In this document: positions 1 through 64,000 of the stretch, piece after piece
How the letters are laid out: each line of letters opens with the position of its first letter
Position numbering within the stretch: the first letter of the stretch is position 1
From: Alphaproteobacteria bacterium
GTDB taxonomy: Bacteria > Pseudomonadota > Alphaproteobacteria > UBA6615
Direction: 5' to 3'
DNA length: 64,000 bases
Assembly: GCA_039980135.1 (NCBI GenBank)
Contig: JBDXCV010000011.1
Coordinates: forward strand, 124,001-188,000
Translations under genes and position numbers: made by a program
Notes under the pieces: model-generated
Database searches by the model: none
What the model was told of the DNA's origin: nothing
What the model saw: the letters and a program-made list of their open reading frames with translations, nothing else

Positions 1-19
1 ATGTTTGAGTTCGCCACGG

Positions 20-973
20 ATGGCTGAAAAGCCGGTCATCGTGGTTGCGGGGCCGACGGCGAGTGGCAAATCCGGTCTGGCCATGGATATTGCCGAACGT
101 CTCGACGGCACCATCATCAATGCGGACTCAATGCAGGTCTATCGCGACCTGCGGATCCTGACCGCCCGCCCGTCACAGGCCGACGAGGCGCGTGTGCCGC
201 ATCTCCTTTATGGAGACCGCGACGCGGCACAGGCCGGTTCCGCCGCCGAGTGGGCCGCCGCCGCGCATGGCGCGCTCCAGTCCACGATCGACGCCGGCCG
301 CCGGCCGATCCTTGTGGGTGGCACGGGCCTTTATCTGAAGGCATTGATGGAGGGTCTGGCGCCCATCCCCGAGGTTCCCGGCGAAATCCGCCAGCGCGCA
401 CATGACCGTCGGCTCGAGATTGGCGATGTCGCGTTCCACAACGAACTCGCTACCCGTGATTCCGAAATCGCCGCGCGGCTGCACCCCGGTGACAGTCAAC
501 GTGTGTTGCGGGCGTGGGAGGTGGTGGAGGCAACCGGCCGGCCGCTATCCGAATGGCAGAACGAGCCGGCTGTCGCGCCGGACAAGTCATTTCGGGTGAT
601 CGTGATTGCGCCGCCGCGCGCCGAATTGTACCGAAATTGCGACAGCAGATTTCTCGACATGATAGAGGCGGGCGCGATCGATGAAGTGAAGGCGCTCGCC
701 GCGCGCGCTGCCAAAGAGGGGCTCAATCCGGCGTTGCCGATCTTCAAGGCCCTGGGATATCCGCCCCTGGCGGCGTATCTGCGCGATGAAACCGATCTGG
801 GTGCAGCCATCATCGCCTCCCAGCAGCAGACCCGGAACTATGCGAAGCGGCAGACAACCTGGCTTCGGCATCAACTGCCGGGGGAACCAGGGGAAGACGG
901 GCAACACCCTCGGATCAATGTATTGAAATATAATTACTCATTTGGTGACGATCTGTTTTCATTTCTGAGTTGA
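20..973 (+). CDS. miaA: tRNA dimethylallyltransferase
   Basis: Transfers a dimethylallyl group to N6 of A37 in tRNAs that read UNN codons; a cytosolic tRNA-modification enzyme. The 317-residue product has the P-loop GPTASGKS near residues 11-18, the substrate-binding block NADSMQVYRDL around residue 35 and GGTGLYLKAL around residue 100, and it is close to the usual family length of about 300. I prefer the ATG at 20 because MAEKPVIVVAGPT is a typical N-terminus; a TTG at 5 is also in frame. A short frame ending with TGA at 25-27 may be the tail of an upstream gene outside the window. The gene stops at 973, inside a perfect TTGACA box that may belong to the next promoter. Confidence 0.94.
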   Translation: MAEKPVIVVAGPTASGKSGLAMDIAERLDGTIINADSMQVYRDLRILTARPSQADEARVPHLLYGDRDAAQAGSAAEWAAAAHGALQSTIDAGRRPILVGGTGLYLKALMEGLAPIPEVPGEIRQRAHDRRLEIGDVAFHNELATRDSEIAARLHPGDSQRVLRAWEVVEATGRPLSEWQNEPAVAPDKSFRVIVIAPPRAELYRNCDSRFLDMIEAGAIDEVKALAARAAKEGLNPALPIFKALGYPPLAAYLRDETDLGAAIIASQQQTRNYAKRQTTWLRHQLPGEPGEDGQHPRINVLKYNYSFGDDLFSFLS

Positions 974-998
974 CAGCGTATAAATCTTTTCTTAAGTT
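970..998 (+). promoter_or_regulatory. Candidate sigma-70 promoter for the ilv genes
   Basis: A perfect TTGACA lies at 970-975 and a weak TAAGTT at 993-998, separated by 17 bases. The -35 box overlaps the miaA stop codon. The rest of the 974-1247 gap has no BCAA-rich leader ORF that I could find. A hairpin with arms CGGGTCG (1201-1207) and CGACCCG (1216-1222) lies shortly before ilvB. The -10 is poor, so this is tentative. Confidence 0.3.
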
Positions 999-1247
999 AC
1001 CTGTGCGCTTGTAGCGGATGTCGTTGAGAATGCGATATCCGAGCAGCGATTTTTTTATGCCTGGCGTCATTGAACAATCCCGGATCGGGCTGAGGCCCGC
1101 GTAAATTACGCCGGTTGTGTCGATCTGGCTGGTCAACGGGGAGCAATTCGTTTATCCCGCCAGTCTTTGGTGCAGTGCAGCAATTGAAGCATGTCGATCC
1201 CGGGTCGCAGCGGGTCGACCCGAACGAGAATGAAAGGTGTGGGCGTT

Positions 1248-3017
1248 ATGTCTGGCAATCGTATGACCGGAGCGGAAATGGTGATTAAGGCCCTGGCGGA
1301 TCAGGGTGTTGAGGTCGTCTTCGGCTATCCCGGCGGCGCCGTACTTCCGATGTACGACGCGTTGTTCAAGCAGAATTCCGTGCGCCATATTCTTGTCCGC
1401 CACGAACAGGGTGCGGTGCACATGGCCGAGGGTTATGCCCGGTCCACCGGCAAGGTGGGGGTTGTCCTCGTCACCTCGGGTCCTGGCGCGACCAATGCCG
1501 TTACCGGCCTGACCGATGCGTTGATGGACAGCATTCCCGTGGTTTGCCTGACGGGCCAGGTGCCGACTCACCTGATCGGCAACGATGCCTTCCAGGAGGC
1601 GGATACGACCGGCATTACCCGGCCGTGCACCAAGCACAATTATCTGGTCAAGGATGTCGACGACCTGAGCACGGTGATGCATGAGGCGTTTTATGTCGCG
1701 GCGGCGGGGCGACCGGGACCGGTGGTAATCGATCTGCCGAAAGACGTTCAGTTCGCCGAGGGTGAGTATCACTCGCCGGAGAATGTCACGCACCGCCACT
1801 ACAAGCCCCAGCGCGATGGCGCGGATGTCGCGATCGAGGAGGCCGTTGAACTGATTGCCAACGCCAAGAAGCCGATTTTCTACATCGGTGGCGGCTGCAT
1901 CAACTCCGGCCCGCGCGCATGCGAATTGGTGACCGAACTGGTCACCGCGACGGGGTACCCGGCGACCACCACGATCATGGGCCTGGGCGCATTTCCTAGC
2001 TCGTCGTCACAATGGCTGGGCATGCTGGGCATGCACGGAACTTATGAATCAAACCTGGCGATGCATGACTGCGACGTCATGGTCGCAATCGGTGCCCGTT
2101 TTGATGATCGGGTGACCGGACGCACGGACGCCTTTTCGCCGAATTCGAAGAAGATCCATATCGATATCGATCCGAGTTCGATCAACAAGAACATCATGGT
2201 CGATGTGCCGATCATCGGCGACGTGGCGAATGTCGTCGAGGACATGCTCGAAAAATGGAAGGCTCGAAACGCGAAGCCGGACGGCAAGGCGCTCGAAGCC
2301 TGGTGGAAACAGATCGAAGAATGGCGCGCGGTGGATTGCCTCGCTTTCGAGCAGGGCACGGGTCCGAAGGATGAGATCAAGCCGCAATATGCGATCAAGC
2401 GCCTCTACGAACTGACGAAGGACATGGATGCGCTGGTGACGACCGAGGTCGGCCAGCATCAGATGTGGGCGGCCCAATATTATCACTTCGACAAGCCCAA
2501 CCGGTGGATGACGTCGGGTGGCCTCGGCACGATGGGCTATGGCCTGCCGGCGGCGGTTGGTGTGCAGGTCGCACATCCGGAATCCCTCGTGATCGATATC
2601 GCGGGCGAAGCGTCTACAATGATGAACATCCAGGAGCTCGGCACCATCGCCCAGTACAAGCTTCCGGTGAAAATCTTCATCCTGAACAATTACTGGCTTG
2701 GCATGGTCCGCCAGTGGCAGGAACTGCTCCACGGTGCGCGTTATTCGGAATCCTATTCCGACGGCTTGCCCGATTTCATAAAGCTGGCCGAGAGCTACGG
2801 CATCACCGGGTTGCGCGCGACCCATCCGAATGAAGTGGATGACGTGATCACCCAGATGATCGAGACCCCGGGACCGGTGATCGTCGATATGGTCGTCGCG
2901 AAGGAAGAAAACTGCTTCCCGATGATCCCGGGCGGTGCCGCACACAACGAGATTCTCCTCGGTCTCGGTGATCAGCAGGAACAGAAGCAGTCCGAAGACG
3001 GCATGGTCCTGGTCTAG
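1248..3017 (+). CDS. ilvB: Acetolactate synthase large (catalytic) subunit
   Basis: Catalyses the first common step of valine/isoleucine synthesis, condensing pyruvate with pyruvate or 2-oxobutyrate with ThDP, FAD and Mg2+. The 589-residue protein has the N-terminal ThDP domain ([14 protein letters not shown], then the [14 protein letters not shown] block carrying the catalytic Glu), a central FAD-linked domain and a C-terminal ThDP domain. The usual GDGS...MN metal motif reads GEASTMMN here, so the first Asp is Glu. The chosen ATG at 1248 has AAAGGTG at 1233-1239; in-frame starts at 1191 and 1230 have no comparable site. ilvN and ilvC follow on the same strand, consistent with an ilvBNC operon. 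Confidence 0.94.
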
Positions 3018-3091
3018 GACGGACCTGTACTGCGGTGGCTCGTCGAGAGCCGCCGTTGCCCGGTTCCAATTTCATTGAAAGCACACGTGTT

Positions 3092-3640
3092 ATGGCAAAA
3101 AGAGACGATGCCGTTGAACGGCATGTTCTGGCGGTTCTGGTAGACAACGAACCGGGTGTTCTGGCCCGGGTTGTCGGGCTGTTTTCGGGCCGGGGATACA
3201 ATATCGAGACACTGACCGTCGCGGCGGTCAGCGAAGATGAGCTGTCGTCGCGAATCAATATCGTGACGACCGGGACCCCGATGATCATTGAGCAGATCAA
3301 GGCTCAGCTCGAACGTCTCGTGCCGGTTCGCGATGTCCATGATCTCAGCGAAGAGGGGCCGCATGTTGCCCATGAGGTCGCGCTGGTGAAAATCGAGAAT
3401 GAGGGCCCCGAACGCCGCGAGGCTTTGCGAATTGCGGATATCTTCCGTGCGCGGGTTGTCGACACGGGCGTGGATTCCTTCGTCTTCTCCCTGACCGGTG
3501 CGTCGGAGAAGGTCGACAGCTTCCTGCAACTGATGCGCAATCTGGGTGAGACCGAAATTGCCCGTTCGGGTGTGGTCGCAATCCAGCGCAGCGACAAGGA
3601 CGGCAAGCCGAACCTGGGCGGTGATCTGGACGACGATTGA
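3092..3640 (+). CDS. ilvN: Acetolactate synthase small (regulatory) subunit
   Basis: Regulatory partner of IlvB that binds valine and stimulates the catalytic subunit. The 182-residue protein has an N-terminal ACT domain (HVLAVLVDNEPGVLARVVGLF, then RGYNIETLTV) and the typical C-terminal ACT-like half, which matches full-length family members. The ATG at 3092 gives MAKRDDAVERH, a natural N-terminus; a GTG at 3035 is in frame but would add a basic stretch unlike the family. It lies 74 bases after ilvB and 121 bases before ilvC. Confidence 0.93.
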   Translation: MAKRDDAVERHVLAVLVDNEPGVLARVVGLFSGRGYNIETLTVAAVSEDELSSRINIVTTGTPMIIEQIKAQLERLVPVRDVHDLSEEGPHVAHEVALVKIENEGPERREALRIADIFRARVVDTGVDSFVFSLTGASEKVDSFLQLMRNLGETEIARSGVVAIQRSDKDGKPNLGGDLDDD

Positions 3641-3740
3641 GACCTGCGGTGAAGCCGGTCATTGCCCGGCGGCATTCAGCACTGTAAAACCGCGCCACAC
3701 CGGGCGCGGAAACGCGAAACCAACGATACTTCAAGACTGA

Positions 3741-4781
<1,041 letters not shown>

Positions 4782-4799
4782 CTGGTTCCGAAATCGGTC

Positions 4800-4830
4800 G
4801 GTCCGCGTGCCGAAAATACGGGCGTGGACC
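4800..4830 (+). terminator. Imperfect hairpin after ilvC
   Basis: GGTCCGCGT (4801-4809) can pair with CGTGGACC (4823-4830), allowing G-U pairs and a small offset. No U-run follows, so it is at best a weak or factor-assisted terminator, or an RNA-end stabiliser for the ilv transcript. Confidence 0.3.
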
Positions 4831-4918
4831 GAAACCGGCTGGTTTGGTTAACAAAATCGTTGCGGTTCTACATAAAAACGCTCTAAAACAAGGGCGTTAA
4901 GGCACTTTCTTTGCATAC

Positions 4919-4939
4919 TGGTGAACCGATCGTTCACCA
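4919..4939. promoter_or_regulatory. 21-bp palindrome upstream of the leuA leader
   Basis: TGGTGAAC (4919-4926) and GTTCACCA (4932-4939) form perfect 8-bp arms around the 5-base spacer CGATC. The site lies 70 bases before the leader ORF, in the likely promoter region of leuA, and looks like a binding site for a dimeric regulator. No regulator gene is adjacent. Confidence 0.4.
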
Positions 4940-5008
4940 TTTGTTAACTGCCCTGCGTCGATTCTTCGTGTTCGAGGTTCCGCCGGGGCCGTTGGGGAGA
5001 TTCAGGGC

Positions 5009-5146
5009 GTGGCAATTGTCCGCACAGCATTCGAATTGTCAGCGCAAACCGTTCGTGGTTTGCCGACAGTTGATCTGTGCCTGACCACTCTCGATCTCGA
5101 CGCACTTCTTATCGGCGGTGCGGCCCTGCGACTTAGGTGCCCCTGA
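5009..5146 (+). CDS. Leucine-rich leader peptide of leuA (candidate)
   Basis: A 45-codon ORF starts at a GTG with a strong GGGGAG site at 4994-4999, nine bases upstream. Ten of 45 codons are Leu, and eight of these fall in the last 23 codons (5075, 5081, 5090, 5096, 5105, 5108, 5126, 5132), including an adjacent CTT CTT pair. The ORF ends at TGA 5144-5146, inside the left arm of a hairpin. This is the layout of a ribosome-mediated attenuator sensing charged tRNA-Leu. That role is inferred from codon content, position and structures; I do not recognise a named leader family. Confidence 0.5.
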   Translation: MAIVRTAFELSAQTVRGLPTVDLCLTTLDLDALLIGGAALRLRCP

Positions 5147-5214
5147 GCATAAACAGGCCATAGCGGGCTGCGTTGTTCAGGGGAGAGTTCACCACCACCC
5201 TAAGTCAGCAAACC
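5037..5214 (+). promoter_or_regulatory. Alternative RNA structures of the leuA attenuator (candidate)
   Basis: GCAAACC (5044-5050) pairs with GGTTTGC (5057-5063) around GTTCGT, with TGTC/GACA as an extra outer stem. The same right arm, read as GGTTTGCCGAC (5057-5067), can instead pair at 10 of 11 positions with GTCAGCAAACC (5204-5214), just before the leuA ribosome site. A third stem joins GACTTAGG (5130-5137) to CCTAAGTC (5199-5206) and encloses CCCCTGA (5140-5146) with TCAGGGG (5177-5183). The folds exclude one another and overlap the Leu-codon run. No U-tract follows, so control may be translational. Confidence 0.45.
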
Positions 5215-5232
5215 GAATTTGAGGCAGGACCA

Positions 5233-6828
5233 ATGACCGCCACCGAAAAGAACACACAAGGTAATGATTCGCCGGTCGACAAGACCGACCCGAACTACGT
5301 CCGTATTTTTGACACCACGTTGCGTGACGGCGAGCAATCGCCAGGCTGCTCGATGAACCTCGAAGAGAAGGTGCGTGTTGCGCAAATTCTCGAGGAACTT
5401 GGCGTCGATATCATCGAAGCCGGCTTCCCGATTGCATCGAATGGCGACTTCGAGGCCGTGCGTGAAGTTGCGAACACGGTCAAGAAGTCGACCGTGGCCG
5501 GCCTTGCGCGCGCCGCGCATCAGGATATCGACCGCGCATGGGAGGCCGTGAAGGTCGCGGAACTCCCGCGCATTCATACGTTCCTCTCGACCAGCCCGCT
5601 GCACATGAAGTTCAAGCTGCAGATGGAGCCGGATGAGGTGCATGACGCGGTCATCGACAGCGTCAGCTACGCCCGCAACCTGTGCCCGGATGTTGAATGG
5701 TCGCCGGAAGACGGCTCACGAACCGAGCATGATTTCCTTTGCCGGACCGTTGAAAGTGCCATCCGGGCCGGCGCCGCCACGATCAACATTCCCGATACGG
5801 TCGGATACGCGGTGCCCGAGGAATTCGCGGCGCTGATCGCGATGTTGTTCAACCGGGTACCGAATATCGACAAGGCCGTGATTTCCGTGCATTGCCACAA
5901 CGATCTCGGGCTTGCGGTCGCCAACTCGCTGGCTGCCGTCGGTGTCGGCGCGCGCCAGGTCGAGTGCACGATCAACGGCATCGGCGAACGGGCTGGTAAT
6001 TGCGCGCTCGAAGAGGTCATCATGGCGTTGCGTACGCGCCAGGATGCCATGCCGTACCTGACCGGCGCGGACTCAACCGTGATCACACGGGCGAGCCATC
6101 TGGTCTCGACGATCACCGGTTTCAACGTACAGCCGAACAAGGCAATTGTCGGGGCGAACGCGTTTGCGCATGAATCCGGTATTCATCAGGACGGGGTGCT
6201 CAAGAACGCTCAGACCTATGAAATCATGACCCCGGAATCGGTCGGCCTGAACGAGTCGAACCTCGTGATGGGCAAGCATTCGGGCAGCCACGCCTTCCGC
6301 GAGAAGCTCAAGGATCTCGGCTATGGCGACATGGGCGACAACGCCATCCGTGATGCCTTCCAGCGGTTCAAGGACCTTGCCGACAAGAAGAAGGAATTGT
6401 TCGACGAGGACATAATCGCTCTCGTTGATGACACAATTCAGCACGAGAATGTCCGCCTCAAGTTCGTATCCTTACAGGTGCGGGCGGGGTCCAAAGGGCC
6501 GCAGGAGGCGGATCTGGAACTCGAAATCGATGGTGAACTGGTGAAGACGACGGCGCGCGGTAACGGGCCAGTCGATGCCACATTCAATGCCATCGGTGAG
6601 CTGTTTCCCCATGAGGCGAAGCTGCAGCTTTACCAGGTGCACGCCGTGACCGGCGGCACCGACGCGCAGGCCGAAGTCACGGTCCGCCTCGATGAAAATG
6701 GAAAGACCGTGAACGGGCAGGGCGCGGATGCGGACACGTTGGTCGCGTCTGCGCGGGCCTATCTTCACGGATTGAACAAACTGCTTGTGAAACGAGAAAA
6801 AACCGCGCCGGCGGCATTGTCGGCGTAG
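5233..6828 (+). CDS. leuA: 2-isopropylmalate synthase
   Basis: First committed step of leucine synthesis: acetyl-CoA plus 2-oxoisovalerate gives 2-isopropylmalate. The 531-residue product has the DRE-TIM barrel motif FDTTLRDGEQSPG near residue 30, the metal ligands HCHNDLG near residue 220, NGIGERAGN, and a C-terminal LeuA dimer regulatory domain from about residue 400, so it is the long, leucine-feedback type. I chose the ATG at 5233, which has GAGG at 5221; an in-frame ATG at 5173 would translate through the leader hairpins. mreB follows after 78 bases. Confidence 0.94.
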   Translation: MTATEKNTQGNDSPVDKTDPNYVRIFDTTLRDGEQSPGCSMNLEEKVRVAQILEELGVDIIEAGFPIASNGDFEAVREVANTVKKSTVAGLARAAHQDIDRAWEAVKVAELPRIHTFLSTSPLHMKFKLQMEPDEVHDAVIDSVSYARNLCPDVEWSPEDGSRTEHDFLCRTVESAIRAGAATINIPDTVGYAVPEEFAALIAMLFNRVPNIDKAVISVHCHNDLGLAVANSLAAVGVGARQVECTINGIGERAGNCALEEVIMALRTRQDAMPYLTGADSTVITRASHLVSTITGFNVQPNKAIVGANAFAHESGIHQDGVLKNAQTYEIMTPESVGLNESNLVMGKHSGSHAFREKLKDLGYGDMGDNAIRDAFQRFKDLADKKKELFDEDIIALVDDTIQHENVRLKFVSLQVRAGSKGPQEADLELEIDGELVKTTARGNGPVDATFNAIGELFPHEAKLQLYQVHAVTGGTDAQAEVTVRLDENGKTVNGQGADADTLVASARAYLHGLNKLLVKREKTAPAALSA

Positions 6829-6840
6829 TCGGTAACTGGG

Positions 6841-6879
6841 CGGAGCTCTGGCGCTCCGTCCGGACCCCGATCCGGGGTC
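6841..6879 (+). terminator. Double hairpin between leuA and mreB
   Basis: Two perfect hairpins lie in tandem: CGGAGC (6841-6846) with GCTCCG (6853-6858), and GACCCCG (6863-6869) with CGGGGTC (6873-6879) around a 3-base loop. No T-run follows. They may end or pause leuA transcription before the shape operon. Confidence 0.35.
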
Positions 6880-6885
6880 AAATAA

Positions 6886-7947
<1,062 letters not shown>

Positions 7948-7993
7948 CCGGACACCGGGGTGACGGCGAGAACCTGGACGACAGGATAGTCTG

Positions 7994-8980
7994 GTGGTGA
8001 AACGAAACGCGAGCATGTCGGTTGCCGGTCTGGCTGTGCCATTCCGCATCTGGGGTCAGCGGTTTGCATTTCTCGGGTTGTTGGCGCTTGCCTTTGCACT
8101 GATGCTTCTCAGCAAGGCGGAAACCGGTGCGCTGGAGCGCGCGCGTACCGCGATTGTGGATGCTACGGCCCCGGTTCTCGATGTCATGTCGCGTCCGGTC
8201 GAGGCGGCCCAGACGGCGGCCCAGTCAGTCGAAAGTTTTTTCGTTGTGCGGGCAGAGAATGACCGTCTGCGCGCAGAAAATGCACGGCTTCTGCGCTGGA
8301 TGCTGATGGCCCAACAACTCGAGGTCGAGAATGCGACCTTGCGCGCCCAGCTCGATTTCGTGCCCGGCGCCGCGCCGCGAGCGATTACGGCCCGGGTGGT
8401 TGCGGACACCGGCGGCGCGTTCTTCCACAGCCTTCTGATTAACGCCGGTGCGCGCCATTTCGTGCAGCGCGGACAGGCCGTCGTGTCCCATGGCGGCCTG
8501 GTGGGGCGGGTCGCGGAAGTGGGTGACCGCTCGGCCCGTGTGCTTCTGCTCACGGACCTGAATTCGCGCATACCCGCGATTGTCGAATCAACCGGCGACC
8601 GGGTCATCGTGACGGGCAATAATACGCCTTGGCCGACCCTGACCTATCTGGCATCGAATTCGCCGGTCTCGGCCGGAGATCGGGTGCTGACCTCGGGCCA
8701 TGGCGGCGTTTTCCCGCCGGGGCTTGTGATCGGCGTCGTGGCCGAGGCGAGCGAGGCGCGGGTCACCATTCAGCCGGCGGTGCCGCTGGCGCGCGTGAGC
8801 GAGGCGCGGGTGCTCGACTATGGTGTGAACGGTATCCTGCCGCCGCCGGAACAGGTGCCGGCCCGGCTTGCCCCGCCGCCGGCTTCTCCGGCAACGCCTC
8901 CGGTCGTTCGTGATGTGCCGGCCGGACCTTCCGGCGCCCCTGCGGTTTCTCCGAAAATCGGCGCGGAGACGGCCCGGTGA
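7994..8980 (+). CDS. mreC: Rod shape-determining protein MreC
   Basis: Bitopic inner-membrane scaffold linking MreB, MreD, PBP2 and RodA. The 328-residue product has an N-terminal membrane segment (FAFLGLLALAFALMLL, about residues 19-36), a coiled coil around residues 80-120 (repeated RAENDRLRAENARLL), then the beta-barrel MreC domain and a Pro/Ala-rich C-terminal tail from about 280. The start is GTG at 7994, 46 bases after mreB. The stop overlaps the mreD start in the GTGA at 8977-8980, suggesting translational coupling. Confidence 0.92.
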   Translation: MVKRNASMSVAGLAVPFRIWGQRFAFLGLLALAFALMLLSKAETGALERARTAIVDATAPVLDVMSRPVEAAQTAAQSVESFFVVRAENDRLRAENARLLRWMLMAQQLEVENATLRAQLDFVPGAAPRAITARVVADTGGAFFHSLLINAGARHFVQRGQAVVSHGGLVGRVAEVGDRSARVLLLTDLNSRIPAIVESTGDRVIVTGNNTPWPTLTYLASNSPVSAGDRVLTSGHGGVFPPGLVIGVVAEASEARVTIQPAVPLARVSEARVLDYGVNGILPPPEQVPARLAPPPASPATPPVVRDVPAGPSGAPAVSPKIGAETAR

Positions 8981-9501
8981 ACGCGGCCGTGTTTGGTCCG
9001 ATACTCGAATTTACCCGGCGGGTGGTGCCGGGCTTCACCATACTCCTGCTGATATTGCTGGCGCAGTTGCCGATGCCGCTGCCCTTCCTTCCCGATATCG
9101 CGCCGGCGTTACCGTTGATGGCGATTTACTACTGGGTCGTGTTTCGTCCCGATCTGATGCCCCGAATACTGATCTTTACCCTTGGCCTGTTCCAGGACGC
9201 GTTGATCGGTGCGCCGTTCGGTTTGACGGCTTTGATCTTTCTGCTCGTGCATGGGTTCGTGCTCAACCAGCGTCGTTTTTTGGTCGGTAAGCCATTCTGG
9301 ATCTTCTGGTCTGGTTTCGCGATCGTCACGCCGGTGGCGGCATTCCTGACCTGGCTCCTGGCCTCGGTGCTTCGCGGCGCGGTCCTGCCAACGGATGTGG
9401 TGTTGATGGGAATGGTCCTGACCGTGATCACGTTTCCGGCCATCGCCTGGGTGCTGTTGCACAGCCAGCGCTGGTTGGTCGGCTCGGCGCAGCCGTCATG
9501 A
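8977..9501 (+). CDS. mreD: Rod shape-determining protein MreD
   Basis: Integral membrane component of the elongasome. The 174-residue protein is mostly hydrophobic, with about five membrane segments (for example VVPGFTILLLILLAQLPM, ALPLMAIYYWVVF, ALIFLLVHGFVL), as in the family. It has little sequence beyond this topology, so the call rests mainly on its place between mreC and pbp2. It starts at GTG 8977 in a 4-base overlap with mreC and ends in an ATGA overlap with the next gene. Confidence 0.88.
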   Translation: MNAAVFGPILEFTRRVVPGFTILLLILLAQLPMPLPFLPDIAPALPLMAIYYWVVFRPDLMPRILIFTLGLFQDALIGAPFGLTALIFLLVHGFVLNQRRFLVGKPFWIFWSGFAIVTPVAAFLTWLLASVLRGAVLPTDVVLMGMVLTVITFPAIAWVLLHSQRWLVGSAQPS

Positions 9502-11387
9502 ACAATCGCGTCAACAACCGGCAGCGGCAGTTCACCCGTCGCGCGGCGTTGCTGGCGGGCGGACAGTTCACCCTGCTGATGGCGCTGGTCGGGCGGATGT
9601 ACTACCTGCAGGTGGTGGAATCCGAGCGCTACCAGATGCTGGCCGAGGAAAATCGGATCAATATGCGGCTTCTGCCGCCCTCGCGTGGACGGGTCATCGA
9701 CCGATTCGGGGTGCCAATCGCCATTAACCAGCAGAATTACCGTGTGCTGCTGAAAGCCGAGAATGCGCCGGATGTCTCGGCCGTTCTCGATCGGCTTTCG
9801 TTGATCATTCCGATCAGCGCCGATGAAAAGGCCCGCGTGCTCAAGGAAATTCGTCGGCGCAAGAAATTCGTACCCGTAACGGTGCGGGAATTTCTCGATT
9901 GGGAGGATGTGGCTCGGCTTGAGGTCAACACGCCCGATCTGCCGGGGATCGATATCGATGTGGGAGAACGGCGCTTCTACCCGAACGGTGCGGCCGGCGC
10001 CCACATTCTCGGCTATGTCGGGTCGCCCCGGCCCGAAGACCTGTCGGGAGATCCGCTGCTTGAGCTGCCGGGTTTCAAGGTGGGACGCAGCGGGGTCGAG
10101 CGTGCGTTCGATTTGCCCCTGCGCGGGCGCGCCGGTGCCAGCCAACTCGAGGTGAATTCTGTCGGACGCGTGATCCGCGAGCTCAACCGGCATGATGGTG
10201 ATCCCGGCCAGGATGTGGTCCTGACCATAGATATGGCGCTCCAGCAGGAGGCCATGAAGCAGCTGGGTGAAGAGGCCGGCTCGGTGGTCGTTATGGACGT
10301 GGAGACGGGCGGAATTATCGTCCAGGCGTCGACCCCGAGCTTCGATCCCAATGCATTCACCGAAGGGCTCAGCACGGCCCAGTGGCGCGCCGTGGCCGAC
10401 AATGAACGCGCGCCCCTGCGCAACAAGGCGCTCGCTGGCGAGTACGCACCGGGCTCGACCTTCAAGATGATTGTCGCACTCGCTGCACTGGAGGCGGGCT
10501 TGATCACACCCCAGACAAATTATTTCTGCCCCGGCTTCCTGGAAGTTGGCGACGGTAAGTTCCATTGCTGGCGCCGACATGGCCATGGCCATGTGAATCT
10601 TGACCGGGGGCTCTCGGAATCCTGCGATGTCTATTTCTACGAAGTCGCACGACGGGTCGGCATCGACAATATTGCGCGCATGGCGAATAAATTCGGCCTG
10701 GGCACCGAGCTTGGTCTGGATACGCCGGGTGAGCGGGCGGGGCTGATCCCGACCAAGGCCTGGAAACGTGCCGTGATCGGGCAGCCCTGGGTTCTGGGTG
10801 AGACCCTCGTCGCCGGCATCGGCCAGGGCTTCATCACCACCACGCCCATGCAGCTAGTGACCATGACCGCACGCATGGTCAACGGCGGCAAGGTCGTCCA
10901 GCCACATCTGGCGCGCGATGTGGTCGCACGGGACAAGCTCGCCGCCCGTGTGGCGGTCGAGACGCAGACCATTGACGTCAAGCCGCAGCATTTGAAGTCG
11001 GTGACGGATGCCATGGCCCTGGTGACGGAATCCCCGGCGGGCACCGCGCACGCGGCGCGAATCATGACGCCCGGCATGTCGATGGGCGGCAAGACGGGAA
11101 CCGCGCAGGTTCGGCGGATTACCCAACGCGAACGCGACGGCGGCGTCATCAAGAACAAGGATCTACCCTGGCGCTACCGGGATCATGCGCTGTTTGTCGG
11201 CTATGGACCCATTGACGCGCCACGATATGCCATCGCGGTTGTCGTCGAGCACGGTGGCGGTGGTTCCGCGGTTGCCGCACCGATCGCCCGCGATGTGATG
11301 ACCGAAACCCTGAAGCGTGATCCCGCGCGCTTGGCGCCCGGCGCCAATGTCGCAGGCCTGCGCGCGCCCGGCAGTCAGGACGGCTGA
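9498..11387 (+). CDS. mrdA: Penicillin-binding protein 2 (elongation transpeptidase)
   Basis: Class B PBP that cross-links peptidoglycan during cell elongation. The 629-residue protein has a short cytoplasmic tail, one membrane anchor (LLAGGQFTLLMALVGRMYYL, about residues 17-36), the PBP dimerisation domain, and a transpeptidase domain with SxxK at Ser320-Lys323 (GSTFK), the PBP2-type SCD at 375-377 and KTG at 532-534. All catalytic motifs are present. It overlaps mreD by ATGA at 9498-9501 and is followed two bases later by rodA, its glycosyltransferase partner. Confidence 0.94.
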   Translation: MNNRVNNRQRQFTRRAALLAGGQFTLLMALVGRMYYLQVVESERYQMLAEENRINMRLLPPSRGRVIDRFGVPIAINQQNYRVLLKAENAPDVSAVLDRLSLIIPISADEKARVLKEIRRRKKFVPVTVREFLDWEDVARLEVNTPDLPGIDIDVGERRFYPNGAAGAHILGYVGSPRPEDLSGDPLLELPGFKVGRSGVERAFDLPLRGRAGASQLEVNSVGRVIRELNRHDGDPGQDVVLTIDMALQQEAMKQLGEEAGSVVVMDVETGGIIVQASTPSFDPNAFTEGLSTAQWRAVADNERAPLRNKALAGEYAPGSTFKMIVALAALEAGLITPQTNYFCPGFLEVGDGKFHCWRRHGHGHVNLDRGLSESCDVYFYEVARRVGIDNIARMANKFGLGTELGLDTPGERAGLIPTKAWKRAVIGQPWVLGETLVAGIGQGFITTTPMQLVTMTARMVNGGKVVQPHLARDVVARDKLAARVAVETQTIDVKPQHLKSVTDAMALVTESPAGTAHAARIMTPGMSMGGKTGTAQVRRITQRERDGGVIKNKDLPWRYRDHALFVGYGPIDAPRYAIAVVVEHGGGGSAVAAPIARDVMTETLKRDPARLAPGANVAGLRAPGSQDG

Positions 11388-11389
11388 GG

Positions 11390-12535
11390 ATGGCACGGCT
11401 CAGCGGCACCACGGCGACCAAGCTCACCTTCCGTCAGAAGCTCCTGCATCTGAACTGGGAGTTCGTGCTGCTGATTATTCTGACCGCGTCGATCGGCTTC
11501 GCGATGCTGTTTTCCGCAGCGAATGGCGACTTCGACCCCTGGGCGTCGCGTCAACTCATGCGATTTGCGGTCGGGGTTCTGCTGATGCTTGCGGTCGCGA
11601 TGACCGATATCCGTATCTGGTTGCGAGCGGCCTTTCCGATTTACGGGGTATGCCTCGGCCTGCTGGCGGCGGTCGAACTCATGGGGTCGATCGGCATGGG
11701 TGCGCAGCGCTGGCTCGATCTCGGTTTCTTCCAGCTTCAGCCGTCGGAAGTGATGAAGGTCGCGGTGGTCCTGGCGCTGGCACGCTACTTTCACGGGCTG
11801 GATTCCGAAGATGCCGGCCGGCTGACGAATCTCGCGATTCCGATCATCCTGGTTGCCGCGCCGATGGCCCTGGTTCTGCGCCAGCCCGACCTGGGTACGG
11901 CCGGTGTCGTGGCGATGGTCGGCGCCGCGATGTTCTGGTTGGGTGGTGCGCGGCTCTGGCAGTTCGCGACGGTCGCGGCGGCGGCGGCGGCGGCGGTGCC
12001 GATCGGCTGGCAGTTCCTGCACAGCTACCAGAAACAGCGGATCTTCACGTTCCTCAATCCCGAGACCGATCCGCTCGGGTCGGGCTATCACATCCTGCAG
12101 TCGAAGATCGCGCTCGGTTCGGGAGGCCTGTTCGGCAAGGGTTTTCTTGCGGGTACCCAGAGCCATCTGAATTTCCTGCCCGAGAAGCAGACAGATTTCA
12201 TCTTCACGATGCTGGCCGAGGAGTTCGGGCTTGTCGGCGGGACCGGATTGATCGCTTTATACGGGCTGCTCATCGCTTACGGTATCTATATCGCGTTCCG
12301 CGTCCGCAGCCATTTTGCGCGCCTCCTGGCGATGGGCCTGACGGTGAATTTCTTCCTCTATGTGTTCATCAACATCGCCATGGTGATGGGCATTCTGCCC
12401 GTGGTCGGGGTACCCCTGCCGCTGATTTCCTACGGCGGCACGGCGATGCTGACGGTGCTCATCGGCTTCGGCCTGATCATGAGCTGCTGGCTGCACCGCG
12501 ATACCTACATCAACAAGCGCGGCGGCGCCGCCTGA
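11390..12535 (+). CDS. mrdB: SEDS peptidoglycan glycosyltransferase RodA
   Basis: Polymerises lipid II into glycan strands together with PBP2. The 381-residue polytopic membrane protein has about ten hydrophobic segments. The SEDS signatures are QPSEVMKVAVVLALARYF near residue 115, RQPDLGTAGVV near 165 and the C-terminal GVPLPLISYGGTAMLT near 340. Residues 200-215 are an alanine run encoded by a GCG-rich repeat. It closes the shape operon. A short hairpin without a T-run (CCGGCA 12537-12542 / TGCCGG 12551-12556) follows the stop. Confidence 0.94.
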   Translation: MARLSGTTATKLTFRQKLLHLNWEFVLLIILTASIGFAMLFSAANGDFDPWASRQLMRFAVGVLLMLAVAMTDIRIWLRAAFPIYGVCLGLLAAVELMGSIGMGAQRWLDLGFFQLQPSEVMKVAVVLALARYFHGLDSEDAGRLTNLAIPIILVAAPMALVLRQPDLGTAGVVAMVGAAMFWLGGARLWQFATVAAAAAAAVPIGWQFLHSYQKQRIFTFLNPETDPLGSGYHILQSKIALGSGGLFGKGFLAGTQSHLNFLPEKQTDFIFTMLAEEFGLVGGTGLIALYGLLIAYGIYIAFRVRSHFARLLAMGLTVNFFLYVFINIAMVMGILPVVGVPLPLISYGGTAMLTVLIGFGLIMSCWLHRDTYINKRGGAA

Positions 12536-12623
12536 CCCGGCAATTAACCGTGCCGGCAGGGGGTACGCGTATCGACAATCCGGGTCGCGGGTGTTATATC
12601 CGCCGCCGCTTCAAGCGCACGGT

Positions 12624-12699
<76 letters not shown>

Positions 12700-12758
12700 T
12701 TTACCCCATTGATATTATTGAGAAAATACACATTCTGCATTAGGTCAGGGTGGGGTAA

Positions 12759-12823
12759 CTGTCAGACTTTTTGAGGCCTGTCAGACTCTAAAAATGTCTG
12801 ACGGACGCCCCCAACTGTCTGAT
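12759..12823. repeat. GTCAGAC motif cluster near attL
   Basis: GTCAGAC occurs at 12761-12767 and 12780-12786 (both as CTGTCAGAC), its complement GTCTGAC at 12796-12802 and a GTCTGAT variant at 12817-12823, spaced 16-21 bases apart. With similar sites near attR they resemble arm-type binding sites of a tyrosine integrase; this is inferred from position. An additional palindrome, CTGATT-CTA-AATCAG, lies at 12851-12865 before the DUF4238 gene. Confidence 0.5.
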
Positions 12824-12901
12824 TTCAATAGATAATTGTATTAAGAACACCTGATTCTAAATCAGTTGATCAAGTTTGCTTCCACGGACAATAGTGATCT
12901 G

Positions 12902-13116
12902 ATGAACGCACAACGCGCAAAGCGTCAGCACACCGTTCCTAGATTCTATCTCGAATACTTTTCTGACGAGGAAAAGATGGTGTGGAGTTATGACCAGGTC
13001 GAGAACGAAGTGCGGCCTGCAGTTGCCAAAGAAACAGGCGTCGAAAAGAACTTCTATTCCCCGCAGGACAACGACGGGGCCTATATCGATGACATAGACA
13101 ACTGGTTGGATGACGT
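12902..13116 (+). pseudogene. DUF4238 protein gene, 5' part (split by transposon)
   Basis: The first 71 codons plus two bases of a DUF4238 protein. The product begins MNAQRAKRQHTVPRFYLEYF, the family's characteristic N-terminus (basic, then QH-VP-FYL, aromatic-rich). The frame runs to the GATGACGT target duplicate and continues exactly at 15812: GT from 13115-13116 plus T from 15812 restores a Val codon. The rejoined gene would be 981 bases, 326 residues. Its function is unknown. I chose the ATG at 12902; a TTG at 12866 is in frame but less like the family. Confidence 0.85.
13109..13116. repeat. 8-bp target site duplication, left copy
   Basis: GATGACGT directly abuts the left inverted repeat and recurs at 15804-15811. 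Eight bases is the duplication length expected for IS1595-family insertion. Confidence 0.93.
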
Positions 13117-13140
13117 GGGAATAGTATACCTTGCAAACCC
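13117..13140 (+). repeat. Left terminal inverted repeat of the transposon
   Basis: Starts GGGAATAGTATACCTTGCAA; matches the complement of 15780-15803 at 20 of 24 positions. Confidence 0.9.
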
Positions 13141-13191
13141 AATTTCCGTCCCCATATATGATTCTAGCAATGAATCTATTGGGTTACGGTT

Positions 13192-14130
13192 ATGTCGATT
13201 CTATCGAAAAAGCATTTTCACAACGAGAAAGCGGCTTTCGCTTATCTTGAGTCACTTCTCTGGCCGGATGGCCCCCAGTGTCCGCACTGTGGCGTCATCA
13301 ACAATGCTGGCAAGCTGAAGGGCAAAACCACGCGCGTTGGATTGTGGAAGTGCTACGAGAAAGAATGCCGCAAGCAGTTCACGGTGAAGGTCGGCACGGT
13401 TTTCGAGCATGGCCGCATCCCGCTGTACAAGATGCTACAGGCGACCTACCTGATGTGCAGCAGCAAGAAGGGCGTGAGCGCCCATCAACTGCACCGCACG
13501 CTTGAGGTCACGTACAAGACGGCCTGGTTCCTGGCCCACCGCATTCGCGAGGCGATGCGCGAGGGGAAAGTTCCGGGCGGCCTCGGCGGTGATAACAAGG
13601 TTGTTGAGGCTGACGAGACGTTCGTTGGTGGCAAGGCGAAGAACGCGCACAACAGCAAGCCGATCCCGCCGAAGGAGGCGGTGTTCTCGCTTGTGGAGCG
13701 TGACGGTCGGGTTTCGTCCCATCACGTCGCTGCGGTGAACGCGCGGACGTTGCGCCCGATCTTGGTCACGCATGTTGATCGCAAGTCGTATCTGATGACG
13801 GACGAGGCGCGGCAGTACGTGAAGATGGGCGAGGAGTTCTCCGGCCACGGTTCGGTGAACCACTCGATTGAGGAATATGTGCGCGGCACGTTCTGGCACA
13901 CGAACACGATTGAGAGTTATTTCGCGACGTTGAAGCGTGGCATTGGCGGCACCTACCAGCACGTCAGCCAGCAGCATTTGAAGCGGTATCTTGGCGAGTT
14001 CGATTTTCGCTACAACTACCGTGCGGCGCTTGAGGTTGATGACACGGAGCGCACTGAAAAGGCGTTGTCGGGCATCGTTGGCAAGCGCCTGACCTATGGG
14101 GGGTCTGGTGCGGCGGCGCAAGCGGTCTAG
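13192..14130 (+). CDS. IS1595-family (ISXO2-like) transposase
   Basis: Cut-and-paste-type DDE transposase of the surrounding element. The 312-residue protein has an N-terminal zinc ribbon (CPHCG near residue 30 and CYEKECRK near 55), a helix-turn-helix-like middle (KGVSAHQLHRTLEVTYKTAWFLAHRIREAM) and the catalytic domain. Acidic residues are Asp141 (EADETFVGGK) and Asp204 (MTDEA), followed by Asn238 and Glu241 in HTNTIESYFATLKRG, the DDN-plus-Glu pattern of the family. It is full length without frameshift and probably functional. The gene ends 85 bases before a UUCG hairpin shared with the converging DUF3800 gene. Confidence 0.93.
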   Translation: MSILSKKHFHNEKAAFAYLESLLWPDGPQCPHCGVINNAGKLKGKTTRVGLWKCYEKECRKQFTVKVGTVFEHGRIPLYKMLQATYLMCSSKKGVSAHQLHRTLEVTYKTAWFLAHRIREAMREGKVPGGLGGDNKVVEADETFVGGKAKNAHNSKPIPPKEAVFSLVERDGRVSSHHVAAVNARTLRPILVTHVDRKSYLMTDEARQYVKMGEEFSGHGSVNHSIEEYVRGTFWHTNTIESYFATLKRGIGGTYQHVSQQHLKRYLGEFDFRYNYRAALEVDDTERTEKALSGIVGKRLTYGGSGAAAQAV

Positions 14131-14214
14131 GGGTTGACCCGTTTGCGTGCTGTTGTGGCAAAGTAAACTTGCAGGACTGAACCCGCCTCTAGTGGCGGAC
14201 GTAGGCCCTGCTTC

Positions 14215-14232
14215 GGGGCCCTTCGGGGCCCC
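14215..14232. terminator. UUCG-tetraloop hairpin between converging genes
   Basis: GGGGCCC (14215-14221), loop TTCG, GGGCCCC (14226-14232) make a perfect 7-bp stem closed by the very stable C(UUCG)G tetraloop. It lies between the end of the transposase gene and the end of the DUF3800 gene. There is no T-run, so it may act as a bidirectional RNA end or stabiliser. Confidence 0.5.
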
Positions 14233-14235
14233 GCC

Positions 14236-14928
14236 CTATCTTATGACGCCCATTGGATCACTTGGGTTGGCGGCCCGGACCACAACGTTGTCCAGCAGGT
14301 CGAAAGCTTTGTGAACGTCGTAAGCATTTTTTGACGCTAGTGGTTTTTCGCGCCTCAGGAGACCGTAGGCGCAGAAGTCTGCCATTTGGACGAAATAGGA
14401 TCGGTGCGACTCCTTGAAGAATGGGTCTTCGAGAATGCGGTCAAGTGGGACATGGTCGATACTGCCGTCCGACCGATAAATGGGGTTGAACACGCTCATT
14501 CTGCGGGCAAGGCGCGTGTATTCGAGTTCTTTGCCCTCGTCGCAGACAAGAAGGGCGTGACTGTCCCATGCGCGCATTGTGCGTTCGATCCGGGTAAGCA
14601 ACCGCTCGAAGGCCCAATCATGTTGGGATGTTCTGCACACGTTGAAAACGCGCACGCCGTCTAGGGAGTTTAAAAGTTGGAACGCGTTGCGAAATATCTG
14701 GCTGCGGCGGTATTTGGTGATGATCTTGGGCCCCAGGCGCCCGCGCCCGCCGATAAACTCTGTTGCGTGAAATTCCTTCTGCACAAAAATGCCATCAGTT
14801 TCTTTGAGGCGGCGACGCCAGTCTCGGATTGCGCGAAATGTCGTTAGCCATTGTGTTGCTGGCACAGCGACGGCAGAAAATGTGATGTATGGGCGTTCGT
14901 ACGAATCGTCGATGTAGATGAGGTGCAT
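14236..14928 (-). CDS. DUF3800 domain-containing protein (transposon cargo)
   Basis: A 230-residue product with the features of DUF3800: N-terminal MHLIYIDDSYERPYITF, the KEFHATEF block, an internal acidic motif LLVCDEGKELEY, and the C-terminal YFVQMADFCAYGLLR helix. The conserved acids suggest a metal-dependent, possibly nuclease-like fold; no activity is established and I do not assign one. The open frame runs on upstream to 15171, but MHLIYIDDS is the family's natural start. Its ATG abuts the ATG of the opposite-strand small gene (the sequence CATATG at 14926-14931), so the two initiation regions overlap. Cargo status follows from its position inside the transposon ends. Confidence 0.85.
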   Translation of the reverse strand: MHLIYIDDSYERPYITFSAVAVPATQWLTTFRAIRDWRRRLKETDGIFVQKEFHATEFIGGRGRLGPKIITKYRRSQIFRNAFQLLNSLDGVRVFNVCRTSQHDWAFERLLTRIERTMRAWDSHALLVCDEGKELEYTRLARRMSVFNPIYRSDGSIDHVPLDRILEDPFFKESHRSYFVQMADFCAYGLLRREKPLASKNAYDVHKAFDLLDNVVVRAANPSDPMGVIR

Positions 14929-15081
14929 ATGGGCAAGCCTACAAAGAAGTCTCAATCTGAAAAGTTCAAAGACCTTGCCCGCGAGATCGACGCGGACGAG
15001 GACAAGGATGCGTTTGAGGGCAAGCTGCGCACCATTGCGCGACAAAAAGCCCCCAAAGATAACCCGAAGGACGAGAAATGA
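14929..15081 (+). CDS. 50-residue charged protein (transposon cargo)
   Basis: Product MGKPTKKSQSEKFKDLAREI followed by an acidic stretch DADEDKDAFEGKL and a basic Lys-rich tail; about half of its residues are charged and it is probably helical. It resembles small conserved proteins with a KF+ (DE)xARE pattern that I associate with DUF3800 genes, but I cannot confirm this here. GAGGTG at 14920-14925 is a good ribosome site and lies within the first codons of the divergent DUF3800 gene. Its stop overlaps the next ORF's ATG in an ATGA at 15078-15081. Function unknown. Confidence 0.7.
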   Translation: MGKPTKKSQSEKFKDLAREIDADEDKDAFEGKLRTIARQKAPKDNPKDEK

Positions 15082-15281
15082 TGATGCGATCTCTCCAGCC
15101 GGAAACCAGTGCCCGCATGGGCTGCCCTTGCGGACACGCATCGGATTGCGCTGTCCACAACGAACCGGCAATGCCGGCTGGAGAGTGCACGTGCGGGCTT
15201 ACAACTGAGCGTAAATCCCGTCCTTCATTGCAGAGTCGTGCCGTACGTAGCCCGGCCTTGGCCCGGGGAACGACTCGTTAA
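15078..15281 (+). CDS. Cys-rich small ORF (possible zinc-binding cargo protein)
   Basis: A 67-codon ORF coupled by an ATGA overlap to the charged-protein gene. Residues 14-39 read GCPCGHASDCAVHN then EPAMPAGECTCG, a symmetric arrangement of five Cys plus His that would suit zinc binding. The second half (from about residue 41) overlaps the end of the opposite-strand WYL-like gene by 83 bases and has low-complexity Arg/Ser content, so the true product may matter only in its N-terminal half, or the ORF may be spurious. Confidence 0.4.
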   Translation: MMMRSLQPETSARMGCPCGHASDCAVHNEPAMPAGECTCGLTTERKSRPSLQSRAVRSPALARGTTR

Positions 15282-15492
15282 GGATCTCCAAGGACCTTAC
15301 GCGGTCCTCGCGGAATAAATCCCAGTCGTGGCCCGGTGTTTCATGGGGGCCGTTGACCTGAAAAGCGCGAAGGAGATTCTTTCCTTCGGAGCTGCGGCCA
15401 TAGGCGTGAGGCTCAATGGTCCGTACGCCCACGGTGTAATCAACGCGCAGCAAGCGCCGCTCGTTGATGGCCTGACATATAATATCGTTCAT
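15199..15492 (-). CDS. WYL-like small protein (transposon cargo)
   Basis: A 97-residue protein starting MNDIICQAINERRLLRVDY. It has a WYL-like core: a strand with RVDYTVG, then RTIEPHAYGRSSEGKNLLRA, FQVNG, and a tail GPRPGYVRHDSAMKDGIYAQL. WYL folds bind nucleic acids or ligands and often occur in regulators, but here there is no attached HTH, so it could be a stand-alone ligand sensor. The ATG at 15492 has GGAAAGAGA upstream on the minus strand; in-frame sequence extends to 15576 without such a site. Function unknown. Confidence 0.7.
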   Translation of the reverse strand: MNDIICQAINERRLLRVDYTVGVRTIEPHAYGRSSEGKNLLRAFQVNGPHETPGHDWDLFREDRVRSLEILNESFPGPRPGYVRHDSAMKDGIYAQL

Positions 15493-15641
15493 TGACGATC
15501 TCTTTCCCCCAGCATTGCTGGGCTTGTGGAAAGGACCGTCTTGCGCAGAATCGTTCACTGGCGTACCAATGAACACAGGGAGAAATCACTTCCTTATTCA
15601 AGTGCACCCGCGACGGTCCTCAAAAATTGGCGCGGGAAGCC

Positions 15642-15683
15642 ATAACGCCGGAGTGTGATCAGACACTCCGGCGTTATTTTATT
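15642..15683 (+). terminator. Strong rho-independent terminator near the transposon right end
   Basis: A perfect 15-bp stem, ATAACGCCGGAGTGT (15642-15656) with its complement (15663-15677), encloses the loop GATCAG and is followed by TTTTATT. It is oriented for plus-strand transcripts and could stop read-through from the element into the flanking host gene. From 15493 to here there is only the upstream region of the WYL-like gene. Confidence 0.85.
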
Positions 15684-15779
15684 CCGATTCGGCTGAGTCG
15701 CTTTCCGAAGATTTATCCATAAATCAATTGGATAACGGGGATGGATTGTGTTTTCCGCAACCTGTCACCCAACCTGTAG

Positions 15780-15803
15780 GGGTGTGCAAGGTATACATAT
15801 CCC
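15780..15803 (-). repeat. Right terminal inverted repeat of the transposon
   Basis: Read on the minus strand it starts GGGATATGTATACCTTGCAC and mirrors 13117-13140, with four mismatches in 24. Confidence 0.9.
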
Positions 15804-15811
15804 GATGACGT
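15804..15811. repeat. 8-bp target site duplication, right copy
   Basis: GATGACGT, identical to 13109-13116, immediately after the right inverted repeat. Confidence 0.93.
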
Positions 15812-16577
15812 TGAGGACAAAGCGTCAAATATTTATCCAAAGCTTCTTGCTGGTGAGCAAATCGCGGGTCAGCAGAGAGCTGATTTTTCTGTGTTTCTGG
15901 CGAGTCTGTATACCCGCAGCCCTGCATACATACGAGCGATGGCAGAGCTCTATGGATTCCAAGTGCAGCATGCTGCAAAAGTGGTTTTTGGCGAGCGGCG
16001 GTCTTTTGAAACTGAAATGGATAAGCTTGATGAAGAGCGTGGTACGGAGACTGATGGTCTTAGACGCGACGAGCTATTTTCTATCGTAAAGGATTTGTCG
16101 AGCTTTGAACTTTCTGTTGACCGTAAGGTTGGGCTTAGAGGGATGGCAGTCACCGACACCCTCACTCAGATATTTATGGACATGAACTGGAGTATCGGAA
16201 CGTGTTCCGATCAACATTTAGTTACGAGCGACAATCCCATCGTTCGGCTAACTCCACCAAACGAATATCACCCGATCTACGGTGACGGCGCATTCGCGAA
16301 CAAGCGCACCTATGTGACCGTACCTCTATCTGCCTCGGTAATTCTGGAAATGAGATGGTCCAGTCCGGTGGGCAAAGGCATGCTTCATGTCCCGAAACAG
16401 CGCGGACGGCTTTACAACAGACAACGAGCTGTATTTTCTGAGCGATATCTTTACGCGTCCCGCAACGACATTGGTATTAGGACACTTGGACAAAAGCATC
16501 GAAAGCCGGGCCTAAATATAAGTGTTTCGGGATTGGGGAATAGCATGGAGATGAAGATAAAGAGACGCTTGGACTAG
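15812..16577 (+). pseudogene. DUF4238 protein gene, 3' part (split by transposon)
   Basis: Continues the frame broken at 13116. Joined residues read LDDV, then EDKASNIYPKLLAGEQ and FLASLYTRSPAYIRAMAE, matching the helical core of DUF4238 proteins, with SDNPIVRLTP further on and a basic C-terminus ending MKIKRRLD. A GTG at 15891 could start a 228-residue fragment, but there is no clear ribosome site, so expression is doubtful. It is the only native gene of the islet. No inactivating change other than the insertion was seen, so precise excision would restore it. Confidence 0.85.
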
Positions 16578-16596
16578 ACCGCGAGCCTTGGACTCT

Positions 16597-16650
16597 GTCT
16601 GTCAGACAATCCCCCGAAAAGGCACTTGTTTGCCCATGTTTTAGTCTGAC
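16597..16650. repeat. GTCAGAC motif copies near attR
   Basis: GTCAGAC at 16601-16607 (within CTGTCTGTCAGACA) and GTCTGAC at 16644-16650 match the cluster next to attL. They lie 30-90 bases before the right repeat, a layout compatible with integrase arm sites. Confidence 0.45.
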
Positions 16651-16681
16651 GTGACGTTGATTTCATTGGATAGTCCATATT

Positions 16682-16726
<45 letters not shown>

Positions 16727-16914
16727 ATTATTTTAAAGGCTTAGCTGGCGACGGCTGAGCCTTTACCGTTTCCGGCATTCGATGGAGGGGCGTGCCACGG
16801 TCTTGCCCGGATCAGCGGGCGGTTCATGGACATGCCCCGGGCGAAACCATAGAATTTGTTCAATACAAAGAATGCGCCGCCACGACAATGCATGGGCCGC
16901 ACCCGGGGGAGTTC

Positions 16915-18084
16915 ATGACAACCAGAGACCGTCTGCAGATGGGCGCATTTTTGCCGCCGCATCACCCAAACGACGAAGACCCGACCCTGGCGATGGAGCG
17001 CGATTTGGCCCTCGTCGAACATCTGGAGCAGCTCGGCTACCACGAAGCGTGGATCGGTGAGCATCATTCGGGCGGGTTCGAGATCATTTCCTCGCCGGAA
17101 CTCTTCATCGCAGCGGCCGCTGAACGGACACAGCGGATCATGCTCGGCAGCGGGGTGGTCTCGCTGCCCTATCACAACCCGCTGATGGTGGCAGAACGCT
17201 TCCTGCAGCTCGATCACCAGACCCGGGGACGCGCCATGCTGGGCGTCGGGCCGGGCCAGCTGCAGACGGATGCGCGGATGCTCGGGATCGATGCCGCGAC
17301 GCAGCGCGACCGGATGGCGGAATCCCTGGAAATCATCCTGCGCCTGTTCAACGGCGAGACGGTCACCCATGAATCCGACTGGATTACCTTGCGGGGTGCG
17401 CACACCAACCTGAAGCCCTATACCCGCCCCCGGCCGCCTGTCGCCATTGCCAGTGCGGTGACTCCTTCAGGTGCCAAACTTGCCGGCCGGCACGGGCTCG
17501 GCATGCTGTGCCTGGCGGCCAGCGTATTTGCCGCTTACGACGTGCTGGATGTGAACTGGGGTATCGCCTGCGACGCGGCCGCGGAAAACGGTCTCTCCAT
17601 GGATCCGGCTGATCTGCGCCTTGTGGTGCCCATGCATCTGGCGGAGACGCGCGAGAAGGCCTGGTCCAACATTCAGTTCGGTTTCGAACCCTGGGAGGAT
17701 TACAGCTTCTCGGTGAACCCGAAAACCGGATTGCTCGGTCTCGGCGGCATCGAGGAAGCGGTGAAGACGGGTCTTGCCGTCGTCGGCACACCGGATGATG
17801 CGGTCGCCTGCCTGGAGAAATACTGGGCCAAGACCGGCGGCTTCGGTTGTTTCCTGCATCTGGCCACGAACTGGGCCGATTTCGAGGAAACGAAGCGTTC
17901 GTATGAACTGTTTGCGCGCTATGTGATGCCGAAATTCGCGGGTCGCAATACCCAGCGTGAAGCCTCGCTACAGTGGATGAAGGACAACCGCGAGGAATTC
18001 AGCCAGTCCTATCGGGACGCCTCGCAAGCGGCCATCGACCGGCACTTCGATGGAAGTGCGCCGTCTCCGACGAAGGACGGCTGA
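16915..18084 (+). CDS. LLM-class flavin-dependent monooxygenase
   Basis: A bacterial-luciferase-like FMNH2-dependent oxygenase, cytosolic, 389 residues. It shows the TIM-barrel pattern MGAFLPPHHP, EQLGYHEAWIGEHHSGGFE (typical EHH after the first strands), IMLGSGVVSLPYHNPLMVAER and RGRAMLGVGPGQL. The substrate is not predictable from sequence; close family members include limonene- and alkanal-type monooxygenases. The ATG at 16915 follows GGGGGAG at 16905-16911; upstream in-frame ATGs at 16792 and 16888 lack such a site. It needs a reductase; one flavin reductase is encoded far away at 62.6 kb. Confidence 0.85.
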   Translation: MTTRDRLQMGAFLPPHHPNDEDPTLAMERDLALVEHLEQLGYHEAWIGEHHSGGFEIISSPELFIAAAAERTQRIMLGSGVVSLPYHNPLMVAERFLQLDHQTRGRAMLGVGPGQLQTDARMLGIDAATQRDRMAESLEIILRLFNGETVTHESDWITLRGAHTNLKPYTRPRPPVAIASAVTPSGAKLAGRHGLGMLCLAASVFAAYDVLDVNWGIACDAAAENGLSMDPADLRLVVPMHLAETREKAWSNIQFGFEPWEDYSFSVNPKTGLLGLGGIEEAVKTGLAVVGTPDDAVACLEKYWAKTGGFGCFLHLATNWADFEETKRSYELFARYVMPKFAGRNTQREASLQWMKDNREEFSQSYRDASQAAIDRHFDGSAPSPTKDG

Positions 18085-18113
18085 CCTGAGCGTGACCGCC
18101 GCGGTGGGCGCAA

Positions 18114-18713
18114 TCAGCTCAGCGGGATATCGTTGTCGGACTTCGTGGCCTGATAGGTCGCGGACATCTCGTCATAGGCCGCGCGAATTGCCGCGATCTG
18201 TGCCGCGCGTGCGCCGACGCTGTCGCCGCCGATTTCGTCTGACAGGGCACTCAGGCTCTGACACGTCCAGAATGCGTTTTTGCGGGCGTAGTTGCCGTCG
18301 TCGATCCTGAACACTTCCTGCAGGATCTTCAGATCGTGGGGTATGTTGAAGGCGTCGCGCGTGTCTTCGTAGCTGAAGAAGTAATAGAAATTGTCGAACC
18401 CGGCCCAGGTGATGGCTGACAGGCACAGCGAGCAGGGTTCATGCGTGGAAATGAATACGCAGTCGCTGGTGTTGGGGCGCTCACCGGCCGGCATCTCGTA
18501 GAACGCGTTGAGGGTCGAGATCTCGCCGTGGTTCAGCGGGTTCTCGGTCTCGGCGTTGGTGGCCGCGATGACCAGCGACAGGTCCGACTTGCGCAGGATG
18601 GCGGCGCCGAAAAGCTTATTCCCGGTCGCCACGCCGGCGCGGGTGAGGGGCACGATGTCTTCCTCGATTACGTTGAGCAGACGCGCGCAAAATTTCGGTG
18701 AAGCCTGGGTCAT
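18114..18713 (-). CDS. Nucleoside deaminase-family protein
   Basis: A zinc-dependent deaminase of the cytidine/deoxycytidylate/guanine deaminase superfamily. The zinc site is visible: HGE in NPLNHGEISTLNAFYEM near residue 63 and PCSLC in THEPCSLCLSAITWAG near residue 93. The 199-residue length is longer than TadA or cytosine deaminase, with an extra C-terminal helical part after residue 140. The substrate is uncertain. It converges on the monooxygenase gene (29-base gap) and is six bases downstream of the NTF2-like gene, with which it may be cotranscribed. Confidence 0.8.
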   Translation of the reverse strand: MTQASPKFCARLLNVIEEDIVPLTRAGVATGNKLFGAAILRKSDLSLVIAATNAETENPLNHGEISTLNAFYEMPAGERPNTSDCVFISTHEPCSLCLSAITWAGFDNFYYFFSYEDTRDAFNIPHDLKILQEVFRIDDGNYARKNAFWTCQSLSALSDEIGGDSVGARAAQIAAIRAAYDEMSATYQATKSDNDIPLS

Positions 18714-18719
18714 GGCCGT

Positions 18720-19172
18720 CTACTCCGTGCGCGCGAAGTTGGAATGGGCCGAAACCTTCCACGCGTCGCCGATCTTGCGAAATACCGTCAGCCGCGGCGC
18801 GCGGCGGGTAATCGGTTTGCCGTCGATGGTCTCGTCGATCTGCAGGATGTAGCGCACCACCATGACATCGCCACCGGTCGTCGTGACAAGATCGTTCAGA
18901 GCGAAATTCGGCCGCGCCCGCACCGTGCCGGCACCCCGATTGATATAGCCATCCCGGTCATAGCCCACACCATTCGATCGCATGATCTGGTATTCCGGCG
19001 CGAGCATGGGGGCGACGGCATCGGGGCCGGCGATAACGCCTTCGATAAACGCGACAAGAAGCGCGCGTGCCTCGTCAGTCGCCTCGTCGGTAGCACCTGG
19101 GGTGGGTGCCGCCAAAACAAGGCTTGCCGCAAAAGCCGTCGCGATAAAGAGGCGGGATAGGGTTCTGCGCAT
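18720..19172 (-). CDS. Exported NTF2-like (SnoaL/DUF4440-type) protein
   Basis: A 150-residue protein with a signal peptide (MRRTLSRLFIATAFAASLVLAA, likely cut near residue 27) followed by a cone-shaped NTF2-like fold: helix ARALLVAFIEGVIAG, the loop APEYQIMRSNGVGYDRDGYI, and strands ending DAWKVSAHSNFART. Such domains bind small molecules or are enzymes, and no catalytic set is recognised here. The start at 19172 puts the Arg-rich signal at the N-terminus; a longer frame to 19229 is unlikely. The product should be periplasmic. It precedes the deaminase gene by six bases. Confidence 0.72.
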   Translation of the reverse strand: MRRTLSRLFIATAFAASLVLAAPTPGATDEATDEARALLVAFIEGVIAGPDAVAPMLAPEYQIMRSNGVGYDRDGYINRGAGTVRARPNFALNDLVTTTGGDVMVVRYILQIDETIDGKPITRRAPRLTVFRKIGDAWKVSAHSNFARTE

Positions 19173-19316
19173 GGGTAACGCCTCGAGTGAGAGCTGTCCG
19201 TGAGCACCCGCCTCAGTCGGCGTATGCAAACGTTACAACTCTTACCAAGATCGTTTCGCGCCGTCGCGGTACGGGCGTAGTCATTTCGTCTGACGGCTGA
19301 GAACCGAGGCGAGCGC

Positions 19317-20108
19317 CTAGAACAATCCCTTGGTCATGCCGCCGTCGACCGCCAGCACCGTGCCGTTGACGTTGCCGGATGCGTCAGATGCGAGGAACGT
19401 CACCACGCGTGCGACCTCGTCCAGTTCGCCCAGGCGCCCGATAGGGATCTGCTGGCGGAACCCGTTCTCGAGTTCTTCCGGTGTCGTGTTGTTGGCTTTG
19501 GCCATGTCGGCAAACAGGTTCAGGATGCGCTGGCTGCGGGTCGGGCCGGGATCGACGGCGTTCACGAAGATGCCATCGCCGCCGTAGATCTGCGAGAGCC
19601 CCTTGTTGACGGCCATGAACGCTGCGTTGACGGCGGAGGCCGGCAGGGCCTGCTTTGCGGGCTCTCGTCCAAACATGCCGATCATGTTGACGATGCGGCC
19701 ATATTTGCGGGCCTGCATGTGGGGGACGAGCGCGCGGGTCAGCTTCACCGCACCCAGGAACTTGAGCTCGAACGCATCGCGCCAGACCTGGTCCTCGATG
19801 TCGTGGAACACCCCGCCGCGTGCTGCACCGGCGGCGTTAACGAGGATATCGATATTGTCGAACTGACCGAGGGCGGCTTCGACGATTTTTTCGCCCGCGC
19901 CTTCATCGGTGATGTCGATCGCCAGCAACCCGACCTCGACCCCATGCGCCTTCGTGATTTCGTCGGCCGTGCTTTTCAGGTCGTCCGCGTTGCGTGCGGT
20001 CAGGAAGACGTTGGCGCCTTCGGCGGCCAGCGCCATGGCCGACGCCGCGCCCAGACCTTTGTTGCCGCCCGAAACGATCGCGTTCTTGCCCTTGAGATTG
20101 AGATCCAC
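19317..20108 (-). CDS. SDR-family protein lacking the catalytic Ser/Tyr
   Basis: A 263-residue short-chain dehydrogenase/reductase fold with a cofactor glycine motif SGGNKGLGAA (residues 13-22) and the VNAAGAA motif near residue 92, ending in VNGTVLAVDGGM. The catalytic region reads RIVNMIGMFGRE, where the usual Ser is absent, and AVNAAFMAVNKGLS, where the Tyr of YxxxK is Met and only Lys remains. It may bind NAD(P)(H) without classical reductase chemistry, or use other residues. The product is otherwise complete. It is a single gene facing the isomerase gene. Confidence 0.82.
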   Translation of the reverse strand: MDLNLKGKNAIVSGGNKGLGAASAMALAAEGANVFLTARNADDLKSTADEITKAHGVEVGLLAIDITDEGAGEKIVEAALGQFDNIDILVNAAGAARGGVFHDIEDQVWRDAFELKFLGAVKLTRALVPHMQARKYGRIVNMIGMFGREPAKQALPASAVNAAFMAVNKGLSQIYGGDGIFVNAVDPGPTRSQRILNLFADMAKANNTTPEELENGFRQQIPIGRLGELDEVARVVTFLASDASGNVNGTVLAVDGGMTKGLF

Positions 20109-20272
20109 CGTTACCCCCGTTCATCCGTATGTTGAAGATGGGTCATAGCATCACGCCGCGTCACGGGGGTAGTCGCACGGGAGAACAAGCCTTTTGATGT
20201 ATTTGTCCGAGCTGCCGGGCTTTAATTGCGGCATGAGATCGGCATAGGATCATGGCATAGGATGCCAGGGTC

Positions 20273-21076
20273 ATGATCCGCTTCGCCCCCAATTTTTATC
20301 ATCTGTTCCTCGAGCTTCCGATCCGTGAACGGTTTGCCGCCGCGGCGAAGATCGGTTGCACCGCGATCGAATGGCATTTCCCCTACGAGTTGCCCAAGGA
20401 TGAGCTGAAGGCGCTGCTCGATGATCACGGCCTGGAGTTCATGTATTGCGTGGTCCCGGCCGATTGGGATGCGGGCGTGCGCGGGTTGGGCGCCCAGCCC
20501 GGCAAGCAGGACGAGTTCCGGCGTGCTGCCGATCAGGCGCTGGAATATATCCAGCATTGCAATTTCTACTCGATCAATGTGGGTGCGGGGCCGGTGCCAC
20601 CCGGAGAATCGCGCGAGCGTTGCGTCGAGACCTATATTGAGAACCTCGATTATTTCGCCGCTGCGTCCGGCGATCACCGCTGCCAGTTCCTGCTGGAGCC
20701 GGTCACCGCGCGGCGCATTCCCGATTGGGCCATGCAGACCATGGCCCAGGCGCGCGACATCGTGGCGGCGGTGGGCCGCGACAATGTGGGTCTCGTCTAC
20801 GACACCTATCATATGCGCTATGAGGAAACCGGAACCCTGTCGGACATCATGGACGAGTACTGGCCGCTGATCGGTTACGTCCAGATCGGCAATCCGCCCG
20901 ACCGGCATGAGCCGGGGGTGGGTGAACTTGACCTTCTCTGGCTTGTGCGACGCGCCATCGACAAGGGCTATCGGGGGGCCATCGGTATGGAACTCGATCC
21001 GTCGATGGACAGCTGGACCAGTCTTCTGTGGATGAACGCGCTGGGCTATACCGTCGACCCGGAAAACCGACTGTAG
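20273..21076 (+). CDS. Hydroxypyruvate isomerase-family TIM-barrel protein
   Basis: Interconverts hydroxypyruvate and tartronate semialdehyde, or a related 2-oxo-tetronate, in glyoxylate/sugar-acid metabolism. The 267-residue product has the sugar-isomerase metal ligands spread over the barrel: LLEPVT near residue 141, VYDTYHMRYE near 175, QIGNPPDRHEPG near 204 and IGMELDP near 240. Length matches Hyi/OtnI. No glyoxylate carboligase or tartronate-semialdehyde reductase gene lies nearby, so the exact substrate is open. It is followed 22 bases later by a small exported protein gene. Confidence 0.85.
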   Translation: MIRFAPNFYHLFLELPIRERFAAAAKIGCTAIEWHFPYELPKDELKALLDDHGLEFMYCVVPADWDAGVRGLGAQPGKQDEFRRAADQALEYIQHCNFYSINVGAGPVPPGESRERCVETYIENLDYFAAASGDHRCQFLLEPVTARRIPDWAMQTMAQARDIVAAVGRDNVGLVYDTYHMRYEETGTLSDIMDEYWPLIGYVQIGNPPDRHEPGVGELDLLWLVRRAIDKGYRGAIGMELDPSMDSWTSLLWMNALGYTVDPENRL

Positions 21077-21098
21077 AATGTCCCTCGGAGTGAAAGAC

Positions 21099-21665
21099 AT
21101 GATCATCACCAAGCCTCTTCATGCCGTTGCCGTTGCAGTGTTCGCATTCGCTGTTCTGGTCGGGCCTGCGGGTGCCGCGGATCTGCCGAACCCCGGCGAG
21201 ACAGTCATCCTGACCATCGGTGGCGCGGTGACCCGGTCCAACCGTGGCGCTCCGGATCACTTCGCCGCCTCGTTTCTCAAGACTCAGGAGTATGACTACA
21301 CGAAGGCCGCGGCGTTCGACGTGCCCATGCTGGAACGTCTCGGCATGGTGAAGACGACGATCAAGGCGGCACCCTGGCCGCGCGCCATCACCCTGGAAGG
21401 GCCGCGCCTTGTCGATGTCCTGATGGCCGCGGGATGGAATGGAACGAAAATTACGATGGTCGCCCTGGACGGCTTTGCGGTCGAGATTTCGGCCGCCGAC
21501 ATTGCGGCCCGGGAGTGGATCGTGGGAATCAAAGCCGATGGGGCGTATCTTCCCATCGGCGGACGCGGACCCGTCTGGATTGTCTATCAGGTGCCCGGCG
21601 GACAGGGGACGGAAGAGGACGAGGCCCGCTGGCCGTGGGCGGTGTTCTACATTTCCGCGGAGTAA
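21099..21665 (+). CDS. Exported Moco-oxidoreductase-like domain protein, no Cys
   Basis: A 188-residue protein with a signal peptide (AVAVAVFAFAVLVGPAGAA, cut near residue 27) and one small domain resembling the oxidoreductase molybdopterin-binding fold: VILTIGGAVTRSN, WPRAITLEGPRLVDVLMAAGW, KITMVALDGFAVEISAADI, GPVWIVYQVP. It contains no cysteine, so it cannot supply the thiolate Mo ligand of sulfite-oxidase-type enzymes. It may be a structural or cofactor-free relative. The ATG at 21099 has GGAG at 21087-21090; an ATG at 21078 would delay the signal. Periplasmic role unknown. Confidence 0.72.
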   Translation: MIITKPLHAVAVAVFAFAVLVGPAGAADLPNPGETVILTIGGAVTRSNRGAPDHFAASFLKTQEYDYTKAAAFDVPMLERLGMVKTTIKAAPWPRAITLEGPRLVDVLMAAGWNGTKITMVALDGFAVEISAADIAAREWIVGIKADGAYLPIGGRGPVWIVYQVPGGQGTEEDEARWPWAVFYISAE

Positions 21666-21836
21666 TTGCCCTGCGTCACACGCATCGGGGATATCCGAAT
21701 GTAACGCACCTCTTTAACTAAAAGAGCAAATTCCACTATTCTATAATCAATAATATCCGATCCCGGAGGCGCATTGCCCCGGTAACGAAACCGCCCGTTC
21801 AGCGGGTGCATAATCTTGTTTCCTGGGAGAGCTTCG

Positions 21837-23642
21837 ATGGCGAAAAAGAAAACACCGTATCAGGACGAACAATCGTGGACCGACGTGCGTGATGGCATGC
21901 GGATCGATTGGGACGTGCCGATCGAAATGGACGATGGTCTCGTGCTGCGTTGCGATGTGTTCCGGCCGATCAAAAACGGCAAGTACGGTGTCATCATGAC
22001 CTACGGTCCGTACGGCAAGTTTCTTCACTTTGACGATGCCTATCATGACCAGTATGAGCGGATGGTCGAGGACTTCCCCGATATCGCATCCGGCACCAGC
22101 GAGAAATACCAGAACTGGGAGGTCGTCGATCCCGAGCGCTGGGTCCCCGATGACTATGTGGTTATCCGTGTGGACGGGCGCGGCACGGGGCGTTCGCCCG
22201 GTGTCATCGACATCTGGTCCCTGCGCGAGGCGCAGGATCTGGCGATCTGTATCGATTGGGCCGGTGTCCAGTCATGGTCGAACGGCAAGGTCGGCCTGAA
22301 CGGCATCTCCTACTACGCCGAAAATCAGTGGCAGGCCGCCGCGCTGCAGCCCAAGCATCTCGCGGCGATCTGTCCGTGGGAGGGTGCGGCCGATTTCTAC
22401 CGCGACATGGCCCATCACGGCGGCATCATGTGTAACGGCTTCGTCAAGGACTGGTCGGAAGCGCAGGTCTATACGGTGCAGCACGGCAAGGGCAGCAACG
22501 GCAAGCGCTCGCGCATGAACGCCGAATGGGTCTCCGGTCCAATTACACTGACCGAGGAAGAGCTCGGCGCCAACCGGAACAATTTCTACGAGGATTGTCT
22601 CGCCCGGAAGCTCGACACCGACGAATACTGGCAGTCGCGCATGCCCGACTGGTCCAAGGTCAAGGTGCCGATGCTCTCGACCGCCAACTGGGGCGGGCAG
22701 GGCCTGCATCCGCGCGGCAACTTCGAGGGTTTCGTTCAGTCGGCCTCCAAAGAGAAGTATCTCGAAGTGCACGGGATCGAGCACTGGACGCATTTCTATA
22801 CGAATTACGGCATGGATCTGCAGAAGCGTTTCTTCGGCTACTACCTGAAGGGCGAGAAGAACGGCTGGAACAAGCAGCCGAAGGTCCAGCTCCAGGTGCG
22901 CCACCCGGGCGAGGTGTTCGTCGAACGTCATGAGAATGAGTGGCCCCTGAAGCGGACCAACTGGACCAAATTCTATCTGAATCCCTCTGATATGAGCCTC
23001 TCGGGGACACCCCAGAAGAGCAAGGGTGACGTCACCTATGGTGGCTTCTCCGACGGTGTGACCTTCATGACCCCGCCGCTGGAAGAGGATATGGAGATTA
23101 CGGGGCCGATCGCCTCGAAGCTCTTCGTGTCTTCGTCCACCAGCGATGCCGATATGTTCCTGGTGGTCCGGATCTTCGGGCCGGACATGAAGGAAGTCAC
23201 CTTCCAGGGCGCGCTCGATCCGCACACGCCGATCGCCCAGGGCTGGCTGCGCGCATCCCATCGCAAGCTCGACAAGAAGAAGAGCCTGCCGTACCGCCCG
23301 TACCACACCCATGACGAAGAACAGCCCCTCGATCCGGGCAAGGCCTACGAGCTCGATGTCGAGGTCTGGCCGACCTGCATCCACGTGCCGAAGGGCTACC
23401 GGGTCGCACTGTCCGTGCGCGGACGGGACTATGTTTATCCGGGCGATTCCAACGTGCAACTTGGCGAATATGCCAACTGGAATGGCTGCGCGATCTTCCG
23501 CCATGACGATCCGCGCGATCGACCGGCGGAGATTTTCGGCGGCGATGTGACGTTGCACACAGGGCCGAAGGAACAGGCCCATGTGCTGTTGCCGATCATC
23601 CCGGCGAAGAAGCCGGCGCGGAAGGCCGCAGCCAAGAAGTAG
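21837..23642 (+). CDS. CocE/NonD family hydrolase, copy 1
   Basis: Serine hydrolase of the X-Pro dipeptidyl-peptidase S15 / cocaine-esterase family, 601 residues. An alpha/beta hydrolase domain (about 1-350) starts with GMRIDWDVPIEMDDGLVLRC and carries the nucleophile elbow GISYY near residue 160. The C-terminal half is the jelly-roll X-Pro domain (YRVALSVRGRDYVYPG). The usual GW-D acid motif reads ANWGGQGLHPRGN, so the expected Asp is missing; EHWTHF supplies the His. The Lys-rich C-terminus (KKPARKAAAKK) is unusual. The ATG at 21837 follows GGGAGAG. First of four tandem paralogues, separated from copy 2 by a large inverted repeat. Substrate unknown. Confidence 0.88.
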   Translation: MAKKKTPYQDEQSWTDVRDGMRIDWDVPIEMDDGLVLRCDVFRPIKNGKYGVIMTYGPYGKFLHFDDAYHDQYERMVEDFPDIASGTSEKYQNWEVVDPERWVPDDYVVIRVDGRGTGRSPGVIDIWSLREAQDLAICIDWAGVQSWSNGKVGLNGISYYAENQWQAAALQPKHLAAICPWEGAADFYRDMAHHGGIMCNGFVKDWSEAQVYTVQHGKGSNGKRSRMNAEWVSGPITLTEEELGANRNNFYEDCLARKLDTDEYWQSRMPDWSKVKVPMLSTANWGGQGLHPRGNFEGFVQSASKEKYLEVHGIEHWTHFYTNYGMDLQKRFFGYYLKGEKNGWNKQPKVQLQVRHPGEVFVERHENEWPLKRTNWTKFYLNPSDMSLSGTPQKSKGDVTYGGFSDGVTFMTPPLEEDMEITGPIASKLFVSSSTSDADMFLVVRIFGPDMKEVTFQGALDPHTPIAQGWLRASHRKLDKKKSLPYRPYHTHDEEQPLDPGKAYELDVEVWPTCIHVPKGYRVALSVRGRDYVYPGDSNVQLGEYANWNGCAIFRHDDPRDRPAEIFGGDVTLHTGPKEQAHVLLPIIPAKKPARKAAAKK

Positions 23643-23649
23643 CAGAATA

Positions 23650-23683
23650 TTTTGGGCGGCCAGGAGATACGGGCCGCCCAAAA
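23650..23683. repeat. Inverted repeat between hydrolase copies 1 and 2
   Basis: TTTTGGGCGGCC (23650-23661) and its exact complement (23672-23683) form a 12-bp stem with a 10-base loop. The T-tract precedes the stem, so it is not a standard terminator. A second small hairpin GCCC-GAAA-GGGC lies at 23731-23742, just before the next ribosome site. They could modulate read-through or RNA stability. Confidence 0.55.
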
Positions 23684-23762
23684 CGATTCGGCCTGAACGT
23701 TTTCAGGGCCGTACCAGGAATGCAAAAAAAGCCCGAAAGGGCCTGTTTCGGGAGGAGTGATC

Positions 23763-25532
23763 ATGGACGACATCAAATATACCGACGACCCACTGTTCAA
23801 AAGCGAGGTCCGTGAGGGTATGCGCGTCGATTGGGATGTGCCCATCGAGATGGATGACGGCCTCATTCTGCGCGCCAATGTCTATCGCCCGGACGATGAC
23901 GGCCAATATCCGGTGATCATGTCCTACGGCCCCTACGGCAAAGACCTCCATTTCGAGGAACTCTACAAGACCTGCTGGGATCTGATGTGCGAAAATCATC
24001 CGGATGTCCCGCGTGGGTCCTCGAACATCCATCAGGCCTGGGAAGTGGCTGACCCCGAAAAATGGGTGCCGCGCGGATATGCGCTGGTGCGGGTCGATTC
24101 TCGCGGCGCCGGCCGCTCGCCGGGTTATCTCGAAAACTTCAATTCGCGCGAGACAAAGGATTTCTACGACTGCATTGAATGGGGTGGTGTGCAGCCCTGG
24201 TCGAACGGCAAGGTCGGTCTCAGCGGCATTTCCTATTATGGGATTAACCAGTGGCAGGTGGCCGCCCTGCAGCCGCCGCACCTGGCCGCGATCTGCCCGT
24301 GGGAAGGCTCGACGGATTATTACCGTGAGGGAAGCTACCACGGGGGCATCTACTCGACGTTCGCCAAGAACTGGTACGACATGCAGATCATGAAACTGCA
24401 ACACGGCTACGGCGATCGCGGTTTCCGCTCGCGTGCCAATGGCGAATGGGCAGCCGGTCCGGAGACCTTGTCCGATAACGAGTTGGGCGCCAACCGGTTC
24501 GATTTGCATCAATCCTTGCGCACCCATCCGCTCGATGACGAGTTCTTTGCCGATCGTGCGGTGGACCTCTCCAGGATCGAAGTGCCGATCCTCAGTTGTG
24601 GCAACTGGGGCGGTGCGCCGCTGCATCCGCGTGGCAATTTCAACGCGTTCATGCAGGCATCTTCGAAGGAAAAATATCTCGAAGTCCACGGCCTGGAACA
24701 TTGGTCGCTCTACTACACCGACTATGGCAACGACCTGATGTGGCGGTTCTTCGATTGTTATCTGAAGGGCGACGATTCCGGCTGGAAGGACCAGCCGCGC
24801 GTGTCGCTGAATGTGCGTCATCCGGGCGAGAAGTTCGTGCCGCGCGGCGAGGAGGACTGGCCGCTGCCGCGCGCCCAATGGACCAGGTTCCATTTCGAGC
24901 CGGTGGGACAAATACTTTCGGAAACGCCCACCAGCGAAGCAGCGACGATCACATATCAGGCGATGGGTGACGGCCTGACATTCCTGTCGAATCCCGCTGC
25001 GGAGGACACGGAAATCTGCGGCCCCATGGCCGTGAAGCTCAACGTGTCATCGGATACCAAGGATGCGGACATGTTCGTCATCCTGCGGGTGTTCCAGCCG
25101 GACATGAAGGAGGTTACGTTCCGCGGCGCGCTCGATCCCCACACACCGGTCGCATCAGGCTGGCTGCGGGCCTCGCACCGCAAGCTCGATCCCGCGCGCT
25201 CGAAGGAATGGGCGCCGTATCACACCCATGATGAGGTACAGGAATTGACGCCGGGCGAGATCTACGAGCTCGATATCGAGATTCACGGTTCGGGAATCGT
25301 TGTGCCGAAGGGTTATCGGTTCGCCCTGTCGATCCGCGGCTGTGACTATGTCTATCCCGGTGAGCCCGATTCCGGCCTTTCGAACATGAAGAACGCGTTT
25401 ACGGGTGTCGGACCGTTCCTGCACGACGATGAGACGGACCGGCCGCCGGAGGTGTTCGACAACAATGTGACGGTGCATCTTGGCAACGATCATGCCGGCT
25501 ATGTCTTGTTGCCGATCATCCCGGCCAAATAG
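23763..25532 (+). CDS. CocE/NonD family hydrolase, copy 2
   Basis: A 589-residue paralogue of the preceding gene with the same two-domain plan: GMRVDWDVPIEMDDG at the N-terminus, elbow GISYYGINQWQVAAL, GNWGGAPLHPRGN in place of the GW-D motif, LEHWSLYYTDYG with the candidate His, and a C-terminal jelly roll (FALSIRGCDYVYPGEP). The start at 23763 follows GGGAGGAG. It opens a tight run of three (14- and 23-base gaps to copies 3 and 4), which probably form one transcript. It lacks the Lys-rich tail of copies 1 and 3. Cytosolic; substrate unknown. Confidence 0.88.
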   Translation: MDDIKYTDDPLFKSEVREGMRVDWDVPIEMDDGLILRANVYRPDDDGQYPVIMSYGPYGKDLHFEELYKTCWDLMCENHPDVPRGSSNIHQAWEVADPEKWVPRGYALVRVDSRGAGRSPGYLENFNSRETKDFYDCIEWGGVQPWSNGKVGLSGISYYGINQWQVAALQPPHLAAICPWEGSTDYYREGSYHGGIYSTFAKNWYDMQIMKLQHGYGDRGFRSRANGEWAAGPETLSDNELGANRFDLHQSLRTHPLDDEFFADRAVDLSRIEVPILSCGNWGGAPLHPRGNFNAFMQASSKEKYLEVHGLEHWSLYYTDYGNDLMWRFFDCYLKGDDSGWKDQPRVSLNVRHPGEKFVPRGEEDWPLPRAQWTRFHFEPVGQILSETPTSEAATITYQAMGDGLTFLSNPAAEDTEICGPMAVKLNVSSDTKDADMFVILRVFQPDMKEVTFRGALDPHTPVASGWLRASHRKLDPARSKEWAPYHTHDEVQELTPGEIYELDIEIHGSGIVVPKGYRFALSIRGCDYVYPGEPDSGLSNMKNAFTGVGPFLHDDETDRPPEVFDNNVTVHLGNDHAGYVLLPIIPAK

Positions 25533-25546
25533 GCGGGGCCCGGTAC

Positions 25547-27328
25547 ATGGCGGAGAAACCCTACGCGGATGATCCGCAGTTCCGCACCGAAGTTCGCGAC
25601 GGCATGCGGATCGACTGGGATGTGCCGATCGAAATGGACGACGGCAATGTCCTGCGCGCGGATATCTTCCGTCCCGATACGCGACGGCGTTACCCCGTCA
25701 TCATGAGCCATGGCCCCTATGCGAAGGGGTTGGCATTCCAGGAAGGTTACGAGACTGCCTGGAACATCATGATCGAGACCTTTCCCGAAGTGGCCCAGGG
25801 GACGACCAACAAATACGCCAACTGGGAAGTCGTGGACCCGGAAAAATGGGTGCCCGACGGGTATGTGGTCATCCGCGTGGATTCCCGGGGTTCGGGCCGT
25901 TCGCCCGGCATCGTGGATGTGCGTTCACCACGCGAGACGCGTGACTTTGCAACCTGTATCGACTGGGCCGGAGTGCAGCCTTGGTCGAACGGCAAGGTCG
26001 GGCTGAACGGCATCTCCTACTACGCGATCAACCAGTGGCATGTGGCGGCGCTGAAGCCCAAACATCTGACCGCGCTGTGTGTGTGGGAGGGTGCCGGCGA
26101 CTATTACCGGGACTCCAATTATCACGGCGGTATCCTATCGACCTTCGTCACCAACTGGTACGACAAGCAGGTGGAATCCGTGCAATACGGATTGGGCAAG
26201 AACGGCCCGCGTTCCGCCGTGCATGGCGATCTCGTTTGCGGGCCGGAAACCTTCACCCGCGCCACGCTGAAGAAGAACCGCACAGATCTGCCGCACGAAC
26301 TACGCACCCGCACGCTTGACGATGCATGGTACCGGGGCCGGTCGGCCGACTGGTCGAAGATCGACGTGCCGGTGCTGTCGGCCGGAAACTGGGGCGGGCA
26401 GGGGCTGCATCCGCGCGGCAACATCGACGGGTTCGTGCATGCGGCGTCCAGGCAGAAATGGCTGGAGATGCATGGCCGCGAGCACTGGACCGAGTTCTAC
26501 ACGGATTACGGTCTCGATCTGCAGAAGCGGTTCTTCGGACATTTCCTGAAGGGCAAGGATACCGGCTGGAAAAAACAGCCCAAAGTGCTGCTCAACATCC
26601 GTCACCCGGATGAAGCGTTTGTGCCCCGCGCCGAAGGCGAGTGGCCGATCAAGCGCACGAAATGGACCAAGGCCTATCTCGATCCCGTCACCGGCGCGCT
26701 CGGTGCGCGCAAACTCGAACGAAAGCGCAGCATCACCTATGCCGGCCTGGGTGACGGGGCGACATTCCTGATGCCGGCAACCGACAAGGCAACGGAGATT
26801 ACGGGACCGCTGGCGGCCAAGCTGTTTGTGTCTTCGGAGACGAAGGATGCGGATCTGTTTTTGGTTGTGCGGCTGTTTGCGCCGGATCTCAAGGAAGTTA
26901 CCTTCAAGGGGGCGCTCGACCCCCATACGCCGATTGCGCAAGGCTGGTTGCGGGCGTCGCATCGCAAGCTCGATGCGAGGAAGTCACGCAAGCACCAGCC
27001 CTATCACAGTCATGACGAGGAACAGCCGCTCAAGCCGGGTCAGGTCTATGAACTCGACGTTGAGGTTTGGCCGACCTCGATCGTGGTGCCGGCGGGCTAT
27101 CGCCTGGGGCTTACCGTGCGCGGTCGTGACTATGTCTATCCCGGTGGATCGGGCGGGCGGTTGTCGAACATGAAGAACGAATTCACCGGTGTCGGACCTT
27201 TCGTCCATGACGGTCGTGACGCGCGGGTCTATGGCGGCAACGTCACGATCCATTGCGGGCCGAACCACCCGTCGCATCTGTTGTTACCGGTCATCCCGCC
27301 GAAGCGCGCGGGCAAGAAACGCAAATAG
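25547..27328 (+). CDS. CocE/NonD family hydrolase, copy 3
   Basis: 593 residues, with the same architecture: GMRIDWDVPIEMDDGNVLRA, nucleophile elbow GISYYAINQWHVAAL, AGNWGGQGLHPRGN, REHWTEFYTDYG and the jelly-roll motif GLTVRGRDYVYPGG. Its basic tail (PPKRAGKKRK) resembles that of copy 1, suggesting copies 1 and 3 are the closer pair. It begins 14 bases after copy 2. The array probably arose by tandem duplication followed by clear divergence in specificity regions, for example residues 215-250. Confidence 0.88.
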   Translation: MAEKPYADDPQFRTEVRDGMRIDWDVPIEMDDGNVLRADIFRPDTRRRYPVIMSHGPYAKGLAFQEGYETAWNIMIETFPEVAQGTTNKYANWEVVDPEKWVPDGYVVIRVDSRGSGRSPGIVDVRSPRETRDFATCIDWAGVQPWSNGKVGLNGISYYAINQWHVAALKPKHLTALCVWEGAGDYYRDSNYHGGILSTFVTNWYDKQVESVQYGLGKNGPRSAVHGDLVCGPETFTRATLKKNRTDLPHELRTRTLDDAWYRGRSADWSKIDVPVLSAGNWGGQGLHPRGNIDGFVHAASRQKWLEMHGREHWTEFYTDYGLDLQKRFFGHFLKGKDTGWKKQPKVLLNIRHPDEAFVPRAEGEWPIKRTKWTKAYLDPVTGALGARKLERKRSITYAGLGDGATFLMPATDKATEITGPLAAKLFVSSETKDADLFLVVRLFAPDLKEVTFKGALDPHTPIAQGWLRASHRKLDARKSRKHQPYHSHDEEQPLKPGQVYELDVEVWPTSIVVPAGYRLGLTVRGRDYVYPGGSGGRLSNMKNEFTGVGPFVHDGRDARVYGGNVTIHCGPNHPSHLLLPVIPPKRAGKKRK

Positions 27329-27351
27329 AGTAAATCAGGGGGGACGCAGAC

Positions 27352-29121
27352 ATGAACAGAATTCAGACACCCGGCGACAGCCAGATGACGTCGAAGGTCA
27401 ATGACGGGATGCGCATCGATTGGGATGTGCCGCTCGAGATGGATGACGGGATCGTGCTGCGCGCCGACATCTACAGGCCCGACGATGATGGCCAATACCC
27501 GGTGATCATCAGCTACGGCCCCTATGCCAAGTGGCTCGCCTGGGAAGACGGCTATCCTCACCAGTGGAAGCAGATGGTCGAGGATTACCCCGACTGTCTG
27601 GCCGGATCGTCGAACCGTTATCAGAACTGGGAGCTGGTCGATCCCGAGAAATGGGTGCCGGACGGCTATATCTGCATGCGCGTCGACTCACGTGGTGCGG
27701 GCCGGTCCCAGGGGTTTCTCGATGTCTGGTCGGCGCGCGAGGCCCAGGATTTCCATGACTGCATCAATTGGGCGGGAACCCAGGCCTGGTCGAACGGCAA
27801 GGTCGGCACCTCGGGCATTTCCTACTACGGCATGAACCAGTGGCAGGTTGCATCGCTCCAGCCGAAACATCTGGCGGCGATGTGCGTCTGGGAAGGGGCC
27901 GCAGATTACTACCGGGACCTTGGCCATCACGGCGGCATCGCGTGCCGTTTTCCATCGATGTGGTACAACTCGGCCGTCGTTCCGCGCCAGCACGGCAAGG
28001 GTGCGCTTGGGCAGAAAAGCCGCCTCAACGGCGAATGGATATCCGGGCCGGAAACCCTTTCCGAAGAAGAACTGGCGGACAATCGCACGGATTTCGGGCG
28101 GGATATCCTCAACCATCCCCTGGTGGACGATTACTGGAAAGCCCGGATGCCGGACTATTCCAAGATCAACGTGCCGCTGCTGTCGTCGGGCAACTGGGGC
28201 GGTGTGGGTCTCCATCCGCGCGGCAACACGGAAGGGTATGTGAATTCGGCGAGCGATCAGAAATGGCTCGAGATTCATGGGCTGGAGCATTTCACCCACT
28301 ATTACACCGACTACGGCATGGATTTGCAGCGCCGCTTCCTCGGCCATTTTCTGAAAGGCGAGGACACCGGTTGGGGCGAGCAGCCGAAGGTGCAGTTGCT
28401 GATACGTCACCCCGACGAGGTGTTCGTCGAACGGGCCGAGGATGAATGGCCGATCCCGCGTACCGAATGGACCGAGATGTATCTCGACCCTGCCGGCAAG
28501 ACGCTTTCCGAGGCGCCCATGGCCGAGGCGCAGAGCTACATCTATGAGGCGATGGGTGACGGCGCGACGTTCCTGACATCGCCGATGGTGCAGGAGACCG
28601 AGATCACCGGCCCCGTCACGGCCAAGCTGTTCATTTCTTCGGAGACCGAGGATGCAGATCTGTTCCTCGTCCTTCGGGCCTTCAAACCGGACATGAAAGA
28701 AGTTGTCTACAAGGGCGCCAACGACCCCCACACACCCGTCGGGCTTGGCTGGTTGCGCGCGTCACATCGCAAGATCGATACCGACCAGACGCTGCCCTAC
28801 CGGCCCTATCACACCCATGACGAGGTGCAGCCGCTGACGCCGGGCGAGATCTATGAGCTCGACATCGAGATCTGGCCGACGTCGATTGTCTTGCCGGAGG
28901 GCTACCGGCTGGGCCTGAGTGTCCGCGGGCGGGACTATGTCTATCCCGGCTGGACCCCGGGCGATCCGATGATCGCGGGCCGGGTCCAGTATGGTGTTGG
29001 GCCGTTCAAGCACGAGATGCCGTCCAACCGGCCGCTCGATGTCTTCGGCAAGAAGGTCACGCTGCACACAGGCCCGGACCATCCGTCCCACGTGCTGTTG
29101 CCGGTGATTCCGGAGAAGTAG
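27352..29121 (+). CDS. CocE/NonD family hydrolase, copy 4
   Basis: 589 residues, the last member of the array: GMRIDWDVPLEMDDGIVLRA, elbow GISYYGMNQWQVASL, SGNWGGVGLHPRGN, LEHFTHYYTDYG (Trp after His replaced by Phe) and GLSVRGRDYVYPGW. GGGGGGA precedes the ATG at 27352. The gene converges on a minus-strand cupin gene 32 bases downstream, so the array ends here. The family hydrolyses esters, amides or acylated peptides; nothing nearby (transporter, regulator) reveals the substrate. Confidence 0.88.
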   Translation: MNRIQTPGDSQMTSKVNDGMRIDWDVPLEMDDGIVLRADIYRPDDDGQYPVIISYGPYAKWLAWEDGYPHQWKQMVEDYPDCLAGSSNRYQNWELVDPEKWVPDGYICMRVDSRGAGRSQGFLDVWSAREAQDFHDCINWAGTQAWSNGKVGTSGISYYGMNQWQVASLQPKHLAAMCVWEGAADYYRDLGHHGGIACRFPSMWYNSAVVPRQHGKGALGQKSRLNGEWISGPETLSEEELADNRTDFGRDILNHPLVDDYWKARMPDYSKINVPLLSSGNWGGVGLHPRGNTEGYVNSASDQKWLEIHGLEHFTHYYTDYGMDLQRRFLGHFLKGEDTGWGEQPKVQLLIRHPDEVFVERAEDEWPIPRTEWTEMYLDPAGKTLSEAPMAEAQSYIYEAMGDGATFLTSPMVQETEITGPVTAKLFISSETEDADLFLVLRAFKPDMKEVVYKGANDPHTPVGLGWLRASHRKIDTDQTLPYRPYHTHDEVQPLTPGEIYELDIEIWPTSIVLPEGYRLGLSVRGRDYVYPGWTPGDPMIAGRVQYGVGPFKHEMPSNRPLDVFGKKVTLHTGPDHPSHVLLPVIPEK

Positions 29122-29153
29122 TAGCGGGCTTGTGCGTTCGTTTTACGGAATTG

Positions 29154-30059
29154 CTATTTGGTGCGCATAAGGCATTCGAAAAGAATCGTTATGGCCGCGA
29201 GAATGGAAAGCGAGAACAACAAGGCCCAGGAGAATTCTGCGCCAGCAACCACCAGGGCTAGAGCGAGCAGGGCTGACGCCTGAATATTTATAAGCAGTTG
29301 GGTCCATGAACTGGCCGATGCCCAGATCGGCGTTCTGGAATATCGCTTCATCGTTTTTTGGTGCATGCGGAACCTGAACATGACGTGGGAAAAACAGAAA
29401 ATCGTACCCGCGACTATCAGGAGGAAAACAACGGTCAGTGATGATGCCGAGAATTTGGTCATGTTCGCGACGGCGTCGAGATTCTGGGATCCGAGTGCAC
29501 CTGTGGTGAGCGCGAAAATTGCCGTCACCCAGGCCGGTACTTGCCATATCAATCCGTCGAAGTGGCGATACTCCGAGCTGTAAACCGAATCGTTCTTAGA
29601 GGGCTTGGGATTGTTTGCGACGTAGTCCAGGAGTTCGCTGTCAGTGTTGATGCGCCGGCATTTTGCATCAAATTCTTGGGTTCCGTGCGTATGCCGATCG
29701 TCTTCCTGGCTTGATCCATGTTTGACTGTGTGGATAACGGACCCTGCAGACATATAGACGTTGTGAACGATACCAATTTGCGTCGTAAACAGTTCGCCGG
29801 GTCGAAATATCTCGATCGTAAACCTGCCGCCCTGCTCTTCGGCATACGCAATCCAGCCCGACTGAACGATGTAGGTTTCACGCACATTCAGGTGGAAATG
29901 GCTCTCTTGCCAGGCCCCGTGCAGTCCAGCCTCTGTGCGGATATAGGCTGTGCCATCAGATTTTTTCAGTCGAAATCGATGTTCCCCGTTGGGCATTTTT
30001 TCATGCCGCGTAAAGATTCCAAATTCGTTGTTCGCCTGTTCGGGATTGATTGGTTCCAT
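29154..30059 (-). CDS. Cupin domain fused to a multi-pass membrane domain
   Basis: A 301-residue protein of unusual design. Residues about 20-135 are cupin-like: RFRLKKSDGTAYIRTEAG, the metal-type segment SHFHLNVRETYIVQSG, then IEIFRPGELFTTQIGIVHNVYM and HTVKHG. Residues about 172-300 are hydrophobic with roughly four membrane segments (IWQVPAWVTAIFALTTGAL, SLTVVFLLIVAGTIFCFSHV, INIQASALLALALVVAGAEF, ALLFSLSILAAITILFECL). I know of no named family with this combination. It could be a membrane-anchored sensor or an enzyme on a lipid-linked substrate; no function is assigned. AT content is higher than in its neighbours, hinting at acquisition. Confidence 0.72.
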   Translation of the reverse strand: MEPINPEQANNEFGIFTRHEKMPNGEHRFRLKKSDGTAYIRTEAGLHGAWQESHFHLNVRETYIVQSGWIAYAEEQGGRFTIEIFRPGELFTTQIGIVHNVYMSAGSVIHTVKHGSSQEDDRHTHGTQEFDAKCRRINTDSELLDYVANNPKPSKNDSVYSSEYRHFDGLIWQVPAWVTAIFALTTGALGSQNLDAVANMTKFSASSLTVVFLLIVAGTIFCFSHVMFRFRMHQKTMKRYSRTPIWASASSWTQLLINIQASALLALALVVAGAEFSWALLFSLSILAAITILFECLMRTK

Positions 30060-30152
30060 TGCCTGTCCCGCGCTACTCGTAGTTGATTGTCCACACCAAG
30101 GTGGAGCTATTCTATGGCTTACAGGCGATCAGACAATTGGCTGTTTACTTGG

Positions 30153-31469
30153 CTAGGGCCGTGTCGGGTCGAACCTGTCCTCTAACCCGGCCCAGCAATC
30201 CTGGTAGTCGCCCTGTAGCAACGGCGTGCTGCGCGCGAAGTCCGTCGGGCGGAGCACGTAGCGGGTCTCGAGCATGAAGGCGAGGGTGCCGTCGATCTTC
30301 TCGGGTGCGAGTTCTGCCGTGCTGGCGGCCTCGAATGTCGTCGCGTCGGGGCCATGCCCGGCCATGCAGTTATGCAGGCTGGCGCCGCCGGGCAAGAACC
30401 CGTCGGCCTTGGCGTCGTAGGTGCCTTCAACGAGACCCATGAATTCGTTCATCACGTTGCGGTGGAACCAGGGCGGGCGGAATGTGTGTTCGGCGACCAT
30501 CCAGCGTGGTGGGAAGATCACGAAATCCACATTCGCCGTACCCGGGTCGGGCGAGGGTGACGTCAGCACAGTGAAAATCGACGGATCGGGATGGTCGACG
30601 CTGACGGTACCGAACGTCATGAAATTCGCCAGGTCGTATTTGTACGGCACATGGGTGCCGTGCCAAGCGACCACGTCGAGGGGGGAACGGTCGATTGTGG
30701 TCGTCCAGAGACCACCGTCGAATTTGAACACGAGCTCGAAGGAACCCCGCCGATCCTCGAATGCGGCGTGCGGGGTCAGGAAGTCGCGCGGCCTGGCCAG
30801 GCCGTTGGTTCCGATCGGACCCAGCTCCGGCAGCCGAAGCGGCAGACCGTAATTCTCGCAGACATAGCCGCGTGATGCGCCCTGCGGGAGCTCGGCCCGG
30901 AACTTGATGCCGCGCGGGATGACCGCGATTTCGCCGGGCGCTGCGTCGAGCCTGCCGAGCTCCGTAAGGAGGGTCAGCTGACCCTGTTGCGGCACGAAGA
31001 GCATTTCTCCATCGGCGTTGTGGAAGAACCGGTCGGACATCGATTGGTTCGCCGCGTACAAGTGAATGCCGACCCCGGCCTGATGATGGACATCGCCGCA
31101 CAGGGCGTAGCTTTGCATACCTTCAATCAGATCGGTCGGTACGTCCGGCAGCGGCAATGGGTCCCAGCGCATCTGGTTGGGTGAAGCGGGTGCGTCGCCG
31201 GCGTTCGGCGCGTGCCAGCTGTCCTGTTGGAGGCGCTTATAGGCCGGGGCCTTGGCGGTCGGCCGGATGCGGTAGCACCATGTCTGTCGGGATTCCGCGC
31301 GCGGCACCGTGAAGGCGGCGCCGCTGATCCCTTCGGCGTAGAGCCCATAGGGAACCTTCTGAGGCGAGTTTTGTCCCTTCGGAAGCGCGCCGGGCAATGC
31401 CTCGGTCGAAAAGTAATTGCCGAGGCCGCTTTGATAATCCGCCTGGTCCATGGTCGTTCCGCCGTCCAT
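30153..31469 (-). CDS. hmgA: Homogentisate 1,2-dioxygenase
   Basis: Fe(II) ring-cleavage enzyme that converts homogentisate to maleylacetoacetate in tyrosine/phenylalanine breakdown. The 438-residue product begins [26 protein letters not shown], a hallmark of the family, and has the metal-site region [28 protein letters not shown] and the [10 protein letters not shown] motif near residue 360. It starts at 31469 after AAGGGA. No fumarylacetoacetase, maleylacetoacetate isomerase or hppD gene lies within the window. A perfect AGTTGCAACT palindrome precedes the start. An SDR gene lies 56 bases upstream on the same strand. Confidence 0.95.
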
Positions 31470-31500
31470 CGCGTTGTCCCTTCAGTTTTGTCGCAATAAT

Positions 31501-31510
31501 AGTTGCAACT
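31501..31510. promoter_or_regulatory. AGTTGCAACT palindrome upstream of hmgA
   Basis: A perfect 10-base palindrome 32 bases before the hmgA start, in the 56-base gap to the SDR gene. It suggests an operator for a dimeric regulator and a private hmgA promoter. Confidence 0.4.
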
Positions 31511-31525
31511 GAAACCAATGCAAGG

Positions 31526-32278
31526 TCAGACGGCTGTGTAACCACCGTCGATCAAGAGGTCCGACCCGGTCATGAAGGAGGATTCTTCGCTGGCGAGAAA
31601 CACCGCGCCGGCGGCGATTTCTTCAGGTTTGCCGAGCCGGTCGAACATGGTGCTATTGGCGGCCTGGGCGGCGCTCCGGTCTTCGAAATTGGTCACGAAA
31701 CGATCGGTCTCGACCGGCCCCGGGGAGAGACTGTTGACCCGGATATTCTGGTGCGCATGGTCGAGCGCCATGGCCTTGGCCATATTGATGAGCGCGCCTT
31801 TCTGGGCGCAATACCAGGGGCGACCGGGCTTTGCGGTCCGTCCGAGTTGAGAGGCGATCAGGATGATGCTGCCGCCACCATTCGCGTCGATCGCCGGGAT
31901 GGCATGTTTGGAAAACAGGAAGGCGCTGTTGAGGTTGACGTCCATGGTTCGTCGCCAATCGTCATAGGGAATCTCGGTAAGGGGGGCGAGGGGGAGATCG
32001 TAGATCGCATTGCTGACGAGGACATGGAGGCCTCCGAAGCCTTCGACTGCGGCTGCGACGGCGGCTTCGGCGCTGGCTTCGACTGCGACATCGGCCGTCA
32101 GTGCGATACCTCTCCCGCCGCCGTCCACAATTTCATCGACGGCCGCATTGACTCGCTTCGCATCGATATCCACGCACACGACCGCCGCACCTTCTCTGGC
32201 GAACCGCGTGGACATGGCACGACCTATTCCGCCGCCAGCGCCGGTAACGATTGCAACCCTGTTGTCGAGTGCGCCCAT
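31526..32278 (-). CDS. SDR-family oxidoreductase
   Basis: A classical 250-residue short-chain dehydrogenase/reductase with TGAGGGIG at residues 12-19, a VDID acidic residue after beta-2 favouring NAD+, a substituted VSNAIYDL at the NNAG position, Ser in LIASQLG and the active-site YCAQK near residue 158, ending MTGSDLLIDGGYTAV. All catalytic residues are present; the substrate is unknown. It lies directly upstream of hmgA on the same strand, so the two may be cotranscribed, although the palindrome in between argues for separate control of hmgA. Confidence 0.85.
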   Translation of the reverse strand: MGALDNRVAIVTGAGGGIGRAMSTRFAREGAAVVCVDIDAKRVNAAVDEIVDGGGRGIALTADVAVEASAEAAVAAAVEGFGGLHVLVSNAIYDLPLAPLTEIPYDDWRRTMDVNLNSAFLFSKHAIPAIDANGGGSIILIASQLGRTAKPGRPWYCAQKGALINMAKAMALDHAHQNIRVNSLSPGPVETDRFVTNFEDRSAAQAANSTMFDRLGKPEEIAAGAVFLASEESSFMTGSDLLIDGGYTAV

Positions 32279-32552
32279 GAATTTTGCTCCTTTGAAACGC
32301 GTAAAGGTTAGAGATAGATCACATTTCAGATGAATTCAGTTTGAATTTTAACCGATTGAAATTGCGGGTATTTTTGATTCGAACTAGGTTCGTTTCCAGA
32401 CCAACGGACCAAGTGACAGGATACAAACGGACACAGAATTCCGGATCAACAATACGCCGGCTGGTGCCATGCCCCCGGACATATTTGGCATCGCAACCAA
32501 TCTCCCCATGGCCTCAAGCAAGCGCCGCCGTCGTGACACCAAGTCAATCTCG

Positions 32553-32582
32553 GGCCGGATCAGGTAGATCCGGCCTTTTTCT
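32553..32582 (+). terminator. Orphan rho-independent terminator upstream of the CNT gene
   Basis: GGCCGGATC (32553-32561), loop AGGTA, GATCCGGCC (32567-32575), then TTTTTCT. It is a perfect 9-bp stem with a U-run, oriented for plus-strand RNA. No plus-strand gene lies upstream: 32279-32552 lies behind the start of the minus-strand SDR and has no convincing ORF. It must end a noncoding RNA or act as an attenuator in the CNT gene's leader. I see nothing else in 32279-32677 apart from the SDR's own promoter region. Confidence 0.8.
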
Positions 32583-32677
32583 ATTCAGCCATATTCCTGT
32601 TCGGTCCGGTCCCGCGCGAATCGTGCCTTGGTATAGACCATCGGATTGGGGCAGAGATCGATGCGTCCGGGGAAAAC

Positions 32678-33952
32678 ATGATCGAGAATGTGCAGCCGAT
32701 ATTGGGCCTGATTGCGCTTGTCGGATTGGCTTGGCTGGTGAGTGAAAATCGCCGTGGCTGGTCATGGCGACTGGTCCTCGCGGGCGTGGCCGTTCAAGTG
32801 GCACTGGCGGCTATCGCGCTGTCGGTGCCGGTGGTTCGCGAGGCGGTTGGTGCCGTCAACGGATTGGTGCTGGCCCTCGACACGGCGTCGAAAGCCGGCA
32901 CGAGCCTGGTGTTCGGTTTTCTTGGCGGCGGCCCATTGCCCTTCGCGGAGAGCCACCCGGGTGCGGCGTTCGTTCTTGCGTTTCAGGCGCTTCCGATTGT
33001 TCTTCTGCTGTCTGCCCTGTCGGCCGTCCTCTGGCATTGGCGGGTGATGCCGCTGATCATCCGTGGTCTGGCCGCCGGCCTGAAGGCGACCCTGCGGATC
33101 GACGGCCCGGTCGCACTGGGCGCCGCCGCCAATATATTTGTCGGCATGGTCGAGGCGGCCATTTTGATCCGGCCCCATCTGGTCCGCATGAATCGCAGCG
33201 ATTTGTTCGTCACCATGACATGTGGCCTCACGACTATCGCCGGGACAGTCCTCGTGCTTTACGCCACATTCCTGAATGGCGTGATCGAGAATGCCGCGGG
33301 TCATTTGTTGGTCGCATCTCTGATAAGTGCGCCGGCGGCGATTGTCGTCGCGCGACTGATGGTGCCCGTGTCGCCGGATTCTGTTCCGGCGGTTGATGCG
33401 AATTCCACGGTCGCAGACACGAACGAAGCCGGTCGTGGCATGTATGACAGCACCTTGGACGCCATGGTTCAGGGCACCCAGGACGGTTTGCGTCTCTTGC
33501 TGAATATCATCGCGATGCTGATCGTATTTGTGGCGATGGTGGCGCTGGTTAACCAGATGCTTGGCCTGTTTCCCGACCTTTGGGGCGGGCCGGTCAGCCT
33601 GCAACGGCTGCTCGGCTGGGTGCTGGCGCCGGTTGCCTGGTTGATCGGGATACCCTGGGCGGAAGCGACGACCGCCGGGTCGTTGATCGGCACCAAGATT
33701 GTTTTGAACGAGTTGATTGCGTTTCTCGAGCTCGCGGCAACCGGTGACAGCCTGTCGGAGAGGACCCGAGTTATTCTGCTCTATGCGATGGCCAGCTTTG
33801 CCAATTTCGGCAGTGTAGGGATCATGTTGGCGGGAATGATCGCGATGGCGCCGGAGCGGAAGTCGGATCTTATTGGTCTGGGGCTTAAATCCCTCTTTGC
33901 GGGAAGCATCGCGACCTGTATGACCGGTGCCGTGGTCGCATTGGTGATCTGA
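32678..33952 (+). CDS. Concentrative nucleoside transporter (CNT/NupC family)
   Basis: Ion-coupled importer of nucleosides across the inner membrane. The 424-residue polytopic protein has the family landmarks: N-terminal IENVQPILGLIALVGLAWL, the substrate-site motif FVGMVEAAILIRPHLVRMNRSDLF near residue 155 (GQTEAPLLIRPYL in NupC), and the C-terminal ASFANFGSVGIMLAGMIAM. About ten membrane segments are visible. GGGGAAAAC precedes the ATG at 32678. A terminator-like hairpin in its leader may attenuate expression. No salvage enzyme is adjacent; a nucleoside-deaminase-like gene lies 14 kb away. Confidence 0.88.
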   Translation: MIENVQPILGLIALVGLAWLVSENRRGWSWRLVLAGVAVQVALAAIALSVPVVREAVGAVNGLVLALDTASKAGTSLVFGFLGGGPLPFAESHPGAAFVLAFQALPIVLLLSALSAVLWHWRVMPLIIRGLAAGLKATLRIDGPVALGAAANIFVGMVEAAILIRPHLVRMNRSDLFVTMTCGLTTIAGTVLVLYATFLNGVIENAAGHLLVASLISAPAAIVVARLMVPVSPDSVPAVDANSTVADTNEAGRGMYDSTLDAMVQGTQDGLRLLLNIIAMLIVFVAMVALVNQMLGLFPDLWGGPVSLQRLLGWVLAPVAWLIGIPWAEATTAGSLIGTKIVLNELIAFLELAATGDSLSERTRVILLYAMASFANFGSVGIMLAGMIAMAPERKSDLIGLGLKSLFAGSIATCMTGAVVALVI

Positions 33953-34018
33953 TCCCAGATTCGCGCCAAATGGGCTATACTCCGCGGTTATCAACAACCC
34001 CTATCAACAGGTGACGTC

Positions 34019-34546
34019 ATCGACGACGCGCGTGCCTTCAACGAAGCGGAACGTACCCGCTTTCACAATTTACTGAATCTCGCAAAGGAAAGCCCTTACG
34101 AGGGTGAGCGCGAGGCTGCGCTTGCGGCGGCAAAACGCATGGCGAAAAGCCGTGGAATGTCGCTGGAGGAGGCCGCCGGCGGCGGGCCGGCGCCGAAACG
34201 CCCCGAGGAGCGGTTTCCGCAATTTTCGCGCAAGCAGGCGGAGCAGGCAGCCGGCATGGCCAAGGCCGCGCGCATGACTGACTCCTGGGTTGATGCCGAC
34301 AAGGCCCGCCGGGATGCGGCCTTGGAGGAAGCGCGTGAGCGTGGCCTAGATGAAGATGAGCGCCGTAAGGCGGAAGCGGCGGCGAACCGGGTGCCCCGGC
34401 GCAACAATCGCAAGCGCGATCCCGAAAGCCATGCACGTGTGCTGCTCAACGAGACGTCTCTACCGCTTGAGGAGATCAGTGTTCTGGCCGGGCTAGATGT
34501 TTACGAGGTGGTGGCACTGAAATTGAAGATGCGCCGCGGGGAATAA
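34019..34546 (+). CDS. DUF2786 domain-containing protein, start codon unclear
   Basis: The frame encodes a DUF2786 helical domain: ERTRFHNLLNLAKESPYEGE, REAALAAAKRMAKSRGMSLEEAA, then a charged middle part and a C-terminal helix (SLPLEEISVLAGLDVYEVVALKLKMRR). The first standard start in frame is the ATG at 34139, which would cut off the first half of the domain. Upstream codons are coding-like back to ATC at 34019, which is preceded by AGGTGA (34009-34014), giving IDDARAFNEAERTRF. No ATG, GTG or TTG exists in frame between about 33960 and 34139. Either ATC initiates or the sequence has an error. Function unknown. Confidence 0.68.
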   Translation: MDDARAFNEAERTRFHNLLNLAKESPYEGEREAALAAAKRMAKSRGMSLEEAAGGGPAPKRPEERFPQFSRKQAEQAAGMAKAARMTDSWVDADKARRDAALEEARERGLDEDERRKAEAAANRVPRRNNRKRDPESHARVLLNETSLPLEEISVLAGLDVYEVVALKLKMRRGE

Positions 34547-34555
34547 CGCGCTGGT

Positions 34556-35212
34556 TCAGGTTCCCGCTGCTCGCTGCAGGAGCGCGCCGCGGACAAATTT
34601 TATATATGTTGCAACCACATCTTCCGGCAGTTTCCCATCGGCCAGGCCGTAGCGCAGCGTGAGATAGCTACGGGCGGCCATGAGCAGGTAGACGACCGTC
34701 TCCAGATCCCCTTCGGCGTATGCGGGCAGATCACCGCGATCGAGTCCCTGTTTTAACGCTGCCACATATCTTGTCGTAAGCGCGTTGAAATGCTTCTGAT
34801 GGGCTTTTGGCGCCATCGTTTCCGCCTCGTTCAGAATTCGGTAGAAGCCCGGATGGGCCGCGAGATACTCGAAGAATGCGCGAAACCCGCGCTCTTCCAT
34901 TTCGAGCGTGTCACGGCTTCCGCGGACCCGATCTCCGACGAAAGCGATCAGGTCCTGGCCGAGCTCGGGAAGCAGCGTATCGAATAGCGCCTGCCGTGTT
35001 TCGAAGTAGTTGTAGAAGGTGCCCTGTGCGATGTTCGCCCGGGCTGTGATGCGCGCGACGGAGGCATCCGCATAGCCATGGTCGCCGACAACCTCCGCGG
35101 CCGCTTCGATCAAATCCTGACGCGTGGCGGCCGCTTTCTCGGCGCGTGTGGGGCGCCGCGACGCCGTCGGTTTGGTCTGCTCATCTTGTGCAACATGCGA
35201 AGTGGGCATCAC
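34556..35212 (-). CDS. TetR-family transcriptional regulator
   Basis: A 218-residue repressor-type regulator. The N-terminal HTH (residues about 26-75) reads ATRQDLIEAAAEVVGDHGYA, SVARITARANIAQGTFYNYFETRQALFDTLL, typical of TetR/AcrR. The C-terminal ligand domain is helical with a RGFRAFFEYLAAHPGFYRI block. It is divergent from the enoyl-CoA hydratase/acyl-CoA dehydrogenase/CoA-ligase operon, with a long palindrome between, so it probably represses that operon and itself and responds to a CoA ester or the free acid. The ligand is inferred only from context. Confidence 0.9.
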   Translation of the reverse strand: MMPTSHVAQDEQTKPTASRRPTRAEKAAATRQDLIEAAAEVVGDHGYADASVARITARANIAQGTFYNYFETRQALFDTLLPELGQDLIAFVGDRVRGSRDTLEMEERGFRAFFEYLAAHPGFYRILNEAETMAPKAHQKHFNALTTRYVAALKQGLDRGDLPAYAEGDLETVVYLLMAARSYLTLRYGLADGKLPEDVVATYIKFVRGALLQRAAGT

Positions 35213-35267
35213 GATTGGCTCAATTGAAAGAACAGGGTGCCATCATCACCATTCCCGGAGTCGCATG

Positions 35268-35306
35268 CAATAAATATGAATAATGAATCATCATTCATAT
35301 TTATTG
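35268..35306. promoter_or_regulatory. 39-bp palindromic operator between tetR and the acyl-CoA operon
   Basis: CAATAAATATGAAT (35268-35281) and its exact complement (35293-35306) flank an 11-base spacer. An inner register, ATGAAT-CATC-ATTCAT, fits a TetR operator half-site pair. It lies 56 bases upstream of the tetR start and 100 bases before the hydratase start, and AT-rich DNA here suits divergent promoters. Confidence 0.65.
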
Positions 35307-35405
35307 ACTCACCCCGACGTTGCCGCCATGGTGAGATTTGAGAACAGTGAACTGCTGCCGTACCGGTCAGGCATTCGGTGCGATAGTTTCAGAGGGGGAT
35401 TTCAG

Positions 35406-36200
35406 GTGAACTACGACGGCTATCAGGCAATCAAGGCGAAACGCGACGGGCAGGTGCTCACCCTGACGATGTCGCGCCCCGAAACGCTCAACGCCATCGA
35501 CGCGGAACTGCACGAAGAGCTGTCGCGGATATTCTATGACGTCGCCGCAGATGACGAGGCCGACGTGGTTGTGCTGACCGGCGAGGGGGCCGCGTTTTGT
35601 GCCGGCGGCGACCTGCAATGGCTGAACGCCATGCATGGCGACCCAGCGGCGTTTGCCCGTACCGTTTGGGAAGGCAAGCGGCTGGTGAACAGCCTGCTCG
35701 ACCTCGAGAAGCCGATTATTGCCCGCCTTCCCGGTCATGCGATCGGGCTGGGCTGCACAATCGCGCTTTACTGCGACATCATCTATGCAACGGAACGGGC
35801 CAAGCTCGGTGACCCTCATGTTGCTGTTGGCCTCGTTGCGGGGGACGGGGGTGCGGTCATCTGGCCTCAGCTGATCGGCTACGCCCGGGCCAAGGAATAT
35901 CTGATGACCGGGGATCTGCTGACGGCCACGGACGCGGCCGCGATCGGACTGATCAACCATGTGGTTTCGGCCGACCAACTCGATGCCGCGGTCTACGGCA
36001 TGGCCGACCGTCTCGCCGGGGGGGCCATCAACGCCATCAAGTGGACCAAGGCCTCGGTCAATGCCGGGCTCAAACAGGCGGCCAATGCCGTCCTCGACAC
36101 GGCCTTCAATTTCGAGGCCATGTCCCAGATGACGGACGATCACCGGATTGCCACGGAAGCCTTCCTGAACAAGGAAGACCCGAAGTTCACGGGCAAATAG
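35406..36200 (+). CDS. Enoyl-CoA hydratase/isomerase family protein
   Basis: A crotonase-fold enzyme, 264 residues, acting on a CoA thioester in beta-oxidation-type breakdown. The oxyanion-hole segments GEGAAFCAGGDLQWL (about residue 60) and ARLPGHAIGLGCTIALYCD (about residue 105) are intact, and DPHVAVGLVAGDGGA follows, where the dehydrating acids normally sit; one of the two usual Glu positions is Asp/Val, so isomerase or hydrolase activity is possible. I chose GTG 35406, after GAGGGGGA at 35391-35398, over an ATG at 35283 that lies inside the operator. First gene of the TetR-controlled operon. Confidence 0.87.
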   Translation: MNYDGYQAIKAKRDGQVLTLTMSRPETLNAIDAELHEELSRIFYDVAADDEADVVVLTGEGAAFCAGGDLQWLNAMHGDPAAFARTVWEGKRLVNSLLDLEKPIIARLPGHAIGLGCTIALYCDIIYATERAKLGDPHVAVGLVAGDGGAVIWPQLIGYARAKEYLMTGDLLTATDAAAIGLINHVVSADQLDAAVYGMADRLAGGAINAIKWTKASVNAGLKQAANAVLDTAFNFEAMSQMTDDHRIATEAFLNKEDPKFTGK

Positions 36201-36208
36201 GCCGCGCC

Positions 36209-37381
36209 ATGGAACATTTCCAGGAAGCCGAACATGTCACCATGCTGCGGGACACGTTGCGGCGGTTTGTCGAAAACGAAATGCCGCGGGCCAAGGCGCA
36301 GGAATGGGACCGGGAGAATCATTTTCCCCGCGAGATCTTCGAGAAGCTCTCCGCACTTGGGGTAAATGGTCTGACGGTGCCCGAGGAGTATGGTGGCGCC
36401 GGTCGGGACATTACCGCAACGATGGTTGTGATCGAGGAGCTGGCGCGTCGGTCGATGGCTGTCGCCGTACCCTTCATCATGTGCGCCTGCTACGGCGCGA
36501 TGAACATGGAAGAGGTCGGCAGTGAAGAACAGAAGAAGGCGCTTTTACCGAAGCTCGCAAACGGCAAACTGCTGTTTGCCTACGGCATCTCCGAACCCGA
36601 TGTCGGCGCCGACGTGGCGAGCGTCCGGACGACCGCCGTTCGCGACGGAAATGGCGCGACCGTCAGGATCAACGGTTCGAAGCGCTTCTGTTCCGGCGCC
36701 AATATCGCCGACTACATCTATGCTGTCGTGAAGAGCGATCCCGACGCCGAGCGTTATCAGAACCTGTCCATTGTCCTGATTCCGCCGGACGCGCCCGGTG
36801 TGACGATCGAATTGCAGAACGCGATGGGCATGAAGGGGGCATCCACCTGCGATGTGACGTTCGAGGATGTCGAAATTCCGGCTGAGAATATCGTTGGTGG
36901 TGAGGCCGGCTGGAACGATGGCTGGCGCCGTATCGTTGGGCCAGGCCTCGATGTCGAAAAGATAGAAGTCGCCGCACTGGCGCTGGGGAATGCCGCCGCG
37001 GCGGTCGATGATGCCTGGGAATATGCCCAGGAGCGCAAGCAGTTCGGCAAGCCGGTTTCCGCCTATCAGTCCGTTCGTCACATGCTGGTCGACTGCAAGA
37101 CCAGGCTCCACGCCTGCCGGCTGATGACCTACCACGCAGCCTGGCTGCTCGATGAAAAGAAGCCGGCATCGGTCGAGACCTCGATGGCCAAGCTCTATGT
37201 CAGTGACGTCGCCAAGGAGATCGTGCTGACCTGCCAGCAGGTGATGGGCGCCTACGGCTACATCAAGGAATTCGATATGGAGCGTTACGTGCGCGAGGCG
37301 CTGCTTATGCCGATCATCGGCGGCTCCTCGGCGATCCAGAAGAACAATATTTCAAACCGGCTGCGGCTGGCACGCGAGTAG
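36209..37381 (+). CDS. Acyl-CoA dehydrogenase family protein (active-site Glu replaced)
   Basis: A 390-residue FAD flavoprotein of the acyl-CoA dehydrogenase fold. Landmarks are EEYGGAGRDITATMVVIEELAR near residue 55, the FAD-binding YGISEPDVGADVASVRTTA near 125, and the QFGKPVSAYQSVRHMLVDCKTRL helix near 285. In the C-terminal motif the usual IYEGTSEIQ reads IIGGSSAIQ, so the catalytic Glu of short/medium-chain enzymes is Gly; another base, as in isovaleryl- or long-chain-type enzymes, would be needed. It starts eight bases after the hydratase stop and is followed by a CoA ligase, consistent with breakdown of a branched or cyclic acid. Confidence 0.9.
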   Translation: MEHFQEAEHVTMLRDTLRRFVENEMPRAKAQEWDRENHFPREIFEKLSALGVNGLTVPEEYGGAGRDITATMVVIEELARRSMAVAVPFIMCACYGAMNMEEVGSEEQKKALLPKLANGKLLFAYGISEPDVGADVASVRTTAVRDGNGATVRINGSKRFCSGANIADYIYAVVKSDPDAERYQNLSIVLIPPDAPGVTIELQNAMGMKGASTCDVTFEDVEIPAENIVGGEAGWNDGWRRIVGPGLDVEKIEVAALALGNAAAAVDDAWEYAQERKQFGKPVSAYQSVRHMLVDCKTRLHACRLMTYHAAWLLDEKKPASVETSMAKLYVSDVAKEIVLTCQQVMGAYGYIKEFDMERYVREALLMPIIGGSSAIQKNNISNRLRLARE

Positions 37382-37398
37382 GCCGGGGAGTGCGCGAA

Positions 37399-39048
37399 AT
37401 GCGGATGGACATCAGCGGCTGGAAGACGCGCCTGACTGACGAGTTGATCGCGGCGAACACGGCCAGTGGAATTTGGCGAAACCGCACACTGGCGGACGAA
37501 CTCGCCGATCTGGCGTCGAAGAATCCCGACCGTGTGCTGTTCGTGGAGGGTGGCACACAACATACCGTCGCCGACTTGGATCGCCAGGCGCGCGCGTTGG
37601 CCAGCGCATTGCAAAAGCGTGGTCTCGTCGCGGGCGATGTCGTGAGCTTCGAACTCCCCAACTGGCCCGAGACCGTGATCATCGATCTGGCCTGCGCCAT
37701 GCTGGGGCTGGTCTGCAATCCGATCATCCCGATCTACCGGGATTCCGAGGTGTCCTACATTCTGCGCGATGCCGGCACCAAGCTGGTCTTTGTGCCGACG
37801 ACGTTCCGGAAGTTCGACTATGCCGACATGGTCGCGCGCCATCGTGGCGAGCTTCCCGACCTGGCGCATGTCATCACGGTGCGCGGCACCGCCGAGGGGG
37901 CGACGGCGTTCGAAGACCTTCTGGCGGAGGGCGAACCGGAGACGTTCGAACGCGCAGCGGTCGATCCCAATGCCGTCAAGTTGATCCTGTATACATCAGG
38001 CACGACCGGGCGCCCCAAGGGGGTGCTGCACAGTCACAACACGATCGATACCGAAATTCAGGCGATCTCCGGTTTTCTCGGGCTCGACGACAGTGATGTC
38101 ATTCTGATGCCGTCGCCGGTGTCTCATATCACCGGCTATCTCTACGGCATTCAGATGCCGTTCACACTGAATGCACCTGCGGTTTTCATGGAAACCTGGC
38201 GCGCAGATGACGCGGGTGAGCTGATCGACGCGTTTGGAGTCACCTTCACCATCGCGGCGACGGTGTTCTTGCAGGAACTGACCATGTTCTCCCGGAAGAA
38301 TTCGCGGCCCTTTCCCAGCCTGCGCTACTTTCCCTCTGGCGGGGCCCCGGTGCCGCCCGAAGTGATCTACAGCGCCCACGCCGCCTTCGAGAATTGCGTC
38401 TGTTCGCGTGTATACGGCTCGACCGAGGCACCGACGGTGACGCTGGGTGTGAACAGCCGAGAAGAAGAAGCTCTCGGTGCGACGACCGAAGGATATATCG
38501 TCGGCCATGAAGTGAAAATCGTGGACCCCTCGACTGGGCATGTGGTGGGTCCCGGTGAGGAAGGCGAAATCCTGACCCGTGGTCCGGAGATGTGTCTGGG
38601 CTATGCCGGCGACGCACACAATGCCGAGGCGTTCGAGGGCGATGGCTATTTTCACACCGGCGACCTGGCGATGATGGATGACCGCGGGGCGCTGGTGATC
38701 ACCGGTCGTTCGAAGGACCTGATTATTCGCGGGGGTGAGAACATCAGTCCGCGTGAGGTCGAGGATGCTTTGCACGCGCATCCGGCAATCCATGAGGCTG
38801 CCGTGGTCGCGATGCACCATCCGCGCATGGGCGAGACGGGCTGTGCCTTCGTCGTGCTGGAAGAGGACGAGAGCCTCGACCTCGCGAATGTTTCGGCATT
38901 TCTCGATGGGACCGGTATGGCGAAACAGAAATATCCCGAGCGGCTGGAAATCATCGATGATTTTCCCCGCACGGCCGCCGGCAAGATTCGCAAGAATGTC
39001 TTGCGGGATATCATCGCGGCGCAACTTGAGGGAGAAGGTGGCGGGTGA
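37399..39048 (+). CDS. AMP-dependent acyl-CoA synthetase
   Basis: Activates a carboxylic acid to its CoA thioester through an acyl-adenylate. The 549-residue ANL enzyme has the P-loop-like YTSGTTGRPKGVLHSHNT near residue 200, YGSTEAPTVTLG near 345, TGDLAMMDDRGALVITGRSKDLIIRGGENISPREVED near 420-460 and the catalytic Lys in PRTAAGKIRKNVLR near 530. It resembles cyclohexanecarboxylate/FadD3-type ligases. ATG 37399 follows GGGGAG (37385-37390); GTG 37390 is also in frame. Operon partner of the hydratase and dehydrogenase. Confidence 0.9.
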   Translation: MRMDISGWKTRLTDELIAANTASGIWRNRTLADELADLASKNPDRVLFVEGGTQHTVADLDRQARALASALQKRGLVAGDVVSFELPNWPETVIIDLACAMLGLVCNPIIPIYRDSEVSYILRDAGTKLVFVPTTFRKFDYADMVARHRGELPDLAHVITVRGTAEGATAFEDLLAEGEPETFERAAVDPNAVKLILYTSGTTGRPKGVLHSHNTIDTEIQAISGFLGLDDSDVILMPSPVSHITGYLYGIQMPFTLNAPAVFMETWRADDAGELIDAFGVTFTIAATVFLQELTMFSRKNSRPFPSLRYFPSGGAPVPPEVIYSAHAAFENCVCSRVYGSTEAPTVTLGVNSREEEALGATTEGYIVGHEVKIVDPSTGHVVGPGEEGEILTRGPEMCLGYAGDAHNAEAFEGDGYFHTGDLAMMDDRGALVITGRSKDLIIRGGENISPREVEDALHAHPAIHEAAVVAMHHPRMGETGCAFVVLEEDESLDLANVSAFLDGTGMAKQKYPERLEIIDDFPRTAAGKIRKNVLRDIIAAQLEGEGGG

Positions 39049-39146
39049 GCCCGCATAGTTGACAGTTTCAGCGATTGGGAACCAATCTGATCAAAAGAAA
39101 AGATATCCATTCACATGTGTGAAATGGCTCATCAGGGGAGAAGCAA

Positions 39147-40088
39147 ATGCAAACTCGAGACGTGGAATTCAACAGTTGCGGTGACACCATTCGCGGTACG
39201 CTTTACCTGCCGGACGGTGTCAAGAATCCGCCGCTCGTGGTGATGGCCGGTGGCTGGTGCTACGTGCGGGAAATCGTCATGCCTTACTATGCGGATGATT
39301 TTGTCGATATCGGCTGTGCCGCGCTGACATTCGATTATCGGTGCTTTGGCGACAGCGAGGGTTCGCCGCGCCAGCACATCAATCCGTGGGATCAGATCGA
39401 GGATTACCGCAACGCGGTGAGCTTCGCGAAGACGCTGGATGAAATCGATACGGACCGGATCGGCGTGTGGGGTATTTCATACTCCGGCGGACATGCGATT
39501 TGCGTCGCGGCACTGGATTCCCGCGTGAAGTTTGCCATGTCGGTGGTGCCCGTCGTCGACGGTTTCCCGACGATGCGCCGGTGCCACGGCGAGCGTAAAT
39601 TTGCGGCAATCCAGAAACTCATTCTGGCGGATCGCGAGGCGCGTCAACGCGGCGAGCCGAGCCAGATGATACCGATGGCTACGACCGACCCGGACAACGA
39701 GATCAGCTCGTGGCCGTTCCCCCATGTCCGCACCATCTTTCAGGACATCAAAGAGCGTGAAGCGCCGAATCACATCCATGAAAACACGCTTGAGTCGGTT
39801 GAATTGCTCCTGCAGTACGACGTGATGCCCTATGCCAAACGCCTGTATGAGACGCCTTACATGATGGCGATTGCCAAGGGCGACAACATCACATCGTCCG
39901 ATCTTGAGATCGACGTGTTCAACGCGGTGCCGTGTCCGAACAAGGAGTTGGCGATCGTTGAAGGTGTCGATCACATGAGCCTGTATTCGAACAATGAGCA
40001 TCTCGAGAAGGTCTCGAGCGCGCAGGCCAACTGGCTTCGTGACCTATTGTTCGGACCGGGGGCACTCCTGGCGCAGGCCGCCGAATAG
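39147..40088 (+). CDS. Alpha/beta hydrolase (dienelactone/X-Pro-peptidase-like)
   Basis: A 313-residue serine hydrolase. The core reads PPLVVMAGGWCYVREIVMPYYADDFVDIG, FDYRCFGDSEG (near residue 65), nucleophile elbow GVWGISYSGGHAICVA (Ser near residue 112), then NKELAIVEGVDHMSLYSNN with the catalytic His near 275. It resembles fungal polyketide-type and dienelactone hydrolases. It sits 98 bases after the CoA ligase and before a strong terminator, so it may be the last gene of the TetR-controlled unit. Substrate unknown; ester or C-C bond hydrolysis is possible. Confidence 0.85.
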   Translation: MQTRDVEFNSCGDTIRGTLYLPDGVKNPPLVVMAGGWCYVREIVMPYYADDFVDIGCAALTFDYRCFGDSEGSPRQHINPWDQIEDYRNAVSFAKTLDEIDTDRIGVWGISYSGGHAICVAALDSRVKFAMSVVPVVDGFPTMRRCHGERKFAAIQKLILADREARQRGEPSQMIPMATTDPDNEISSWPFPHVRTIFQDIKEREAPNHIHENTLESVELLLQYDVMPYAKRLYETPYMMAIAKGDNITSSDLEIDVFNAVPCPNKELAIVEGVDHMSLYSNNEHLEKVSSAQANWLRDLLFGPGALLAQAAE

Positions 40089-40112
40089 GCTGCCGATTCA
40101 ATGGGAATTCCC

Positions 40113-40147
40113 GACCGGGCTGGCAGGTTGCCGGCCCGGTCTTTTTC
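40113..40147 (+). terminator. Rho-independent terminator after the hydrolase gene
   Basis: GACCGGGC (40113-40120) pairs with GCCCGGTC (40134-40141), with the stem extended inward by TGGCA/TGCCG pairing, followed by TTTTTC. It ends the 35.4-40.1 kb operon. The following 300 bases to the TRAP genes hold no gene. Confidence 0.88.
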
Positions 40148-40311
40148 TGCCTGGATTCTCAATCCTCGGACGATCGGGCGCCGATTTCTGGACGCGTGGT
40201 AATGCGGGACGAACGCCTGATTGGGCAGATATTCGTGTTCGTGTACGTGAATTTGGTCACCAGCTCATCTATACGAATAATCGTGTAACAGCCGCGTATT
40301 GCTGACTTTCT

Positions 40312-40321
40312 CGTGATCACG
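40312..40321. promoter_or_regulatory. CGTGATCACG palindrome upstream of the TRAP operon
   Basis: A perfect 10-base palindrome in the 302-base gap before dctP, a possible operator. I see no convincing -35/-10 pair around it. Confidence 0.3.
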
Positions 40322-40449
40322 CACGTAATTTTGTGCGCGTCGACGAACATTCTCGAATTCTCGATGGACAAGGGGCCTTCGTTGTTGGAAGCTTTCGTCA
40401 GGACTAGAAAAGTCCGACGGGGAAATAATAAACAAACTGGGAGGACTTC

Positions 40450-41538
40450 ATGTCCAAAGTTTCAAAATCGACGGCGATGCTTATCGCCGCGGCTGCGACA
40501 GCAACCGTTGCCGTCTCTGCGCCGGCAAGTGCGCAGGAAACCATTAACCTCACGGCGATCTCCGGCTATCCGCCGCCCGCGACCTGGATTGGCTCGCTGG
40601 TTGACGCCTACATGCCTGCTGTTGATGCCATTCTTGCCAAAAACGGTAAGTACAAAATCAACTGGAACAAGGGCATCAGTGGCCAGATCGTCAAGCCGCG
40701 TGGTGAACTTGAAGGTGTCGAGACTGGCATTGGTGACCTCGGCGTCATCGTGACTGCGTTCCACGCCGATAAGGTTCCGCTTTACGACGTGTCGTTCAAG
40801 ACGCCGTTCACGACCCTCGATGTCGGGCTTGCGAGTGCCGTCACCCAGAAGATGGTCGATACGTTCCCGCAGTACAACGGCACTTGGCGGAAAGAGTTCA
40901 ACCAGATTGCGTTGGCTCCGACCGGCGCGGTTGACAACTACATGCTCTGGTCGGCCAAGCCGATCTCCAGCATCAACCAGGTCAAGGGCCTGAAGGTCGG
41001 CGCCGCCGGCCCGAACCTGCCCTGGGTTCTCGCGATCGGCGCTGCCGGTGTGCAGACCAACCTGGCGGACGCCTACAACAGCCTGAGCACGGGCATCTAT
41101 GAGGCCATGATTGTTTGGCGCCAGGGTGCGGGTGCTTTCAAGCTTTGTGAGCCGGCTCCGTTTGCATTCGATGCAAGCCTGGGTGGTGTGAACGGCTTCT
41201 CGTTGAACTTCAACATCGACGTCTGGGACAGTCTTCCCCAGGAAGTTAAGGATGCAGCATCTGAAGCATCTTCGGCTTGGGTCACCGAGAACGTGAAGCG
41301 CGTGAATGACGGCGCGGCCTCTGGTCTCGCACGTTGCGAAGCCGAATTCGGTACCAAGGTCACCGTGGCAAGCGATGCCGAGCGCAACGCTTGGGCCGCG
41401 GCACTGCCGCCGCTGGGCAAGCAGTGGGCCGAGCAGCGCAATGCCGCTGGTCAGCCGGGAACCGAGATCCTCAAGGCCTGGATGGACGAGATGCGTGCGA
41501 ACAATCAGCCGATCGCACGTCAGTGGGATCGCGAATAG
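40450..41538 (+). CDS. TRAP transporter substrate-binding protein (DctP family)
   Basis: Periplasmic receptor that delivers an organic-acid-type ligand to the TRAP permease. The 362-residue precursor has a signal peptide (MLIAAAATATVAVSAPASAQ, cut near residue 29) and a DctP fold: INLTAISGYPPPATWIGSL, ISGQIVKPRGELEGVETGIGDLGVI, the KGLKVGAAGP hinge, and helical C-terminal ADAYNSLSTGIYEAMIVWRQG. The position usually filled by the conserved carboxylate-binding Arg is uncertain, so the ligand is open. GGGAGGAC precedes the start. dctQ and dctM follow. Confidence 0.88.
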   Translation: MSKVSKSTAMLIAAAATATVAVSAPASAQETINLTAISGYPPPATWIGSLVDAYMPAVDAILAKNGKYKINWNKGISGQIVKPRGELEGVETGIGDLGVIVTAFHADKVPLYDVSFKTPFTTLDVGLASAVTQKMVDTFPQYNGTWRKEFNQIALAPTGAVDNYMLWSAKPISSINQVKGLKVGAAGPNLPWVLAIGAAGVQTNLADAYNSLSTGIYEAMIVWRQGAGAFKLCEPAPFAFDASLGGVNGFSLNFNIDVWDSLPQEVKDAASEASSAWVTENVKRVNDGAASGLARCEAEFGTKVTVASDAERNAWAAALPPLGKQWAEQRNAAGQPGTEILKAWMDEMRANNQPIARQWDRE

Positions 41539-41599
41539 GCGGTTCCAGAACTTCTGTTTGTGACTTCACATACGAACCAGGGAGGGGGGCCGCCGAAAG

Positions 41600-42208
41600 G
41601 TGGCTCCCCGACTTCCATTGAGCGCAATACTCGGATTTCTGGATATTCTGCGTCGAATTTTCGATCGGATCGTCCTATTAAGTAACGCGGTGGCGTCAGG
41701 CTGGATTTTCATCCTGATGCTGTTAATCACGCTCGATATCTCGCTGCGGTTTATCTTCAATTCGCCTTTGAGCGGCGTGACGGAGATCGTCGAGATTTCG
41801 ATTGTCACGATCCTCTACCTGCAGTTGGCACACACGCTGAAGGTTGGCCGGATCACGCGGTCCGACGCACTCTATGGACGGATTCTCTCGAAATGGCCGG
41901 CGGTCGGCAACATCATGGGCATCCTGTTCCACCTCGCGGGTGTCGGCCTGATGGTCGCCATTGTCATGGGCGGCTGGCCGAAGTGGCTGCAGGCCTATCA
42001 TGGCGGGCATTTCGTCGGAAATACCGGCGTTTTCACATTCCCGGAGTGGCCTCAGCGCCTCGCGCTCGTGGTCGGCTGCACGCTTCTCGGTATGCAGTTT
42101 TTCCTGTCGGTTGTCGACAATATCCGCGGCCTGTTCGGTAAGCCACCGCTTGAGCATGAGGAGGCTGTCGACGTGGAAGTGGCTGCCGCTGAGGAGTCGA
42201 TCAAATGA
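41600..42208 (+). CDS. TRAP transporter small permease (DctQ)
   Basis: Small membrane subunit of a tripartite Na+-coupled TRAP importer. The 202-residue protein has four membrane segments (ASGWIFILMLLITLDISLRF, EIVEISIVTILYLQLAHTL, NIMGILFHLAGVGLMVAIVM, RLALVVGCTLLGMQFFLSV) and an acidic C-terminal tail. The start is GTG at 41600, preceded by a G-rich GGGAGGGGGG at 41580-41589. The stop overlaps the dctM start in ATGA (42205-42208), showing coupled translation. Confidence 0.86.
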   Translation: MAPRLPLSAILGFLDILRRIFDRIVLLSNAVASGWIFILMLLITLDISLRFIFNSPLSGVTEIVEISIVTILYLQLAHTLKVGRITRSDALYGRILSKWPAVGNIMGILFHLAGVGLMVAIVMGGWPKWLQAYHGGHFVGNTGVFTFPEWPQRLALVVGCTLLGMQFFLSVVDNIRGLFGKPPLEHEEAVDVEVAAAEESIK

Positions 42209-43542
42209 GCGGCTTTGAAATTGGCCTTATTTCCATTATCGCGATGCTGCTGCTGATCTATATCGGCATGCATGTCCCGGTGGTTCTCGCCTTGATTTCG
42301 TTCGTCGGGGTCTGGGTTATCAAGGGCAACGTCAAGATCGCGATCAGTCTGCTCTGGATATCGGCGGCGAAAACTGTCGCGGATTTCCTGTTCGGCGTCA
42401 TACCTCTCTTCGTATTGATGGGGCTTCTCGTCAGTACGGCCGGGATGGGGCGTGACACATACGACATCGCCCAGAATGCGTTGCGCCGCGTGCGCGGCGG
42501 CCTCGGCATGGCCACGGTCATTGCGAACGCGATCTTTGCCGCGATCACGGGTGTCTCGATCGCATCGGCGACCGTGTTCACCCGCATCTCCGTGCCGGAA
42601 ATGCTGCGATATGGCTACAAGGGCCGATTCGCGGTTGGCACCGTTGCGGGCTCGTCGGTGCTCGGAATGCTCATCCCGCCGTCGATCCTGCTGATCATCT
42701 TTGCGCTGATCGCGGAAGAATCCGTCGGCGATCTGTTCATCGCGGGCATCGGCCCGGGCATCCTGCTGACCTTCTCCTTCTGTACCCTGATCGCGGTCAT
42801 GGCCTACGGCTTTCCGAATATGGTGGCTCAGCCGGGCGCGCTCGATGCGCATGTCGATCAGGAAAAGATGCCCGGTCGGGAGCTTTTCGCGAAGACATAT
42901 CCGATTGTCATTCTGGTGCTGGTCGTCCTCGGCGGTATATATGCGGGGCTCTACACCCCGACCGAGGCGGGCGCAGCCGGCGCGTTCGTCGCATTCCTGT
43001 TCGCGCTTATTCGCAGGCAGATAACACCGCGCAAGCTCTGGGATGTGCTGGTGGAAACCGGACATATCACGGCGACCCTGCTGTTCCTGATCATCGCGGC
43101 CAGCATGTACAGCCGGATGCTTGGAATTTCGGGCCTGCCGACGGAGCTGGGCCGCGTGATCGGCGATATGAACGCGAGCTTCGCGCAGCTGATGATCATG
43201 TATGTGATCATCCTGATCATTCTCGGCACGATCATCGATTCCGTCTCGATCATGCTGATCACGGTGCCGCTGTTCCTCGTGGTGTTGGCACCGTTTGACA
43301 TTGATCTTGTCTGGTTTGGCGTGGTGACCGTAATTGCCACAGAAATCGGTCTGCTGACCCCGCCGTTGGGCCTCGCGGTCTATGTGATCAAATCGACCCT
43401 GGTGCAGAAGGACATCTCGCTTGCCGATATCTTCATCGGCGCGGCGCCATTCGCGCTGGTGATGTTGTTTGTGCTTATCCTCGTGATGATTTTCCCGGAA
43501 ATTCCGCTGGCTCTGGTGGATCTCAAGCGGTCGCTCAACTAG
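42205..43542 (+). CDS. TRAP transporter large permease (DctM)
   Basis: Membrane transport subunit with about 12 hydrophobic segments in 445 residues. DctM-type features are VPLFVLMGLLVSTAGMGRDTYD-like GVIPLFVLMG near residue 65, LGMATVIANAIFAAITGVSIASA near 100, SVLGMLIPPSILLIIFALIAEESVG near 155 and the C-terminal EIGLLTPPLGLAVYVI near 395. It ends the operon before a clear terminator. The next gene, an amidohydrolase, has its own unit, but its substrate could be what this system imports. Confidence 0.92.
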   Translation: MSGFEIGLISIIAMLLLIYIGMHVPVVLALISFVGVWVIKGNVKIAISLLWISAAKTVADFLFGVIPLFVLMGLLVSTAGMGRDTYDIAQNALRRVRGGLGMATVIANAIFAAITGVSIASATVFTRISVPEMLRYGYKGRFAVGTVAGSSVLGMLIPPSILLIIFALIAEESVGDLFIAGIGPGILLTFSFCTLIAVMAYGFPNMVAQPGALDAHVDQEKMPGRELFAKTYPIVILVLVVLGGIYAGLYTPTEAGAAGAFVAFLFALIRRQITPRKLWDVLVETGHITATLLFLIIAASMYSRMLGISGLPTELGRVIGDMNASFAQLMIMYVIILIILGTIIDSVSIMLITVPLFLVVLAPFDIDLVWFGVVTVIATEIGLLTPPLGLAVYVIKSTLVQKDISLADIFIGAAPFALVMLFVLILVMIFPEIPLALVDLKRSLN

Positions 43543-43571
43543 CGCGCGTTGCCGCGAAACCCATGTGAAAC

Positions 43572-43603
43572 AAGGGCGGTGGATTTTCTACCGCCCTTTT
43601 TCT
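43572..43603 (+). terminator. Rho-independent terminator after dctM
   Basis: AAGGGCGGT (43572-43580) and ACCGCCCTT (43590-43598) form a 9-bp stem with loop GGATTTTCT, then a T-run to 43601. Confidence 0.88.
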
Positions 43604-43669
43604 ATTCGCCAGCAGTGCTAAGCTTTGACCCAACCGATCAGCAGATCGGATGCATAGAAGGGGGAAATC

Positions 43670-44695
43670 ATGGCCGCAGATGCCGCCGTCGCAATCGACA
43701 TGCATTGTCACGTCTTCTCGCCGTCGGCGAAGGCGCTTATGGACAAGCACTACCAACCCGCAGAAATCCTGACACCCGACCGTGATCCGTACATGTTCTT
43801 CGCCCATCCGGCTTCCATGGCGGTCGACAACGAGAATATCCCGAACCTGGTCCCGAAAATGATCGACCTGAAGCCGCGCGAGGCCGATATGGACGCCACA
43901 CGGGTGGATATGCAGATCGTCAGTCCGGTGCCGATCCAGTTCTACTATTGGGCCGATCCGGAACTGGGTAACGCCCTCGCACGCGCCCAGAATGACGATG
44001 TGTCCAAGCTCGTTGCGGGAAACCCGGACCGGTTTGTCGCCATGGGCACGCTGCCCCTGCAGGATGCCGCGGCATCGGTGACGGAGATGCGCCGCGCGGT
44101 GAAGGAGCTCGATATCCGGGCGTTTATTCTTTCCACCAACGTGGACGGGGTCGAGCTGTCGGACGAACGCTTCGATCCGGTCTATGCCGAGGCTGTGGCT
44201 CTCGATGTTCCGCTGTTCCTGCATCCTTTCGGGTTTACGGACGGTGCGCGGTTACGGCCGTTCTTCATGCACAATTGTGTCGGACAGCCACTCGAGGAAC
44301 AGATCGCGATCACGCATCTGATCTTCGGTGGGGTGCTCGACCGCCACCCCGGGATCAAGATCTGCATTGCCCATGGCGGCGGGTATTTCCCCTTTTACGC
44401 GGGTCGCATGGACCATAGCTGGGAGTATCGCCCGGAATTGCGCGACAAGATCAGCCGTCCCCCGAGCGAGTATCTCAGTGAGCTCTACTACGATACCGTC
44501 GTGTTCCGGCCCGACCAGCTTGAGTATCTGGTCAACATGGTCGGGGTTGATCGTGTGATGATGGGAACTGACTACCCGTTCGACATGCAGGAGTTCGAGC
44601 CGGTTTCATTTGTCGAAAGCGCGACCAAACTGAGCGCCGCGGAACGCAAGAAAGTTCTCGGCGGCACCGCCGCAGCGATCATGGGGATCGGATAA
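43670..44695 (+). CDS. ACMSD-type amidohydrolase/decarboxylase
   Basis: A 341-residue metal-dependent hydrolase or decarboxylase of the amidohydrolase-2 family (aminocarboxymuconate-semialdehyde decarboxylase, gamma-resorcylate decarboxylase relatives). Metal ligands are visible: IDMHCHVFS at residues 9-17, LFLHPFGF near 183, KICIAHGGGYFPF near 230 and MGTDYPFDM near 300. These families remove CO2 from aromatic or muconate-type acids. It is preceded by AAGGGGGAAATC and followed 39 bases later by a rhodanese gene. The substrate cannot be fixed from sequence. Confidence 0.88.
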   Translation: MAADAAVAIDMHCHVFSPSAKALMDKHYQPAEILTPDRDPYMFFAHPASMAVDNENIPNLVPKMIDLKPREADMDATRVDMQIVSPVPIQFYYWADPELGNALARAQNDDVSKLVAGNPDRFVAMGTLPLQDAAASVTEMRRAVKELDIRAFILSTNVDGVELSDERFDPVYAEAVALDVPLFLHPFGFTDGARLRPFFMHNCVGQPLEEQIAITHLIFGGVLDRHPGIKICIAHGGGYFPFYAGRMDHSWEYRPELRDKISRPPSEYLSELYYDTVVFRPDQLEYLVNMVGVDRVMMGTDYPFDMQEFEPVSFVESATKLSAAERKKVLGGTAAAIMGIG

Positions 44696-44734
44696 TTTAA
44701 TGGACGCCGGCCATGACCGGACAAGGAGGTATCG

Positions 44735-45115
44735 ATGACGCTCAAGCGCGGATTCAAGCAGATTCTTGCGGAGGCGAACGCCGCAATCGAGACCGTGGCC
44801 GTCAAGGATGCGCTCGCGGTGTTTGGCGAGCCCGGCTACAGTTTCATCGATATTCGCGAGGGGGTGGAGCGAGAGCAGGGCACGATCCCCGGGTCGGCGC
44901 ATGTTCCGCGCGGATTTCTGGAGTTTCATGCGGACCCGGACAGCCCGGCCCATAATCCGGTGTTTTCCAACGGTGACCGGCTGATCCTGTTCTGCGCGAG
45001 TGGTGGGCGATCCGCGCTCGCCGCCAAGACCCTGGTCGATATGGGATTCGAGGATGTTTGCCACATCGCGGGCGGCATGGCCGCATGGCGTGAAGCCGAT
45101 GGTCCGACGGATTAG
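44735..45115 (+). CDS. Rhodanese-like domain protein
   Basis: A single-domain sulfurtransferase, 126 residues. It has YSFIDIREGVEREQGTIPGSAHVPRGFLEF (CH2A-like region), the active-site loop LFCASGGRSALAA with Cys near residue 89, and HIAGGMAAWREA. The catalytic Cys is present, so persulfide transfer is possible. AAGGAGG precedes the ATG. Its TAG stop (45113-45115) overlaps the stop of the convergent thioesterase gene by two bases. Possibly cotranscribed with the amidohydrolase. Confidence 0.9.
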   Translation: MTLKRGFKQILAEANAAIETVAVKDALAVFGEPGYSFIDIREGVEREQGTIPGSAHVPRGFLEFHADPDSPAHNPVFSNGDRLILFCASGGRSALAAKTLVDMGFEDVCHIAGGMAAWREADGPTD

Positions 45116-45540
45116 CCCTCGCGGTTTCCGAGAAGCGTCCAGGTGGTCTGGATAAGGGCAATAGGTTCGCCCGTGTCGGCAGCTTCCAGGTCAATCCGAC
45201 CGTAAACCATACGCTTGCCCCGGCGCAGAACCTCGCCACGTGCAAGAATGTCGGTGTTGTAGGCGGCCGCGAGGAATGACGTCGTCATGTCGATGGTAGC
45301 CATTTTCTCGAAACCGCCGATCGCCGACGAAATAACCACCACCATCGCGGCATCGGCGAAGGACATGAGGGCCTGGCCGGTCACCAGCCCGCCGTCGCGC
45401 GAGATACGCGCATCCCACGGCAGGCGTACGACAGCGCCATTCTGCGTGAGTTCCTCGACGGTCATGCCGAGTTCGTCGAGCCACGGCGTCATGACCGTGT
45501 CGAGAATATGCTGGGCGTCGTCGCGGGTGAATTCGCTCAT
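45112..45540 (-). CDS. PaaI-type hotdog-fold thioesterase
   Basis: Hydrolyses acyl- or aryl-CoA thioesters. The 142-residue protein shows the hotdog pattern: VRLPWDARISRDGGLVTGQALMSFADAAMVVVISS (the helix with the Asp expected for PaaI), ATIDMTTSFLAAAYNTDILARGEVLRRGKRMVYGRIDL and a final strand ALIQTTWTLL. I chose ATG 45540 (MSEFTRDDAQ); the frame continues to 45651 through the downstream end of the neighbouring hydratase. It is 16 bases downstream of the enoyl-CoA hydratase gene on the same strand, suggesting a two-gene unit. Confidence 0.86.
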   Translation of the reverse strand: MSEFTRDDAQHILDTVMTPWLDELGMTVEELTQNGAVVRLPWDARISRDGGLVTGQALMSFADAAMVVVISSAIGGFEKMATIDMTTSFLAAAYNTDILARGEVLRRGKRMVYGRIDLEAADTGEPIALIQTTWTLLGNREG

Positions 45541-45556
45541 GTTGCAGACCGCAAGG

Positions 45557-46342
45557 CTAGTCGCCCTTGAAATCCGGTCGCCGCTTCTCCACGAACGCCG
45601 CGACACCTTCGGCAAAGTCATCCTTGACCGCACAACGGAGAAACGCGGCATGCTCGGCTGACAGATGGTCGGCCATGCTTTCGGATTCCAGGCTTTGATT
45701 TATCAGCGCCTTGGTGTTTGCGTATGCGGTTGTGGGCCCTTTGGCGAAGCGTTCGGCCATCTTCATGGTTTCCGCGTCAAGCTCGTCGGCGGGTACCACG
45801 CGATTGACCATGCCGAGATCGCGCGCCGTCGCGGCATCGACCGGCTCGCTGAGCATGGCCAGTTCGAGCGCCTTGCGCCGGCCGACGACCCGGGGCAGCA
45901 GGTAGGTGGAACCGCCATCCGGAATCGTGGCGATCCCGATATACGCCATGGTGAACACGGCGTTGTCCGCCGCGATCCCGATATCTGCGTTCAGCGCCAT
46001 GCCGATGCCGGCACCCGCGACCGGGCCGTGCAGCGCCGCCACGACCGGCTTGGGGAGGCGCGACAGGCCCAGGACCGCCTTGTGATAGAGGCTGATGAGG
46101 TCGTCGATCGTCTCTTCGATAGTGTCGATGTTCTCGTGGAAGGTCGCCACATCGCCGCCGGCCATGAAACCCCGGCCGGCGCCCTTCAGGATGACGGCGC
46201 GGACCGAATCGTCGCCGGCCAGGTCTTCGACAGCGGCGTTGAGTTCGAGTGCCATGTCGCGATTGAGGGCGTTCAGCACGTCGGGGCGGTTTAGTGTGAG
46301 GGTGGCGACGGGGCCTTGCTTGTCCAGTAGAATGGTCGGCAT
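45557..46342 (-). CDS. Enoyl-CoA hydratase/isomerase family protein
   Basis: A crotonase-fold protein of 261 residues. Its oxyanion-hole regions are KGAGRGFMAGGDVATFHENI near residue 58 and ALHGPVAGAGIGMALNADIGIAA near residue 100; IGIATIPDGGSTYLLPRVVG near 130 contains one acidic position, where hydratases normally have Glu. It resembles PaaG/isomerase-type members as much as true hydratases. It starts at 46342 and diverges from the SDR-acyl-CoA dehydrogenase-phosphotransferase operon (96-base gap), so it probably shares its pathway. Confidence 0.88.
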   Translation of the reverse strand: MPTILLDKQGPVATLTLNRPDVLNALNRDMALELNAAVEDLAGDDSVRAVILKGAGRGFMAGGDVATFHENIDTIEETIDDLISLYHKAVLGLSRLPKPVVAALHGPVAGAGIGMALNADIGIAADNAVFTMAYIGIATIPDGGSTYLLPRVVGRRKALELAMLSEPVDAATARDLGMVNRVVPADELDAETMKMAERFAKGPTTAYANTKALINQSLESESMADHLSAEHAAFLRCAVKDDFAEGVAAFVEKRRPDFKGD

Positions 46343-46438
46343 TGGATTGATATCCGCGTGGCGTGAAGGTTGTCCCAAACTTACCGGCGCCGCGGCGGGA
46401 CGGCAAACATCCGTAGCCCGATGTTGGGGGGAAGTATT

Positions 46439-47209
46439 ATGCGTGACCAGTTTGATTTGACCGGGCAGGTGGCATTCGTAACCGGTGCGTCGAGCGGGCT
46501 GGGCGCGCATTTTGCGCAGACGCTGGTCGGGGCCGGCGCGAAAGTCGCCATCGGGGCCCGGCGCGCGGATCGACTGGCGGATCTGGCGAAACAAATCGAA
46601 GCGGCTGGCGGGCGAGCGCTCCCGATCGAACTCGACGTGACAAACGCCGAGTCCGTCGCGCGCGCAGTGCGGATCGCCGAGGAGGAACTCGGAGCGATGA
46701 CGATCCTCGTCAACAATGCCGGTGTGCCGCCGCGCGCTCTCACCCTCGAGATGGACGAGGAGGAGTGGGACCGGGTGGTCGGGACAAATCTCAAGGGCGC
46801 CTGGCTCGTCGCGCGCGAAATCGGGCGTCACATGGTGGCTCACGGCGGGGGCGGGCGGATCATTAACATCGCGTCGGTGCTCGGCTGGAAAACGGTTGCC
46901 AAGGGCATTCAGTCCTATGGTGTTTCGAAAGCTGGCCTCGTCAGCATGACGGAGACGATGGCGCTGGAAGTCGCGCGGGATGGCATCCTAGTGAACGCGA
47001 TCGCACCCGGCTACATCCGAACGGAACTGAACGATGCGTTCCTCGACAGTGAACCTGGACAGCGCATTCGAACCCGCGTGGCAACCCGAAGGTTCGGCGA
47101 GCCCGCTGATCTGGATGGCGCTTTGCTGCTGCTGGCCGGCCCGGCCGGGGCATATATCACCGGGTCGGTGATCGCCGTGGATGGCGGGCTGACCCTGTCG
47201 ACACTCTAA
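46439..47209 (+). CDS. SDR-family oxidoreductase (hydroxyacyl-CoA dehydrogenase-like)
   Basis: A complete classical SDR of 256 residues: TGASSGLGAHFA (about residues 14-25), NNAG in ILVNNAGVPP, Ser in NIASVLGWK and the active-site YGVSK near 163, ending TGSVIAVDGGLTL. The ATG at 46439 follows GGGGGGAAG; upstream in-frame starts have no site. It opens an operon with an acyl-CoA dehydrogenase (22 bases on) and an APH-type kinase. In Lva-type 4-hydroxyacid pathways an SDR oxidises a hydroxyacyl-CoA, which would suit this context. Confidence 0.88.
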   Translation: MRDQFDLTGQVAFVTGASSGLGAHFAQTLVGAGAKVAIGARRADRLADLAKQIEAAGGRALPIELDVTNAESVARAVRIAEEELGAMTILVNNAGVPPRALTLEMDEEEWDRVVGTNLKGAWLVAREIGRHMVAHGGGGRIINIASVLGWKTVAKGIQSYGVSKAGLVSMTETMALEVARDGILVNAIAPGYIRTELNDAFLDSEPGQRIRTRVATRRFGEPADLDGALLLLAGPAGAYITGSVIAVDGGLTLSTL

Positions 47210-47231
47210 TTGTTACGACTGGAGACCTGAC

Positions 47232-48431
47232 GTGGATTTTGCACTTTCGAGCGAGCAAGAGGCGCTGCGGCTGCGGGTTCAGAAATTCGTGGCCGATGAA
47301 GTCATGCCCATCGAGGCGGATCAGGCGAACTTCGACGCCCATGAGAATATCGACGAAGTGCCGTTACAGGCGCTGCGGGCCAAGGCCAAAACGGCGGGCC
47401 TCTGGGCGCCTCAGATGCCGATATCGCGCGGTGGTCTGGGCCTCGATACCGTTGGCATGGCGGCTTTCTATGAAGAGGCGGCGCGCTCGCGATTTGGACC
47501 ACTGGTCTTCAACTGTGCCGCACCCGATGACGGCAACATGATCCTGCTCGACCGTGTGGCGCGCGAAGATCAGAAGGACCGCTGGCTCCAGCCGATCATC
47601 GATGGCGATATCCGCTCGTCGATTGTCATGACCGAGCCCGCGCCGGGGTCCGGCTCCGATCCGACGATGATGCTGACCCGCGCCGAGCCGAGCGGGAACG
47701 ACAAGTGGGTCATCAACGGGCGAAAGTGGTTCATCACCGGGGCGGAGGGCTCCGAGCATTTCATACTGCTCGCCCGCACGTCCGACGACAAACGCGGGGC
47801 GTTGACGACCTTCCTGTTTCACAAGGACCAGCCGGGCTGGCACATCGTGCGGCGAATCCCGATCATGGGGCCGGAAGAGCATGGCGGGCATTGCGAGGTC
47901 GTGTTCGACGGCATGGAGATCGACGATGAGAACCGGCTGATGGAGGTCGGTGAGGGCATGAAGTCGGTACAGATTCGCCTTGGAACCGCGCGCCTGACCC
48001 ATTGCATGCGCTGGCTGGGCATGTCGAAGCGGGCTGTCGAGGAGTGCCTCGATTATGTGAAGACCCGCGAGAATTTCGGCTCCACCCTCGCCGACCATGA
48101 GGGTGTCCAGTGGATGCTCGCCGATGCGGGGATGGATATCGAGATCGGGCGGTTGCTGACAATGCGCGCGGCCGCCAAGCTCGACACCGGCGATCAGTCC
48201 CGCAAGGAAGTCTCGATGGCCAAGATCTGGGTCTCGGAAATCCTGCACAAGACCATCGCGACCGCTATTCAGCTCAACGGTGCGCGCGGTTACTCCAAGG
48301 ATCTGCCGCTCGAGTGGATGTACCGCTACGCGCCCCAGGCCAAGCTGGTCGACGGTGCGTCGGAGGTGCACAAGATGGTGGTCGCGCGCAATCTGCTTGG
48401 CCAGGGCATGGATTTCTGGAGTTGGGACTAG
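47232..48431 (+). CDS. Acyl-CoA dehydrogenase, ACAD10/11-like
   Basis: A 399-residue flavoprotein with FAD/substrate motifs SIVMTEPAPGSGSDPTMM near residue 135, KWFITGAEGSEHFILLARTS near 160, and MRWLGMSKRAVEECLDYVKTRENFG near 260. The C-terminal motif reads YAPQAKLVDGASEVHK, with Asp where classical dehydrogenases have Glu (IYEGTSEIQ). This form is typical of ACAD10/ACAD11-like enzymes, which act with an APH-type kinase on 4-hydroxyacyl-CoAs. That kinase is the very next gene, overlapping by one base (TAGTG). Assignment to the 4-hydroxyacid route is inferred. Confidence 0.88.
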   Translation: MDFALSSEQEALRLRVQKFVADEVMPIEADQANFDAHENIDEVPLQALRAKAKTAGLWAPQMPISRGGLGLDTVGMAAFYEEAARSRFGPLVFNCAAPDDGNMILLDRVAREDQKDRWLQPIIDGDIRSSIVMTEPAPGSGSDPTMMLTRAEPSGNDKWVINGRKWFITGAEGSEHFILLARTSDDKRGALTTFLFHKDQPGWHIVRRIPIMGPEEHGGHCEVVFDGMEIDDENRLMEVGEGMKSVQIRLGTARLTHCMRWLGMSKRAVEECLDYVKTRENFGSTLADHEGVQWMLADAGMDIEIGRLLTMRAAAKLDTGDQSRKEVSMAKIWVSEILHKTIATAIQLNGARGYSKDLPLEWMYRYAPQAKLVDGASEVHKMVVARNLLGQGMDFWSWD

Positions 48432-49426
48432 TGCCAGACGGCCTGACCGGCGGCCCTGCACCGTCATTGCCGATACCGGATACGCTGCTGAGCCGCTGGT
48501 TCGGGGAGCGTCTCGGCACTACGGATGTCACGATTGTGACTACGGAATTACTGCCGGGCGGCGCGATTCAGCATAACTGGCGCGTTGATCTGGATGCCGA
48601 TGGCGCGGCGCAAAGCTATGTTTTGCGCGCCGGTCCTGAAATCCCGTTGCCCGAGAGCCTCACCAAGTCGGATGAGTACGACATGGTTTGCCGCGTGTAT
48701 GACGCCGGCATTCCCGTGCCCGAACCGCTTTGGTTCCGTGAAGGTGAAGTGCCCTTTTTTGTGTCGCGCCTGTGCCGGGGAGATGCGCGCCGCGGTGATC
48801 TGATTGCCCGATCCGACAACGATGCGCTTTTGCGCGATCTGGGCGCGGCGCTTGCCCAGATACACAAGGTGGACACTGCTGACGCGGCCTTGACGAATGC
48901 CCCGTCTGTTCGGATCAATACGCTGTCGGATTGGTTGAATGCGCTCGATGAAATACCGGGGCCGATTTCCCACAGCCTTGCCGACGGCCTCACCTGGTTG
49001 CGCACTCATGAGCCCGAGGAGGTGCCGGCTGTGCTGGTGCATCGGGATTTCCGGACGGGAAATTTCCTCGTCGAGAACGGGCGGTTAACGGCCGTGCTGG
49101 ACTGGGAGTTCGCAGGCTGGGGCGACCGGCATGAGGATATCGGATGGTTTTGTGCCCGATGCTGGCGCGGCGAGGCTCCGACGCGGGAGGCCGGCGGGCT
49201 GGGTGACCGGCATGTTTTCTATGACGCCTATATCGCGGCCGGCGGGGACATGCCGGACCCCGAGCGCATCCGTTTCTGGGAGGTTTTCGCACATTTGCGC
49301 TGGGCTCTCATCGCCCTGCAGCAGGGTGTGCGTGCGCGCGCCGGTGCTTTTCCGGCCTGGGAGCTTGAAGAAGCAGAAGCCCGGGTCCCTGGATTGCTGC
49401 ATGTTGTGGCGGAAATGACCCGCTAG
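48431..49426 (+). CDS. APH-family phosphotransferase (ACAD10/11 kinase-like)
   Basis: A 331-residue kinase-fold protein of the aminoglycoside-phosphotransferase family. The N-lobe has ELLPGGAIQHNWRVDL and a VLRAGPE strand with Arg where the ATP Lys often sits. The catalytic loop is VLVHRDFRTGNFLVENG near residue 205 (HxDxxxxN), followed by the metal motif LDWEFAGWGDRHEDIGWFC. The protein is not an antibiotic-resistance enzyme by context. It starts at GTG 48431, sharing one base with the dehydrogenase stop and preceded by GGAG at 48417-48420. The dehydrogenase-kinase pairing mirrors fused eukaryotic ACAD10/11 and LvaA/LvaC. Confidence 0.86.
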   Translation: MPDGLTGGPAPSLPIPDTLLSRWFGERLGTTDVTIVTTELLPGGAIQHNWRVDLDADGAAQSYVLRAGPEIPLPESLTKSDEYDMVCRVYDAGIPVPEPLWFREGEVPFFVSRLCRGDARRGDLIARSDNDALLRDLGAALAQIHKVDTADAALTNAPSVRINTLSDWLNALDEIPGPISHSLADGLTWLRTHEPEEVPAVLVHRDFRTGNFLVENGRLTAVLDWEFAGWGDRHEDIGWFCARCWRGEAPTREAGGLGDRHVFYDAYIAAGGDMPDPERIRFWEVFAHLRWALIALQQGVRARAGAFPAWELEEAEARVPGLLHVVAEMTR

Positions 49427-49431
49427 CGCGT

Positions 49432-50496
49432 TCAGGCCCCCTCGGGCACCACGACCACGCGGCCGATGATTCGCCCGTCTTCGAGATCCTGCAGGGTTTC
49501 CGTCACTTCCGACATGGGACGTGACGCCACGGGAATAGGGTCGACCTTGCCGGCCTTCACCAGTTCCATCAGCTCGTGCATCTCGCTGAGCGTGCCCACA
49601 TAGGAGCCGCGCAGGGCGATATCGCGGGTCGGCAGCGCCAGCGTCGGGAGGTCGATCCGTCCGCCATACAGGCCAACCGCGATATAGCTGCCGCCCCTGC
49701 GGATCACGTCGATGCCCAGGCTGGCGGTCTCGGTGTTTGCCACGAAGTCGACGACGGCGCCCGCACCGGCGGTGGTGAGTTTGGCGATTTCTGCTCTTGC
49801 ATCCTCGCGCAGGGGGTTGATCGTGTGGTCGGCGCCCGCTTCACGCGCGGCGGCGAGTTTCTCTTCGTCCACGTCGACCACGATTTTCTCGTTGGCGATG
49901 TAATCGGCGGCGATGCCCACGCCCGTCAGCCCGACACCACCCGCGCCGATGATCACGAGCTTGTCGTCGGGTGATATCTCCTTCGCCTTGCGGATGGCGC
50001 TGTATGACGTGATTCCGGCACAGGCGAGCGTGCAGGCGTAGTGGGGGTCAACCCCCTCGATATCCACGAGATATTTCTCGTCGGGGATGATCACGTGGTC
50101 GGCATAGCCACCCGGTCGCCGCACGCCCAGGGGGGCGGTGTTGGCGCAGTCGTTCTCACGGCCTTCGTTACAGCGTGCGCAGTCGCCGCAGCCCAGCCAC
50201 GGGAAAATGAGATAGGTCTGGCCGACTTGCACAGTCCCGGCCGCGTCGGGGCCGAGCGCCACGACCTCACCCACGGGTTCATGGCCCATGGTGAACGGCA
50301 ACTCGATGTTGCGGTCTTCCAGGGTCATCTTGTTGCCGTCGCCCAGATCGTAGTAGCCGTGCCAGAAATGCAGATCCGAATGGCACACGCCGCAGGCGGT
50401 GACCCGGAGCAACACTTCGCTGCCCTGGGGTTCCGGGGTCGCGCTCTCGACCAGTTCGAGGGGCTGGTTTGCGGCGACTAGCTGATAGCTTTTCAT
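49432..50496 (-). CDS. Zinc-dependent alcohol dehydrogenase
   Basis: A medium-chain dehydrogenase of 354 residues. Catalytic Zn ligands lie in ACGVCHSDLHFWHGYYDLG (near residue 37) and GHEPVGEV (near 72); the structural Zn site CGDCARCNEGRENDC is near 107-121; the Rossmann motif VIIGAGGVGLTGVG is near 185 with VVDVDEEKL, favouring NAD+. All ligands are present. It oxidises a primary or secondary alcohol, specificity unknown. Last gene of a three-gene minus-strand unit with a hydratase and an esterase; it converges with the kinase gene five bases away. Confidence 0.92.
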   Translation of the reverse strand: MKSYQLVAANQPLELVESATPEPQGSEVLLRVTACGVCHSDLHFWHGYYDLGDGNKMTLEDRNIELPFTMGHEPVGEVVALGPDAAGTVQVGQTYLIFPWLGCGDCARCNEGRENDCANTAPLGVRRPGGYADHVIIPDEKYLVDIEGVDPHYACTLACAGITSYSAIRKAKEISPDDKLVIIGAGGVGLTGVGIAADYIANEKIVVDVDEEKLAAAREAGADHTINPLREDARAEIAKLTTAGAGAVVDFVANTETASLGIDVIRRGGSYIAVGLYGGRIDLPTLALPTRDIALRGSYVGTLSEMHELMELVKAGKVDPIPVASRPMSEVTETLQDLEDGRIIGRVVVVPEGA

Positions 50497-50532
50497 GGAA
50501 TGTCTTTTCCCTGTGTCCTGTGCGGCTTGGTA

Positions 50533-51327
50533 CTACGCGAAACTAATGGAAACCGAGCCGAGGCCCGGAATGGAATGGTCGATGCGGTCACCCTGTGAGA
50601 CCCAGTGTGTCGCAATGACCGAACCGAGAGTCACGAATTCACCGGCTTTCAGATGGCGCCCGCGCTCGGCCAGGCGATTGGCGAGCCAGGCGAGCGCCTC
50701 GAGCGGATGACCCATGATGAGTGACCCGAGCCCGGTGCCGAGGTGTTCACCATTCAGCAGGACGGTGCCTTCGACGGCGGCGAGGTCGAGGTCATGCCAG
50801 TTCGGGATCGGATCACCCAGGATGACGGCTGCGTTGAAGAAGTTGTCGGCGGCCATGGTCGGCGTATCGAGTTCCCGATAGTTGCGGTAACGCGCCTCGA
50901 CGAGTTCGATGGAGATCATCGCCGCACCCACGGCATCGCGGACGCTGTCTCTTGTGTAGGGGCCGCCTTCGGCGGGCATGTCCTTGGCCAGGGTCACCGC
51001 TATTTCGGTTTCCACGCCGGGATTAACATAGTCCGCGAATACAAGGTCCGCGTGATTCTGGTGCACGGTTGAATCGAAGACTTCGCCGTAGGCCGGTTCA
51101 TGGATGTCCATATATGCCTGCATCACCGGCGTCGTGCAGCCGATCTTGTAGCCGACCAGAGTGCCAAGGCCGTGCCGGCCCAGAATTTCGTTGTGGCGCT
51201 CCTGCACGGCGTAGGCATCGTTCAGGTCTTGCGGTCGGTAGTCGGCCGGCAAGGAGTCGAGTTTCGTCCGGTTCAGCCTGTTTTCGGCAATGACCGTGGC
51301 GGCCTGACTGATTGCGTCTGTATCCAT
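50533..51327 (-). CDS. 2-Keto-4-pentenoate hydratase/4-oxalocrotonate decarboxylase-like
   Basis: A 264-residue enzyme of the fumarylacetoacetase fold, MhpD/DmpE/DmpH type, which hydrates or decarboxylates 2-oxo-enoates in meta-cleavage pathways. Landmarks are LVGYKIGCTTPVMQAYM near residue 58, EPAYGEVFDSTV near 77, VETEIAVTLAKDMP (metal Glu pair) near 105, IELVEARY, and TMAADNFFNAAVILGDP near 155. Metal-binding acids are present. No ring-cleavage dioxygenase or aldolase accompanies it, so the 2-oxo-enoate source is unclear. Six bases downstream of the esterase gene. Confidence 0.88.
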   Translation of the reverse strand: MDTDAISQAATVIAENRLNRTKLDSLPADYRPQDLNDAYAVQERHNEILGRHGLGTLVGYKIGCTTPVMQAYMDIHEPAYGEVFDSTVHQNHADLVFADYVNPGVETEIAVTLAKDMPAEGGPYTRDSVRDAVGAAMISIELVEARYRNYRELDTPTMAADNFFNAAVILGDPIPNWHDLDLAAVEGTVLLNGEHLGTGLGSLIMGHPLEALAWLANRLAERGRHLKAGEFVTLGSVIATHWVSQGDRIDHSIPGLGSVSISFA

Positions 51328-51333
51328 GAAATT

Positions 51334-52281
51334 CTAACTCCCGACGGAAAAAGCGCGTTGCAGGGCATCGATGGAAAGGTTCAACGCCTCGGCGGAAGCG
51401 TCGATCAGTTTGCCGTAGTGCCAGTAGCCATGGATCATCCCGGCCATGCAGCTGTATTCGACGGCGACCCCCGCCTCGAAGAGTCGCTCACCATAACGTT
51501 TACCATCGTCGCGCAGGGGATCGAACTCCGCCGTGACGATCTGGGTGAACGGTAATCCGCTCAGATCGTCGGCCATGCACGGAGACAGCAGGATGTCGTC
51601 TGTCGCCGTCACGCCGGGAGCATAGCAATCATAGTACCAGGCCATCTGATCGCGGGTCAGGAAATAGTCCTCGTCGAGGAACGCGTAGGACGGGAGATCC
51701 TGTTCAAAGAACATATCGGTCACGGGGTACACCAGAATTTGCGCAGATACGGAAGGCGCGCCGGCATCCCGCGCGCGTAGCGCCAGGCCGGCCGCCAGGT
51801 TCCCGCCCGCGCTTTCGCCGCCCACGGCGATCCGTGCCGGATCGCCGCCGAGTTCTTCAGCGTTTTCATGGACCCACTGCAGGGCGGCCCAACAATCCTC
51901 GGGAGCAGCCGGGTAGGGGTGCTCGGGTGCCAGCCGATAATCGACAGAAACGACGATGCACGGGACGTCGCGGCAGATCAGCCGGCATTGCGGGTCCCGG
52001 CTTTCGATGCTGCCGATGACGAAGCCGCCGCCGTGGATGAACAGGAAGACGGGCAGGGGACCGGTATCGGCTTCGGGCGTGTAGATGCGCACACGGATTT
52101 CTCCGTCGGCACCCGGAATCTGCCGGTCCTCGACATTGCCGACCGGCACGGAGTCGAAATTTCGAGGCACAATAAACCGGTCATAGGCCGCACGCGCTTC
52201 TGCCGGCGGCATGTCCTTGAGCGGTGTCGGCGCCTGATTGAGCAAATCGAGGACCGCCTGCGCTTGCGGGTGCAGCGTCAT
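51334..52281 (-). CDS. HSL-family alpha/beta hydrolase (carboxylesterase)
   Basis: A 315-residue esterase of the hormone-sensitive-lipase family IV. It shows the oxyanion motif FIHGGGFVIGS near residue 82, SVDYRLAPEHPYPAAPEDC near 115, nucleophile elbow IAVGGESAGGNLAAGLA near 153 (GESAG), the Asp in TAEFDPLRDDG near 253 and His in MIHGYWHYG near 285. The catalytic triad is complete. ATG 52281 follows AGGGA on the minus strand; the frame extends to 52410 without a site. First gene of the esterase-hydratase-alcohol dehydrogenase unit; divergent from hyuA over a 178-base gap that holds both promoters. Confidence 0.9.
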   Translation of the reverse strand: MTLHPQAQAVLDLLNQAPTPLKDMPPAEARAAYDRFIVPRNFDSVPVGNVEDRQIPGADGEIRVRIYTPEADTGPLPVFLFIHGGGFVIGSIESRDPQCRLICRDVPCIVVSVDYRLAPEHPYPAAPEDCWAALQWVHENAEELGGDPARIAVGGESAGGNLAAGLALRARDAGAPSVSAQILVYPVTDMFFEQDLPSYAFLDEDYFLTRDQMAWYYDCYAPGVTATDDILLSPCMADDLSGLPFTQIVTAEFDPLRDDGKRYGERLFEAGVAVEYSCMAGMIHGYWHYGKLIDASAEALNLSIDALQRAFSVGS

Positions 52282-52459
52282 TTTCCATCCCTGTAGAGCC
52301 GAACTTGAGCGCCAGCTTGGTGGGAAAGAAGCATCCGCCGCCGATCCGGAGGCGTCAACCGGAATGAAGGGTTTCCCGTCCCATTTGATTGCGACAAACC
52401 CTATGAACATGGCCTTCGGAGTGCTTCAATCCGCGCTTGTTTGTTGAGGGAATGATTTG

Positions 52460-54520
52460 ATGCGGTTTGCTTGCGACACCGGGGGCACGTTCACGGATCT
52501 GATCGTCGAGGACGATGATGGTGCCCTGTCCATGTACAAGGCATCGACGATACCTTCCGACCCGGTGAAAGGCGTTCTGGACGCGCTGGCACTCGCCGCG
52601 ACCGACCTCGGTATCCCGCTTGGCGACTTGCTGGCCCGCGGCGAGATGCTCATCCACGGCACCACCCATGCCATCAATGCGATCATTACCGGTAATACGG
52701 CGCGAACGGCCTTTCTGACGACATCGGGGCACCCCGACATTCTGGTTTTGCGTGAGGGCGGACGGATCGAGCCCTTCAACTTCGTGGCACCCTATCCCGA
52801 ACCCTATGTCCCGCGCGCGCTGACTTTCGAGGTGCCGGAACGGGTGAACAGCGCAGGGGAGGCACACACCCCGCTCGATGAAGCCGCGACGGTGGAGATC
52901 ATCGGAAAACTGAAGGACGCCGACGTCGAGGCTGTCGCCGTCTGTTTTCTCTGGTCGATCTCCAACCCGGCGCATGAACTGCGCGTGGGCGAATTGTTGG
53001 AAAAGCATCTGCCAGGCGTGCCGTACACGCTTTCGCACCAGATCAATCCGGCCTTGCGTGAGTATCGCCGCGCGTCGGCAACGGCGATCGATGCGTCCCT
53101 GAAACCGCTGATGGGCAAATATCTTGGCGGGCTGACCGAACGCCTTGCGGCCGCCGGCTTCAAGGGGCGTACTCTCGTCCTGACGTCCCAGGGTGGGATG
53201 CTCGATGCCAGCGATCTGGCGCAAAAGCCGATCCATGCGATCAACTCCGGGCCGTCGATGGCGCCGATCGCCGGCCGTAATTATGCGGATATCGATTCGG
53301 CCTCATCGAACGTCATCATCGCGGATACGGGCGGGACGACCTATGACGTCAGCCTCGTGCGCGACGGGCGTATCCCCCTGACCAAGGAAACCTGGATCGG
53401 GCAGCCCTATCGGGGCCACATGACCGGGTTTCCCTCGATCGACATCAAGAGCGTCGGTGCCGGGGGCGGCTCCATCGCCTGGGTCGATGCGGGCGGCTTG
53501 CTGCATGTCGGCCCGCAAAGCGCCGGTGCCGTGCCGGGACCGGTCTGCTACGGCGCAGGCGGAAGCGAACCCACGGTGACGGATGCCTGCGTAACGCTTG
53601 GCTACCTCGATCCGGGCTATTTTCTGGGCGGAACCATGGACCTAGATGCGGCGGGCGCGCGCACGGCGATTGAGGATCATGTGGCAACGCCGCTCGGCCT
53701 TTCGGTCGAGGTGGCGGCGGCCTCAATCCTCAGTGTCGCAACCGAGAATATGGTTCAGGCAATTTCGGATATCACCGTCGATCAGGGCATCGACCCGGCG
53801 GATGCAGTCCTCATCGGTGGCGGCGGCGCTGCCGGCCTGAACTCCATCTACATCGCACGGCGGCTGGGATGCCCCACGTTGCTGATCCCGGAAACCGGTG
53901 CGGGCCTGAGCGCCGCGGGCGCATTGATGACCGATCTGACGAACGAGTATCGCGCGACCTTCTTCACCACGTCTGACGCGTTCGACCGGGATGGGGTCAA
54001 CCGGACCCTCGATGGGTTGCGCGCCGAAGCCCGAGCCTTCATCGATGGCCCGGGTGCGAACGCGGTGTCGTCGCAAGTCGAGTTCGCCGTCGAGGCGCGC
54101 TACGCCTCCCAGGTGTGGGAGATCGAAGTACCGCTTTCGACTGACCGGTTCAGCGACGACCAACAGCTCGACGCGTTGAACGAGGCATTTCATGCAATGC
54201 ATGAACGGATCTTCGCAATCCGGGATCCAGGCTCGGTTGTCGAGTATGTCGGCTGGACCGTCACCGCGCGGTGCGGATTGCGGGAAGGCGGCCCCGGCCG
54301 CCTCGGCGTCGGCAAGGGGCATGATGTCTCCGGCACACGGCGGGTCTATTTCGCCGGTGACGGCGCGGTCGATGCGGTGGTGCATGATTTCGAGACGATG
54401 GCGGCAGGCCGGCAGTTTCAGGGGCCGGCCATCGTCGAATCCCCTTTCACGACCGTCATCGCAGACGGCGAGACAATGTTCGAGCGGACGGCATCCGGCA
54501 GCCTTCTGATGCGGCCATAG
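52460..54520 (+). CDS. hyuA: Hydantoinase/oxoprolinase subunit A
   Basis: ATP-dependent subunit of an N-methylhydantoinase/5-oxoprolinase/acetone-carboxylase-type enzyme, 686 residues. It begins MRFACDTGGTFTDLIVEDDD (phosphate-binding motif), has HGTTHAINAIITGNTARTAF near residue 66, the second actin-like motif IIADTGGTTYDVSLVRDG near 288, and SVGAGGGSIAWVDAGGLLHVGPQSAGAVPGP near 335. The fold is complete. ATG 52460 follows GAGGGAA at 52446-52452. hyuB begins 16 bases later. The pair probably opens a cyclic amide or carboxylates a ketone; substrate undefined. Confidence 0.9.
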   Translation: MRFACDTGGTFTDLIVEDDDGALSMYKASTIPSDPVKGVLDALALAATDLGIPLGDLLARGEMLIHGTTHAINAIITGNTARTAFLTTSGHPDILVLREGGRIEPFNFVAPYPEPYVPRALTFEVPERVNSAGEAHTPLDEAATVEIIGKLKDADVEAVAVCFLWSISNPAHELRVGELLEKHLPGVPYTLSHQINPALREYRRASATAIDASLKPLMGKYLGGLTERLAAAGFKGRTLVLTSQGGMLDASDLAQKPIHAINSGPSMAPIAGRNYADIDSASSNVIIADTGGTTYDVSLVRDGRIPLTKETWIGQPYRGHMTGFPSIDIKSVGAGGGSIAWVDAGGLLHVGPQSAGAVPGPVCYGAGGSEPTVTDACVTLGYLDPGYFLGGTMDLDAAGARTAIEDHVATPLGLSVEVAAASILSVATENMVQAISDITVDQGIDPADAVLIGGGGAAGLNSIYIARRLGCPTLLIPETGAGLSAAGALMTDLTNEYRATFFTTSDAFDRDGVNRTLDGLRAEARAFIDGPGANAVSSQVEFAVEARYASQVWEIEVPLSTDRFSDDQQLDALNEAFHAMHERIFAIRDPGSVVEYVGWTVTARCGLREGGPGRLGVGKGHDVSGTRRVYFAGDGAVDAVVHDFETMAAGRQFQGPAIVESPFTTVIADGETMFERTASGSLLMRP

Positions 54521-54536
54521 GAAAGAGGTTGAGGCC

Positions 54537-56294
54537 ATGACAGACAAGCAACTCGACGGCGCGCAACTCGCCATCATGGCCAACCGGTTCGAGGGCATCT
54601 CCTCGAAGATGGGCAACACCCTGCTTCGGACAGGACGATCCGGCGTGCTCAACCGGGCGAAGGATTTTTCCTGCTGCATACTGACGGCGGATTGCGACCT
54701 GCTGGCCGTGGCCGAGAGCCTGCCAATCCACGTGCTGTCCGGTCCGGACATCATGGCGCGCTCCATGAAGGAATTTCATCCGGAGCTGAAGAAGGGCGAT
54801 GCGTTCTTGCACAACTCGCCCTACCACGGCTGTTCCCATCCGGCCGACCACACGATCATCATGCCGGTGATCGACGATGTCGGGGTCCACCACTTCACGG
54901 TCCTGGCCAAGGCCCATCAGGCCGATATCGGCAACTCGATCCCGACGACCTATCACGGCACGGCACGCGATGTTTACGAGGAAGGCGCGCTGATTTTTCC
55001 GGCGGTCCAGGTGCTCAAGGACTACGAAACCGTCGAGGACATCGTGCGGATGTGCCAGCTGCGAATCCGGGTGCCGGAACAATGGCATGGCGATTTTCTG
55101 GCGATGCTGGGCTCGGCCTTGATCGGAGAACGCGAGCTTCTGGCGCTGGGCCAGGAGATGGGTTGGGACACGCTGCATGCCTTCACCGGACAGTGGTTCG
55201 AATATTCGGAAAAACGCATGGCCGACGCCATCGGCGTCGTGCCGAAAGGGAAGGCATCGGCCCAATCCACCCATGACGCGATACCGGGCACACCGGACGA
55301 GGGGATCACCGTCACGTCCGAAGTTACCGTCGATCCCGATGCCGGGCGGATCACGGTCGATCTGCGCGACAATGCGGATCAGATGAACTGTGGCCTCAAT
55401 GTCTCGGAATCCTGTACGCGCACGGCGGCATATATAGGCATTTTCAACTCGATCGATCACACGGTGCCGAAGAATGCAGGATCCCTGCGTCGCATCGAAC
55501 TGCATCTGAAAGATGCGGGTGTGGTCGGCATTCCGCGTCACCCCATCAGCTGTTCGGCGTCGACCACAAACCTGGCCGACCGCATTGTCTCCGCGACGCA
55601 GCGTGCGATGGCGGAAATGGGCGACGGGTTCGGCATGGGCGAGGTGGGTTGCTTTTGCCCGCCCTCGACGGCGGTGGTCTCGGGCACCGATCCGCGCAAC
55701 GGCAAACCTTATGTGAACCAGCTGTTTCTCGGGCATACCGCCGGTGCGGGCGCCCCCCATCAGGATGCCTGGCTGACCATGCTCCATGTCGGGAACGGCG
55801 GCATGTGCTTCATCGATTCCGTCGAGCTGGACGAGGTCTACACGCCGATCCATGTCCACACCCGCCGCCTGATCCCCGACAGCGAGGGGGCGGGTCGTCA
55901 TCGCGGGGCCCCGGGCATCGAAGTGGAGTATGGGCCGATCGACTGCCGCATGGAGGCGGGTTTCGTGCATGATGGGAACATCCACGTGCCCCAGGGTGCT
56001 CGCGCCGGAATGCCGGCGGCACGGTCGAACCAGTTCAAGGCGACACGCAACAAGGATCTCGAGGTGCTCGAGCAATGTTCGATCGTCTGGATCGAGGACG
56101 GTGAGACCCTGGTCTCGATCGCACAGGGGGGCGGGGGGTATGGTGACCCCCGGTCTCGCGATCCCGACCGGGTGCTGCATGATGTGCGCGAGGGCATCGT
56201 CAGCCCAGCGCGGGCGGAAGAGGTTTATGGCGTGGCCATCGCGGACGGCATGTCCGTCGATGTCGCGCGGACAACGGAACTGCGATCGGCTTGA
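54537..56294 (+). CDS. hyuB: Hydantoinase/oxoprolinase subunit B
   Basis: Partner of HyuA, 585 residues. Typical features are ISSKMGNTLLRTGRSGVLNRAKDFSCCILTADCDLLAVAESLPIHVL near the N-terminus, KGDAFLHNSPYHGCSHPADHTIIMPV near residue 83, HQADIGNSIPTTYHG near 125 and the C-terminal GAGRHRGAPGIEVEYGP and AQGGGGYGDP. Length and motifs are canonical. AGAGG precedes the start. The gene carries a long antisense open frame (54456-56180, minus) that I take as a GC artefact. Followed by an SDR and an MFS transporter in the same unit. Confidence 0.9.
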   Translation: MTDKQLDGAQLAIMANRFEGISSKMGNTLLRTGRSGVLNRAKDFSCCILTADCDLLAVAESLPIHVLSGPDIMARSMKEFHPELKKGDAFLHNSPYHGCSHPADHTIIMPVIDDVGVHHFTVLAKAHQADIGNSIPTTYHGTARDVYEEGALIFPAVQVLKDYETVEDIVRMCQLRIRVPEQWHGDFLAMLGSALIGERELLALGQEMGWDTLHAFTGQWFEYSEKRMADAIGVVPKGKASAQSTHDAIPGTPDEGITVTSEVTVDPDAGRITVDLRDNADQMNCGLNVSESCTRTAAYIGIFNSIDHTVPKNAGSLRRIELHLKDAGVVGIPRHPISCSASTTNLADRIVSATQRAMAEMGDGFGMGEVGCFCPPSTAVVSGTDPRNGKPYVNQLFLGHTAGAGAPHQDAWLTMLHVGNGGMCFIDSVELDEVYTPIHVHTRRLIPDSEGAGRHRGAPGIEVEYGPIDCRMEAGFVHDGNIHVPQGARAGMPAARSNQFKATRNKDLEVLEQCSIVWIEDGETLVSIAQGGGGYGDPRSRDPDRVLHDVREGIVSPARAEEVYGVAIADGMSVDVARTTELRSA

Positions 56295-56332
56295 GGGCCG
56301 GTCCGAAAATTCAGGAAAGAGGGAGAATTCAG

Positions 56333-57094
56333 ATGCGTTTGAAAGACAAGGTGGCCATCGTCACGGGTGGTTCGGTCGGTATCGGCGCGGCAATCGCCAA
56401 ACGCTATGCGGCAGAGGGTGCGACCGTCGCCACGGTCTACAAGAGTAACGATGCGGGCGCGGCCGGGATCATCAAGGAGATCACGGATGCCGGCGGCAAG
56501 GGCAAGGCGTTCAAGTCCGACGTGTCCAAGGTTAAGAACATCGAGAAATTGGTGGCGGACGTTATCGCGGAGTTCGGCCGGGTTGATATTCTGGTGAATA
56601 ATGCGGGTGTGTTCCGCACCGTTCCCGTGATGGAAACGACCGAAGAAATCTGGGATGAGCAGCTCGATCTCAACCTCAAGGGCTATTTCTTCATGGTGAA
56701 GAGCCTCGTACCGCATTTCCGCGAGAATGACGGCGGCAAGGTGGTCAATATCTCATCAATCGCCGGTACCGGCGCGTTTCCGAACTGCCCGGGATATTGC
56801 GCGTCCAAGGGTGGGGTCGTGAACATGACCCGCGCGCTTGCCGCCGAACTCGGCAAGGAAAAGATCAACGTCAATTCCATCGCACCGGGTAACGTTGCGA
56901 CGCCGCTCAACGCGCATCTGCGCGGTCCCGGCAACGAGGAGTATATGGAGCTGATGAAGACCTTCACGCCGACGGGAATAGATTTCATCGACCCCGAGGA
57001 CATGACCGGCACGGCCGTGTTTCTGGCGACGGAGGATTCACGCATGATCCACGGCGAGACGGTGATCGTCGATGCCGGCTGGTCCGTCTGGTAG
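56333..57094 (+). CDS. SDR-family oxidoreductase (FabG-like)
   Basis: A classical 253-residue SDR: TGGSVGIGAAIAKRYA (residues 11-26), VDILVNNAGVFR, NISSIAGTG with the catalytic Ser, and YCASKGGVVNMTRALA with the YxxxK near 155, ending GETVIVDAGWSVW. All catalytic residues are present. The Lys-Ser after the second strand (VYKSND) hints at NADP(H) preference. ATG 56333 follows GAGGGAG; the frame opens earlier at a TTG (56291) that overlaps hyuB. It lies in the hyuAB-SDR-MFS operon and probably acts on the same pathway's carbonyl or alcohol. Confidence 0.9.
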   Translation: MRLKDKVAIVTGGSVGIGAAIAKRYAAEGATVATVYKSNDAGAAGIIKEITDAGGKGKAFKSDVSKVKNIEKLVADVIAEFGRVDILVNNAGVFRTVPVMETTEEIWDEQLDLNLKGYFFMVKSLVPHFRENDGGKVVNISSIAGTGAFPNCPGYCASKGGVVNMTRALAAELGKEKINVNSIAPGNVATPLNAHLRGPGNEEYMELMKTFTPTGIDFIDPEDMTGTAVFLATEDSRMIHGETVIVDAGWSVW

Positions 57095-57103
57095 GAGCCG
57101 GTC

Positions 57104-58306
57104 TTGCTCAATCGCGAAGGTGCGCATTTCCTGCTGCTGAACGTCGGTCACTTCTTCGACCATCTGTTCATGCTCATCTTCGCGACCGCGGCGGCGCTGG
57201 CACTCTCGCGCGATTGGGGAATGAGCTACGGACAGCTGATAACCTATGCGACGCCGGGATTCATCGCGTTTGCGGTCTTCACTATCCCCGCCGGCTGGCT
57301 CGCCGACCGATGGAGCCGCGAAGGAATGATGGCGGTTTTCTTCATCGGTATCGGCGCATCCTCTGCCTTGACTGCACTCGCCGATACGCCCCTGCAGATG
57401 GCGTTCGGCCTCTTCGCCATCGGCATGTTCGCGGCGATCTATCACCCGGTCGGTATTGCGCTGGTCGTACACGGACGTACGCGAACCGGGGTGCCGATCG
57501 CGGTGAACGGTGTTTTCGGCAATCTCGGAGTCGCGTCGGCGGCTTTGATCACGGCGTTGCTGATCGACAATATCGGCTGGCGGTCCGCATTCGTCTGGCC
57601 GGGCCTCGTCTCCATGGCCCTGGGCCTTGTCTACATCGCCGTGGTGCGCGGGCGCAGCCATGAGGCACAGGCGCGTGCACGGCCGGATGCCGTCGGTGGC
57701 GCCGCATCTCTGACGCTTGATCGGGGAACCATGATCCGGGTGCTTGTCATCGTCCTCGTCACATCGTCGCTGGGTGGGCTGATTTTTCAGAGCACCACAT
57801 TCAGTCTGCCGAAGGTGTTCGATGAGCAGCTCGGCGATCTGGCCGTGTCCGCAACCGCGGTCGGGTCCTATGCGTTCCTGGCCTTCGCGATTGCTTCGGT
57901 TGGCCAGCTCGTCGTGGGATACCTTGTGGACCGTATGCCCGTGCGTCGCGTGTTCATGGTCGTGGCGGCCCTGCAGGCCGCTCTGTTCTCGCTGATGCCG
58001 GGTCTGTCGGGTTGGAGCGCCTTGCTGGTCGCCGTGGCGTTCATGTTCGCCGTCTTCAGTCAGATCCCGATCAACGATGTACTGATTGGTCGTGTCGCGC
58101 GCAGCGACTGGCGGGCGCGGGTTTACGCCCTGCGCTACACGATCAACTTCTCGATCATCGCCTCTTCGGTGCCGCTCATCGGCTGGATACACGGGCGCTG
58201 GGGATTCGATACCCTGTTCGTGCTGCTGGCAATCACGGCTGTCGGGATTCTGACCGCCGCGTCGCTGCTGCCCGCGTTGCGGTTCGCCACGGCGCCGGCC
58301 GAGTAG
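57104..58306 (+). CDS. MFS transporter
   Basis: A 400-residue major-facilitator protein with 12 predicted membrane segments. Loop motif WLADRWSREGMMAVF after helix 2 matches the MFS A-motif (G-x3-D-R-x2-R), and VAVNGVFGNLGVASAALITALL lies in the middle, repeated in pattern in the second half (GYLVDRMPVRRVFMV). The start is TTG at 57104, nine bases after the SDR stop, with GGAG at 57094-57097; no ATG gives a complete first helix. It is likely the importer or exporter of the hyuAB pathway substrate. It converges with the nitroreductase gene. Confidence 0.86.
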   Translation: MLNREGAHFLLLNVGHFFDHLFMLIFATAAALALSRDWGMSYGQLITYATPGFIAFAVFTIPAGWLADRWSREGMMAVFFIGIGASSALTALADTPLQMAFGLFAIGMFAAIYHPVGIALVVHGRTRTGVPIAVNGVFGNLGVASAALITALLIDNIGWRSAFVWPGLVSMALGLVYIAVVRGRSHEAQARARPDAVGGAASLTLDRGTMIRVLVIVLVTSSLGGLIFQSTTFSLPKVFDEQLGDLAVSATAVGSYAFLAFAIASVGQLVVGYLVDRMPVRRVFMVVAALQAALFSLMPGLSGWSALLVAVAFMFAVFSQIPINDVLIGRVARSDWRARVYALRYTINFSIIASSVPLIGWIHGRWGFDTLFVLLAITAVGILTAASLLPALRFATAPAE

Positions 58307-58311
58307 GAAGC

Positions 58312-59148
58312 CTAGTTCAGCTTGAAACCTTTTTTGCGAATATAGGCGCCGAAATCGGTGCGCTGGGGCTCGTTGTATTGGCGCGCCTTGTCTTCGGACC
58401 ATGTGTAGGGGTCGCGGGTGCCGAAACGGTCGGGTTCTCGCTGTGACCCATAGGGGCGGAGATTCGCGCGCCGCGCGTCATAGGCCTCGATCGCATCCCA
58501 CTGGACGTCGTCGTCGTAGGTATCTGTGTGGACGGTGGCGGCAAGCGGCAGGCGCAAGTTGATCCTCGGTGTGCGGGCCGGCCAGCCCAGGGTCATGCCG
58601 GCCACGGGGAATACCCAGTCGGGCAGGCCGAGCAACGCGTTGACCGTCTCGAGATGGTCGCGAATGGTGCTGATCGGACAGGTGCCGAGCCCCGCGGCAT
58701 CGGCGGCCAGCACGAATGCGGACAGCGCGATCCCGGCGTCCACGCCGGCGTTGAAAAACGCGTCGAGATGATCATTTTCGAACGGGTGGCCGTGGCGCTC
58801 GTGGATCTGGCGCAGGCGACGGTTGTTGCCACAGAAGACGAGAAACACCGGCGCGTCGGCGATCCAGGGGCTGCCCGGGAACAGCGCATTGATCGCGGCG
58901 CGCTTGTCCGGATCCTCCACGATAATGATATCGCGCTGCTGGAGATCGCTCTTGGTCGGGGACGCGAGCGCGAGCGCACATAGCTGGCGAACCAGATCGG
59001 GACTCAAGGGCGTGTCCGTGTAACTGCGGCAGGATTGGTGGTTGGCGATGGAATGCCAGAGCGCGGCATCCGGTGCGTCTGGGATATCCTGTGGCGCGTC
59101 GTCAAAGCGAAGTTGCAGCAGCTCGTCGATGTCTGGGGCGTCGGCCAT
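58312..59148 (-). CDS. Nitroreductase-family FMN protein
   Basis: A 278-residue flavin reductase/nitroreductase fold. The FMN-binding segment HQSCRSYTDTPLSPDLVRQLCALALASPTKSDLQQRDIIIVED covers residues about 37-80. Also visible are FFNAGVDAGIALSAFVLAADAAGLGTCPISTIRDH near 130-165 and GMTLGWPARTPRINLRLPL near 190. The C-terminal extension after 215 is longer than in NfsB and resembles the NfsA type. It reduces nitro or quinone groups with NAD(P)H; the true substrate is unknown. It is 51 bases downstream of the acyl-CoA ligase gene on the same strand. Confidence 0.87.
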   Translation of the reverse strand: MADAPDIDELLQLRFDDAPQDIPDAPDAALWHSIANHQSCRSYTDTPLSPDLVRQLCALALASPTKSDLQQRDIIIVEDPDKRAAINALFPGSPWIADAPVFLVFCGNNRRLRQIHERHGHPFENDHLDAFFNAGVDAGIALSAFVLAADAAGLGTCPISTIRDHLETVNALLGLPDWVFPVAGMTLGWPARTPRINLRLPLAATVHTDTYDDDVQWDAIEAYDARRANLRPYGSQREPDRFGTRDPYTWSEDKARQYNEPQRTDFGAYIRKKGFKLN

Positions 59149-59199
59149 GATATGTCGTCTTTCCGTGATGTCCTGGCATGTCTGCCCGACCGTGCGGGG

Positions 59200-60822
59200 C
59201 TAAGCGTCCGGCAGTTGATGGTCGCCAAACTGCTCGCGTAGCCTGGTCTTGAGAACCTTGCCCGTCGCGCCCAGCGGCAGCTCGTCGATGTAGACCGTGT
59301 CATCCGGCAAACACCATTTGGCCAGCTTGTCGCGCATGAACGCCGTCAATTCCGCATGGCTCGGCTGTTCTTCGGCGGCGGGCACGACGATCAGAAGGGG
59401 GCGCTCGTCCCATTTCGGGTGGGGAACGCCGATGACGGCCGCCTGGGCGACATCCGGATGGCTCATGGCGAGGTTCTCGATCTCGATCGAGCTGATCCAT
59501 TCTCCTCCTGATTTGATGACGTCCTTGGACCGGTCCGTGATCTCCATATAGCCGTCGGGATCGATGGTGGCGACGTCGCCCGTGGCGAACCAGCCTTCGG
59601 TGTTGCGTACTTCGGAATTTTCCAGCTTGAAGTAATTGTCGATAATCCAGGGGCCGCGAACCTGCAGGTCTCCGAAGGCCTTTCCGTCATGGGGCAGTGC
59701 CTTGCCGGCATCGTCTGTGATCCGCATCTCGACTCCGAACACCGGACGTCCCTGCTTGGTCTGCTGTCGCAGCCGTGTCGTCTTGTCGGTCATCGATGGT
59801 TTGGGAATGGAGACGGTGCCGAGGGGGCTCATCTCGGTCATGCCCCAGGCGTGCCGGACCTCGACGCCATAGTCGTCCTGGAACTCGCGGATCATCGATT
59901 CCGGGCAGGCGGAGCCGCCGATCACGGTGCGTTTGAGTGCGGGCGCGTGCGTCGATGCCTCACGCCAGTGCGCCAACAGCATGAGCCAGATCGTCGGGAC
60001 ACCTGCGGCGAATGTGACGTCTTCCTCGATCAGCAGTTCGTGAATGCTGGCGCCGTCGAGTTTCGGTCCGGGAAACACGAGCTTTGCCCCCACCATCGTC
60101 GCACCATAGGGGATGCCCCAGGCGTTGACGTGGAACATGGGGACCACCGGCAGGATGACCTCGCTTTCACCCATATTCAGCACATCGGGCAGCGCGGAGG
60201 CGTAGGCGTGGATCATGGTCGATCGGTGGCTGAACAGCGCGCCTTTGGGGTTGCCGGTCGTGCCCGACGTGTAACAGAGCGACGAGGCGGTGTTCTCGTC
60301 GAACTCCGGCCAGGTCAGGTCGTCTGAGTGGCCGTCGATCAGTTCTTCGTAGCAATGGACGTTCGGCAGCCCGGTCTCGGGCATGTGCGCGCGATCTGTC
60401 ATGACGATCAAGCCTTTCAGCCCGCGCAGTTCGTCGGCCACATTCTCGATCAGGGAAATGAGGTTTGCATCGACGAAGACGAAGGCGTCTTCGGCATGAT
60501 TCATGATGTAGGTGAGCTGGCTCGAATGCAGGCGGGGGTTCAGCGTGTGGGTGACGGCGCCGATCCCCGACACGGCATAGTAGATTTCGAAATGGCGGTG
60601 GGTATTCCAGGCCATGGTGGCGATCCGATCACCCAGTTTCACGTCGAGCGCCCGCAGGGCGTTGGCGAGCTGGCGCGCGCGCTTGTGGGCGTCACGGTAG
60701 GTGTAGCGGTGGATCGGGCCCTCGACCGTACGGGTCACGATTTCGCGGTCACCCGATGTGAAATCGGCGTGCTCGAGCAGGCTGGAAATCAGCAACGGTT
60801 TGTCCATGATGCATCCAAGCAT
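59200..60822 (-). CDS. Long-chain fatty-acid-type acyl-CoA ligase
   Basis: A 540-residue ANL synthetase that activates a medium/long-chain acid to its CoA ester. Motifs: SLCYTSGTTGNPKGALFSHRST near residue 182, HAWGMTEMSPLGTVS near 325, WFATGDVATIDPDGYMEITDRSKDVIKSGGEWISSIEIEN near 420-455 (GGEWIS is typical of FadD/AlkK-type ligases), and the catalytic Lys in LPLGATGKVLKTRLRE near 522. GGGAGGA precedes ATG 60822. AlkK-like enzymes often act on medium-chain acids. It may form a unit with the nitroreductase downstream. Confidence 0.9.
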   Translation of the reverse strand: MLGCIMDKPLLISSLLEHADFTSGDREIVTRTVEGPIHRYTYRDAHKRARQLANALRALDVKLGDRIATMAWNTHRHFEIYYAVSGIGAVTHTLNPRLHSSQLTYIMNHAEDAFVFVDANLISLIENVADELRGLKGLIVMTDRAHMPETGLPNVHCYEELIDGHSDDLTWPEFDENTASSLCYTSGTTGNPKGALFSHRSTMIHAYASALPDVLNMGESEVILPVVPMFHVNAWGIPYGATMVGAKLVFPGPKLDGASIHELLIEEDVTFAAGVPTIWLMLLAHWREASTHAPALKRTVIGGSACPESMIREFQDDYGVEVRHAWGMTEMSPLGTVSIPKPSMTDKTTRLRQQTKQGRPVFGVEMRITDDAGKALPHDGKAFGDLQVRGPWIIDNYFKLENSEVRNTEGWFATGDVATIDPDGYMEITDRSKDVIKSGGEWISSIEIENLAMSHPDVAQAAVIGVPHPKWDERPLLIVVPAAEEQPSHAELTAFMRDKLAKWCLPDDTVYIDELPLGATGKVLKTRLREQFGDHQLPDA

Positions 60823-60911
60823 GGACGGTCCTCCCTATGAGTCCGGTGTTGGCCACCGGTTTGTAGGCGAAGTATCAACCGGTCCCGGCCCCGGCTCAAG
60901 GGGGCTGCAGG

Positions 60912-61712
60912 CTAGCCTGCCACCCGCCGCAGGAACTCGAGACAGATAGCCGCGAACCCGTCAGGGTCTTCCATCAGCGCCACGTGCCCGGTCCCTTCGA
61001 GTATCTTGAGCTCGGACCCCGGGATCTGCGCATGTATTTCGGCCGACAGATGAGGCGAGGCGATCAGATCGAGATTGGAACATGTCACGAGTGTCGGGAC
61101 GGTAATGGATGGCAGGCGGTCATAGGTATCGCCCCGGATGCAGGCCTCGAGCTGGCCGATCCAGCCCGCGTTGACGGGTGATTTTTCCAGCAGGAACTGG
61201 CGGTGGGTGTCCATCTCATCGACATGGGCGTCGTAATAGGCGCTGGCGTGCAGCGCCAGCATGCTGATTTCGGCCAAGGCCACGCGTTGGTCATGCTGGG
61301 CCAGATAGAGCCGGGTTTCCTGGAATTTCTTGAGCCGCGGGCCGTTCCGGGTCCAGCTGTGGTGGATTCCGAGACTAAGGACGCGGTCGGGGTGATTGAG
61401 GGCGAGTTCCTGAGAGATATGCCCCCCCATCGAGAATCCCATCACATGGGCCTGGTCTATGCCCGCGCTGTCGAGGACATGCGCGGCGTCGTCGGCCATG
61501 TCGGCCAGACTGTAGCCGCGCTCGGGAACACTGGACGCGCCGACACCGCGATTGTCGAACACGATCGTGCGATAATTCGGCGCGAAGTGCGGAATCTGTC
61601 CCGCCCAGAAGCCGAGATCATGCCCCGTACCGCTCACCAGGATCAGGGGCGGCCCGTCCCCGTGTATCTCGAAGTTGATTTCGACGCCATCACGCGGCGG
61701 GGTCATGGGCAT
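60912..61712 (-). CDS. Alpha/beta hydrolase (lactonase/enol-lactonase-like)
   Basis: A 266-residue alpha/beta hydrolase with ILVSGTGHDLGFW (oxyanion HG replaced by SG), FDNRGVGASSVPE near residue 52, nucleophile elbow VMGFSMGGHISQELAL with Ser near 94, Asp in TCSNLDLIASPHL near 214 and His in EGTGHVALMEDP near 243. The triad is complete. It resembles 3-oxoadipate enol-lactonase and related esterases. It is 89 bases downstream-oriented relative to the ligase start and is probably a separate transcript. Substrate unknown. Confidence 0.88.
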   Translation of the reverse strand: MPMTPPRDGVEINFEIHGDGPPLILVSGTGHDLGFWAGQIPHFAPNYRTIVFDNRGVGASSVPERGYSLADMADDAAHVLDSAGIDQAHVMGFSMGGHISQELALNHPDRVLSLGIHHSWTRNGPRLKKFQETRLYLAQHDQRVALAEISMLALHASAYYDAHVDEMDTHRQFLLEKSPVNAGWIGQLEACIRGDTYDRLPSITVPTLVTCSNLDLIASPHLSAEIHAQIPGSELKILEGTGHVALMEDPDGFAAICLEFLRRVAG

Positions 61713-61875
61713 GGAAGAACTCCGGCTGGACTGACCCGCGCAGCATGCCCAAGCCCTGATGCGGATTCAAGGTTGTGGAACGGAAAACCGCCCCAGGCGA
61801 CTGCCCGGAGCGGCTCCAAAATTTCATCCGTTACCTTCGGGTCCGCCCTGTGGCAGCCCCGGCGGCGTAAGCGCT

Positions 61876-62115
61876 CTAACTCGGATTTCTTTTGGCAAAC
61901 AACCAGAGAATGATCGCGACCGCGATCAGACCGACCACACCGTTGTCGCCGAGTGTCTGGATCAGGCTGATCAGCTCACTCACGACGCCTCCGAAGAACG
62001 GCAATTCTCCGGTGGTCAGGATATCAAGCACGATCGCGAGGGCGATGAGCAGGAGGCCAAGCTCGGTGAGCTGGCCGACCGCCTTCTTGAACTTGTCGAT
62101 CATATTTTCGGGCAT
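61876..62115 (-). CDS. Small two-pass membrane protein (79 aa)
   Basis: A 79-residue protein, MPENMIDKFKKAVGQLTELG, then two hydrophobic segments (GLLLIALAIVLDILTTG at about 20-36 and GVVGLIAVAIILWLFA at about 59-74) with a short Pro/Phe-rich linker. AAGGGGGAAAAA upstream of ATG 62115 is a strong ribosome site, which supports a real gene. It is an inner-membrane miniprotein; function unknown. It lies alone between the hydrolase gene and an AT-rich gap. Confidence 0.75.
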   Translation of the reverse strand: MPENMIDKFKKAVGQLTELGLLLIALAIVLDILTTGELPFFGGVVSELISLIQTLGDNGVVGLIAVAIILWLFAKRNPS

Positions 62116-62646
62116 TTTTTCCCCCTTATGAGTTAATTCAGACTTACAAGCCTTCGGACCACAACATTTCGTGGGCGCCGAGGAGTATCACACAACATGT
62201 TCGAAATCTGTCAAGGAGGCGAATACAGTACAAGTGTACAAAATTAAGTATATATAATAAAAAATGCTAAGGAAACTTTCTTATATACTGTATAATATTT
62301 TGTAATTTGCGTATATATTCCATAATTGTGCCAGAAATTTGGAATATATTACTATGTTAAATTGATAAGTCCGTTTTATTTACATAATTTTATTACTTGC
62401 GGCGGCGCCGATGCCGTCAATCGGACGCTGCCACTGAAGTATGCAGACTATGACGGCTCGCCATATCGAACGGGCGTTGGTCCGCGTGAAACGGATTATT
62501 CTTGGCATACATCGGTCTGGCGCCCACTAAGTGATCTTGAAGTCCTCAGGCGGTTGCATTCCCCGACCTGTCAGCGGTACATCTCGACTCTATCGTTTTC
62601 CCGGCCTTCGGCGCCTGGATAACCCGGAGAATAAGAGGTATTGGCT
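62116..62646. other. AT-rich intergenic region with inverted repeats
   Basis: No gene is supported in these 531 bases. Positions about 62200-62400 are strongly AT-rich against GC-rich surroundings. They contain GTACA-AG-TGTAC (about 62232-62243), runs such as TATACTGTATAATATTTTG, and a 10-bp inverted repeat, ATATATTCCA (62313-62322) with TGGAATATAT (62340-62349). An ORF of 98 codons at 62326-62622 crosses the AT/GC boundary and has no ribosome site. The block may hold promoters for the small membrane protein and the flavin reductase, or be foreign DNA. Confidence 0.6.
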
Positions 62647-63147
62647 ATGCCGGAAGCAACCATCGACAGTCGCGAGTTTCGTAACGCATTGGGCAACTTC
62701 GCGACCGGGGTCACGATCATTACGGCCAAGGGCGAGAACGGTGATCTGGTCGGGGTTACCGCCAGCTCGTTCAATTCGGTATCGCTCGATCCGCCGCTGA
62801 TTCTATGGAGCCTCGATCGGAACTCGGCGAGCCTTCAGATACTCGAGGCGGCAAGCCACTTTTGTGTGCATATACTGAGCAAGGATCAGGGCGAGGAATG
62901 CATGGCATTCGCGAAGACCGGCGTTGATAAATTCGCCGACCTGGAATGTGGCGAGGGTCTGGGTGGTGCGCCTCTCATCAATGGTTGCCTGGCGCGATTC
63001 GAATGCCGAAACGTGGTGCATCATGACGGCGGAGATCACGTGATCATTGTTGGCGAAGTCGAGCGTTTCGACGTTCAGGACGGCGAGCCGCTGGTTTTCT
63101 TTCGCGGCAAGCTGAGCAATCTTGCCCCCCAGGCCGGCGACGCCTGA
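62647..63147 (+). CDS. Flavin reductase-like domain protein (HpaC/FMN-binding)
   Basis: A 166-residue flavin:NAD(P)H reductase family protein, which supplies FMNH2 or FADH2 to monooxygenases. It has FRNALGNFATGVTIITAKGENGDLVGVTASSFNSVSLDPPLILWSLDRNSAS at residues 12-63, typical of HpaC/RutF-type proteins, then FCVHILSKDQGEECMAFA and a C-terminal GDHVIIVGEVERFDVQDGEPLVFFRGKL. ATG 62647 has AGAGG at 62634-62638; a TTG at 62641 is in frame. A luciferase-like monooxygenase at 17 kb is a conceivable but distant partner. Confidence 0.9.
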   Translation: MPEATIDSREFRNALGNFATGVTIITAKGENGDLVGVTASSFNSVSLDPPLILWSLDRNSASLQILEAASHFCVHILSKDQGEECMAFAKTGVDKFADLECGEGLGGAPLINGCLARFECRNVVHHDGGDHVIIVGEVERFDVQDGEPLVFFRGKLSNLAPQAGDA

Positions 63148-63272
63148 AGCGCGGCTTTCCGTCGCTTGCCGGGAGTCCCCCTGTTCCAGTTACCCGGCTA
63201 TAATCAAAGGGCACATCCGTACAATCGGATACCCGAACAGAGGCGTTCGCGCCCACGGAGGAGAAATCGGTT

Positions 63273-64000
63273 ATGAAAACCTTGGACCACTGGATTAACG
63301 GCGCGGCCTCTGCCGGCACATCCGATCGTATGGGACCCGTGTTCAATCCGGCGACGGGCGAGCAGGTGGCGCAGGTTCATCTGGCGAGCGGCGCGGATGT
63401 GGATTCGGCCGTCGCCGCGGCAAAGGCCGCATTGCCCGAATGGTCGGCGACGCCGCCTCTGCGGCGCGCCCGGGTCATGTTTCGCTTCAACGAGCTGATC
63501 CTGCAGCACACCGATGAACTGGCCGAGCTGATTACCCTCGAACACGGCAAGACGATCGAGGACGCCAAGGGTGACATCCTGCGCGGTCGCGAGGTCGTCG
63601 AGTACGCCTGCGGCATCCCGCACCTGCTGCGCGGAGACTTCACCGAAGATGTCGGATCCGGCGTGGACGCGTATTCCATGCGCCAAGCAGTCGGTGTGTG
63701 TGTGGGCATTACCCCGTTCAATTTTCCGGCCATGATCCCGCTTTGGATGTTCCCGCTGTCGATCGCCTGCGGAAATACCTTCATCCTCAAGCCGTCGGAA
63801 CGTGACCCGTCATGTCCGTTCCGGCTGGTCGAGCTCGCCCATGAAGCCGGTGTGCCCGAAGGGGTGATCAACATGGTCAACGGCGACAAGGAGGCCGTCG
63901 ATGCGCTCCTGACCCATGCCGATGTCGATGCCGTTTCCTTTGTCGGCTCGACCCCGGTGGCCTCCTACATCTACGCGACGGCTGCCGAGCACGGGAAACG
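63273..64000 (+). CDS. mmsA: CoA-acylating methylmalonate-semialdehyde dehydrogenase (partial, 3' end outside)
   Basis: The first 242 codons of an aldehyde-dehydrogenase-family protein, cut by the window edge. It begins MKTLDHWINGAASAGTSDRM and continues with GPVFNPATGEQVAQVHLASG, the ITLEHGKTIEDAKGDILRGREVVEYACGIPHLLRGD block and GVCVGITPFNFPAMIPLWMFP, CGNTFILKPSERDP, features of MmsA/IolA-type enzymes. These convert malonate or methylmalonate semialdehyde to acetyl- or propionyl-CoA in valine and inositol breakdown. The catalytic Cys lies beyond the end. GGAGGAG precedes the ATG. It follows the flavin reductase by 125 bases. Confidence 0.9.
   Translation, partial: MKTLDHWINGAASAGTSDRMGPVFNPATGEQVAQVHLASGADVDSAVAAAKAALPEWSATPPLRRARVMFRFNELILQHTDELAELITLEHGKTIEDAKGDILRGREVVEYACGIPHLLRGDFTEDVGSGVDAYSMRQAVGVCVGITPFNFPAMIPLWMFPLSIACGNTFILKPSERDPSCPFRLVELAHEAGVPEGVINMVNGDKEAVDALLTHADVDAVSFVGSTPVASYIYATAAEHGK

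Follow-up and report, generated by a model that had tools for sequence, protein, structure and literature searches.

Do the passenger genes of a transposon travel together as one unit, or are they exchanged while the rest of the element persists? The question is raised by a transposon in the window, by which we mean the whole stretch of alphaproteobacterial DNA that was analysed (64,000 nucleotides). A preliminary description, made from the letters alone, had recognised an IS1595-family element with four passenger ORFs (DUF3800, a 50-aa charged protein that we call SMALL, a Cys-rich ORF and a WYL-like ORF) and had proposed that these form one coherent module of sensor, effector and modulator that moves with the element.

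The element and its passengers

The window element is a complete IS1595-family transposon of the transporter IS (tIS) kind (Table 1). The exact ends and 8-bp duplication first described were confirmed, and the reading frame of the interrupted DUF4238 gene is single and open once the element and one duplication copy are omitted. The transposase is indeed intact: it scores 112.7 bits against Pfam DDE_Tnp_IS1595 (cut-off 27) and 179.2 against NCBIfam transpos_IS1595 (cut-off 75), its N-terminal Zn_ribbon_IS1595 match is above cut-off, and it keeps the consensus residue at 66/66 columns with 93% conservation or more in an alignment of 70 transposases, including the near-invariant D141, D204, E241 and K248 and the cysteines C30, C33, C54 and C59. 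E241, K248, E269 and R273 are conserved in this alignment. Within the family the nearest group may be the ISNwi1-like subgroup, which has a typical end sequence and a DDEK plus E-x3-R signature; the zinc ribbon, the DDE-type residues and the E-x3-R after the last catalytic residue would be shared with it, as would the GG..ATTATAT-type ends found in many of the relatives described below. The transposase domain, zinc ribbon and 8-bp duplication place the element in the IS1595 family, and its ~1.6 kb of passenger DNA, with DUF3800 and other non-transposition genes within the ends, makes it a tIS; to this extent the element with passenger genes is as first described. Its own genome holds one intact copy. 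A search of plasmid DNA returned 38 matching records, 0 of which reach 80% coverage; among the 20 of these 38 matches listed, similarity is confined to the transposase and the best coverage is 22%.

Table 1. Positions in the window of the element, its insertion site and its predicted features
Feature	Position	Strand	Basis or remark
DUF4238 gene of the host, split by the insertion	12902..16577	+	PF14022 on both halves
Left target duplication GATGACGT	13109..13116	.	Same letters as 15804-15811
Left terminal inverted repeat, 24 nt	13117..13140	+	Complementary to 15780-15803 at 20/24 (83%)
IS1595-family transposase, 312 aa, intact	13192..14130	+	PF12762, PF12760, NF033547
DUF3800, 230 aa, predicted RNase-H-fold nuclease, exchangeable cassette	14236..14928	-	PF12686 full length
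SMALL, 50 aa, conserved and charged, helical hairpin as predicted by AF2	14929..15081	+	43/70 elements
Cys-rich ORF, 67 aa, overlaps SMALL stop codon	15078..15281	+	Support for C-x2-H...C-x-C stretch only
WYL-like ORF, 97 aa from ATG	15199..15492	-	Pfam WYL below cut-off
Terminator-like hairpin, perfect over 15 bp, followed by a T tail	15642..15677	.	
Right terminal inverted repeat, 24 nt	15780..15803	-	Pairs with 13117-13140
Right target duplication GATGACGT	15804..15811	.	Same letters as 13109-13116

The DUF3800 assignment is borne out by a match to the whole of the Pfam model (45.4 bits, cut-off 21). The AF2 model of the protein has a pLDDT of 84.5 and its top PDB match (Foldseek) is RNase HII (1eke, E 1e-4, TM ~0.43); in a 21-sequence DUF3800 alignment D184 is invariant and D7 nearly so. 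We predict a nuclease with an RNase-H-like fold. A PADLOC scan of this DUF3800 matched 0 families, and none was confirmed in a search for DUF3800 in viral contigs. The 50-aa charged protein and the Cys-rich ORF both exist as described, each with no Pfam match. The latter has a 24-aa match in one relative (L034), and we rejected it as a conserved gene because its motif is limited to the window and L034 (2/71 elements). The WYL-like ORF is also present as described, but its label is weak: it scores 14.2 bits over 18 positions of WYL (PF13280, cut-off 21.8), and its homolog in L034, covering 61/70 WYL positions, likewise falls below at 16.3 bits. Given these scores and homologs in L034 and L036 only (3/71 elements with the window), a WYL regulator identity was rejected. 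The strong internal terminator that had been noted was located as the hairpin of Table 1. A DUF3800-associated structured RNA was considered and rejected, as an Rfam scan of 12400-17000 (E up to 1) gave no match within the element and 13 related loci gave none at gathering score.

Exchange of cargo among relatives

We surveyed 70 TIR-delimited elements, each of at least 1.6 kb, leaving the duplicate loci L010, L012 and L018 out of the counts; for L101 the ends are the second-ranked repeat pair (3153 bp), and its ORFs past 3200 were excluded from the cargo set. A target duplication of at least 7/8 is present in 57/70 (L101 not counted). The layout runs from left end through transposase, exchangeable cassette, SMALL and a variable right segment to the right end. 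The cassette adjoins the start of SMALL on either strand, DUF3800 lying head to head with it and PIN upstream with stop and start overlapping, and in relatives the slot is taken by PIN and its companion ORF, by further DUF3800s, by antitoxin genes of Panacea type or by proteins that fall in no known family. Recurrence of cargo was correctly anticipated: DUF3800 occurs in 20 of the 70 elements, PIN in 10 and an R-x4-H family, present in a sister clade, in 13. When R-x4-H proteins were compared with Pfam one by one, no result spoke for an RNase, and a HEPN identity was set aside as resting on the motif, with 0/5 members scanned singly (L041, L086, L021, L040, L035) matching a HEPN model. A PADLOC match to pAgo in the A2 set was traced to L042 and rejected as cargo of that type; the Pfam domains of L042 are AlbA_2 and HATPase_c_4, so the match probably comes from a domain shared with the profile.

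Close relatives reveal the exchange. The nearest found, L034, has a transposase 84% identical to that of the window and keeps SMALL and the WYL-like ORF, with a PIN gene and companion ORF in place of DUF3800. Three further pairs (L068/L064, L066/L064, L075/L050) are similar at the DNA level along the transposase; in the middle no similarity is reported, except for a short island of 69-83 bp at SMALL. On the transposase tree DUF3800 changes 16 times (12-20 in shuffles) and so does not follow it, whereas SMALL does, with 6 changes (15-27 in shuffles). The explanation of the whole that we favour, and regard as moderately probable, is an IS1595 tIS in which the transposase and an element-side SMALL persist and the contents of the cargo slot are replaced, predicted nucleases being frequent occupants.

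Under this explanation the transposase, with its zinc ribbon and DDE-type domain, would move all DNA between the inverted repeats and leave the 8-bp duplication, to judge from the anatomy of the element. A passenger may be retained because carriers would be favoured by a nuclease that harms cells infected with a phage or plasmid, or those from which the element has been lost; a putative defence or addiction role for the cargo is plausible. SMALL, as a protein on the element's side, could regulate or license either the adjoining gene or the transposase, instead of serving DUF3800 as its private antitoxin. An extension, tentative and in our judgement unlikely to hold, would make this IS1595 branch a plug-in platform for nuclease-type effectors, with the slot beginning at the SMALL start codon and SMALL acting as adaptor, licensor or general silencer for any effector, so that effectors could be exchanged without rebuilt control.

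Tiny proteins and competing explanations

SMALL lies on the transposase strand in every one of the elements that contain it (window included), occurs in 15/37 undelimited loci as well, and has an excess of changes at third codon positions. Pfam, NCBIfam and PHROGs hold no family for it, and comparison with PDB sequences and folds gave nothing convincing. A second tiny family, SMALL2, is found in 14 of the 27 SMALL-less elements; with 13 elements lacking both, neither is required for mobility in general. A profile search for SMALL, independent of the transposase, found 25 places in 385 genomes of the class; upstream of 19 lies an IS1595-type transposase or fragment, within ~4.5 kb and in the same orientation. 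A phylum sample (349 genomes) gave 12 new places, 9 with such a transposase; it is absent at 6/25 (3 of them strong matches) and 3/12, respectively.

Two alternatives concern SMALL only and overlap with the favoured explanation. The first, which we consider rather unlikely, makes SMALL a transposition accessory or transposase regulator and the passengers unrelated to it. Its constant strand, its few changes on the transposase tree and its survival of cargo exchange are what such a protein would show, yet some elements have exact duplications and neither tiny family (e.g. L030, L055), and the window element has SMALL within a nearly SMALL-less clade. In this 19-row clade (tree without L034) SMALL is confined to the window and L105, both with DUF3800, and it looks as if SMALL had moved there jointly with DUF3800, a point against the favoured explanation as well.

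The second, unlikely in our estimation, holds that the nuclease is a toxin neutralised by SMALL, the effector families being replaced over time. A tiny charged protein of either family in 57/70 elements, with its reading frame head to head with or overlapping the adjoining gene, fits this. Against it, the neighbours that a single conserved protein had to serve would be unrelated to each other (DUF3800, PIN, Panacea-type and, in 16 of the 43 SMALL elements, cargo with neither DUF3800 nor PIN), and in L109 the sole ORF apart from transposase and SMALL is one of 103 aa that has no Pfam match. SMALL is thus not bound to one toxin family as a cognate TA partner would be.

That the four passenger ORFs form a coherent defence or addiction module travelling as a unit, as originally proposed, we now find improbable. 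DUF3800 and SMALL do recur together, in 18/20 DUF3800-bearing elements; in the window they are head to head with a gap of 0 (starts 14928 and 14929), and the smallest gap between candidate start codons is at most 23 nt in 15 of 16 pairs computed. The confinement of SMALL, in the window's clade, to two elements that both have DUF3800 points the same way, as does L185, where the transposase adjoining a DUF3800-SMALL pair is a different one and has the opposite orientation (as a second element type L185 was rejected, there being no convincing TIR pair). DUF3800 is missing, however, from 25/43 SMALL elements, and of 71 elements the WYL-like ORF occurs in 3 and the Cys motif in 2. L034, where SMALL and the WYL-like ORF persist without DUF3800, largely refutes the four-gene form, and none of our findings shows a sensor, effector and modulator chain. 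DUF3800 resides mostly elsewhere: in the class sample (385 genomes), at least 4 of its 83 places adjoin a listed transposase.

Very improbable, finally, is that the passengers were captured at random and share no theme: most of the 143 cargo proteins have no Pfam family, DUF3800 is mostly found outside these elements and on the tree the cargo class has 34 changes, little short of the 37-46 seen with shuffled labels, but DUF3800 or PIN is present in 30/70 elements, compared with 83 DUF3800 places in 385 whole genomes.

Relation to known systems

DUF3800 accessory proteins at CRISPR loci are described in passages of PMC10910872 (Cas12a2 branch) and PMC12669027 (V-A2, VI-F), where the RNase H fold of DUF3800 is already published. 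Those proteins and ours share the Pfam domain name and this fold; here, DUF3800 is instead a stand-alone gene adjoining a tiny protein in a transposon, and neither a TPR domain nor a CRISPR locus was seen in the element. The PADLOC phage-defence candidate PDC-M04A matches 9/72 set-A1 cargo proteins, including the DUF3800s of L092 and L096, and differs in giving no match for the window's DUF3800. According to the relevant passage of PMC8101967, a transposase gene is usually all that an IS1595 member carries, whereas the 70 elements delimited here are all at least 1.6 kb long.

If the pattern holds, these small transposons would be a little-noticed route by which predicted defence- or addiction-type nucleases are spread and swapped among bacteria, and many more passengers, mostly without known family, could be found with SMALL and SMALL2 as markers. 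The passenger-gene idea becomes a testable question: why does a 50-residue protein persist when the gene beside it is exchanged?

Passenger genes within insertion sequences are already known from transporter ISs (passages of PMC3129680 and PMC7986276), which the former credits to Siguier et al. 2009 on the IS1595 family. The literature searched contained no description of the tiny protein or of cargo swapping. Like a tIS, the elements studied here have IS ends and a transposase enclosing non-transposition genes, with an 8-bp duplication; unlike what is described for tIS, close relatives exchange the passenger, often a predicted nuclease, while the tiny protein stays.

The window element and its relatives

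The window element is complete. Inverted repeats of 24 nt, 83% complementary, delimit it and GATGACGT stands on either flank, bearing out the ends and 8-bp target duplication of the preliminary description; its transposase, described there as intact, scores above threshold against the IS1595 models in both Pfam and NCBIfam. In an alignment of 70 transposases, its own sequence included, 66 columns are conserved to 93% or more, and at every one of them the window protein agrees with the consensus. The element interrupts a DUF4238 gene, both halves of which match PF14022 and which becomes a single open frame once the element and one duplication copy are removed. Its own genome holds one intact copy, plus a 32-aa remnant on a different contig. 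The surrounding tRNA-Lys repeat pair bounds an islet in which, apart from the transposon, only the DUF4238 gene that it interrupts is evident; none of the islet's ORFs was recognised as an integrase.

Features of the window element and its flanks
Feature	Position	Strand	Remark
tRNA-Lys(CTT) gene	12624-12699		3' 45 bases recur exactly downstream
Repeated motifs TGTCAGACT / TGTCTGAC	12760-12830		by eye; upstream of DUF4238 gene; may be part of an operator or promoter
Element	13117-15803		
Transposase gene	13192-14130		
G+C-rich hairpin GGGGCCCTTCGGGGCCCC	14204-14235		by eye; between converging 3' ends of transposase and DUF3800 genes
DUF3800 start codon (CAT)	14926-14928	-	adjoins SMALL start codon
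SMALL gene	14929-15081	+	start codon ATG 14929-14931
Copy of tRNA-Lys 3' 45 bases	16682-16726		4.0 kb downstream of the tRNA gene

Relatives were collected by scanning genome contigs with the window transposase (80 loci kept of 155 confirmed) and by searching 385 class genomes with it; 103 of these genomes had matches, and this search supplied another 29 loci. In the end scan of these 109 loci, a locus counted as delimited if its terminal inverted repeats (TIR) matched at 18/24 or better and were accompanied by a duplication matching at 7/8 or better, or if the TIR alone reached 20/24. This held for 72 loci; with three duplicates removed and the window added, the final set is 70 elements, 57 of which reach the 7/8 duplication level (not counting L101, whose automatic ends are wrong) and 12 of which were accepted by ends alone. 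Among the 37 undelimited loci many are truncated, either at a contig end or because only 1.5 kb of flank was retrieved. The shortest element is 1587 bp, so none is a bare insertion sequence with just the ~0.95-kb transposase. Among 20 more distant IS1595-type loci (L149-L168, transposase 32-40% identical), 12 have ends of at least 16/20 and an exact duplication, all 12 measuring 1995-4165 bp; many elements of this distant set have GGG..ATTATAT ends.

SMALL, a conserved tiny gene

SMALL, the 50-aa charged protein family, is encoded by a conserved tiny gene present in 43 of the 70 elements, on the transposase strand in all 43, and in 15 of the 37 undelimited loci. Its consensus is Q-x2-KF-x3-AREL-E-x-DEDE-x2-F-x3-L-x-KIAK, and its AlphaFold2 model (mean pLDDT 81) has two helices, at residues 9-19 and 26-38. 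Between the window and L034, the locus with the closest transposase, there are 10, 6 and 17 differences at first, second and third codon positions (37 codons), and 475, 400 and 921 over the 60 closest pairs summed, as expected for a translated protein. The window protein has no match in Pfam, NCBIfam or PHROGs (best E among 41 members 0.0039 and 0.0056 in the latter two), and PDB gave no match of note.

A SMALL profile found 25 places in 22 of the 385 class genomes. At 19 of these places an IS1595-type transposase, whole or fragmentary, lies no more than ~4.5 kb upstream in the same orientation (for one, G320, a transposase 39% identical), as judged from listed positions, with longer stretches inspected for ten places. 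The other six comprise three strong matches (G326:C127, G259:C112, G079:C42), two weak ones (G219, G179), and G309:C152, with a transposase fragment on the opposite side. A phylum sample of 349 genomes gave 16 places, 4 seen before and 12 new; nine of the new ones fit the pattern (two with fragments only), two lack a transposase and one, L185, has it on the opposite strand. At L185:4468-5202 a head-to-head DUF3800-SMALL pair adjoins a different IS1595 transposase, with no TIR pair detected around it. The arrangement extends beyond one class: L186, which combines a transposase with PIN-type cargo and SMALL, comes from a genome whose listed taxonomy shares the phylum but not the class.

In the window the start codons of DUF3800 and SMALL abut. 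In 16 other elements with both genes, the smallest gap between start codons, an optimistic figure since it is the minimum over candidate starts, is at most 23 nt in 15 and 67 in L110; L015 is exceptional in having DUF3800 on the opposite side of SMALL. In PIN-type elements SMALL begins near where the PIN gene stops, or overlaps it there (in L063 PIN ends at 2220 and SMALL starts at 2217).

Fourteen of the 27 SMALL-less elements carry a second family of tiny basic proteins, SMALL2 (motif R-D-x-L-L-x2-L-L-K-T-P-P-x-P-R), treated here as separate from SMALL. It lies on the minus strand in 10 carriers (L086, L044, L043, L046 and six more), in nine of which a plus-strand ORF (90 aa or longer) begins no more than 14 nt away (L043 was not computable), and on the plus strand at the usual place of SMALL in four (L088, L062, L059, L077). 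In some element pairs SMALL2 is the sole conserved island, ~50-110 bp, between otherwise unrelated cargo.

Cargo exchange between relatives

The cassette is exchanged between close relatives. L034, from a Kiloniellaceae metagenome bin, has a transposase 84% identical to that of the window, and the two share DNA similarity over bases 1-980 of the window element (77%) and over 105 bases at SMALL (76%), with no significant DNA match reported between these blocks. That slot holds DUF3800 on the minus strand in the window; in L034 two plus-strand ORFs fill it, the first matching nothing in Pfam and the second a PIN gene (PF01850, 35 bits, cut-off 23.6). The four cargo ORFs had been proposed to travel as one module: SMALL and the WYL-like ORF (34% identity) are indeed common to both, but DUF3800 is replaced. 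The ends of L034 show no matching duplication, which may mean that this copy is old or has been rearranged. Transposase and SMALL are likewise similar and the middle unrelated in L068/L064, L066/L064 and L075/L050; other pairs in the DNA comparison match only in the transposase.

On a tree of the 70 transposases, minimum changes were compared with 100 label shuffles. SMALL presence needs at least 6 (shuffles mean 21.7, range 15-27), DUF3800 presence 16 (17.4, 12-20) and cargo class 34 (41.1, 37-46); SMALL thus tracks the backbone and DUF3800 does not; the cargo taken together tracks it only weakly. In the window's clade (19 rows, SH-aLRT 96; tree without L034) SMALL is limited to the window element and L105, each of which also has DUF3800, and the ends of the window element, by eye, resemble those of the SMALL clade more than those of its tree neighbours. 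The simplest reading is an exchange between lineages of the element's right part, or of the transposase.

Cargo families and known elements

DUF3800 and PIN genes recur as cargo. Among 143 cargo proteins (the window DUF3800 plus 142 ORFs no shorter than 85 aa; Pfam, E up to 0.001) the majority had no match; the remainder gave DUF3800 (18), PIN (7), SocA_Panacea (4), PIN_10 (3), NYN (2) and single matches to HNH, HEPN, AlbA_2, DUF5615, DUF433, KTSC, Cas2-like and others. Listing the cargo of the delimited elements, as the preliminary description had advised for relatives, places DUF3800 in 20 of the 70 elements and PIN-type genes in 10, without overlap (30/70; cluster mates of Pfam-positive proteins included), and neither in 16 of the 43 SMALL elements. 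DUF3800 is not tied to these elements: of its 83 places in the 385 class genomes, at least four adjoin a transposase among the matches listed.

Thirteen elements, all SMALL-less (L041, L086 and L053 among them), encode a ~160-250 aa family with two invariant residues spaced R-x4-H, the spacing of HEPN RNases; by this motif the family would be HEPN-like, although five members scanned singly had no HEPN match in Pfam.

The window DUF3800 model (pLDDT 84.5) has RNase HII 1eke as its best structural match (E 1e-4); TM ~0.43 indicates shared topology, not a close match. Published passages already assign DUF3800 an RNase H fold (PMC10910872, PMC12669027). The passengers may act in defence or addiction, and SMALL may control or license them. 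Against these readings, SMALL is missing from 27 of the 70 elements, and no PADLOC profile matches the DUF3800 protein of the window, though other members match PDC-M04A.

Insertion sequences with passenger genes are named transporter ISs in passages of PMC3129680 and PMC7986276, the former crediting a 2009 IS1595 paper. In a search on IS1595 passengers and on DUF3800 with transposons, made in literature with few subscription papers, no title or abstract opening concerned the tiny protein or cargo swapping. The IS1595 family, as a passage of PMC8101967 describes it, usually has a single transposase gene, whereas all 70 elements delimited here are at least 1587 bp long.
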